This document shows, piece by piece, positions 1-43,712 of a DNA stretch of 43,712 nt; position 1 is the stretch's first letter; every line of letters begins with the position of its first letter. The notes beneath the pieces were generated by a model that saw nothing but the letters and a program-made list of their open reading frames with translations, was not told the DNA's origin and did no database searches. Both the position numbers and the translations under genes were made by a program. Source of the stretch: Methanobacteriota archaeon (GTDB taxonomy: Archaea; Thermoplasmatota; Poseidoniia; Poseidoniales; Poseidoniaceae); contig PAZU01000045.1 in NCBI GenBank assembly GCA_002715725.1, forward strand, positions 1 to 43,712, given 5' to 3'.

Positions 1-219
1 ACCTGTAATCCTGCTGCTAGAAGTGGAGAAGGACCGCTTGCTGGAATGCCGATCATAGATGCAGACAAGGCAAGAACTGTTGTGATAATTAAGCGAAGTT
101 TATCAGTAGGTTATGCGGGAGTAGATAACGATTTATTCTACGAAGATAAGACGATGATGTTGTTTGGTGATGGTAAGGCAATGATGACAGAATTAAACAA
201 CGCAATCAAAGATCTGTGA
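1..219 (+). CDS. pntB: NAD(P) transhydrogenase beta subunit, C-terminal fragment (5' truncated by window)
   Basis: Frame-1 translation TCNPAARSGEGPLAGMPIIDADKARTVVIIKRSLSVGYAGVDNDLFYEDKTMMLFGDGKAMMTELNNAIKDL* matches the PntB C-terminus (NPAA...AGMP...KRS...GYAG..N.LF....T.MLFGDAK). Confidence 0.9.
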   Translation, partial: TCNPAARSGEGPLAGMPIIDADKARTVVIIKRSLSVGYAGVDNDLFYEDKTMMLFGDGKAMMTELNNAIKDL

Positions 220-228
220 TTCCGTTAT

Positions 229-246
229 CCGCCCCTAAAGGGGCGG
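229..246 (+). terminator. GC-rich hairpin downstream of pntB
   Basis: CCGCCCC-taaa-GGGGCGG perfect 7-bp stem starting 10 nt after the pntB stop; no long T-tract follows. Confidence 0.5.
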
Positions 247-292
247 CAAATTGTGACAATGTTCAATAGGCAATCACAGGTGGCATCGATTA

Positions 293-1240
293 ATGTCCCG
301 TAGGTACTCTATCCTGCTGGTAGCGACTTTGGCTTTAATGCTGGCCGCTCCTGCATTTGGAAACTCACAGGGCCCACCTTGGATGCATAATGATCGCATC
401 ATCCCAGAAGAAGGATGTACCTGTCACGGAGCAGGAGGTTCTCCCTCAGATGAAGTGATTCTTTCGATTACTGGGGTGCCTAGAGTTTACGAAACGGGTG
501 CTTCTTACAATTTGACTATCAGTTTAGCACATCAAACATATGTAGCCGGTGGATACATGATATGGGATTATGCCGATGGAAACTTTACTCCTAGTGACGG
601 TTCAAAGTATGTCAAAGATTCAGGAGGTGCTCTATCTCATGACAATGTTGGAAATGATTGGGAAATTGTCTGGACTGCGCCTGAATCTGACACTGGGGAC
701 GTTCACTTCTCACTTGCTGGAAACATAGTAGATGGAAGTGGTGCGCCAGATGCAGGTGACCATTGGACAATTCTAACATTTACAGTTAGTGCACCAGGTA
801 CGGCCACACCAGATGCTGATGCAAGCCTCAGAACCATAAGTGTTGGAAACTATGATGCACTGTTTGGACAAAAATCTCCTGAGGAGATTGAAGCAGAAAA
901 GCAAGCTGAAATTGCTAGTGGATACCTTGAACAAGGAAATCTATATTTCTGGACAACATTATCTATACTCATTGTAGCAGCAGTGATTCAAGGCGAATTC
1001 TATGAACGAAGATTCGGAGGAGGCCCACCACATCTAGACATGAGTTTGGCAATACCCCAAGGTATCCGTCGAGGAGCAATTACACTTGGTTTAGCGATCG
1101 GATTCGGATGGGCTATTGATACCGCACTGCCATGGGGATACACTCTGGTGATAGGAATGTGTCTCCTTTGGGGCTTATTCGGTGTTTACCGAACTGTAGT
1201 GCAAGCGCGTGCTGAAAAGCAAGACATGGATTTGGTCTGA
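293..1240 (+). CDS. Secreted, membrane-anchored protein with CxCH motif (choice-of-anchor V / Reeler-like)
   Basis: Signal peptide, EEGCTCHGAGGSPS motif, beta-rich domain, hydrophobic helices near the C-terminus. Confidence 0.65.
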   Translation: MSRRYSILLVATLALMLAAPAFGNSQGPPWMHNDRIIPEEGCTCHGAGGSPSDEVILSITGVPRVYETGASYNLTISLAHQTYVAGGYMIWDYADGNFTPSDGSKYVKDSGGALSHDNVGNDWEIVWTAPESDTGDVHFSLAGNIVDGSGAPDAGDHWTILTFTVSAPGTATPDADASLRTISVGNYDALFGQKSPEEIEAEKQAEIASGYLEQGNLYFWTTLSILIVAAVIQGEFYERRFGGGPPHLDMSLAIPQGIRRGAITLGLAIGFGWAIDTALPWGYTLVIGMCLLWGLFGVYRTVVQARAEKQDMDLV

Positions 1241-1244
1241 TAAC

Positions 1245-2540
1245 ATGGAAGACCTACACCTGTCCAGTGACGACAGGAGCAGCATTCAATCACATCTTGA
1301 TGAACTATCAGGGCGCTTAACATCTGTCATAATTTTAGTAATAATACTAACAGGAATATGGTCAATATCCATAGATGAAATTTTGCGATATATCCTTGAT
1401 CGTTTAGATCCTTGCGATGTATCTTGTGTCAACATATTTTCTCCAGATGAATGGGCGGGAACACGTTGGTTAAGTGCAGCACTTTTGGGACTATTGACTG
1501 CAGCACCTTTTGCGATGACACAAGCGTATTCTTTTGCTAAACCCGGATTGCTACCTAGCGAAAGAAGAGCGTTCGTAATTTGGATGATTATGATGTGGAT
1601 ATTAGCATTTAGTTCACTTGTATTCACAGTCGCTGAATTTTTGCCATGGCTATATGCATACGGGCATTCATTCAATATTGACAGCGGATTAATTGGGAGA
1701 TACGATGCTGCAGAAATGTTGCGGATCTCAATTTCGATTGCTTGGGCCATGATTCTAGTTTTAGCAGCTATGAGTGTCGTAACAATTGCAGGAATATCTA
1801 AACTAATTTGGTCCGGAAATGCTGGATGGTGGCGCCTAAGAATTCACGGCATTATGTTGATGTTACTATGGTTGGTAATACCTGCTGACCTGCCTGGACT
1901 TCTATTTACTCTGACTATTTTGGCATCTGGAGTGGTTGAACTAATCGGATGGAAATCGTTCAGAGCACCGATGCCAATAGGCCATGGAATGCGTGACCTA
2001 TTAGACTCAGAAGGTGGTGTTCATCGTGTTTTGTATGTTGATTGTGAATGCTGTGGAACCTCTCCAAAAATCAGACCATTAAAGGGCATGGGAAGAGTCG
2101 GATATTCATCTGTATGCAGAACTGAAGAAGAGCAAGATCACTTACTAGATGTAGTGAAGAGATTTAATGTAAGTAAATCTGTATTTTCAGGATGTGCAAT
2201 TGATTCGATGCCGGTAGATTACATGGACTCATTGAGATTCTTAGGATGTAGTGCATCGACATTGAATCTTGCACAAATCAGTGTCGCTAGAACAGATAAA
2301 AACGATATTGATTTGAGATTATCAATGGCATGGCAAACAGTTCCATGGAGTGAAGAGAGTGCGATTGAAAGGTGTGTGAAATTGATTTCTGATTCAAATA
2401 TTTCAACTATTCACGTAGGTGAAAAAATACCATTTGGCTTGAACCTTCAATCTTACGAAGCTTGGATTGCAAGTCCAACTGAATCGCTAATTGACAAAAT
2501 AGAAGAATTAGGCATATCGGTGAAGTATTGCAGCAATTGA
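1245..2540 (+). CDS. TatC-like membrane protein with additional C-terminal soluble domain
   Basis: N-terminal SHLDELSGRL and FAKPGLLPSERR match TatC signatures; about 6 TM segments, then ~180 aa with CECCG. ATG at 1245 is preferred over the upstream in-frame ATG at 1209, which lies inside the preceding gene. Confidence 0.75.
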   Translation: MEDLHLSSDDRSSIQSHLDELSGRLTSVIILVIILTGIWSISIDEILRYILDRLDPCDVSCVNIFSPDEWAGTRWLSAALLGLLTAAPFAMTQAYSFAKPGLLPSERRAFVIWMIMMWILAFSSLVFTVAEFLPWLYAYGHSFNIDSGLIGRYDAAEMLRISISIAWAMILVLAAMSVVTIAGISKLIWSGNAGWWRLRIHGIMLMLLWLVIPADLPGLLFTLTILASGVVELIGWKSFRAPMPIGHGMRDLLDSEGGVHRVLYVDCECCGTSPKIRPLKGMGRVGYSSVCRTEEEQDHLLDVVKRFNVSKSVFSGCAIDSMPVDYMDSLRFLGCSASTLNLAQISVARTDKNDIDLRLSMAWQTVPWSEESAIERCVKLISDSNISTIHVGEKIPFGLNLQSYEAWIASPTESLIDKIEELGISVKYCSN

Positions 2541-2571
2541 TTCAAAGAGCATAACACTCACAATAATTCCA

Positions 2572-4626
2572 ATGCGACCCGGAATTGGTTGGCCTATTGC
2601 AATTGTGCTATCACTACTTTCCGTAGTAGCATTTGCAAATGGAGAAGCCCTAAATGAGTGGGTTAAGGAGCATGCAATTACAATTCAGGATGAAGAGGAA
2701 GGGCCGTTAGTTGGAATTACTGAACAAGAAGTGTGGCTAGTCGTATTGATTGATTTCCCAGACCAAAATGAAAATTCAAATTGCGACCAACAACGAGCAT
2801 CAAATTTGATTGACCAGGGTGCAAGAGACCATTTGAACCAAGGATTCAGTCCTGAATCAACGTTGGAGATCGATTATCATGATAGAATAGTGTCCACAGA
2901 TTATGGTATGGCAGACTATGGTCACGATGTTGATGGTGAGAATGATGTTGGCAGGAAAGGAGTAAATCCACACACACTTGCTCAGGAAATAGTACTTGAG
3001 ATTAAGGATGAAGTCCCAGACTGGTCAAAATATGATTTGAACGATGATGGATGGGTAGACCGTTTTCTAATTCTTCATTGTGTAAAGCCACAAGAGGATG
3101 GGGGCGGTTCAAGTTCACGGATCTGGTCACATTTTTCTTCAATTGAAGAAGTTGTAGAACTGCCGGACGAACTAAAGATTTCTCATTATACGATTTCCAG
3201 TCAGCACTCATCTAACAACTTTGGAACGATAATGCATGAGATGTATCATCAATTAGGAGCTGCAGATCTATACGCAGTTCACGATGACACTGTTAATCAA
3301 AACTGGAAAGGTATTGGAAAATGGGACATAATGGCAAGTGGAAATTGGAATGGTAATGGAGCATGGCCTGCACTTCCGTCTAGTCCAAGTATCGAGTTGA
3401 TCGGTGGTGAAAGACATCAAGATTTGAGACTTGAATGGATGCCTGGCACTAACTGCACAGGTCCAGTTTACACATTTGAGGGACATTCAGAAGGAGGTGA
3501 CTCTCTGAAAATACCTATTGGCGAGCAAGAGTATATTTGGATAGAGTACCGTAGTGACTCAGGATATGATTCTAATCTACCTGGCAATGGATTACTTGTT
3601 TTGCAACAGGACCTGCGAGCAGGTGAGATTGAAGATAACTTAGTTAATTCACATCCTGAAAGAGCATGGCTAAAAGTAATTGAAGCGGATGGGGAACAGA
3701 ATATGGTTGCTGGAAACAATGATGGTGAAGAAAGCGATGTTTTCGGTGATGGTGAGTCATTCGGTTCGGAAGGAATTACAATCAGAAATCGGGATGGGGT
3801 TCTCGTAGATTGGAAAGCGGTTGTTTCAGTAGATAATGGAACATATAGCGTAGAGTTTTCTTCCCTAGAATGTGGACATATTGCAGATATTGAACTCCCA
3901 GATTACGGATCGGTTCTTACACCGGGAGATAATATTCCTATCACTGCAGAATGCGCTGGAATTGAGTTCGACTTAATTAGCAGCGATGGAAGAGAACTTT
4001 CTGTAGAAAATGGCGAAATTAAGTTTGCATCTTCTGGAATTGTGGGTGTTGTTGGATTAATTACGGGGACTATTTCTTGTGCACAAGGTACAGATTTCGA
4101 TGTCAAACACGAATTCGAAATATTAGGTAATATACCCATTGAATCAACATTTGAAGCAAATATTCCTACTGTGGAATCATCGACAATTGAAGTCCCAGTT
4201 CAATTCAAAGGTGATGGAACACAAATGTGGCTAGTAGGTCTTGATGGTCCTTTGTCAAGAGTTGCTGAAACTCAAGTAAATCAAGAACTATCAGATGGCT
4301 CAAAGATTGTACTTGACATCAATCCATCCGGCCTACTTGTAGAAGGTATGGTGATTCGAGGCGAAGTCATTTTAGCGTCGGATTCTGGACATAATTACCA
4401 CATCAATATCGAATTAGTAGCTGGGGATGAAGAAGAATCTACAATTGAGGAATGGACTAGTCCAGCCAAATTAATTCCAATCGCCCTTGGTTTATGTGCG
4501 ATATGGATCGTGCTAGGAATCAAGTCACCTACCAGGGAGGTGGCGACTGATAACAAGGAAGTGCCAACTACTCCTCTTTATGGCGATGACCCAACTTTTG
4601 TTGACCCCTTCGGCGAGACGTACTGA
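2572..4626 (+). CDS. M6-family (immune inhibitor A-like) secreted metalloprotease with C-terminal TM anchor
   Basis: Signal peptide, GTIMHEMYHQLGAADLY (HExxH), Met-turn-like KWDIMASG, C-terminal TM helix. Confidence 0.85.
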   Translation: MRPGIGWPIAIVLSLLSVVAFANGEALNEWVKEHAITIQDEEEGPLVGITEQEVWLVVLIDFPDQNENSNCDQQRASNLIDQGARDHLNQGFSPESTLEIDYHDRIVSTDYGMADYGHDVDGENDVGRKGVNPHTLAQEIVLEIKDEVPDWSKYDLNDDGWVDRFLILHCVKPQEDGGGSSSRIWSHFSSIEEVVELPDELKISHYTISSQHSSNNFGTIMHEMYHQLGAADLYAVHDDTVNQNWKGIGKWDIMASGNWNGNGAWPALPSSPSIELIGGERHQDLRLEWMPGTNCTGPVYTFEGHSEGGDSLKIPIGEQEYIWIEYRSDSGYDSNLPGNGLLVLQQDLRAGEIEDNLVNSHPERAWLKVIEADGEQNMVAGNNDGEESDVFGDGESFGSEGITIRNRDGVLVDWKAVVSVDNGTYSVEFSSLECGHIADIELPDYGSVLTPGDNIPITAECAGIEFDLISSDGRELSVENGEIKFASSGIVGVVGLITGTISCAQGTDFDVKHEFEILGNIPIESTFEANIPTVESSTIEVPVQFKGDGTQMWLVGLDGPLSRVAETQVNQELSDGSKIVLDINPSGLLVEGMVIRGEVILASDSGHNYHINIELVAGDEEESTIEEWTSPAKLIPIALGLCAIWIVLGIKSPTREVATDNKEVPTTPLYGDDPTFVDPFGETY

Positions 4627-5472
4627 AAGGCAAACACCTTCCCAATTTGAGGGGGCATCTACTTCCATTTGCATTAGCCATGGTGCATGATCTTCCTCCA
4701 CAGGTGTAGCATATACTCTCCACCTACATCCATACTTGAAGCCAGGTCGCATCAATAATCCACGAGAATTCAGTTCATCGAATAAATCGGTTACAGGATT
4801 CTGAACACCATTTACCCAATCTAATTCTTCTTCACGCATAAATTTTCGAGAAAGATGTTCTACACCGAGTAAAGGGTAATCACTCTTAGTTGCAGGAACT
4901 AATTTTCCTTTTGGTTCGATTATAGATAGTCGATACATGGTAACATCCATCTCATCATCAACAATAGCAATTTCTGCCTTACGACTATTTTCTGATAAAG
5001 ACATAGTCCAATCTAATAATTCATTGATATCAAACTCATCTTTTGCAAGAGACCATCTCACTTCTGCTTCTGCATCACCTTTGCTAGGATGAGATTCTCT
5101 GGACCATCTTAGCCATTTACCATCAACTGGCACTACCTTTTCTCCTGCGCTACGAATGACGTCAAATGCTACCGATTTATGTGCAAAATGAGGATCCTCT
5201 GAAAGACGATTGTCAACCCATCCTTCTTCAAGAGGTATGTGCCTGTGCCAGTGGCAAAACATGACCTCCTCTTCAGTTAGTACTATTCCACCGTCAATCG
5301 GCTTACCCAAAGCCGATTTTTGATAAAGTCGATTAGAAAGTGGCTCTGCGACAAACCATCCTGATTCATGCTTAGCAGGAGGCATATTTGGTTTTGCAGG
5401 AGCACCCTCTCCTGACAACCCAATTGGCCGGGTTGGCCTAGACCTTGGTCTGGACTTCCTACCATCTGCCAT
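4525..5472 (-). CDS. endA: tRNA-intron endonuclease, two-unit archaeal type
   Basis: C-terminal catalytic unit RPGFKYGCRWRVY...DHAPWLM...NKSWVIA with Tyr/His/Lys triad context; degenerate N-terminal unit (GGIVLTEEEVMF). Confidence 0.85.
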   Translation of the reverse strand: MADGRKSRPRSRPTRPIGLSGEGAPAKPNMPPAKHESGWFVAEPLSNRLYQKSALGKPIDGGIVLTEEEVMFCHWHRHIPLEEGWVDNRLSEDPHFAHKSVAFDVIRSAGEKVVPVDGKWLRWSRESHPSKGDAEAEVRWSLAKDEFDINELLDWTMSLSENSRKAEIAIVDDEMDVTMYRLSIIEPKGKLVPATKSDYPLLGVEHLSRKFMREEELDWVNGVQNPVTDLFDELNSRGLLMRPGFKYGCRWRVYATPVEEDHAPWLMQMEVDAPSNWEGVCLSVRLAEGVNKSWVIAIKRSSWHFLVISRHLPGR

Positions 5473-5533
5473 GTTAGGCGCATAGTGACCAGTCTTATGT
5501 GCCTCCCCCTTAGTAGGGATACGAGGGAGCAGT

Positions 5534-6493
5534 ATGGTCGACGGTTATCTGGGAACGATGACAACCGAAGAACGTACTCTTTTGCACCTATTCGACAATC
5601 TACTTCCAGAAGGTCAATGGGAGGCACCTTTCGCAGTTACACAAGCAGGGATATCAGCTGCGGTTCATGTACAAAGAAAGCATGTTCCTAGAACTCTAAA
5701 GCGTCTAGAAAATAGAGATGAGTTGATATCTGGGCAAAGGCATGTACCTGGTGCTAAACAGCGTAGACGAGTCTATGGATTGACAGCTAGCGGTAGAGCG
5801 CGCGCAGGTGAATTAAGGGATAGAATTCTTAATGAAATGGTGTTGAAAAATGGTGAAAAAATCGTCTTAGGTTCCCTGAGAAAGGGAGGTCAAATGACTC
5901 TTGACTTGCTCTCTTATCTCGATGAAGGACTAGTATTCCATGAAAGCAGAGTCATTTCTCCAGTATCAAACCCGGAAGGTACCGCTTCTCTAGACGCACA
6001 AGCAGGAGAGAGTCTTGTCAAGAGAATGTTTGCTCGTGCTTGGGAAGATGGCAAGATTACGAAGGATGAACAACAACTGATTACAGAGGTCGTAACCTTC
6101 CTAGGAATGCACCCTGAAAGAGTAGGACGACTTTCCGATGATGCCAGAAGAGCTCAAAATGCTCCGCCACCGGAGGATGTTTATCGTGATATGCTGCGGC
6201 AGGCTTTGGTCGATGGGGAGATTGTAGAGGATGAAATTTCCTTGTTAACAACAATGCGTGATGCATTCCAAATCGATATGGAAACTCACGAAAGGTTGCT
6301 TGATGAAGCAAGAGCAGACCCGATTTTGGATGAGGCTACATTCACATATCGTGCAACGCTTGTAACAGCACTTGCAGATGGCATGATTACGCATGACGAG
6401 GAAGCGATGTTACGTACACTTAGGGAAAATCTTGGAATTTCTGATTCACGTCATGCAAGTTTGTTGGCAGAACTATTGGATAGAGATGATTGA
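5534..6493 (+). CDS. Winged-helix (MarR-like) DNA-binding protein fused to TerB-like acidic repeats
   Basis: N-terminal wHTH (VPRTLKRLENRDELISGQRH...RRVYGLTASGRARA), then three AxxDGxIxxDE-type repeats. Confidence 0.7.
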   Translation: MVDGYLGTMTTEERTLLHLFDNLLPEGQWEAPFAVTQAGISAAVHVQRKHVPRTLKRLENRDELISGQRHVPGAKQRRRVYGLTASGRARAGELRDRILNEMVLKNGEKIVLGSLRKGGQMTLDLLSYLDEGLVFHESRVISPVSNPEGTASLDAQAGESLVKRMFARAWEDGKITKDEQQLITEVVTFLGMHPERVGRLSDDARRAQNAPPPEDVYRDMLRQALVDGEIVEDEISLLTTMRDAFQIDMETHERLLDEARADPILDEATFTYRATLVTALADGMITHDEEAMLRTLRENLGISDSRHASLLAELLDRDD

Positions 6494-6518
6494 AAAGCAG
6501 AACCAGTGAGGGACAGAT

Positions 6519-7571
6519 ATGGGAATGAGCGATGTAGAGCATGAGATTCATGACAGATTAATCAATTTACAAACTCAAATCAAGAATATGTCGGGTGATA
6601 TCGTCTTGGTAGGAGATATCATGCTTGACAGATATATCCATGGATATGCAAATAATCTAAACTCACGCGCTCCAGTTCCTGTTCTCAAAGAAACAGAAAG
6701 ATACGAGGACGTAGGTGCTGCTGCACATGTTGCTAGAGGTTTAGAGAATATTGGACTTGATGCAATATTGTTCGGAGTAATCGGAGATGACTTACCTGGG
6801 GGAAACATTCTCGAGGCCCTTGAAGAAGAAGAAGTCGAATGTGATGGTATTGCAATAATTGAAGACAGGGTTACAACTGTAAAAACACGAATGATTGCGG
6901 GTAGAGAGTATTTGATTTCCAGTCAGCAATTATTGTTAAGATGGGACATTGAAGATGATACACCGATTGATTCTGAGGCTCATTCTTCGATCATAGACCA
7001 AGCAGTTTCAAGAATTGCAACAGCGGATGTTCTAGTAATCTCTGACTACGGACAAGGAGTTGTAACCGACGATGGCGCTGCTAGATTAATCAATGCTGCG
7101 AAAATCGCTGGAGTGCCGGTTATCTGTGATCCAAAACTAACTGGATTGCATAGAACAGCAGGTGCTGATTGGGTGATTTTCCAAACTAGAGGTTTGGACT
7201 TGATGGCCAAGAGAATGGCATGTAGTGATTCTTCAGAAGCAGCAAAGATGCTGATAAATGAGAATGATTGGAATAACCTTGTAGTGCTGCAAGGTGAAAA
7301 TGGAGTGACAATTTACACTAGTGATGAACAGATTATTTCATCGCCATGCACACTAGCAGAACCTCGTGGTGCAATCGGAATCATTGATGCCGCTGCAGTA
7401 GCGGTAGCGGCAGGAGTGAATCTTGGACTTGAGGTTACAGATATTGCCCACTTAGCTAATGCTGCTTGTGAATGTATCATGAGCGGTACACAAAATTTCA
7501 CACTTACAAGTGATGATCTAGCAAATCGCCTAGGTGAAGTGGCTTGGAGTCTGCAAATTTCCCAGAGGTGA
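6519..7571 (+). CDS. PfkB / RfaE (HldE-N)-like carbohydrate kinase homolog
   Basis: DIVLVGDIMLDRYIHG...SRAPVPVLKE...VGAAAHVARGLENIG...LRWDIED resembles RfaE N-domain; C-terminal motif degenerate. Confidence 0.75.
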   Translation: MGMSDVEHEIHDRLINLQTQIKNMSGDIVLVGDIMLDRYIHGYANNLNSRAPVPVLKETERYEDVGAAAHVARGLENIGLDAILFGVIGDDLPGGNILEALEEEEVECDGIAIIEDRVTTVKTRMIAGREYLISSQQLLLRWDIEDDTPIDSEAHSSIIDQAVSRIATADVLVISDYGQGVVTDDGAARLINAAKIAGVPVICDPKLTGLHRTAGADWVIFQTRGLDLMAKRMACSDSSEAAKMLINENDWNNLVVLQGENGVTIYTSDEQIISSPCTLAEPRGAIGIIDAAAVAVAAGVNLGLEVTDIAHLANAACECIMSGTQNFTLTSDDLANRLGEVAWSLQISQR

Positions 7572-7575
7572 AATC

Positions 7576-8043
7576 TTGAGTTATTGGGTTCGACCCACTA
7601 CAGCCGACATTGGTATTCGTGCATTTGGAAAGAATGCCAATGATCTCGTAAAAGAGATGACAATTGGGATGCAATCTATTCTTTTAGCTGAGAATCAAGA
7701 CTTGAATTCAATAACAAGAAAAACTGCAAGATGGGAAGTCTCACACAACGGTGACATTGAGATATTGGTAGTAAAATGGTTAGATGAAGTGCTATACAGA
7801 TCTGAAGTCAATGACGAATTTTTGCTTGAATGCCAACCTATGATTAAAGATGACATGATTGAGGCACAAGTATCATTTGTGTCAAAAGATGATGTCGATT
7901 TTGAAATTGAAATCAAGGCTGTTACAACACATGAATTTGCATTTAGAGAAGTTGAGCAAGATGAAACAATTCCTTCTGAATGGGAAGAAGTACCTTCATT
8001 CGACGGTCCTGGATGGTATGGAGATGTCGTCTTCGACATCTAA
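7576..8043 (+). CDS. Archease
   Basis: TTG start preceded by AGGTG; TTADIGIRAFG..., EIEIKAVTTHEF, C-terminal WYGDVVFDI typical of archease. The ATG-start ORF at 7534 overlaps the kinase gene. Confidence 0.85.
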   Translation: MSYWVRPTTADIGIRAFGKNANDLVKEMTIGMQSILLAENQDLNSITRKTARWEVSHNGDIEILVVKWLDEVLYRSEVNDEFLLECQPMIKDDMIEAQVSFVSKDDVDFEIEIKAVTTHEFAFREVEQDETIPSEWEEVPSFDGPGWYGDVVFDI

Positions 8044-8457
8044 CGTTGCAAGGATACCAATTAACAATCCAATCGGACCTAACATCATGCAAGTCAAAAG
8101 CACAGGCATAGAGATTTGAATTGGCCTACCTGCTGCCAACATTCGCATCCAAATATATCTACCAATGAAAGTATCCATCACTAAGAAATGTAGCCATGCT
8201 AAAATTATCATTTCATCGCTTGAAAAGAGTTCTATCACAAGGTTTGGAGTAGGCATTTCAGATCCTAATGTAACCAACACATCTGCTGCGTTTGGCAACA
8301 ATAGAATGGCATATGAAGCAATCAATGGGAATGAACATATTCTGAGGTCACCAACAATTTTTTTGGTAATTTCGTGCTTTGGAAAAAACCACATCAAAAC
8401 CCATAGTGGGAATATGAAAATCGAAGAAAACCAGAAAGTTGCGCTCATCAAATCCAT
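7996..8457 (-). CDS. ABA4-like (DUF4281) integral membrane protein
   Basis: FPKHEITKK...LFSSDEMIILAWLHFLVMDTFIGRYIW...LLTCMMLGPIGLL matches the ABA4 family pattern; 4 TM segments. Confidence 0.8.
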   Translation of the reverse strand: MDLMSATFWFSSIFIFPLWVLMWFFPKHEITKKIVGDLRICSFPLIASYAILLLPNAADVLVTLGSEMPTPNLVIELFSSDEMIILAWLHFLVMDTFIGRYIWMRMLAAGRPIQISMPVLLTCMMLGPIGLLIGILATLDVEDDISIPSRTVE

Positions 8458-8491
8458 TTAATTGCCTCAGTAACTACTACAGTTCTAAGTT

Positions 8492-8505
8492 TACAATATT
8501 TTGTA
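8492..8505 (-). promoter_or_regulatory. Candidate TATA-like element for the ABA4-like gene
   Basis: TACAATATTTTGTA (near-palindromic AT-rich element) 35-48 nt upstream of the minus-strand start at 8457. Confidence 0.3.
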
Positions 8506-8531
8506 TGAAAGCAAGTGGGAATTCCAAAGGT

Positions 8532-8820
8532 GGACCCTCGTATCCATGAGCCAAATCCACAGGCTTCCTCCGTCCCGTTACCCCACGGCACCCATGGCCC
8601 CAGGTAGGGCTGCTCCGTTCCCGGCCTGACCTGTTCCCCCGGTTATTCAGTTCCCGACTCCTTCCGGTTTCGGTTCATGACACCCGGGTCACGTGGGGGC
8701 GAGACATCGACGTCCGCCTATGGGAACCCATGGACCGGCTGAGCCGCCCCTTGGCTTTCGGACCGCCATTTGCGATTTGCGGAAGAGGGCACGCAAACTC
8801 CCCTCCTATCCCATGCGTCC
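8532..8820 (-). ncRNA. Signal recognition particle RNA (archaeal 7S RNA); ends approximate
   Basis: Minus strand contains the helix-8 signature CAGGTCAGGCCG-GGAA-CGGAGCAGCCCTACCTG (8601-8633), an Alu-side CCGAAAGCCAAGGGGCGG segment, high GC relative to flanks, and ~290 nt length. 5' GGAC can pair with 3' GTCC. Confidence 0.87.
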
Positions 8821-8852
8821 GTAACCTTCGGGTATTTTGAACCCACCGTAGG

Positions 8853-9242
8853 TCATTCTTCGGCTGCTTCTTCATATTTTGAGGGACAACTTGTCTTGAT
8901 AATCTCCGCCTCAAACACCCAATTTCCATCCCTCTCGATTAGGATTCCTTCAGCATACACTGTTCGATTATCATCCAAACCGTTCGAAACAGAAGCATCA
9001 CTAAAATCAATAATTATCTGTTCATTTTCGCCGTGAAGAATAAATGTCGACGTCGTGTTATCGATAGAACCATCCAAAACTTCGCCTCTAATGGCGATTT
9101 GCCGTCCTTCTAGACTTTCTGGGTCTTCCATTACCTCATCAACGGTTCGAGTGGCTTCAGGGGTATTTATGAGCAAAGTAGCAGCCAGAGCAATGGTTAG
9201 AACTGCCCCTATGATAAGCAACCTTGAGCGATGTGTTAGCAA
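8853..9242 (-). CDS. ccmE: CcmE-like cytochrome c-type heme chaperone (Cys variant)
   Basis: N-terminal TM, OB-fold-like VMEDPESLEGRQIAIRGEVLDGSI...VYAEGILIERDGNWVFEAEIIKTSCPSKYEE; CxxxY heme-binding motif. Confidence 0.8.
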   Translation of the reverse strand: MLTHRSRLLIIGAVLTIALAATLLINTPEATRTVDEVMEDPESLEGRQIAIRGEVLDGSIDNTTSTFILHGENEQIIIDFSDASVSNGLDDNRTVYAEGILIERDGNWVFEAEIIKTSCPSKYEEAAEE

Positions 9243-10310
9243 TCAATCACCCCTAGCTAAGCCGATGGCTTGCTCTAAATTATCTAAGCCTTTAGACTTC
9301 AGTTTTCTATCTAGGCCATTTACAATTCCCTTGATTACGGATGCACCATTAAACACCATTGATGAATAAATTTGGATAAGGCTTGCTCCGTTAGTGATTT
9401 TTTCCCAAGCATCATCTGCGTTGGCTATACCTCCAACTCCAATTATTGGCCAATTACCATCTGTATGGTCAGCAATTAACCTAATCACTTCGGTTGAACG
9501 AGATTTCAAAGGTCTTCCAGAAAGACCACCAGTTTCCGACATTATTTTTGAGTCATCAGGACGAGAAATCGTTGTATTCGTTGCAATAATTCCTGCACAA
9601 CCTAAACCCCTAGCAGTATCAACAATAGATTTGATTTGCATATCCTCGAGATCTGGAGCGATTTTTACCAACAATGGCTTATCGTTCGAGTAGACCTGGA
9701 CGGCTTCAATAATTCTAGCTAAGTCCTCGTCTTTCTGCAACTCTCTTAGATTTGGAGTATTAGGTGAGGAGACATTGATTACTACACCATCGACATACTG
9801 GGCACATCTTTCGACTGTTTTTGCATAATCTAGATGCGCATCTTCCAAACTGGTTTTCTTAGACTTCCCCACGTTCAAAAACAAAGGAACCGATGGTTTT
9901 CTACATCTTGCCAAATGCGTAGCCATTTTTTCGCTACCTGGATTGTTAAAACCCATCCTATTGATTAGAGCGTTGTGCTTGGAAGACCTAAACATTCTAG
10001 GCTTTGGATTGCCAATCTGCTCATGTTCCGTGACACCACCAACCTCGATGAAACCAAAACCCAATGCTTCCCAGCCACGCATTGCTTCAGCCTTCTTGTC
10101 CATACCTGCTGCTAATCCCAATGGATTAGAGAAATCTAGACCTAATGTGCTTGTTTCTAAATTACGAGGTCGGTATAGGACTCGAAGAAACATTCTACCA
10201 AGAACTGTGAATGAGAACATCTTGAGACCTAATATAGCGCGACTATGTGCTTTTTCACTATCCATCAACGCCAGGAAGGGGCGGACAAAAAGTGAATATC
10301 CTAGGCCCAT
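9243..10310 (-). CDS. pyrD: Dihydroorotate dehydrogenase, class 2 (quinone)-like
   Basis: NPLGLAAGMDKKAEA...GFGFIEVGGVT...NRMGFNN...NVSSPNTPNLR...GGLSGRPLKSRSTEVI...IGVGGI; N-terminal helical extension typical of class 2. Confidence 0.92.
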   Translation of the reverse strand: MGLGYSLFVRPFLALMDSEKAHSRAILGLKMFSFTVLGRMFLRVLYRPRNLETSTLGLDFSNPLGLAAGMDKKAEAMRGWEALGFGFIEVGGVTEHEQIGNPKPRMFRSSKHNALINRMGFNNPGSEKMATHLARCRKPSVPLFLNVGKSKKTSLEDAHLDYAKTVERCAQYVDGVVINVSSPNTPNLRELQKDEDLARIIEAVQVYSNDKPLLVKIAPDLEDMQIKSIVDTARGLGCAGIIATNTTISRPDDSKIMSETGGLSGRPLKSRSTEVIRLIADHTDGNWPIIGVGGIANADDAWEKITNGASLIQIYSSMVFNGASVIKGIVNGLDRKLKSKGLDNLEQAIGLARGD

Positions 10311-10371
10311 TGACTATCTCTCACCAAGGGCATCCTTCAAATCTTGCCCTGTTATGGACTGCAATGTGGAC

Positions 10372-10749
10372 ATGAGCGACCCCCGTTGGCCCTCGCTGCG
10401 AGAAGCCGCACGTAGATTTTTGCGCGAGGACGGATGTACGCTATCAATACCTGAGGAGTTAATCGATGCTGGGTGGAAAATTGTGCAAATGATTGCAGAT
10501 TATGTGCCGTCCAAAATCGATCTTCCAACTGTTGTCAAAGGTGATTTAGCAGTTGTTGGTCTTGCACAGATAGGTGGAAAAGAGCCTTCAATCGATATTT
10601 GCTGGGTGCCAAATTGTGGATGGGATGATTTTTCTGAGCAAGTGATTGACCTTCTCAAGGCCGGTTATCCTGGTTGTGTTGGTTGTGGTGGCCCCGGTGC
10701 TGAAGAAGAATGGAATGAACAACTTCGGCGAGTCCGGATTTTTGAGTAA
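10372..10749 (+). CDS. Conserved hypothetical protein (Cys/Gly-rich GCVGCGGPG near C-terminus)
   Basis: ORF extends upstream antisense to pyrD; plausible start ATG at 10354 or 10372, downstream of the divergent pyrD start. Confidence 0.55.
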   Translation: MSDPRWPSLREAARRFLREDGCTLSIPEELIDAGWKIVQMIADYVPSKIDLPTVVKGDLAVVGLAQIGGKEPSIDICWVPNCGWDDFSEQVIDLLKAGYPGCVGCGGPGAEEEWNEQLRRVRIFE

Positions 10750-10769
10750 AAAAATATCATGATTTTTTA

Positions 10770-10787
10770 CAGGTACTATAGTACCTG
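10770..10787. promoter_or_regulatory. 18-bp perfect palindrome CAGGTACTATAGTACCTG
   Basis: Exactly self-complementary; intergenic between 10749 and the topoisomerase start at 10844. Confidence 0.6.
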
Positions 10788-10843
10788 TTTGAAAACGGTC
10801 AAAACCGAGCCTTCAAGTATCGCCTGATTTCCCCCGCCGAATC

Positions 10844-13594
10844 ATGCCGGTCGTTGTTATTGCTGAGAAGCCAAGTGTGGCGGCTGATATTGCCAAGGTT
10901 CTTGGCGTCAACTCAAAACAAGATACGCATTGGCAATCAGAGGCGGTTTGGATAACTTGGGCCGTAGGTCACTTATTGGAATTGAAGACTCCTGAAGAGT
11001 ACGACGATTCTTTCAAGAATTGGAGGAAATCTATCGATAAACTTCCGTTCATTCCCGATAAATTTCAACTCAAACCAATAACAGGTAGAGGGAACAACAG
11101 AAAACAATTGACTGCGATTAAGAAGATGATTACTTCCAAGGACTGCACAGAAGTTGTTAACGCCTGTGACGCTGCTAGAGAAGGTGAATTGATTTTTAGA
11201 AGAATTGTTGAGTATGCAAAAGTCAAATCCCCAACGACTAGAATGTGGTTACAATCACTTACAAATGATGCAATTCAATCTGCGTGGGATAACCGAGTAT
11301 CATCATCTGATTATCAGCCGCTTAGAGACGCTGCCGTTTCCAGAGCCGAGGCTGATTGGATTATCGGAATGAATGGGTCTAGAGTTGCTGCAACATTTCT
11401 GCGAACCAGCCGGAACGATAAGAAATCCTTGTCCCTAGGTCGTGTACAAACTGCTACACTTGCGATGATAGTAGATCATGAAATTTCAATTCTTGCACAC
11501 AATCCTGCACCTTTCTGGGAACTGGAAGCAGAATTTGAGAGTGGTGATGCAAAATGGATTGCGAGGTGGGAACGCAGCGGCCATAAAGATGACCCAGATA
11601 GGCCAGAACTTAAGGCGCATAGAATTGTTGAGGCTAGCGAAAAGGAAATGTTGGAAGGCGTTTTGAAGGCAGAAGGAGATTTTTCAGTTTCTCAAACCGA
11701 TAGAAATTCAACCGAAAAACCGCCGCTTAATTTTGATTTGACTAGTTTGCAAAGAGAAGCTAACAATATGTGGTCATGGTCAGCAAAACGCACTCTATCT
11801 GTTGCCCAAGATTTGTATGACACCCACAAACTCACAACCTACCCTCGAACAGATTCACGATTCTTACCTGAAGACATGATGGAATCGATTTCCAAAACAA
11901 TTCGCCAGTTGGGAGCTCAAGATGACTTGAACAAACATTCACAAAGACTAATCGATAATGGATTAAAGAATGTCAAAAGAAATTTCGATAACTCCAAAGT
12001 TTCTGATCACTACGCTATAATTCCAACTGGGAAAATTCCTACTAGTGGTCTAAGTACTGATGCAGCAAAATTGTATGACTTGATTTCAAGGCAATTTCTT
12101 TCTTCATTCCATCCAGAAGCAATTTGGAAAGTAGAGAAAAGAATCGCTACGAAGCAAGGGCAAAATTTCGTAAAAGAAGCAAGAAGCCTATCCACTCCAG
12201 GATGGCGTGCAGTTAGACCAAAGAAACAGAATCTACCTGAAGGCTGGGGAGTATTACCTTCTAATCCGGGACCTGCAGCCCTGTCATCACATGACTTCAA
12301 AGAAGAAAAGACCAAACCTCCTGGCCGACTTAAGGAGGCCGGACTTCTAAGATTGATGGAGCATGCTGGTAAGAAAATCGAGGACGAAGAACTTGCAGCA
12401 GCAATGAAGGGTAAAGGATTGGGGACTCCAGCAACTAGAGCCGATACTATTGAGAAATTGATTTCTAGAGAATTCATAGGTCGTGGAAAAGGCGGATCAC
12501 TGCGTGCTACACCGCACGGAATCAAAATGATTGACATTCTAAGAAAAATACCAGTTGAATGGATAACATCAGCTGAGTTGACGGGTGATATGGAGTCGAA
12601 ACTTGATGGTGTGCAACGAGGTACAAATCAAAGAGAAACATACATGTCAGAAATCCAAGATAGAGTCCAAGAAATGGTAGATAGAATACGTGACCATGAC
12701 CGTTCAAAATTATACGCTGAACAAGAATCACTTGGAGCCTGTCCACTGTGTGGTTCAAATGTCGGTGAAACAATTTTATCATACATTTGTGATAAAAACG
12801 AAGGTAGAGGCAAAGGATGTTCATTCGTAATGTGGAAAGACGCTAGTGGACGGTGGTTTGATCGAAATACTGCAACCCGTTTATTAGAGGAAAAGTCGAT
12901 TGAGAATTTGCATGGTTTCTTTTCCCGAAGTGGTGAATCATACGATGTTACTGTTAGCATCGATGATAGTGGAAAGGTGGCTGTTGCTGGTAGTTCTGCC
13001 GAAACTACAGGTTCGGATGATGCTGAATTATGTGCCTGTCCAAAATGTGATCACGGTACAATTAGAGTTGGTGAATCAACATATGCTTGTGATAATGCAG
13101 AATGTACATTCAGAGGACTTGGCAAAAATATTTGCAAACGAGACATTTCTGTTGATGAAGCTAAGAAAATTCTCACAGAAGGAAAATCCGATTTGATTGA
13201 AGATTTCATTTCAAAGCGAGGCAGAAATTTCCCTGCTTATCTTGTACTTGAATCAAATAAAGTCGGGTTTGAATTCCCTCCACGTGCACCTCCAGCAGAT
13301 GCAAAGAAATTTCCAGTAGTAGAAGGAATAGTTGGGCTTTGTCCCAAAACCAACATTGGGGTAATCGAGACTGAAACACATTATCAGGCTGAAGAAAATT
13401 CAGAGGGATGTAAAATTTCGTTTTTGCGTGAAATAAGCAAGCGCACAATTACGCGTGATGAAGCAAAAACTCTTGTTGAGAAAGGAAAACTCGGACCATT
13501 CGAAGATTTCACTTCTAAAGCCGGAAAACCATTCACTGCAAGTTTATACTTGAAGCGGGACGGAAACATCGGATATCGCTTTGCAAAGAAGTGA
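10844..13594 (+). CDS. DNA topoisomerase III-like type IA topoisomerase with C-terminal Zn-finger-like and repeat modules
   Basis: MPVVVIAEKPSVAADIAKVLG Toprim; TTYPRTDSRFLPEDM active-site Tyr context; CPLCGSN, CPKCDHG; two C-terminal ITRDEAK..L...GK....DF.SK.GK.F.A.L repeats. Confidence 0.92.
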   Translation: MPVVVIAEKPSVAADIAKVLGVNSKQDTHWQSEAVWITWAVGHLLELKTPEEYDDSFKNWRKSIDKLPFIPDKFQLKPITGRGNNRKQLTAIKKMITSKDCTEVVNACDAAREGELIFRRIVEYAKVKSPTTRMWLQSLTNDAIQSAWDNRVSSSDYQPLRDAAVSRAEADWIIGMNGSRVAATFLRTSRNDKKSLSLGRVQTATLAMIVDHEISILAHNPAPFWELEAEFESGDAKWIARWERSGHKDDPDRPELKAHRIVEASEKEMLEGVLKAEGDFSVSQTDRNSTEKPPLNFDLTSLQREANNMWSWSAKRTLSVAQDLYDTHKLTTYPRTDSRFLPEDMMESISKTIRQLGAQDDLNKHSQRLIDNGLKNVKRNFDNSKVSDHYAIIPTGKIPTSGLSTDAAKLYDLISRQFLSSFHPEAIWKVEKRIATKQGQNFVKEARSLSTPGWRAVRPKKQNLPEGWGVLPSNPGPAALSSHDFKEEKTKPPGRLKEAGLLRLMEHAGKKIEDEELAAAMKGKGLGTPATRADTIEKLISREFIGRGKGGSLRATPHGIKMIDILRKIPVEWITSAELTGDMESKLDGVQRGTNQRETYMSEIQDRVQEMVDRIRDHDRSKLYAEQESLGACPLCGSNVGETILSYICDKNEGRGKGCSFVMWKDASGRWFDRNTATRLLEEKSIENLHGFFSRSGESYDVTVSIDDSGKVAVAGSSAETTGSDDAELCACPKCDHGTIRVGESTYACDNAECTFRGLGKNICKRDISVDEAKKILTEGKSDLIEDFISKRGRNFPAYLVLESNKVGFEFPPRAPPADAKKFPVVEGIVGLCPKTNIGVIETETHYQAEENSEGCKISFLREISKRTITRDEAKTLVEKGKLGPFEDFTSKAGKPFTASLYLKRDGNIGYRFAKK

Positions 13595-13637
13595 AGCGGC
13601 ATAACCTTGACATTGGTGATGCATGCAGACCCTCTTG

Positions 13638-14837
13638 ATGTACCAAGTTGTCATTATCGGTGCTGGCCCTGTCGGAGGTCGATTGGCAACCGAATTAGCA
13701 TCGCGTGGAGTTTCCACTTTAATGATTGAAGAACATGCTGAAATCGGCAGACCATTTCAGTGCGCAGGTCTAGTAAATCCTCCAGCTATGCAAATGGTTG
13801 GATTAGAAGAAACAATCTTGCAAAATGTGGATGGAGCACTTATTCACTCACCATCAGGAATTATGGTTCCAGTCGGAAAAGATGGAAGAATTCGAACTCA
13901 TGTTGTGTGCAGGAAAAAATTCGACCAAGGTGTAGTCGCACAAGCCATGAATTCAGGGGCACATCTTTGGCTACTATCTCGGCCGTTAGACGCTAAGGTT
14001 GACAAAAACGGAGTGAGCCTGAAAATTGAGCGCGAAGGAGAAATTGTTGATCTCAGATGTAATCTACTAATTGGAGCAGATGGCGCTCATTCTTGGACAA
14101 GACGTTTCTTCAAAATGGGTCGGCCAAAAGAAATGATGATTGGTTTCCAATCTGATGTCACTGGACTATCAGGTAAGGACAACTGGCTAGAGATGTACAC
14201 CGGAAGGGACATTGCACCAGGATTGTTCGCTTGGGTAATCCCTACAGGAAACAATACACATCGAATAGGAGTTTGGTCAAGGGCACAGGACTTGGATGGA
14301 AAAAGTGTCGAAGAGTGTTATAATTCATTGATTAATCACCCTCTATGGAAAGATAGATTTGCAAATATGAAAGAAATTGCACGCTATTGTGGCCCAGTTC
14401 CATGTGGAGTTATTCGTAAACCATTCAAGGATCGAGTAATGGTTATTGGCGACGCAGCAGGAATGGCGAAGCCAACTACTGGGGGCGGCATAGGCCCAGG
14501 CTTCAGACAGGTAGAAGCAATTATTGAAAAGTTAGTCAAAGCAATCGAAAAAGACAAATTAGAGACGGGTAGTCTATCTTCAGTTTGTAAACCATTCAAG
14601 GCATTTAGAAAGGAACAGGATAGAGCCAGAGCTCTTCGCGAATTGCTTGTCACGATTCCAGATGATGAAGAATTGGATTCGCATTTCAGGATGTTCAATC
14701 GGCCGGAAATACTGGATTTAATCAACAAAGAAGGCGATATTGAACATCCTGTTCCTTTGGGCATGACATTGCTTAGAAAAGTTCCTGAATTCCGTAAATT
14801 GGCTGTTAAGGCTGGGTTCAAGTTGCTATTTGCTTAG
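13638..14837 (+). CDS. Geranylgeranyl reductase-family FAD-dependent oxidoreductase
   Basis: VVIIGAGPVGGRLATELASRG; GRPFQCAGLVN; VMVIGDAAGMAKPTTGGGIGPG. Confidence 0.9.
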   Translation: MYQVVIIGAGPVGGRLATELASRGVSTLMIEEHAEIGRPFQCAGLVNPPAMQMVGLEETILQNVDGALIHSPSGIMVPVGKDGRIRTHVVCRKKFDQGVVAQAMNSGAHLWLLSRPLDAKVDKNGVSLKIEREGEIVDLRCNLLIGADGAHSWTRRFFKMGRPKEMMIGFQSDVTGLSGKDNWLEMYTGRDIAPGLFAWVIPTGNNTHRIGVWSRAQDLDGKSVEECYNSLINHPLWKDRFANMKEIARYCGPVPCGVIRKPFKDRVMVIGDAAGMAKPTTGGGIGPGFRQVEAIIEKLVKAIEKDKLETGSLSSVCKPFKAFRKEQDRARALRELLVTIPDDEELDSHFRMFNRPEILDLINKEGDIEHPVPLGMTLLRKVPEFRKLAVKAGFKLLFA

Positions 14838-14845
14838 GTGATTTA

Positions 14846-15925
14846 ATGGTACATATTACACACAGAATTCGCTATCCTCCATTCGAATCAGGAAAACTAA
14901 ATGCAGAGCAAATTCCTGTTGTGGAATATTCCTTTGAAATCGATGGCCCTGTAATCCCTCCATTCAAACTTGGAAAAACCAATTCTTGGCATGTAGAGAG
15001 AGTCATCGAAGGAAATTATGAAACCGATAGTAAATACCACGGCAAGGTTCCACAAATAATCGAAAAACAGAGGACTGGGTGGTATTTATTACCACATCCG
15101 ATTCATGCAAAGGCTCGTAAATTCATCAATTTTGTTGTTGTAGTGTTATTGGCATGCCTATTCTATTTATTTTCAACTCCATTACAAACCTCTCTTGGAA
15201 TTCCTACTTTTGGAACAGGAAAAGTTCGTCTTGGGCTGCTTGATTATCCACTACTAGCAGTGATTATTGTACCGTTAATGCTAATTCCAATAGCGCTCAG
15301 AGTTGCTGCAAATTTGGGTGATTTACGGAGGCAGAATTTTTTCTTACTCAATTCGCCACCTAGGCCAGAAATTAATTTTGAAGAAACCGAAACTGGCTCA
15401 AATCTCAAAGGAAAAATAAAATTTCTAGATTCTCGAGAAGATTGGAAGAGGATGAAATTATCATGGCGAGTTGGTATTCTCCCACCTGCTAGACACAAAG
15501 TCTTCGCAGCTCTAAATCGTGATCCTTCAGGACAACCGCCTCCAGGCCTCACAACACCTTTACCGCATCATTGGGAGAAAGGGCTAGATGATGGTACTGG
15601 CATGGGGGAAGATGCTCCTATGGAACGACATGATGTTCCCGGAGGTGTGTTCTTGCGCCCGATGCGAATCATGAGTTCTAGTGAATCTGTAAATATTGAA
15701 CTCGAAGGTGGAGAGTTTGAATTACAAAACCCTCCGGGTGAGTGGCCTGGAACAGTATACGGAGGGCTTGTTCGAGTCCATTGGGAGTTGCTCATCCACA
15801 TCGAAAGGGAAAGTGGTGGTCCATTACTTTGGGTCGAACCATTAACAGTCCTACACGGTGAAGATGAAATAGTCAATGAGAATATTACAATCTCGGATGG
15901 TCGTTCTGAAAGTGATGCATTATAG
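14846..15925 (+). CDS. Hypothetical membrane protein (2 TM segments)
   Basis: Long ORF closely following the upstream gene; two hydrophobic segments, no recognised family. Confidence 0.65.
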   Translation: MVHITHRIRYPPFESGKLNAEQIPVVEYSFEIDGPVIPPFKLGKTNSWHVERVIEGNYETDSKYHGKVPQIIEKQRTGWYLLPHPIHAKARKFINFVVVVLLACLFYLFSTPLQTSLGIPTFGTGKVRLGLLDYPLLAVIIVPLMLIPIALRVAANLGDLRRQNFFLLNSPPRPEINFEETETGSNLKGKIKFLDSREDWKRMKLSWRVGILPPARHKVFAALNRDPSGQPPPGLTTPLPHHWEKGLDDGTGMGEDAPMERHDVPGGVFLRPMRIMSSSESVNIELEGGEFELQNPPGEWPGTVYGGLVRVHWELLIHIERESGGPLLWVEPLTVLHGEDEIVNENITISDGRSESDAL

Positions 15926-15963
15926 ATGCAAGGTTTCATTTGCCTCTCTCAATCTCACCGTTC

Positions 15964-18957
15964 ATGGAGCGCAAAGGAGTCAGTGCTGTCTTCTTAACTC
16001 TCATCATGCTTCTATCTGGCTGCCTCGGTTCAGAAGATTCGGTTAAAGAGACTGTTGAAGATGAAGAGAAGACTGAAATTTTTGCTAATTATTCAATGTC
16101 GTTAAGTGAAAACATATTTTCTGTAGGCGATATTGTTGTAGTTGAAGGCATAGTTGAAATTAATCAAAACAATGCTGAATATTTCTTCGAGTACGATATA
16201 ATTACACCTAGTGGCATAAGACCTGTTGATGTAACTCTTAGCGAATTCGATTCCGGAATGAGATTAATTTTGATGCCTGATGAACCTGGTGAATGGAAAA
16301 TTGTAGGACGTCTAATTGTATCAGGAATAAATGACTCATTGAAGAGTGATGTGGACTTCGAAGTCCTTCCGCCAAACGAAGGTGAAACTATACTGTCTGT
16401 TGATTCAATAATCGAAATGGAGAGTTCTGCACCGCTTTCAATAAGCGGCAAAGTAATTCATTCAAATCCAACGTCTTGTACTGTTTCTGATGGTTCAAAT
16501 TCACAGTCTGCTAATAATGCAGGAGAATTTAATCTAGGCCAGGGAGTTGTTGAAGAATCTTACAATATCACGATTACAGCTGTATGTGGAATCTGGACTG
16601 AAAGCCAGGATTCAAGAACAGTACGAATCATATTATCTGCAGGAAATGACATGGACGGGGATGGCATTCCTGATGATTCTGATGCCTGCCCAAATGGATA
16701 TGGAGAAGATGATGGCTGGAATCCAAACCCAACTACAGATCGAGATGGTGATGGTTGTCATGATTTTGAAGAGGACATTGATGATGACAATGATATGATT
16801 CCTGATATTGATGACCAATGTGCTTCAGAAATCGGTTGGGTCAGTACTGAAATGAATGATTATGACAGAGATGGATGTGCTGATTCTACAGAAGATTCAG
16901 ATGACGATAACGACGATATTTATGATGAATATGATTCCTGCCCTACAGGTCAAATAGGTTGGGAATCAAAACCTTACACCGACTGGGACGGTGACGGATG
17001 TAACGACTTCAGTGAAGACCAGGATGATGATAATGACCAGGTAAACGACACAGTCGATGACTGTTGGAGAGGTTTGTCGAATTGGGTTAGTAACGATGAA
17101 TTCGATTATGATGGTGATGGTTGTAACGACCTAAGCGAAGATGATGACGACGACAATGATGGGGTTAACGATGTCAATCTAACCGGTGTAACATTAGATG
17201 AGTGTCCTCGAACACCTTTGGATGCCCAAGATGTTGACGAGAGAGGTTGTGATGCAACAGAGAGAGATACCGACAATGATGGTGTAATGGACTCTGATGA
17301 CTCCTGTCCAGGAACACCATTAGGAAATGTAGTAAATTCCGTTGGCTGTGCAGACCTAGACGGAGATGGAGTGTTTTCAAATGTTGACGATTGTGCTAAT
17401 ACTCAGGCTAAATGGACTCCAGATGCATTAGGATGTGCAGTCTACCAACTCCCGGTAGCGTGGAAAGAAAGTGGCCATGGTAATGCAAGAATGGATACAG
17501 TGGCTCATTTCTCAGTCCCGACCTTAGATGGGACATGGTCGTTTAGGAATGAATGGAATGGTGAAGATGTTTACATCTTCCTGTTTAAATACACAGATTC
17601 ATCTGGAAATGGAAACAATGCTGATTGGTCCAAGAACCCTGGATCTATGATTCGTCAATTACCAGATAATGCACACTTGTTCTACGGTTCGTTTGATAAT
17701 TCATACAATAATGATGTAAAAGCAAGAAAGACTGCTGTGCAAAATGCATTAAACGCTGATGAGGAGTTGAAGTGGAAGGATAGAATCCATTACATTGACC
17801 AAGATATGTCAACAGCCAGTGGTGGATTGGGAGATTTAATCAGCAATTGGAATTCACTGTATTACGGAATAGACAGATTCCAGCGTGCACGTGAAATCGG
17901 TTCGATTTATGCTTGGACATCACAAACTAATGATATCATTCACTGGGCATATGAAGCTCGAATGTATAACTATGAATTCCCAACAGAAGTAAGAGAAACT
18001 GACCCAAATGTGCATTCTGTAACTGTCGTAGATGAATTGTGGCATAGCGGGGGTTGGAGTGGAGGATATACTTCTACTTACGAAAATGTTAGCATCAATT
18101 TGCCTAACAACATAACATCTTATGACACACTAGAAGTATTCCATGAGCATGCATGTGAAGAAAGGCGAAATCGATATGCTAAGTCCGATGGTAGTTATGG
18201 TGGATGCCATGAATGGGATTATCTTGCATACATGAAAATTTGTGACCGTGATAATACCAGTAAATGTGGCACTGAATTCATGCGCTGGATAACAACATAT
18301 GGTAGAGAAGGGAGATGGCTAACCGACATTACTCCTTACCTATTCATGCTAGAAGAAAATGATGTTCGCACATTCAAGTATCAAGGTGCAAACAAAGGAA
18401 CGATGACTGTCAAATTATTGTTTTCTGACTGGGGCATTGGTGAAAGAAGTACTAGCGGTGAGCAAGTGTTTACAGGAGGTCAATTCCGTGGCGAATACAA
18501 TAATGAATCACAGTATAAGAGACAACATAATTTCAGTACACTTGCCGATTACCATAGTGTGAAAATTGTTGCTACAATTACCGGTCACGGTTTCAATCAA
18601 GACCAGGCCAATTGTGCTGAATTCTGCGACCACGAGCATCACTACTATCTCAATGGTAATACTGCATATGAATGGCATCCTATCGTTTCCGATAGCCAAG
18701 GTTGTGAGAAAGAAGTAGATAGAGGAGTGGTAGCAAATCAGTATGGTTCTTGGCCATATGGCCGAGCTGGTTGGTGTGCTGGACAGGATGTCAAACAATG
18801 GACATATGACATAACTGACTGGGTAGATAATTCAACTACGAACAATTTGCGCTACAAAGGCCTATTCAATGGACAGGAGTATGTTCCACAAGATACCAAT
18901 GGCGGTGGAAGAGAAATCAGAGCTAACATCTGGTTAGTCTGGTACGATCAGAACTGA
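15964..18957 (+). CDS. Lipoprotein with TSP3-like Asp-rich repeats and C-terminal PNGase F-like amidase domain
   Basis: Lipobox LLSGC; repeats (DxDGDGxxD) at about 16648-17448; C-terminal GGCHEWDYLAYMKICD, NCAEFCDHEHHYYLN, YGRAGWCAGQDV match the PNGase F core. ATG at 15964 chosen over the upstream non-ATG start at 15940. Confidence 0.85.
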   Translation: MERKGVSAVFLTLIMLLSGCLGSEDSVKETVEDEEKTEIFANYSMSLSENIFSVGDIVVVEGIVEINQNNAEYFFEYDIITPSGIRPVDVTLSEFDSGMRLILMPDEPGEWKIVGRLIVSGINDSLKSDVDFEVLPPNEGETILSVDSIIEMESSAPLSISGKVIHSNPTSCTVSDGSNSQSANNAGEFNLGQGVVEESYNITITAVCGIWTESQDSRTVRIILSAGNDMDGDGIPDDSDACPNGYGEDDGWNPNPTTDRDGDGCHDFEEDIDDDNDMIPDIDDQCASEIGWVSTEMNDYDRDGCADSTEDSDDDNDDIYDEYDSCPTGQIGWESKPYTDWDGDGCNDFSEDQDDDNDQVNDTVDDCWRGLSNWVSNDEFDYDGDGCNDLSEDDDDDNDGVNDVNLTGVTLDECPRTPLDAQDVDERGCDATERDTDNDGVMDSDDSCPGTPLGNVVNSVGCADLDGDGVFSNVDDCANTQAKWTPDALGCAVYQLPVAWKESGHGNARMDTVAHFSVPTLDGTWSFRNEWNGEDVYIFLFKYTDSSGNGNNADWSKNPGSMIRQLPDNAHLFYGSFDNSYNNDVKARKTAVQNALNADEELKWKDRIHYIDQDMSTASGGLGDLISNWNSLYYGIDRFQRAREIGSIYAWTSQTNDIIHWAYEARMYNYEFPTEVRETDPNVHSVTVVDELWHSGGWSGGYTSTYENVSINLPNNITSYDTLEVFHEHACEERRNRYAKSDGSYGGCHEWDYLAYMKICDRDNTSKCGTEFMRWITTYGREGRWLTDITPYLFMLEENDVRTFKYQGANKGTMTVKLLFSDWGIGERSTSGEQVFTGGQFRGEYNNESQYKRQHNFSTLADYHSVKIVATITGHGFNQDQANCAEFCDHEHHYYLNGNTAYEWHPIVSDSQGCEKEVDRGVVANQYGSWPYGRAGWCAGQDVKQWTYDITDWVDNSTTNNLRYKGLFNGQEYVPQDTNGGGREIRANIWLVWYDQN
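16648..17448 (+). repeat. Thrombospondin type-3-like Asp-rich repeat array (protein level)
   Basis: Recurring D[WYR]DGDGC.D..ED.DDDND..[YN]D..D.C units of about 40-45 aa. Confidence 0.8.
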
Positions 18958-20123
18958 GACGGTGGCGGGGCTGCTAAGCCAGTTAGTTTTGTTTCAGGTG
19001 AAGGAGTTTCTAGATTTTCATAGCGAGAATTGCGCCTTCTAGGAACAAAGCCAGCCCTAACTATTGCATCCTGTAACTCTAATTCACTAGCCTGAATTTT
19101 GCTGGTGCCAGAAGCGGAGACCACATTTTCTTCCATCATTGTAGAACCAGCATCATCTGCACCTCCTAAGAGTGCCATCTGCGCTATTGATAGACCCATT
19201 GTGGGCCATGATGCTTGAATGTGGTCAATGTTGTCGAAGAATAATCTTGAAACAGCCACATGGCGAAGATATTCGGTGGGCCCAGCACCTAACTCGAATT
19301 TATTTCTTCCACGATTACGCTTACCGTATGTGTTATTCTCTAATTGTACTGGCCATGCAATAAATGAAGTAAAACCATTTGAATAATTTTCAAGACTCGA
19401 ATCTTGTAACTCCCTTATTCTGTGCATGTGCTCTACACGATTCTCAATAGATTCACCAAATCCAAACACATTGGTTGCACTAGTAATCAAACCAAGCGAT
19501 TGGGCTTCACTCATTACTCGTAACCAATTATCTGGCAAGCCTTTTTTGGGTGAGACATCTTTGCGTACTGATTCAACTAACATCTCTGCTCCTCCACCAG
19601 GTAGGCCATGCATTCCAGCATTCTTGAGATGAGTTAGGACTTCAAGAGTAGACAAATTCGCAACTTCTGCAATTCCTTCGATTTCAATTGGCGAGAAACA
19701 ATCGAGGTCTATTGTTGGATGCATTTCTCTTAACGATTTGAGTAGATTGGTATAGTATTCAATCCCCAGTTCGGGATTGACGCCTCCCTGCATGAGAATT
19801 CTTGTCCCATCGATCGCCTCCAGTTCACTCACTCTCTGGCTAATTTCATCTAGAGTTTGAGTATACGTCTCCTCATGTCCAGGAGGGCGATAGAATGAAC
19901 AGAATTGGCAATTTATCGTACATACATTGGTGTAATTGATATTTCTATCAATTAGGTAAGTTACCTGTTTGTCACCATTAATTTCTACTCGCCTTCGATT
20001 CGCTGCGCGGCGAAGAGCATGTAGTGGTGCATCTCGGTACAAAATTACTGCATCCTCTTGGCTCAATCTAGACCTGCTGGCCATATGAGATTCAAGGATT
20101 TCACTCCAGAACATACCGACCAC
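18948..20123 (-). CDS. mqnC: Radical SAM dehypoxanthine futalosine cyclase-like (MqnC)
   Basis: DRNINYTNVCTINCQFCSFYRPPGHEETYT (CxxxCxxC radical SAM motif), LPGGGAEML, MMEENVVSASG. Closer to MqnC than CofH by the FYRPPG and EENVVS motifs. Confidence 0.8.
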   Translation of the reverse strand: MVGMFWSEILESHMASRSRLSQEDAVILYRDAPLHALRRAANRRRVEINGDKQVTYLIDRNINYTNVCTINCQFCSFYRPPGHEETYTQTLDEISQRVSELEAIDGTRILMQGGVNPELGIEYYTNLLKSLREMHPTIDLDCFSPIEIEGIAEVANLSTLEVLTHLKNAGMHGLPGGGAEMLVESVRKDVSPKKGLPDNWLRVMSEAQSLGLITSATNVFGFGESIENRVEHMHRIRELQDSSLENYSNGFTSFIAWPVQLENNTYGKRNRGRNKFELGAGPTEYLRHVAVSRLFFDNIDHIQASWPTMGLSIAQMALLGGADDAGSTMMEENVVSASGTSKIQASELELQDAIVRAGFVPRRRNSRYENLETPSPETKLTGLAAPPPSQF

Positions 20124-21527
20124 TCATGCTGAACCTACAATTGATTCAATATTAGCGATTGTTTTAGGGCAATCTCCTGATAATACATCAGGTCCGTCTT
20201 TAGTAACTAGAACATCGTCTTCGATTCTAATACCAATATTTGCATATCTTTCTGGACATTCAACATCAGGTCGCCATGCACCAAAATACAATCCTGGCTC
20301 AACTGTAATTACCATACCTTCTTCGAATAAACGTGGTTCGTCATCTGGGCGATAAATTCCTACATCGTGAACATCAATTCCCAACCAGTGACCAGTATTG
20401 TGCATGTACCATTTTTTCAAATCTCCATCTGGCGACAGCGCCTCATCAAGGGTTTGCTCAATGACACCTAACTTTATCAGACCTTCAGCAAGAACACGTC
20501 TTGCTGCATTATGAGGTGCATCGTAGGTATTGCCGACACGACATTCCTCAATAGCGGCTATTTGAGAATCTAACACAATTTGGTATATTTCCGCTTGTGC
20601 CTCGCTAAACTTACCATTTACTGGCCATGAGCGAGTGATATCAGATGCATATCCTTTGTATTCACATCCTGCATCGATTAGAATAACCTCACCATCATCA
20701 CAGGTATCATCGTTTACATTATAATGCAATATTGTTGCATTTTCTCCGCTACCAATAATGCAAGGATAGGCGATTCCAGAGGTTTTACAATACTTGAACA
20801 GCCCCTCGATTATACCTTCTAACTGCCATTCACCAACACCTGGCTTTGTATTTGCCATTGCTTGTATATGTGCTTGTGAAGCGATCTTTGCTGAATGACG
20901 CATCAACTCGATTTCAGCATCCGATTTTCGAAGTCTAAGTTCGTTAATCATTGCTGAAGGGTCTACGATGCTTACTGGGCCCATGCCAAACTTCTGACGC
21001 TCGCGCGAGTTGGATTTCATTTCTTTTTCAACCAACTCATCAACATCAGAGTCGATTCCCATTTTGACAAAAACACGTGAACACTCAACTAGCATTGAAG
21101 AAAGTCTGTCATCCAGTTGCTCGTGCGACACTGCTGAATCAACTGGCCAATTGGCTACAGCTCCTTCAGCTCCTGGCCTACGGCCTTCCCAAATTTCCTT
21201 CAGGACATCTTTAGGCTGAACAAACAGTGTTGTTTTCCACATTCCATCTTCATTGAAGGCACAGAAAACCGCATCTGGGTCTTCCCATCCACACAGATAC
21301 AACATATCGCTACTAGTACGGTAAGGATAGTGAACATCATTTGAGCGAGTCGACTCATGAGGTGCAGTGATAATCAGCAAATCTCCAGGGCGTAATTGAG
21401 AAAATAATCTCGACTGACGTGAACGATATTCATCGTTACTTATCCCAGCAGGTTCATGCCCCACTGCCTGAAGAGAATCCTCCCACATGTGTATGCGGTA
21501 CATGGCTTGATTTTTCATTCCTTGCAT
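20124..21527 (-). CDS. pepP: Xaa-Pro aminopeptidase (M24B)
   Basis: DLLIITAPHESTRSNDVHYPYRTSSDMLYLCGW; LIDAGCEYKGYASDITRSWP; HNTGHWLGIDVHDVG; ITVEPGLYF. Confidence 0.92.
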   Translation of the reverse strand: MQGMKNQAMYRIHMWEDSLQAVGHEPAGISNDEYRSRQSRLFSQLRPGDLLIITAPHESTRSNDVHYPYRTSSDMLYLCGWEDPDAVFCAFNEDGMWKTTLFVQPKDVLKEIWEGRRPGAEGAVANWPVDSAVSHEQLDDRLSSMLVECSRVFVKMGIDSDVDELVEKEMKSNSRERQKFGMGPVSIVDPSAMINELRLRKSDAEIELMRHSAKIASQAHIQAMANTKPGVGEWQLEGIIEGLFKYCKTSGIAYPCIIGSGENATILHYNVNDDTCDDGEVILIDAGCEYKGYASDITRSWPVNGKFSEAQAEIYQIVLDSQIAAIEECRVGNTYDAPHNAARRVLAEGLIKLGVIEQTLDEALSPDGDLKKWYMHNTGHWLGIDVHDVGIYRPDDEPRLFEEGMVITVEPGLYFGAWRPDVECPERYANIGIRIEDDVLVTKDGPDVLSGDCPKTIANIESIVGSA

Positions 21528-21529
21528 AC

Positions 21530-23050
21530 TTAGGAAGTATCTTCGTCAGTCCACATATCATTTTCCGAAACCCGTTCGGTTCCTTTATTCGCAGAATTCG
21601 ATTTATGATTTGAGTCCCACTTTGGTAAAACTGAAGCCTCGTTTTCTGACATTCTCATTCTACGGAAAATCATGATGCTGAAGCCAATAATTCCTACAAG
21701 CACAAGCACTGCAGTAATATTGAAATTGTTTGATTCGGATTTAGACTGTGCATTGACTGTTACCTCAATCTCGTGAGAATCCTCCGCTCCATCATTATCG
21801 GTTACAACCAATCGTAAATTGTGAACGCCAACATCCAAATCAGAAAGTGACAAATTAACTGATGTCGAAATCAATTCATCGTTGAGATACCACGAATAAA
21901 TCAAAGAATTGGAGTCATCACCAGTCTCAATAGCAGCAGCAACAAGTTCCAAACTTTCATCCTGCAAAAATTGCCAAGAATTTGGGTTTTTCACACTACT
22001 ACCTTCTAACTGTAAATCAATTATTGGAGGTACGTTTGACACAAGTATGGTTGTGTTCGAAGATGACATACGTCCAACCCAATCGATTACATCTAATCTT
22101 ACAGTATAATTTCCAGATTTACTCAGGGCTATGTTGAGCATTTCATCAGTCGTGTTTGATGTTGGCAAATAGGTGATGCCATCAGGATCAGTGACATACC
22201 AAATTGATTGAAGATTATTGCTCCAAACACCATCTGTTGAACCACTACCATCGATGACAATCATTTCGCCCTCAAGTGCATTTTCGGGGCAGATTAATAC
22301 AGAAGTGGGATTTGTTTGGTCTACAAATACTGTCATTTCAATTTCTGCTGATGTTCTCAGATAGACGTCTTGTAAATAATATGTAAATTTCCACACTCCG
22401 TCATCTAGTCCTAAACTACTAACATTAATCGAAAATGTACCAATGTCGTTTTCCCAACTAACATTTACTTCAGAATCAAACAATGTTCCATCACATGCAC
22501 CATTAGGAGCCAAACACCAATTCAGTATCAATTTCGAATCAATAGTTTGAGAATCTGCAAGGATTGCTCGAGATGAGATAACATACTCTCCATCGACAAT
22601 AATACTTGTATCATGATTATGATTAACAACAGGGTTGTGAGGTCCTTCGCCAATGAAAATAATTCGATTTAGTAATTCCTCACCTGAATCATCCATCTGT
22701 GTTACCTCTAACAAACATGTACAATTAAAACCAGAAACATCGATTACTATCGACCAAATCCATAAATCTTCATCGATTGGTGTTACTGAAGTGAAAAATT
22801 CACCACTTGCTAGAATTATTGGGAACTCCATGTTTGGATCAGTCACATCATACAATACCCAATCTGCACCCTGTGGTGGCAAAGTGGTTGACCCATTAAC
22901 TTCTAATGTATCATTCACCCAAATGCCATCTTCGATTGGGCTGGTTAATTTGTGACCAAGCTCTGAATCAACACTAGAAGAATTAACAATTGGCAAAGAC
23001 ATCAATAATATCGAAGTCAATATGATGTAAGACTTCGAATATTGATTCAT
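21530..23050 (-). CDS. Secreted surface protein with PKD/Ig-like domains and C-terminal TM anchor
   Basis: Signal peptide; GSGSTDGVWSNNLQSIWYVTDPDG and YSWYLNDELISTSVNLSLSDLDVGVHNLRLVVTDNDGAEDSHEIEVTV; C-terminal TM helix. Confidence 0.75.
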   Translation of the reverse strand: MNQYSKSYIILTSILLMSLPIVNSSSVDSELGHKLTSPIEDGIWVNDTLEVNGSTTLPPQGADWVLYDVTDPNMEFPIILASGEFFTSVTPIDEDLWIWSIVIDVSGFNCTCLLEVTQMDDSGEELLNRIIFIGEGPHNPVVNHNHDTSIIVDGEYVISSRAILADSQTIDSKLILNWCLAPNGACDGTLFDSEVNVSWENDIGTFSINVSSLGLDDGVWKFTYYLQDVYLRTSAEIEMTVFVDQTNPTSVLICPENALEGEMIVIDGSGSTDGVWSNNLQSIWYVTDPDGITYLPTSNTTDEMLNIALSKSGNYTVRLDVIDWVGRMSSSNTTILVSNVPPIIDLQLEGSSVKNPNSWQFLQDESLELVAAAIETGDDSNSLIYSWYLNDELISTSVNLSLSDLDVGVHNLRLVVTDNDGAEDSHEIEVTVNAQSKSESNNFNITAVLVLVGIIGFSIMIFRRMRMSENEASVLPKWDSNHKSNSANKGTERVSENDMWTDEDTS

Positions 23051-23053
23051 TTA

Positions 23054-26000
23054 CTACTCCTCAAATGGATTACACAACTGTCCTTGACCTGGGAAACTAT
23101 TGATGTCACGCGGGTTAGTATCCCACTTGTATTCACAGTAGTTTACGTGACCATCACCGTCGGTATCTACCATACGGTCAGCATCATCGTAAGGATCGAA
23201 ATTGAAGTAATACTCCCAACCTGTAGCCATTCCGTCATCATCATGATCTTGGTAAAAGACTTCAGGACCATCGTCCCAATCATCACCATCAGTATCGTTG
23301 CGAATCGGATTTGTTCCGTTAACAAACTCTTCGAAACTGGTGTAGTTTTCTAGATTGTCATAAAACAACTTTCCATCTGGAGTATCAGGGTCGATATGAC
23401 AATTACTCGATTGTGGATCTTCATAAGAAGGACAATATTTAGCAATCAGCCCAGTACGATTCAAACCGTCATTGTCAGGGTCTTCCATTCCATCATCAAT
23501 TCCATCACCATCAGAATCTTTCAGTGCAGGGTCCATAACACCACGGGCACCATATGCACTGTAAGTTGAATTGTCAACTAAACCTATGATTAGTGCTTCC
23601 TCAGAATACTTTACTTCCCAACCATCTGGCAACATATCACCATCAGTATCATCATTGACAGGGTTGGTATTCCATCGGTCTGGAGCTTCCGCACCATTTG
23701 CAAGAGTGTCATTATCGATATCATAGGTATCGTCTTTCATCGAACCCTCAGACGGGTCTAAGGCCCACCTAGCATAACATCCGTTACACAGAGGGTTTGC
23801 TGGAACTGGGAAATTAGTTAGATTCATTTCAAACACTTCGTACTTCTTCTCTAATATGAATCCACCAAGCCAATTCTTCCAAATGTATCCACCCTCGTCT
23901 AGTCCACACTCAATCATGGAATCACAACCAGGAGGTAGCCAAAGATCGGTAGCGACCCAGAGAGAATGAGATTTGGAATTATCTTCTACTGATTCAACCT
24001 GCATCTCCCATCCATCTAACATTCCATCAGAATCAGTATCATTGATTAGAGGGTTGGTAGGATTTTGATATGGTCTAGGGACGAAAAGAACCTCATTTCC
24101 GTCGATTAAGCCATCATTATCAGTATCCGAATTGTTGGCATGTGTTAGGAAGTTGTCCTGCCCTAGAATGACTTCCTCACCATCTTCCAATCCATCGTTG
24201 TCAGTATCGTACATGCACGGACTAGTGAAGTATTCTTCACCATACCAAGAGAAACCATTCAATGCTTCTGCTTGGTCACCTAAGCCGTCACCATCGGTAT
24301 CAGCATTGGATGCGTTTGAACCAGTGCCACACACATCATTGAATTCTTTGAAATCTGATAACCCATCTTCATCAGTATCCCACAATCCTGGATCTGATGT
24401 TACATGGGTATTCTGTACACCGCGATTGACAACAAGGATTTCCCATCCTATTACTTCAATTCCATCTTTCAATCCATCACCATCTGTATCTGGATTTAGA
24501 GGGTCAGTAGAACGTCCATCAATGATACCATCGCCATCTGAATCTCTAGCATTGTATTCCATCAAATTGGTAAACATTTCATCCAATTCAACAATCTCTA
24601 CCCACACATCGAGTCGACTCTCGATTGTATCGCCGACTTCAACGTTAATCGAGTAGACATATCCTTCGACTGGAGCAACTAGTGGAATCACTTGCTGGTT
24701 TCCACCAGAGAGTGTTATTCTTGCTCTTGCAACAGTCTGATTTGCGCTAACCCAATCATCTAATTCAACATCGATTGCAACAACTAAAGCCACATTCTCA
24801 AGTTGGTCAAATGTTACAGATCCATCTCCATCTGCATCATAACCATCTCTGTCTGAATCAATATCACCGTTCGAACCGTCACGAGGATCTAAACCGTTTG
24901 TCGCTTCCCAGCCATCTGGCATTCCATCTTCATCCGTATCTTCGTGCCAAGGGGATGTGAACTTGTCTTCACCAAATGCTAGTGCGACTTGATATTCTTC
25001 AATATTGTTCATTCCATCTTCATCCCAGTCTCCGTATCCGTCTGAATTGTTAGCGGGGTCAAGCGTTTGAGACGCTGCTGTTGCTCCAGTGCTAGGGTGC
25101 TCCAATACATTGGAAAAACAGAATTCAAATCCATCTGGCATTCCATCGCCATCAGTATCCCAATCGGATGGTCCGTTGAGTTGGCCGTCTCCATCCATAT
25201 CTTCTTTGAACCATGCTAAGCCGTGCTCTAATGCATCGGCAGCGAATGGTGCTTGACGGTTAACTGGGTCAAGCAAATCTAGGCCACAATTTTGTCCAGT
25301 TGCCATCATAACCCAAATCGTGGAATTTGAAATCTCGTGAATATCATTCAACATGTCACCATCTGAATCTGCCTTTGTAGGGTCAGTTCCGTATTCCTCT
25401 TCCTCTAGATTGAATAATTCATCATTGTCAGAATCTAGTACTTGGTCGCAAGAGTGTTCGCCTGCTGCATTTGCTAGGTCATCCCAGTTAGCTACTCCGT
25501 TTTCACCATTGAAATGGTCCTCCAAAGTTTCCTCCATCGCATCGGTTAGCTCAACACAATCCCAGTTTCCAGACAGAGGGTCGAATAATGTGTAATTTCC
25601 AGCAGGGTGGTTAACAACTTGCTTGTAGGTTACTTCCCACTTATCGTTTAATCCATCACCGTCTGTATCTGCCAATCTAGGATTTGTTCCTTCTTCAACT
25701 TCAACTGAATTGATTAGACCGTCACGGTCTGGGTCACCTTTAGGCCCGTCATCAGGGTCTGGCCAAGAATCTTCTTCCTCTTGCTCTTCAGCGCCTTCGG
25801 AAGCTGCTTCACTAGGGTCATTTTCTGCGTCGTCGGATTCACCATTGTCAAGTGGATTTAGTCCATTTTCGACTTCCCAACCATCTGACATTGTGTCTTT
25901 ATCGGTATCTGGGTCGAATGGATCAGTTCCGTATTGTGCTTCAACAGCATCGACTAATCCATCACCATCAGAGTCCATGGACTGTCCTGTATTAGATCCC

Positions 26001-26149
26001 TCTCCTATCAAATCGTCCTCGGCTGCAGGATCGAAATCACCCGCTCCTTCACTAGTTTGGAAGAATCCTGATGCTCCCACGAATAATGAACCGAAAATCA
26101 AAGTTGATACAATTGCAACGTAAGCCATTTGATTATGTGACATTGACAT
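23054..26149 (-). CDS. Giant secreted protein with TSP3-like Ca-binding repeats and an embedded barrel-sandwich-like segment
   Basis: More than 15 DTDGDGxxDGxE-type units across nearly the whole length; N-terminal TM/signal. Confidence 0.85.
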   Translation of the reverse strand: MSMSHNQMAYVAIVSTLIFGSLFVGASGFFQTSEGAGDFDPAAEDDLIGEGSNTGQSMDSDGDGLVDAVEAQYGTDPFDPDTDKDTMSDGWEVENGLNPLDNGESDDAENDPSEAASEGAEEQEEEDSWPDPDDGPKGDPDRDGLINSVEVEEGTNPRLADTDGDGLNDKWEVTYKQVVNHPAGNYTLFDPLSGNWDCVELTDAMEETLEDHFNGENGVANWDDLANAAGEHSCDQVLDSDNDELFNLEEEEYGTDPTKADSDGDMLNDIHEISNSTIWVMMATGQNCGLDLLDPVNRQAPFAADALEHGLAWFKEDMDGDGQLNGPSDWDTDGDGMPDGFEFCFSNVLEHPSTGATAASQTLDPANNSDGYGDWDEDGMNNIEEYQVALAFGEDKFTSPWHEDTDEDGMPDGWEATNGLDPRDGSNGDIDSDRDGYDADGDGSVTFDQLENVALVVAIDVELDDWVSANQTVARARITLSGGNQQVIPLVAPVEGYVYSINVEVGDTIESRLDVWVEIVELDEMFTNLMEYNARDSDGDGIIDGRSTDPLNPDTDGDGLKDGIEVIGWEILVVNRGVQNTHVTSDPGLWDTDEDGLSDFKEFNDVCGTGSNASNADTDGDGLGDQAEALNGFSWYGEEYFTSPCMYDTDNDGLEDGEEVILGQDNFLTHANNSDTDNDGLIDGNEVLFVPRPYQNPTNPLINDTDSDGMLDGWEMQVESVEDNSKSHSLWVATDLWLPPGCDSMIECGLDEGGYIWKNWLGGFILEKKYEVFEMNLTNFPVPANPLCNGCYARWALDPSEGSMKDDTYDIDNDTLANGAEAPDRWNTNPVNDDTDGDMLPDGWEVKYSEEALIIGLVDNSTYSAYGARGVMDPALKDSDGDGIDDGMEDPDNDGLNRTGLIAKYCPSYEDPQSSNCHIDPDTPDGKLFYDNLENYTSFEEFVNGTNPIRNDTDGDDWDDGPEVFYQDHDDDGMATGWEYYFNFDPYDDADRMVDTDGDGHVNYCEYKWDTNPRDINSFPGQGQLCNPFEE
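23054..26149 (-). repeat. Asp-rich (DTDGDGL.DG.E) repeat array; recurring accatc-agt/ggt-atc words on the plus strand
   Basis: Motif such as accatcagtatc / ccatcggtatc recurs throughout the CDS. Confidence 0.75.
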
Positions 26150-26232
26150 ATTGGTACTCTCCGTAGACTAAGCAACTTCATCCACTACAGTCCTACAAAT
26201 AAACCTTCACGGTAGATGATTTTACCAAATAC

Positions 26233-26247
26233 TCACCCTACGGGTGA
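26233..26247 (-). terminator. Candidate hairpin plus T-tract terminator after the 26252-27274 gene
   Basis: TCACCC-tac-GGGTGA stem within 20 nt of the stop; the minus-strand reading has a TTTTT run adjoining the stem. Confidence 0.35.
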
Positions 26248-26251
26248 AAAA

Positions 26252-27274
26252 TCAGGTCAAATCATACCTCGATTGGAGAGATACAAACTGGAATTCATTT
26301 TCGTTGCGAATTGATACTTTGACCGGTCTTCCTTCACACCTAACCCATGCACCTGCAAGCAATCCAGCAGTCAGAGAAAGAAGCGGAATTTCAGTGAATT
26401 TCAATTCAATTCCACCATTTGAATCAAGTTCTACAGCAGATATTGGCACAGACATACCTCTCGGTGCGAAGTATGACTTACAACTGTCAATCCAACCTTT
26501 TGTATCTGCAGCTAAAAATATCTCTTCTCCAGCAATGAATAAACGCTTAGCAGCAATTGCGAATGAAAGAAATCCATCACTTATTTCAGGCCAGGAATTT
26601 CTTTCATCATCACTAATGTTTGCTACGAGACCTGCGCATGATTCCTGCAGACGCTCAAACATTCCCATCGGCAGTAAATGGTACTTCAAACCATCAATTC
26701 TCCATTCTTTCTCAACTGCTATTCGGTATGGATCTCCAGGCAAATATTTCTTGCCCGTCGGCTTTGAAGCAGTGATTGGAAGATTGGTTTCATCTAGTGA
26801 TAATACACAAGTTTCCAATGATTTTTCCTCCCAACGCATGCGATATCTTTTGGAATTAATTCTTTCAAAATCTGCTTGAAAAATACCTGCAAACACAGGT
26901 GTTAATCCATTACTATCAAAACTTGGAGATTTCACATTTGGCATTCCCCAGCCATGTATTTTCCACCTCGCTTCTAACGCTTGAGTGATTTTCTTTTTCC
27001 GGAAAAATCCTGTATGATCAAGTACACCAGAATTTAGCAGCAATTCTTCCTCATCACATGCTGCGTTGGCTAATTTTCGACCCATTGGTGCATCAATAAT
27101 TTCCTCGAACATTCGCCACCATGCTTCCAATGCATCGATACGCCATCTATACCAACAATATCCTTGTTTGTCGATAATCAAGCCATCCCTAGTTGAGAAA
27201 TTCTGTTCCAAAGAAGACATTAACGATTTATCCAGAAGTGATTCCGTTTCATCGATTAAAGGCATAATTATCAC
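26252..27274 (-). CDS. Hypothetical protein
   Basis: Intact 340-aa ORF with 4-nt overlap with the glyA stop region (27271-27274), suggesting co-translation. Confidence 0.65.
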   Translation of the reverse strand: MIIMPLIDETESLLDKSLMSSLEQNFSTRDGLIIDKQGYCWYRWRIDALEAWWRMFEEIIDAPMGRKLANAACDEEELLLNSGVLDHTGFFRKKKITQALEARWKIHGWGMPNVKSPSFDSNGLTPVFAGIFQADFERINSKRYRMRWEEKSLETCVLSLDETNLPITASKPTGKKYLPGDPYRIAVEKEWRIDGLKYHLLPMGMFERLQESCAGLVANISDDERNSWPEISDGFLSFAIAAKRLFIAGEEIFLAADTKGWIDSCKSYFAPRGMSVPISAVELDSNGGIELKFTEIPLLSLTAGLLAGAWVRCEGRPVKVSIRNENEFQFVSLQSRYDLT

Positions 27275-28626
27275 ATTGGATAGCCGCTTACATTACCCTC
27301 ATTGAAGCAATATCTTATAATCTGATAATTGGATTTGAATTCTCGAACATCATCCTTCACTTTAGAAGGGTCTTCTTGTTCTAGCAGAACCCGAGCATAG
27401 AATCTTGCTACATCCGTCATTTCATCTGTCCCCATTCCAACGCGCGTTAGTTCCTGCACACCAAGCCTTAGCCCTGAAGGAGACATCGCTTTGGTATCTC
27501 CTGGAAGCATGTTCATGTTGGTGATTATTCCTGCTCTTTCAAGCAAATCTGCGGCTTTGGCTCCTGCACCAGAATCTAATTCACCGTGCCTAGTCAGAAC
27601 TTGGTGAGATGCTGTGTATCCGCGTGATTCTGCTAAAACATCGAATCCTTCTGCCGCCAAAGCAGCAGCAAAAGATTGAGCGTTAGCAACGGTATTCTTT
27701 GACAAATCCTCGCCATATTCAATAAACTCAGAAAGGGCTACCACTTTGCCTGCAACGTGGTGTAAATGGTAAGAAGAGCAAGTTCCTGGGAAAACAGCAT
27801 TGTTCAATTTACGCTGGAATTTTTCATCATCTGAAGATGATAAAATGAAACCACCTTGTGGTCCAGGGAAAGTTTTGTGTGATGAACCTGTCATTACATC
27901 TGCTCCTTCATGGAGCGGGTCTTGGAAACAACCTCCGGCAATTAGTCCGAGAACATGTGCACCATCGTACATTACTGTTGAACCAACTTCATGTGCAGCG
28001 TCAGCTAGTTCCTTAAGCGGGGTTGGAAATAGAAATACAGATTGCCCGAACAGTGCAATTTTGGGTGCTACTTCACGAATTAATTTGGCTGATGCATCAA
28101 TATCAGGTTCCATTCTCTCTTCATCCCAAGGGTATGTCGAAAGATTGAGATCACGCAATCCGACTGCACCCATCCTAGCATGAGAAATGTGACCTCCGTC
28201 AGCAGTAGATACCGCAGTAATATCATCACCTGGTTTGGCAAGGGCCTTCAATGCAGCAATATTGGAAACTGTACCACTAGTGGATTGTATATTGGCAAAT
28301 GGTACATTGAACAAATTTTTCGCAAGATTGATTCCTAATTCTTCAATTGTATCGAAGCCGCCACAACCTTGGTAATAGCGTTTGAAAGGCAGGCCTTCAG
28401 CATATCTTCCATGGAGGTCACTAGAAACTATTTTCTGTACCATTGGAGAAACAATATTCTCACTAGCAATCATACCTAAACCATCTCGGTAAAGGGTCCC
28501 ACTATCGGCAACAGCATCCAAAACAGTTTGTGCATGACTCAGGTTTTCCGGACTCGCTCTCCAATCACCTTTGGAACCTAACATAGACGTTCCTTTAGCA
28601 CACGGCCTTTGACCCTTTGGAATCAT
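27271..28626 (-). CDS. glyA: Serine hydroxymethyltransferase
   Basis: MIASENIVSP, GRYAEGLPFKRYYQGCGGFDTIE, DVMTGSSHKTFPGPQGG (PLP Lys). Confidence 0.93.
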   Translation of the reverse strand: MIPKGQRPCAKGTSMLGSKGDWRASPENLSHAQTVLDAVADSGTLYRDGLGMIASENIVSPMVQKIVSSDLHGRYAEGLPFKRYYQGCGGFDTIEELGINLAKNLFNVPFANIQSTSGTVSNIAALKALAKPGDDITAVSTADGGHISHARMGAVGLRDLNLSTYPWDEERMEPDIDASAKLIREVAPKIALFGQSVFLFPTPLKELADAAHEVGSTVMYDGAHVLGLIAGGCFQDPLHEGADVMTGSSHKTFPGPQGGFILSSSDDEKFQRKLNNAVFPGTCSSYHLHHVAGKVVALSEFIEYGEDLSKNTVANAQSFAAALAAEGFDVLAESRGYTASHQVLTRHGELDSGAGAKAADLLERAGIITNMNMLPGDTKAMSPSGLRLGVQELTRVGMGTDEMTDVARFYARVLLEQEDPSKVKDDVREFKSNYQIIRYCFNEGNVSGYPM

Positions 28627-28644
28627 CGTTAGGAGTCTTGCAAC

Positions 28645-31600
28645 TCAACTAGGTCTTCTAGGGCCGCCTCTTCTTGTAGCCCTTGATTGCTTTTCAGAGC
28701 GAATGGTATTGTGTGGAATTCCTTTACGGCCTAAGTTTGTCGACATTATGTCACGAGGGTTTTTGTTACGACCAAGAGGTTTTGCTGCACGGCCAGATTT
28801 TCTTTGAATCTGCTGAGATCGTCCACGATATGCAACTGGACCGACTAATCTCTCCATTGCTGGAACTTCTGAGCCTTCTTCCTTAGGGCGTTTTAACCAC
28901 CACCCGGGAGTCAAATTTTGCATGCGAGCATCCCTCTCTCTTTTCATTGAATTAGCTCTTCGTGCTAACTTAGGTCGAACAGACCTTTCACTTTCCTTCG
29001 CAACTAAATTGGTCATCCAACCAGGGAATCCAATATCGTAAACTATTCCGTTAATTGTCAATAACATCCCTGAAAGTAGCAAATGGGTTCCAACAGGAAG
29101 TTCACTTCGTTGTAATTTTATTTTATGTCGTTTCATTCTCTTGGCATATGCAACCATAGCCTTCTGATCTCTATGTCGAATCACCTTATTTTGCTGCTTA
29201 CTAAATCGTCTTGCACTTTGATGGATGAAAATCATCCCTATCGCAATTGTAATTCCTTCTAGAAGCCCGATTTCACCAGAAGCATAAATGCCTGCAAGCA
29301 ACCATATTGGAGTTAATACACCCCAATGGAAAACCTGCGAAATTATTCCAGAGGTATATCTCGGAGTCATCTTTCTTTCAACAGCCGCTGCTGCTGTAAT
29401 CATAACGTTGGCATTGACTGCTTCATCAACTCCACCTTTCACCATCAATGCTGCAATCGGATTAACTGGAGCATCATCAATCCATCTTCGTGAACGCTTT
29501 GTTAATGGCTTAGTCAATGCTATTTCAAGTACATCATCTTGGTCATTAGACTTAGGTCTACCCAAAATATTAGCTAGCGCACGAACCCTCGGGTCGAATG
29601 AATCAGTCTCTTCTAATTCTGTTAGAACACTCAATGCGCTATGCCATTCGCCTTTGTCGATAAGACATAGCGCTGCGGCAATTCGAGGACGTGCCATGAG
29701 CGGGTTTTCACGCACTAATCTCAAGGCGATCTCCATAGCCTCTTTATGCAAATTTTGAGCACGTAGGAGAGCGATATACGAAAGTCTTGCATTGATTGAA
29801 AGGTTATCCTTGTGAAGTGCTCCGTCAACTGGTTGTGGACTCCAAGAACGCAGCATTCGCATCAAATCGTTCAGATGATCGATGCACGGGTTGTTCTCCC
29901 AATCCCACAAATCGTCTTCATCAACTGAACCATTCCAAGGGTCAAACCACTCACAAATAAATCCAAGTAATTCTGGTTCATCATAGCCTTCTGGAAGTTG
30001 TAAATTGTGAAGTGCCTCCCTAGCAGCATCTAGCCTGCGACAAGCAATATGTCCTGCAGCAATTATCATTCTTGCTTCATCATTATCGCCACCGGATTGA
30101 GCGAGTAGTTTCTTAGCCTCTTCAATTGCACTTGGCCATAATCCACGTATCCCCATCTCTATCATTCGAGCACGACTCTTAGCCAAGCGTACAACTGCTT
30201 CATCCTCTCCAATAGAACGGTCTTGGAATCTTATTAGTGCATCTAGATCATTCTTTAGTGCAGATTCTTCCACCAAATCAAACATCCAATTTCCACCACC
30301 ACTCATGATGGCACCTTCTCTTCGTTTATCTGGATTCAAATCAAACTTTAGATTTCTTAATGGATTAAATTTGGAGATGGAAAGGACCCATGTTAACAAG
30401 AAAATTGCTTGACCGACAGCGATGAATATCCATGTAACCAATAGACGATATTCCTCATCAAATCCTTTACCTTCAAACCATTCAATGAATGGCATCAAAT
30501 CTCCGAATTCTTTGTAGCACACCAATATTAGAAGTAATGCAGTATATCCGCTGAAACCTGCGAATGCGAAGTATAGGACCCTTGCTTGTGCCTTATCTTC
30601 AGAACGGATTTCTCGAGGAGTGGCAAGCAGAACTCCACCCAAGCCTCCGAATGCCTGTCCTCCAAGGAATAAGTTGCGAATAAGTTCGAAAATGAAAGCC
30701 AGACCTACAATCGCAATGTTAAGTGACAAATAGGCTGCCAAAATCTCTGGCAAACTCTTGAGTGCTTCCCACTCAGCAAGTAAAGGGTCTTCTTGAATTT
30801 GTAGATATACCTGATGACCCAAAATACCTCCATAGTTTAGTATCTCTTCTGAATTTGCAGGGTCATTTATCATGACTAGAGCAACAGTAACTATGCCATT
30901 AACAGCTGTAATCGGCATGGTTAGCAAGAACAAAATTAGAATGAATGCGAATGTTCTTCCGATGAATCCCAATTTCTTGGCATCTATTGGATTCGGCTTA
31001 CCAAGCCAAGTTCGGAACTTCCCCACCATTAGCATATTCCATGATGCCCCCATAATCCGACCATAAGCAAGAATTGTAGGACCCATGAATACTAAAACTG
31101 CTATTGCCAACGCAAGTGGTTTTTGTGATTCATCTATTCTAGGTACTAACAAAAGGTATGTTCCAATTGAAACTGCAAATAAGCCAATCAGTGTACCTGT
31201 ACGCCTGAAAAGTAATTTGAAAAATTTATTTTTAGTTACCCCAATGCGCTTGCCAACTAATTGCCCATTAAGTGACTCCCATGGTGATATTAATATTGGA
31301 ATAATTACAAGAATTCCCATCAGTATAAGATTCGGCAAGTAGTATACTTCAGGTTCAAAAATTAACTCTGAAATTAATAGAAGAACACCAGTCATTGCCA
31401 TCATGTAAAGAGCAATACCAAAACCAACATTCTGTAATTTCAATAAGCGTTTTACACCACCACGGCCCTCGGTAAGACTGTGAACTTCATACAAACCATC
31501 ATCTATCTCAAAACCGACTTGCAGACCAGACAATTGGGTGGGAATCATCCATTTCCATAGAATAAGTGCTGTTAATAGAGCAAGTAGAAATGGGATTGCG

Positions 31601-31698
31601 TGAGTAATAGAAAGGTTTGTTGGATTCTCAATTGTTCCTGCGCTTGCTAATGGTGTTAGAACCAAGCAAACAAAACAAGCGAGTATCCACTTCCTCAT
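28645..31698 (-). CDS. Large multi-TM protein with TPR-like middle region and very basic C-terminal tail
   Basis: About 10 TM helices; helical-repeat-like region; C-terminal ~100 aa highly Arg/Lys-rich. Confidence 0.7.
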   Translation of the reverse strand: MRKWILACFVCLVLTPLASAGTIENPTNLSITHAIPFLLALLTALILWKWMIPTQLSGLQVGFEIDDGLYEVHSLTEGRGGVKRLLKLQNVGFGIALYMMAMTGVLLLISELIFEPEVYYLPNLILMGILVIIPILISPWESLNGQLVGKRIGVTKNKFFKLLFRRTGTLIGLFAVSIGTYLLLVPRIDESQKPLALAIAVLVFMGPTILAYGRIMGASWNMLMVGKFRTWLGKPNPIDAKKLGFIGRTFAFILILFLLTMPITAVNGIVTVALVMINDPANSEEILNYGGILGHQVYLQIQEDPLLAEWEALKSLPEILAAYLSLNIAIVGLAFIFELIRNLFLGGQAFGGLGGVLLATPREIRSEDKAQARVLYFAFAGFSGYTALLLILVCYKEFGDLMPFIEWFEGKGFDEEYRLLVTWIFIAVGQAIFLLTWVLSISKFNPLRNLKFDLNPDKRREGAIMSGGGNWMFDLVEESALKNDLDALIRFQDRSIGEDEAVVRLAKSRARMIEMGIRGLWPSAIEEAKKLLAQSGGDNDEARMIIAAGHIACRRLDAAREALHNLQLPEGYDEPELLGFICEWFDPWNGSVDEDDLWDWENNPCIDHLNDLMRMLRSWSPQPVDGALHKDNLSINARLSYIALLRAQNLHKEAMEIALRLVRENPLMARPRIAAALCLIDKGEWHSALSVLTELEETDSFDPRVRALANILGRPKSNDQDDVLEIALTKPLTKRSRRWIDDAPVNPIAALMVKGGVDEAVNANVMITAAAAVERKMTPRYTSGIISQVFHWGVLTPIWLLAGIYASGEIGLLEGITIAIGMIFIHQSARRFSKQQNKVIRHRDQKAMVAYAKRMKRHKIKLQRSELPVGTHLLLSGMLLTINGIVYDIGFPGWMTNLVAKESERSVRPKLARRANSMKRERDARMQNLTPGWWLKRPKEEGSEVPAMERLVGPVAYRGRSQQIQRKSGRAAKPLGRNKNPRDIMSTNLGRKGIPHNTIRSEKQSRATRRGGPRRPS

Positions 31699-31721
31699 CG
31701 GTTAAGCCTGTGGCTATGACT

Positions 31722-32957
31722 TCATGACTTCTTCGCCAATCTGTGGCGAGAAAGGAATGAGTCAATTCTATCGAAAGCGGTGTTCAGTGTTACTTCATCT
31801 GCAAGATATACAATTCTAATATGACCCAATCCCTTCTCGGGTGAAAAACCACTTCCATGAACCACTAATACATGTTCTTCATGTAGTAATCCTAGCACGA
31901 AATCTTTGTCATTTGTTGACCAGAGTTCATCAGTCAATCGAACAAACATGTAGAATGCCCCGCCTGGTTCTTCAACCTCTAGACCATCGATATTGGCAAT
32001 CCGATCTAGGCACAACTGTCTTCGACTTTGAACTTTGGAAGAATGTTCATTCATCCACGAACGGTCTCCTTCTAGTCCCGCCAAATAACCCAATTGAGCC
32101 GGTGTACTAGCACACAATCTTGAACGCAACAACCTCTCAATACCGTCTCTAACATCAACTAGAACGTTAGTAGGGTCATGAATGGCCATGTAACCAATTC
32201 TCCACCCTGGAGCGTAGTATACTTTTGAGACACCATTCAAAGAGAAGACTGGCACCTCCTTGGAAATTGAAGCTACTGAAACATGTTTACCACTGAAATC
32301 TAAACCGTCGTAAATTTCATCAGCGATTATCATACAATTCGGCCAGTTCTTAGCAATCTCAAGGAGTTTTTCTATTTCGTCTTCTCCAGCAACATTTCCA
32401 GTCGGATTGTTTGGATTGATGAGTACTAACAAACGGACATCCGAATCCATCTTTGATGCAATGTCATCTAGGTCTATAGCCCAACCATCATCTGATTTTA
32501 GTGAATATTCAATTGTGGTTGCACCATACATTTGCGGATAGGCCATGTATGGTGGATAGTGAGGACCGGGGGCCAAAACTTTCGTGCCTTCATCTAGTGT
32601 TGCAGCAAAAATAATCTGTAGAGCTTCGGTTACTCCGTGGCAGACATAAACATCATCAGTTCCACAAGTCCATCCCTTCCGACTTTCATCAGCAGCAATT
32701 GCAGAGCGTAATTTTGGTAGACCATACGATGGAGAATATCCATTATTCCCTGCTGCCAGTCCTTCCCTGTATGCTTCAACCATGTGCTCAGGTGTAGGTA
32801 GTCCTGGATAAGCGATTGGATCACCGATATTCAGTTTGATTATTTCATGCCCCTCCGCTTCTAATTTGGTTGCTGGAACAACCACATCTCTAATCGCATA
32901 TTCGATTGTTGAAGCACGAGAGGAAACTGGAATCACGAGATTCCACCCATCCTGCAA
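31722..32957 (-). CDS. Class I aminotransferase (AspC/AlaA-like)
   Basis: IKLNIGDPIAYPGLPTP; LLVLINPNNPTGNV; IIADEIYDGL; SLNGVSKVYYAPGWRIGYM (PLP Lys). Confidence 0.9.
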   Translation of the reverse strand: MQDGWNLVIPVSSRASTIEYAIRDVVVPATKLEAEGHEIIKLNIGDPIAYPGLPTPEHMVEAYREGLAAGNNGYSPSYGLPKLRSAIAADESRKGWTCGTDDVYVCHGVTEALQIIFAATLDEGTKVLAPGPHYPPYMAYPQMYGATTIEYSLKSDDGWAIDLDDIASKMDSDVRLLVLINPNNPTGNVAGEDEIEKLLEIAKNWPNCMIIADEIYDGLDFSGKHVSVASISKEVPVFSLNGVSKVYYAPGWRIGYMAIHDPTNVLVDVRDGIERLLRSRLCASTPAQLGYLAGLEGDRSWMNEHSSKVQSRRQLCLDRIANIDGLEVEEPGGAFYMFVRLTDELWSTNDKDFVLGLLHEEHVLVVHGSGFSPEKGLGHIRIVYLADEVTLNTAFDRIDSFLSRHRLAKKS

Positions 32958-33394
32958 ATCTCGTCATACTGTTCTTTGGAAACTGGTTGAACCGATAACC
33001 TCTGCCCCCTCTGAACCAAGGGCATATCATCCAAAGCCGGATTGGCTTTGATATCAACCAAACTAACCATTTCCAATTCCTGGATTGGCTCTATATCAAC
33101 CATCATCCATCTCGGGTTATCCGGAGTTGACTTCTCATCGAAGTATTTGCAATTTGGATCCCATGAGGTATGATCTGGATAACCTTCTCGGCAAACCCTA
33201 GCAATTCCAGCGACATGAGGTGGTTTTGTATTGGAGTGATAAAATAGTACCATGTCGCCCATTTTCATCTTGTCACGCATCATATTTCTAGCCTGATAAT
33301 TTCTCACACCATCCCAATGCGTTGACCCGTCTGCAACCAATTGAGAAAATGGGTAGACGTCGGGCTCGGACTTCATCAGCCAATAGTTCACCAT
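32933..33394 (-). CDS. EVE-domain protein
   Basis: MVNYWLMKSEPDVYPFSQL...THWDGVRNYQARNMMRDKMKMGDMVLFYHSN typical of EVE (thymocyte nuclear protein 1-like). Internal ATG at 33394 chosen. Confidence 0.9.
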   Translation of the reverse strand: MVNYWLMKSEPDVYPFSQLVADGSTHWDGVRNYQARNMMRDKMKMGDMVLFYHSNTKPPHVAGIARVCREGYPDHTSWDPNCKYFDEKSTPDNPRWMMVDIEPIQELEMVSLVDIKANPALDDMPLVQRGQRLSVQPVSKEQYDEICRMGGIS

Positions 33395-33426
33395 GTAGGG
33401 GGCGTCTAAGCGACATCCCTTAGATT

Positions 33427-36372
33427 TCACCATGCATCGCCATGGTCTGGAATAAGAGCAGCATCAACTACATCGAGGTCTCCTCTCGCCGCAACACGTC
33501 CCAATCCTAGTTTTCGTGCCATCGAACTAGCACCACCTGTAGAACCAATTCCTAGTTCCTCTAGTAATACGAAAATCGCTGGCAACAAAATCAATGCACT
33601 GGCGGCTGCAATCCATAGTAGAATAATGATTACAGTAATGAATGGCTTGATTTCAGGAATTGGAATTTGATATGCTGTAACCATACCTAGGGTTGTTACA
33701 GTAGCGGCTTCGAATAACGACATACCGGTACTAACAGTCGATGTTCGTATCGCTTCAATACCTCCGCCTAATTCGCGTATACGGTTGGCTATGTGGATGG
33801 AGAAATCAACACCTACTCCAACTAGAATTGAACCAATCATAACAGTTACCAAAGAGAGAGATACATCCATTCTCCACATAACCAACCATTGTAATGCAAC
33901 TGTTGCAATAACAGGAGCAGTGGTCCAGAAAGAGAATCTTATGTCCTTGAAAACAATCGCTAATGTCATCAAAGTAAGTGCTACAGCGAATCCAAGCGAA
34001 GACCATTGACTTCCAACAATCAATTCGTTCACCGCAATCGCAGTTGCAGCAACACCAGTTAGGTCGCCAGCATATATATTGCCTTCATAATCTCTGGATG
34101 TGTAATCATTAACTTGAGCCACAGCTTCAGAAGTTTCTGCTACGGGAACGAATGGCATATCTACATAAATCAAATTTCTACTATAATCATCTGAAATAAA
34201 TAGGCCTCTTGTTTCATCAGTTAGGCTAGAATAAAATACATTCAGAAGGAATCTCTCTGCGTTCTCATTCTCAGTACCATTTGCACGTGGGGCTGTCAGA
34301 ACTTCCCAGAAGGTTACGTCTTCAGAATACTGACGATTGAGATAAGGTTCTAGTGCATCTTTCAAATCTTCAGGCACCAATGGATTGTCGGTTAGATTCC
34401 AAAGAGGTGTGCCACTGACATTCCCTCCAAACCCTACTGATTTCATCAAGAACACAATACTAACAGCATTGGTTTGTTCAATAGTATTGAGGTTATCTTC
34501 CAAGGCCGATAAACCAAGCAATTTTTCAACCGGTTCGGCCTCAGTTATCGGAGCATTACCAGAAATGTCACCATGAATTAGAACCATTCCGACTTGACCC
34601 GCATTGAAATCTCGGGAATACTGCTTCATAGTAATTACAGATGGTTCGTCTTCAGGAGCCATGCCCAATAGATCGATGTTCTCTTCGACATTTTCCTGAC
34701 CCCAATAACCAGAAATAAATATCATAATTAAGAAAACTGCAATTACTGCTTTGGACCATCGAATTGGAACTTGAACTACTTTTTCGAATACTGGCAAAGG
34801 AGGATGTTTCGGCTTACGTAAATCGAGCAATAAGGTTAGATTTGGCACCATTGCCATGGTAAGAAGATAGACGACGATAATTCCACCAGATAGAGCAATT
34901 CCAACCGTCTCAATCGGTTTCATAGGAGTGAATGTCAATGAAATAAATCCGATTACAGTTGTGACTGCTGAGAGGAATACTGCACGACCAGTAGATGCTA
35001 ATGATTGTCTTATCTTTTCATCCTTGGTCCCAGTTTCTTCAGCGTAACGGTTGGTGATGTGCAATCCATACGATACACCCAATGCTAGCAAAATAGGGCC
35101 TACAATAATCACCGTCATCGTAACCTCATAACCGCTATACCCCATTATTCCAAGAGTCCAAAACACCGAACATAATGTTGGCAAACCGGCAATTACTACC
35201 ACCTTAAATCCTTGAATGGGCCTCCAAGAACCAGTCTGCAAAACATCCGAGTGGAAAACAAACAGTCCTAGTGCAACTAGAACAATTGCAAGAGGGAAAA
35301 TCTGCCAGAATAATTTGAACGAAAACTCAGTAACTGCATTAGTGATTGGAACAGGACCTGTAAGAGTCATCGAAATTCCAAGGTCTTCCCAATCACACAA
35401 ATCTGCTCCTATAGGGTCGCCATTTTGGTCGTATTCACAAGGGCGCTTTTCTTTTGAAATATTATCAAGTATCTCTTGCGTATTTGATATAACTTCCTTA
35501 GCGGTCTTTGCATAATCAACTGCAATAATAATTACAGCCTTGTCCAAAAGCCCATCATCATCAGTATCTCGAGTCATCTTGTCTAAACCGGGAGAAGGTG
35601 TGCCATCATCCTCATACATCTCATTGACAATTGTGTCAATTGTAGTTTGAGATGGAATACTATAATTTCCCCAAATTGGGTCTCCTAAATCGAGAGCGTC
35701 CTTAGCTAAATCTGCAACAGTATAGCCAATACAATTCTCATCATTATCTGGGCAAACCTCTGCTGCTAATTCATCTAAAAAGGCATCTTGAATCCTCGGA
35801 AGACTGGAGTTTACTTCCTTGACAACTGTGGATAATGATAGAGCATAAATTACATCATCAGTAGGATCAGAAAGTCGTGGATTCAATTTTGTTTCGACAT
35901 ACGACATTTCCTGCAAAATTCTTCTATCGTCAATCGGCTTTTCAGGAGAGTCAATGTAAATAATCATCACATTTGTAGACCAATTTTTCTCAACATCCTT
36001 GATGCTCTCTAAAACCGGAGAGCCCTCGGGCAAATATACGTCTAATGAACCATTGACATTCAATGATGGCTCATCTCCTGGCTTGATAGATGTTCCATCT
36101 ACGAAACCTGAATGGTAGGCAAAGAATACTGAAGCCATTAAGCAAATGGTTACCATGAAAATTGGAAATTTGGTGAGGATTCCTGTCGCTCCATGTTTTT
36201 GCCACTCCCTTTGAAGCGATTTTGGAGCATCTAACACTGCATCAAGTGTCTTTCTAGCGTCCCATTCTTTGACGCTACCTCGAAGTTTTTCTTGGCCATG
36301 ACCAAAGATTCGCGACAGTTTATCCTGCAGCGATGAGGAGTCATCTTTCGGCCCAGACTCATCTTCGGACAT
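33427..36372 (-). CDS. RND/MMPL-family exporter
   Basis: Two blocks of multiple TM helices flanking large extracytoplasmic domains; GVSYGLHITNRYAEE and GVGVDFSIHIANRIREL motifs. Confidence 0.85.
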   Translation of the reverse strand: MSEDESGPKDDSSSLQDKLSRIFGHGQEKLRGSVKEWDARKTLDAVLDAPKSLQREWQKHGATGILTKFPIFMVTICLMASVFFAYHSGFVDGTSIKPGDEPSLNVNGSLDVYLPEGSPVLESIKDVEKNWSTNVMIIYIDSPEKPIDDRRILQEMSYVETKLNPRLSDPTDDVIYALSLSTVVKEVNSSLPRIQDAFLDELAAEVCPDNDENCIGYTVADLAKDALDLGDPIWGNYSIPSQTTIDTIVNEMYEDDGTPSPGLDKMTRDTDDDGLLDKAVIIIAVDYAKTAKEVISNTQEILDNISKEKRPCEYDQNGDPIGADLCDWEDLGISMTLTGPVPITNAVTEFSFKLFWQIFPLAIVLVALGLFVFHSDVLQTGSWRPIQGFKVVVIAGLPTLCSVFWTLGIMGYSGYEVTMTVIIVGPILLALGVSYGLHITNRYAEETGTKDEKIRQSLASTGRAVFLSAVTTVIGFISLTFTPMKPIETVGIALSGGIIVVYLLTMAMVPNLTLLLDLRKPKHPPLPVFEKVVQVPIRWSKAVIAVFLIMIFISGYWGQENVEENIDLLGMAPEDEPSVITMKQYSRDFNAGQVGMVLIHGDISGNAPITEAEPVEKLLGLSALEDNLNTIEQTNAVSIVFLMKSVGFGGNVSGTPLWNLTDNPLVPEDLKDALEPYLNRQYSEDVTFWEVLTAPRANGTENENAERFLLNVFYSSLTDETRGLFISDDYSRNLIYVDMPFVPVAETSEAVAQVNDYTSRDYEGNIYAGDLTGVAATAIAVNELIVGSQWSSLGFAVALTLMTLAIVFKDIRFSFWTTAPVIATVALQWLVMWRMDVSLSLVTVMIGSILVGVGVDFSIHIANRIRELGGGIEAIRTSTVSTGMSLFEAATVTTLGMVTAYQIPIPEIKPFITVIIILLWIAAASALILLPAIFVLLEELGIGSTGGASSMARKLGLGRVAARGDLDVVDAALIPDHGDAW

Positions 36373-36508
36373 ATTGCCCCCCTAATACCCCGTCACGCTT
36401 AGACCATTTGAAAGCATACCCATCTTGGTCATCCAATCACTTCAAAAGTAAGTCGCATCAGCCCCAATTGGACCTGTGAGGATAACGCACGCAGGGCTGG
36501 TGAGCAAT

Positions 36509-38977
36509 ATGCCCGCTCCTAAACTAAACGACAAGAGATGGTCAATCGACCTAGAGAAGAGAATCCAAGAGGAACATTATGCAGATGAGGCTGCATATTC
36601 TGAGCGGTATGGTTTCAATCCTGACTCGGGTAAAGAGATATTCGTAATCGACACTCCTCCGCCATATCCTAGCGGTACTTGGCACATTGGAGCTGTCGCT
36701 CAATACAGTATGATTGATGTTATTGCTAGGTCTCAAAGACTACTTGGAAAGGAAGTTAAATTTCCTTGGGGTGTAGATCGTAATGGTATCAATGTTGAAT
36801 TTACCGTCGAGAAGAATACAGGTAGGAAAATGAAAACCTACGACCGCGCTGAGTTTCTCAAATTGTGTGAAGAAACTATTGAAGAATTTACTCAATCTAT
36901 GAGAAATACTGCCCGAAGGGTTGGATTATCAATGGATTACGCTAACGAATATCTTACTGATGCTCCAAACTATCGTATGGTTACTCAGACTATTTTCACT
37001 GAATTATTCAAGCGAGGAGCGATCATTGAAGACCTCCGGCCAAATATCTACGACCCAGTTGAAGGTACAACCATCGCAGATGCTGAAGTTGAAAGATTGC
37101 AAAGAAAAACAAAACTGGTAGATGTTAAATGGCAAACAGACAATGGTGAAGAATTGATAATTTCAACTACTCGCCCTGAACTAATCTGTGCATGTGGAAT
37201 TGTGGTTGTTCATCCTGATGATGAGAGGTACAAGCATTTAATCGGAAAGAAAGCAATGTTGCCTCTCCCTGTAGAAGGAAGAGAAATTAGTGTAGAAATA
37301 TCTACCCACCCATCAGTAAAAAGTGAGTTTGGTTCCGGAATCCTAATGGTTTGTTCTTTTGGTGACCAAAATGACGTGGCTGTATTCAGAGATTTAGGAT
37401 TGACTCCATTTCAAGCTATTGACCTAGAAGGTTGTATGACAAAAATAGCAGGCCCATTCGCAGGAATGAAAGTGGCAGATGCTAGAAAGTCGGTTATCGA
37501 GTATCTTGAGACTGAAGGTAAGGTACATCAAATCGTAGAGAAGGAACAGGAAGTTCCTGTTTCTGAGAGGGGAAAAAATCCTGTTGAAATCATTCTGCTG
37601 AAAGAATGGTATGTGCGCCAAACACACATACAAGACAGAATTAGAGAACTAGCAAAAGAAATCGAATTCCATCCTCCTCGAAATAAACAATTCCTACTCG
37701 ATTGGATGGAAAATATATCGATTGACTGGCCAATTAGCAGACGAAGATGGTATCACACTGAAATTCCAATTTGGTATGCGGATGAAGGCACTAAAGTGAT
37801 TTGCGCTCCTTCTGGAGTGTATGTTCAACCGTGGTGCCAGTCCCCACCTGAAAATAGTGAAGTTCTAGACCGTGAAACACGTGAGGTTCTTGGATTGTAT
37901 GGGGATCTGAAAGATGATTTGGGGGGAATTGTCGGTGAACAAAAAGTATTCGATACTTGGATGGATTCTAGCAATTCTAATCTATTCGTTTCAGGATATT
38001 TGACAGAGATGGATACTTTCGAAAAGGCCTTCCCAACAGCAATTCGACCCCAAGGAAAGGAGATTGTTCGAACTTGGCTTTATTACACACTCCTGAAAAG
38101 TGCACTATTGCTCGACAAACCTGGTTTCAAGCATGTTTGGATTGATGGACTAGGGATGGACCCATGGGGGAGAAAAATGTCAAAATCCCTTGGCAATGGG
38201 ATCGATGCAGATAGTGTTCTAGAATGTGGTGCAGGAGGAAGAACTGGCTCATGGAGAGTCAAAGGTCCTGAAAAGAGCGTACAGTTGAAAGCTAACAAAA
38301 TTGGTTCAGAATGTTTCAGATTGTGGAAAGCCTGTGATGCACAAGTAGGAGATGATTTCCATATCAACCCAGAAGAAATAGAAGCAAAATATTTCGGAGT
38401 ACTCACCAAATTATTCAATGTAGCAAGATTTGCTAGCCAATTCGAAGTTCCACAAAATCTGGATTCCTTGCCTGAAAATCTCTCAGTAGAGGACAGATGG
38501 ATATTGGCTGAATTCGCTGAAACTATGGACAAAGTTGAGTCCGCATGGACTAACCTTGACATCTACACTGCAACCCAAGCACTGAAGACATTCGGAACTG
38601 GAATTCTTCCTAGCCACTGGCTAGAGATGTCAAAATCTCGGCTATATGATGGGGATGCAAATGCTGCTTGGACTATCCATAGAATCGTGCGAGATTTGAT
38701 GTCCGCACTTTCGCCGGTTTGTCCATTCTTTACGCATCATATCTCCAGTACCTTGTATGAACAAAGTGCAGTTGATGTTAGAGAGTTCCCAAATCTAACT
38801 CCTGATGATGAACAACTTAGAAAACTAACAAATGTAATTGAAGAATTCAATGGTTCAACATGGAGAGAAAAGAAAGATTCAGGATTATCTCTAAATACTC
38901 CAATTTCGGGAATTACAATTCCTGAAGAATTGAGTGAATTTAACAGCATATTGACACAAATGCACAAACTAGAATGA
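36509..38977 (+). CDS. valS: Valyl-tRNA synthetase
   Basis: PPPYPSGTWHIGAV (HIGH), STTRPELI editing domain, GRKMSKSLGN (KMSKS). ATG at 36509 (MPAPKLNDKRW) likely. Confidence 0.9.
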   Translation: MPAPKLNDKRWSIDLEKRIQEEHYADEAAYSERYGFNPDSGKEIFVIDTPPPYPSGTWHIGAVAQYSMIDVIARSQRLLGKEVKFPWGVDRNGINVEFTVEKNTGRKMKTYDRAEFLKLCEETIEEFTQSMRNTARRVGLSMDYANEYLTDAPNYRMVTQTIFTELFKRGAIIEDLRPNIYDPVEGTTIADAEVERLQRKTKLVDVKWQTDNGEELIISTTRPELICACGIVVVHPDDERYKHLIGKKAMLPLPVEGREISVEISTHPSVKSEFGSGILMVCSFGDQNDVAVFRDLGLTPFQAIDLEGCMTKIAGPFAGMKVADARKSVIEYLETEGKVHQIVEKEQEVPVSERGKNPVEIILLKEWYVRQTHIQDRIRELAKEIEFHPPRNKQFLLDWMENISIDWPISRRRWYHTEIPIWYADEGTKVICAPSGVYVQPWCQSPPENSEVLDRETREVLGLYGDLKDDLGGIVGEQKVFDTWMDSSNSNLFVSGYLTEMDTFEKAFPTAIRPQGKEIVRTWLYYTLLKSALLLDKPGFKHVWIDGLGMDPWGRKMSKSLGNGIDADSVLECGAGGRTGSWRVKGPEKSVQLKANKIGSECFRLWKACDAQVGDDFHINPEEIEAKYFGVLTKLFNVARFASQFEVPQNLDSLPENLSVEDRWILAEFAETMDKVESAWTNLDIYTATQALKTFGTGILPSHWLEMSKSRLYDGDANAAWTIHRIVRDLMSALSPVCPFFTHHISSTLYEQSAVDVREFPNLTPDDEQLRKLTNVIEEFNGSTWREKKDSGLSLNTPISGITIPEELSEFNSILTQMHKLE

Positions 38978-40078
38978 TCACTCATCAACATCAAGTGTTG
39001 ATTGTCTAGTCAATGGCATTTCTAAATTGCCAAGTCTAAAACCAACCAACCTAATCGGGCGTTCAAATTCAATGTTTTCTGCAAATAGCCCATGTGCTAA
39101 GCGCATGAAAACAGTCTCGTCATCCATTGCTACAGGAATAGAGCGACCGTGTGTGTGAGTTTCAAATCCTTGATACCGTATTTTTACTTCACCGAGCCTA
39201 CCTGCTACACTCATTTCTTTCGCTCTTTTCATCACTTTCTCAACTAATATTGACAGTTGTAACAACACAGTCTCAATATCGGTCTGGTCGAATTCAAATG
39301 TATGCTCTTTACCAACTGATTTTCTACTTCGCAACGGACTGACATCATTACTTGTCTCGCCTTCTAATACCCTAATTATCCACGAAGAAAAACGCTCTGA
39401 GGTAAATCTGGCTAGGGCTATTTCACCATACTCTGCAGCCTCAGACATTGTATTTATTCCCCACTCTGCTAGGCGTGTTGCTGTCTTCGGACCTATTCCA
39501 GGGACCTCACGAACTGAACGGCTATCAAAGAAATCCTCAATTTGGTCTGGCAAGGTTCGATGTATTCCTGCTGGCTTGTTTTCCTCGCTCCCCATCTTTG
39601 CAAGAATACGAGTAGGACCTATTCCAAACGAAGTTGAAAGCCCGAGTTCGTTCATGATTTGAGTCTGCAATTTTTTTGCAAAAGCGAGCGCTTTGTCCCA
39701 ATCACCTTCACAATATTCAGTAACATCAAGGTACGCCTCATCTATACTGGCTTGCTCAAATTTATCTGCGTTTTTAGAAAGAATTGACATTACTTTCCTA
39801 CTAGCACGAGAGTAAAGTCCACGAGTGGACTTCAGATAATTTCCCTGACCATGAGGCGGACCTGGGCATCTCCTCCATGCTTCACCAATTGGCATCGCAG
39901 AACGTATGCCATATTTCCTAGCAGCATAATTGCAAGTTGAAACGATTCCACGTCCTTTCCCGTCTTTAGGATCTGAACCTAAAATCAATGGAACATTTGG
40001 GTCTAAATTATGATGTAAAGTTTCTACTGCAGCGAAAAAGGCATCAAGGTCGCAATGGATTAGTATCCTCGATGCCAT
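38978..40078 (-). CDS. dinB: DNA polymerase IV (Y-family)
   Basis: ILIHCDLDAFFAAVE; CNYAARKYGIRSAMP; QASIDEAYLDVT; PGIGPKTATRL HhH. Confidence 0.93.
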   Translation of the reverse strand: MASRILIHCDLDAFFAAVETLHHNLDPNVPLILGSDPKDGKGRGIVSTCNYAARKYGIRSAMPIGEAWRRCPGPPHGQGNYLKSTRGLYSRASRKVMSILSKNADKFEQASIDEAYLDVTEYCEGDWDKALAFAKKLQTQIMNELGLSTSFGIGPTRILAKMGSEENKPAGIHRTLPDQIEDFFDSRSVREVPGIGPKTATRLAEWGINTMSEAAEYGEIALARFTSERFSSWIIRVLEGETSNDVSPLRSRKSVGKEHTFEFDQTDIETVLLQLSILVEKVMKRAKEMSVAGRLGEVKIRYQGFETHTHGRSIPVAMDDETVFMRLAHGLFAENIEFERPIRLVGFRLGNLEMPLTRQSTLDVDE

Positions 40079-40155
40079 GGTAGGATTAGAAAGTCGAGGG
40101 TTTTTGAAGAACGCGAACCCATGCTTTGATGAATAAGTATTGACTAAGAGTTCTA

Positions 40156-40743
40156 ATGTCCGATGCTAAGTCAATCATCACTGGAATTGTGGGATTATTG
40201 ATACTAGCATCAATTATTGGTTATTCGGGCGAGGAATTAATCCCCGATGTTCCCAAACCCGATGCTGGACTTTGTGGAGTCACAAAGGATTCTTTTGACA
40301 CTGTCCCAGGAGCTGGTGCATTAATCGACATTGAAGTAGAAGTCACATGGGATGACAATACTGTTTGGATAGGAATCATATCTGTAGAAGATTATGATTC
40401 ATTGGAAAAACTTGGAGGGAATTCTGATGGTGAAATTGTATCGTGTGATTCGAATATCGATTTCATTGCCGGAGGCCCATCATCCGGCTCTGATTCAATG
40501 TTCGAATGGATTCCTGATGGAGAGGATTTTCACATCATGATTGGCTCTTTGGAAGATGCTGAAGAGGAAGAAGAGGAGGAAGATGATCCTTGGCCTTTTG
40601 ATGAGGAAGTAGAACCGCAATCATTTGTTGATGATTTCAATGTGACTGTAAGTTATGATGTATCTGGAGGATGGGGAGTAATTGTGATTCTATTCGCGAT
40701 TGAAATCACTCTGGTTTACTTTGTACTACTAGATAGAACATAA
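40156..40743 (+). CDS. Hypothetical membrane protein with acidic (E-rich) linker
   Basis: N- and C-terminal TM segments flanking an extracytoplasmic domain; EEEEEEEDD stretch. Confidence 0.6.
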   Translation: MSDAKSIITGIVGLLILASIIGYSGEELIPDVPKPDAGLCGVTKDSFDTVPGAGALIDIEVEVTWDDNTVWIGIISVEDYDSLEKLGGNSDGEIVSCDSNIDFIAGGPSSGSDSMFEWIPDGEDFHIMIGSLEDAEEEEEEEDDPWPFDEEVEPQSFVDDFNVTVSYDVSGGWGVIVILFAIEITLVYFVLLDRT

Positions 40744-41721
40744 TCAAAGGAATTTAGAATTCACAATAGTTGAAGGTTTATCGCCTTTCAATGCTGCAAT
40801 TACTGCTTTAGCGATATCAATTCCAACTCTATGTTGAGCCTCCATTGTAGCTGCACCAATATGTGGAGTACCATGAAAATTCTCGTGCAGAATTAGTGGA
40901 TATCCTTCTGGAACTGGCTCAACTTCAAACACATCCAATGCAGCACTGGTAATCGTTCCATCATCTAATGCGGAAAGAAGGGCTTCTTCATCAACAATGC
41001 CGCCACGGGCGCAATTTACAATGTGGTTGCCACAGGCTATCCCGCCCTTCCTACCAGGCATCATTTTCATTCTCTTCTCATTAACTAGATGGTGGGTTTC
41101 CTCTGTCAGATTACAGTGAATAGATATGTGCGTACATGTTTTGAACAAAGAGTCTACCTTCTTGTGAAGATAAGCACCTTGTGCTTTAGCTACTTTTGGA
41201 GGCAGGTATGGGTCGTAAGTGTGGATCTCCATTCCAAGTGATTTAGCTACATTTGCTACACCTTGTGCAATTCTTCCAAATCCAATTAGACCAAGGCACT
41301 TGCCGGATAGTTCGGTTCCCTTCATCGCTTTCTTTTCCCATTTATTTTGGCGCATGCTCCTATCAGACTTGGATATGTGTCTTACAGATGCAAGTAGATG
41401 GCCAATTGTTAATTCAACCACTGATTGAGTAGAAGCATTCGGAGCATTAACTACCATTATCCCTGCAGAACCCGCAGCCTCGAGATCAATATTGTCAACA
41501 CCGACTCCTGCTCGGCCTATTACTGAAAGGCCTTTACTCACTTCAATAATATCCGCAGGTAACTTCGTTGCACTACGGACAATAATTGCGTCAAAATCGG
41601 CTAATGCACCAGACGACAAATCGGATTTTTCTATGTATCCCTGAACAACCTCATGCCCAGCCTTTTCCAGAACTGATACTGCAGCCGGAGCCATACCGTC
41701 TGTAACAGCAATTCGTGCCAT
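40744..41721 (-). CDS. serA: D-3-phosphoglycerate dehydrogenase-like, short form without ACT domain
   Basis: MARIAVTDGMAPAAV...IGRAGVGVDNID...LGLIGFGRIAQ...NCARGGIVDEEAL...TPHIGA. Start set at the internal ATG (41721); the upstream extension is antisense to the next gene. Confidence 0.85.
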   Translation of the reverse strand: MARIAVTDGMAPAAVSVLEKAGHEVVQGYIEKSDLSSGALADFDAIIVRSATKLPADIIEVSKGLSVIGRAGVGVDNIDLEAAGSAGIMVVNAPNASTQSVVELTIGHLLASVRHISKSDRSMRQNKWEKKAMKGTELSGKCLGLIGFGRIAQGVANVAKSLGMEIHTYDPYLPPKVAKAQGAYLHKKVDSLFKTCTHISIHCNLTEETHHLVNEKRMKMMPGRKGGIACGNHIVNCARGGIVDEEALLSALDDGTITSAALDVFEVEPVPEGYPLILHENFHGTPHIGAATMEAQHRVGIDIAKAVIAALKGDKPSTIVNSKFL

Positions 41722-41785
41722 TATCGGTAGTTCAGCCCTAGTCCCTCCATGAACATTCTTGAGGGGTAGGCCTGCACGAGGTAAT

Positions 41786-42946
41786 ATGGCCTCAACCCTC
41801 GATGTCGGGAATCTGTTGTGGGCCGTCGGGATTTTAGCCCTCCCGGTTTTACTTGCATTACCTGCCAAACTACTCTACCAAACTGTCATTTTGGGAGTAG
41901 GTCCAGCCGAGAGAAATTACCGAAGCACAGTACAGAAGATTCTTGATTCAGGAATGCAAGTGGAACATTTTCGTGAAGTTCTAGATGAGGAATCTAGAAG
42001 ATTAGGAATAAAGGCTAGCAGAGCTAAACTGAATGAAACCGATATGTTGTATCCGCTGACAGTTACACACTTTTTGTTAATTCCAATGATATTCATTCTA
42101 CCAATAGTTGCGATAGTCACTCTTCCAATTATCATTTTAGGAATCCCAGTACTATACCTGCTTGAAGTTTTATTGATTAGAAGACGTGTACTAATTAATG
42201 CAATCAAATTACTAGAGACTTGGTTTGGTAAGCAAATTATCCATATTCCTGATGCAGGTAACGGCCACTGTAGCAATGATTCAAAGGTACTAGATGCTTC
42301 GAATATCGCAGTACACTTTCACAAAGTGCCACGTGTTGTATTCCTAGGATTGTTTTCTTGGCTGATTATACACTGGACATTAAGGCTCGATTCATTGATG
42401 ACTGAATTTATTCTTGCAGGATTATTCTATGTACTCTTGCTTGGAGTTGTTGGAATCGTGGCTACAGCACTTGAATCCAACCTCGTATTGGTCGATCCCG
42501 CAAGGGGGAGAATAATTCCAATTGCAGATTGGTTGGATTCAATGTTAACTCCAATTATTGGAGTAGGACTTCTGTTCTTACTAGGCCGTGATTTAATGAC
42601 CGAGGCTAGAGATGACGGTAATACAATCCTATTCTCCGCAACCGTCCTCATGGTACTGTATTGTGCAACAGCCGTCGGAGTGACCTTCCAATGGGGATAT
42701 GCATGGTGGCATGGTAAGACGGTGCGAAAGCAGTTTGAATTACAGGCGATTGACAAATTAAATCCACAATCTTACGACCTTACTAGGAATAGGGGGCGTA
42801 TCCAATTGAATGTTAGATGTCCAATGTCGGAAAGACTTGAAGGTGGAATTAGACCAGGTGTGAATCTTACATTCACTGATTTGGATAATTTACCCACTGC
42901 GCATGAAGGGGTCCTAAAGAGCCCAGAAAACCCTCTTGATGATTAA
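41786..42946 (+). CDS. Hypothetical multi-TM membrane protein
   Basis: Multiple hydrophobic helices (LPIVAIVTLPIIILGIPVLYLLEVLLI etc.). Confidence 0.65.
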   Translation: MASTLDVGNLLWAVGILALPVLLALPAKLLYQTVILGVGPAERNYRSTVQKILDSGMQVEHFREVLDEESRRLGIKASRAKLNETDMLYPLTVTHFLLIPMIFILPIVAIVTLPIIILGIPVLYLLEVLLIRRRVLINAIKLLETWFGKQIIHIPDAGNGHCSNDSKVLDASNIAVHFHKVPRVVFLGLFSWLIIHWTLRLDSLMTEFILAGLFYVLLLGVVGIVATALESNLVLVDPARGRIIPIADWLDSMLTPIIGVGLLFLLGRDLMTEARDDGNTILFSATVLMVLYCATAVGVTFQWGYAWWHGKTVRKQFELQAIDKLNPQSYDLTRNRGRIQLNVRCPMSERLEGGIRPGVNLTFTDLDNLPTAHEGVLKSPENPLDD

Positions 42947-43686
42947 TTAATCCAGGGAACTTCATCCGGTATCTCAGCAAAGATATTTGCAGGAAGAGCG
43001 GTCTTGATTTTTGAGACATAACCTAGGTTTGCAGAGGTTGATTCTTGCCATTCTGCATATTCCTCATATGATTCCATTTTCAAAACAGGGTTGTTTTCAC
43101 GGTTCCATTCCATTGACTGCATTTCAGTGCCCGGAGGGTCATGTCCCGTGCAAACAAGAACCTCGCCCGAGAATCGTTCTAGAACATCTAGAGCTTGCCA
43201 ATGCATGTGTGTTCTACCGCTTGGTAAATCGTCACGGCCCACTCCTCCATCTCCAGTGAATAGGAAATCTCCAGTGAAGATATAGTCTCCACATTCGATA
43301 ATCATAGAATCTCCAGTGTGTCCAGGAGCGAAGTGGTAGTGGAACTCTAAATCACCCATAGAGATTGAAGTCTCTTCATCAACATAGATGGTGACGCCTA
43401 GTGAAGGAGTATCATTCCACATTACATACTCGCAGCCAGTCATCTCTGCCAACTTGAAGCATCCCGTGATGTGGTCTGCATGTGTGTGTGTAGCCATGGC
43501 ATATTCGAGTTCTAGGCCTTCATTTTCTAGCAAGGATAGATAATCGCTTAGATTATCCCAAACAGGGTCAATCAGAGTTGCTTTCTTGGTTGAATCGCAT
43601 ACCACAAGATAGGTCATCGCCCACATATCCTCGTTGAGTTGCTCGACTCGCATGAACAGCCCTAGAGGCTGTAATACTTCAATCAT
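42943..43686 (-). CDS. Metallo-beta-lactamase-fold hydrolase (glyoxalase II / ETHE1-like)
   Basis: THTHADHITG metal-binding motif; FAPGHTGDSM; FTGDFLFTGDGGVGRDDLP; TGHD. Confidence 0.88.
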   Translation of the reverse strand: MIEVLQPLGLFMRVEQLNEDMWAMTYLVVCDSTKKATLIDPVWDNLSDYLSLLENEGLELEYAMATHTHADHITGCFKLAEMTGCEYVMWNDTPSLGVTIYVDEETSISMGDLEFHYHFAPGHTGDSMIIECGDYIFTGDFLFTGDGGVGRDDLPSGRTHMHWQALDVLERFSGEVLVCTGHDPPGTEMQSMEWNRENNPVLKMESYEEYAEWQESTSANLGYVSKIKTALPANIFAEIPDEVPWIN

Positions 43687-43712
43687 GTTCCAATCACAAA
43701 GGATGGGTTCAA

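Follow-up and report, generated by a model that had tools for sequence, protein, structure and literature searches.

A gene of Candidatus Poseidoniaceae, Marine Group IIa (MGIIa), encodes a 997-aa lipoprotein that, judging from its sequence and a predicted model, is probably a surface, lipid-anchored peptide:N-glycanase (PNGase; EC 3.5.1.52 type) that belongs to the PNGase F superfamily, in its Ngly2/PNGaseDr branch, and would unmask food glycoproteins (probability about 0.75). The window, that is, the whole stretch of 43,712 nucleotides that was analysed, is contig C45 of a 1.94 Mb genome in 57 contigs. A preliminary description of this DNA had proposed a PNGase F-like enzyme, and the profile match, the fold and the alignment of D752 and E886 with D60 and E206 of PNGase F bear this out, with the assignment now refined to the Ngly2/PNGaseDr type. 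The features of the gene are the following.

15964..18957, + strand: whole gene, 997-aa lipoprotein with a PNGase domain (open frame; Pfam PF09113, E 1.7e-20; 39-sequence alignment).
15964..16023, + strand: signal peptide with lipobox LSGC and lipidated Cys20, residues 1-20 (read from the sequence).
16081..16641, + strand: two tandem Ig-like beta-sandwich domains, residues 40-226 (AlphaFold, pLDDT 87.8; Foldseek).
16648..17436, + strand: TSP3-like Asp-rich stalk, residues 229-491 (composition, DxDxDG motifs).
17476..18003, + strand: thioredoxin/peroxiredoxin-like (Tx) domain, predicted to be redox-dead, residues ~505-680 (model, weak sequence match).
18049..18954, + strand: PNGase double jelly-roll catalytic domain, residues 696-997 (Pfam, profile and fold comparisons).
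18217..18219, + strand: catalytic Asp752 in CHEWD, equivalent to PNGase F D60 and Ngly2 D421 (alignment).
18586..18588, + strand: His875 in TGHG, equivalent to Ngly2 H546, at the position of PNGase F W191 (alignment).
18619..18621, + strand: catalytic Glu886 in CAEFC, equivalent to PNGase F E206 and Ngly2 E555 (alignment).

The lipobox proposed earlier is present as LSGC with Cys20, and is conserved in nearly all archaeal relatives of the protein. It is followed by the Ig-like pair, whose top Foldseek matches are Ig/titin tandems (E 6e-8), and by the stalk, in which 73 Asp and 14 Glu are found among 263 residues, with Cys at regular spacing. The TSP3-like character attributed to this stalk agrees with eight DxDxDG motifs at residues 229-464, the Pfam TSP_3 match being weak (16.8 bits against a cut-off of 25). 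Such a stalk is present in MGII and MGIII relatives and missing from nearly all bacterial ones; since L109 is the only bacterial Ngly2-type protein with several DxDxDG motifs, the stalk is, on the sequences compared, an archaeal elaboration. Another large protein with TSP3 repeats (1031 aa; repeats CglD-like) is encoded close to the PNGase gene, at window positions 23054-26149 on the - strand. Between stalk and catalytic domain lies a Tx-like domain that the preliminary description did not mention. Residues 13-182 of the model resemble peroxiredoxins (VIA-align, Z ~9), the sequence matches the Tx domain of Ngly2 weakly, and residues 495-690 contain no Cys. The PNGase domain has eight Cys, of which the pairs 731/748, 884/888 and 914/938 align with PNGase F cysteines and the pair 760/768 is additional.

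Assignment of the catalytic domain is based on motifs, profiles and fold. The motifs GGCHEWDYLAYMKICD, NCAEFCDHEHHYYLN, DSQGCEKE and YGRAGWCAGQDV, reported earlier in that order, are all found so arranged in the 997-aa frame, and the positions given for the codons of D752 and E886 are exact; the PNGase F motif quoted as CDFWD, on the other hand, has to be corrected to CDEWD, as read in the 1PNF row of the alignment. The two PNGase F profiles of Pfam, to which the preliminary description had pointed, gave different outcomes, with a match for the C-terminal PF09113 (N-glycanase_C) at residues 845-982 (73.7 bits, or about threefold the cut-off of 25) and none at E 0.01 in the 997-aa protein for the N-terminal PF09112 (N-glycanase_N). 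The latter profile also misses most of the bacterial Ngly2-type relatives examined and is therefore narrow, and in the predicted model the N-terminal half of the PNGase fold is matched by structure comparison despite this miss. Chance is excluded by the N-glycanase_C score together with the occurrence of the gene as a single copy in 24 of 27 congeneric genomes. Pfam gave N-glycanase_C and the weak TSP_3 match only, with no domain of NGLY1 (transglutaminase type) or PNGase A, and NCBIfam gave TSP3 noise with no PNGase model matched.

Structure comparison points to the same superfamily. A model of residues 495-997 was built with AlphaFold from 39 aligned sequences (mean pLDDT 87.1, pTM 0.87), and Foldseek searches with it placed zebrafish Ngly2 at the top (E 4.7e-35), followed by PNGase F (1e-16), PNGF-II and other PNGases. 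With VIA-align, the predicted double jelly roll superposes on PNGase F (1PGS) as had been anticipated (Z 24.5 over 280 residues), and the match to Ngly2 (9LWG) is better, with Z 36.0 over 455 residues that include both the Tx and the PNGase domains. Comparison of the archaeal sequence profile with the PDB gave 1.3e-56 for Ngly2 and 1.6e-12 for PNGase F. D752 and E886 are invariant across the 39 aligned sequences, archaeal and bacterial, and the superposition suggests that the two acids are juxtaposed in space in the model. The His of TGHG and the Cys of the catalytic domain are likewise invariant over the aligned MGII and MGIII rows. When PNGase F was aligned to the archaeal sequences by MAFFT, the middle third proved unreliable, and profile alignments were used instead.

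Of two His residues near the active site of Ngly2, His546 is retained as H875, a His at this position being usual and the Trp of PNGase F the exception according to the authors of the PNGaseL study (PMC12381499), and His422 is replaced by Tyr753. The loop with a Trp used in glycan binding, W120 in PNGase F and W480 in Ngly2, is ~4-5 residues shorter in MGII proteins, and a nearby Trp is retained in MGIII and in PNGaseDr. Since the W480A mutation nearly abolishes Ngly2 activity (PMC12753239), this shortening may indicate that the glycan specificity of the MGII enzyme is shifted. Loss of the loop need not abolish activity, because in models of PNGaseDr and PNGaseL the aromatic platform comes from another loop (PMC12381499). 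It can be suggested only tentatively, and with more doubt than belief, that this protein is the first PNGase F superfamily member to be recognised in archaea, ancestral in Poseidoniales, with a pocket so remodelled by loss of the Trp-platform loop that it cuts N-glycans beyond the range of known PNGases, for instance marine algal or archaeal ones.

By architecture, the closest known proteins are Ngly2 and the bacterial Tx-PNGases, rather than PNGase F. Ngly2 of zebrafish is an established acid PNGase, inactivated by the D421A and E555A mutations (PMC12753239); its residues D421, E555, H546 and W480 were checked to be letters 446, 580, 571 and 505 of the PDB sequence. Like the archaeal protein, it has a Tx-like domain, lacking CxxC, ahead of a double jelly-roll PNGase domain (38% identity in the latter, over 263 aa), with the same two catalytic acids and a His where PNGase F has Trp191. 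The Ngly2 Tx domain is, however, interrupted by an inserted PA domain, whereas the archaeal Tx is contiguous in the model and has no PF02225 match; Ngly2 is further distinguished as a lysosomal, dimeric and acidic enzyme; it has His422 and Trp480 in place of Tyr753 and the shortened loop, and it lacks the lipobox, Ig-like domains and TSP3 stalk, all three of which are found in the archaeal protein. PNGaseDr of Deinococcus radiodurans (WP_010889584; PMC12381499) shows 37% identity in the PNGase domain (271 aa compared) and has a lipobox-like LSGC as well. It shares the catalytic motifs with the archaeal protein, as do two Chloroflexota proteins (L060, L062), but these bacterial proteins have a PA domain and no TSP3 stalk. 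Myxococcota and Marinimicrobia PNGases of the Ngly2 type are mostly ~530-620 aa long, the PNGase domain being preceded by 240-320 residues, and those examined gave no PA match. Their layout is the nearest to that of the archaeal head, although they too lack the stalk. In Marinimicrobia, CDDYD replaces CHEWD, and a dockerin-like motif is found in one protein (L119:5152-6888), as a PF00404 match (1.1e-8) near the N-terminus. PNGase F of Elizabethkingia (1PGS/1PNF) shares the double jelly roll, D60/E206 and disulfide Cys pairs at ~29% identity over 204 aa, but it has Trp191 instead of His and the W120 loop, and has no Tx domain, stalk or anchor.

A scan of 84,980 genomes returned at least 276 relatives, and the 80 retained are from Myxococcota, Chloroflexota, Marinimicrobia, Bacteroidota and Poseidoniia. 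In the tree, the archaeal sequences form a single clade (99/96), with MGIII beside MGII, inside the Ngly2-type subfamily and separate from PNGase F. The nearest protein from a named genome, of Candidatus Poseidoniaceae archaeon ALOHA_A2.5_52 (contig A2.5-MGIIa-K1-1_15; 94% identity in the head region), is the sister of the 997-aa protein (100/90). In bacterial proteins of the Ngly2 type, a stretch of 240-320 residues commonly comes ahead of the PNGase domain. A PA domain precedes it in L060:4792-7437, L062:4795-6987 and L163:1586-3550, which are Chloroflexota proteins and D. radiodurans PNGaseDr. These PA-bearing proteins group with fish Ngly2, provisionally because of long branches, and it is possible that they represent the prokaryotic source or the sister of animal Ngly2. 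Regarding mobile elements, none of 12 pattern matches in viral contigs encodes a relative, phages gave no match, and among plasmids only D. radiodurans gave one, for the PNGase part.

Within the order, the gene has been found in 164 of 318 genomes and 14 of 22 genera, mostly as a single copy, with 139 of 170 genomes in MGIIa (family f1) and ~25 of 148 in MGIIb (family f2). It is also present in four genomes of a third family of the class, and in no further genome among 389 sampled across the phylum. The order FAD-oxidoreductase, orf359, PNGase, CofH-like, M24 peptidase is conserved in MGIIa and MGIIb, and from this it follows that the gene has been inherited vertically since the Poseidoniales ancestor. 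orf359 (window 14846-15925, + strand) encodes a likely membrane protein with no Pfam match, and is the neighbour of the PNGase gene in almost every MGII locus that has sufficient flanking sequence. That the contig might be a bacterial contaminant or a recent transfer mis-binned in an archaeal genome could have been suspected from the many bacterial relatives and from the misnaming of some public records. This idea has a negligible probability and is refuted by the conserved synteny, the same neighbourhood having been found in more than 25 MGII records of different studies, including L072 (AH-273-O19) and L085 (AG-461-G23); the archaeal clade (99/96) also stands against it. Three public titles conflict with the sequences they carry: 'Deltaproteobacteria AH-558-G13' (L089) has a complete MGII neighbourhood, 'Neomarinimicrobiota NP104' (L118) carries an MGIII gene, and 'Klebsiella pneumoniae ME-21oct19-254' (L065) groups among Myxococcota.

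For the role of the enzyme, the preliminary description had offered two options, scavenging of eukaryotic or algal glycoproteins and processing of the archaeon's own N-glycans; the distribution of the gene favours the former over the latter. An action of the same enzyme on the N-glycoproteins of its own cell or of neighbouring archaea (remodelling, turnover or release) is conceivable, since the genus encodes an STT3/AglB-type oligosaccharyltransferase (OST) with WWDYG, and would also fit the altered glycan-platform loop and the chitobiose core that crenarchaeal N-glycans can reportedly carry (PMC8993221). OST, however, is found in all 22 genera and 286 of 318 genomes, well beyond the 14 genera and 164 genomes with PNGase. 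In a tree of OST proteins, six PNGase-lacking MGIIb genera (g13, g15, g16, g17, g21 and g22) form one clade (100/99), with the PNGase-positive g12, g14, g19 and g20 outside it and the PNGase-lacking g18 left out of the sampling, and thus a single loss explains most of the pattern. One MGIIa genus represented by one genome (g7) has no PNGase match, and other single absences may be gaps in incomplete genomes. Absence from a derived MGIIb clade that has kept OST indicates that PNGase is ancestral and dispensable for the organism's own N-glycosylation, which fits scavenging. Moreover, the Ngly2-type relatives are mostly from bacteria and aquatic animals, and no Alg14-type gene was found in 27 congeneric genomes, a weak negative as the control was detected in only 1 of 14 genomes. 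Processing of own glycans is therefore rather unlikely. As a separate observation, the OST of genome G000 (contig C17; L142:3714-13250, - strand) is a 3179-aa open frame with an STT3 domain at 403-709 and the WWDYG motif, whose C-terminal part gives carboxypeptidase-regulatory-like and weak NOMO1-like beta-sandwich matches; such giant frames (~2800-3300 aa), an archaeal OST fusion, recur across the order.

Still less probable is that the protein is a catalytically retired member, turned into a stalked glycan-binding adhesin (lectin) that aids particle attachment. In favour of this, the TSP3 and Ig-like parts resemble adhesin modules, MGII are thought to attach to particles, and one binding-Trp loop is shortened. 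A retired enzyme, however, would not be expected to keep the acids, the His of TGHG and the Cys of the catalytic domain invariant across the aligned MGII and MGIII proteins, with the acids kept in bacteria as well. The preferred reading is thus an active N-glycanase, for which unmasking of glycoproteins for digestion is the likeliest role. The lipidated Cys20 would tether the protein to the membrane, and the Ig-like pair together with the TSP3 stalk, stiffened by calcium, would project the catalytic head outward. The amide that joins Asn to the first GlcNAc would be hydrolysed by Asp752 and Glu886, leaving Asp and a freed glycan, and secreted peptidases could then digest the algal or other eukaryotic glycoprotein so unmasked. 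MGII have been described as proteolytic heterotrophs with extracellular peptidases (PMC6461757, PMC6336850). The glycan set free is probably not itself used as food, since the N-glycan exoglycosidase families GH92 and GH20 were not found in the 27 congeneric genomes searched. The genes flanking PNGase do not form a glycan-utilisation locus, which counts against the preferred reading. Glycoside hydrolases for algal oligosaccharides are restricted, as reported by Tully et al. (PMC6336850), to MGIIa and the most basal subclades of MGIIb, and the distribution of PNGase suggestively parallels theirs, the MGIIb match being by tree position and not by matched subclade names.

PNGases of this superfamily have previously been described from bacteria and aquatic animals, and none from archaea was found in the open-licence literature; the sequences were already public, and the novelty lies in their recognition, architecture and distribution. 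N-glycans are expected to protect much marine planktonic protein against proteolysis. If the proposed function is true, a core surface-tethered N-glycanase would be a concrete step in the feeding of abundant surface-ocean archaea on plankton protein. It would also extend the PNGase F superfamily to archaea, show that the Tx-PNGase arrangement known from fish Ngly2 is widespread among prokaryotes, and provide a new enzyme for the release of unusual marine N-glycans.
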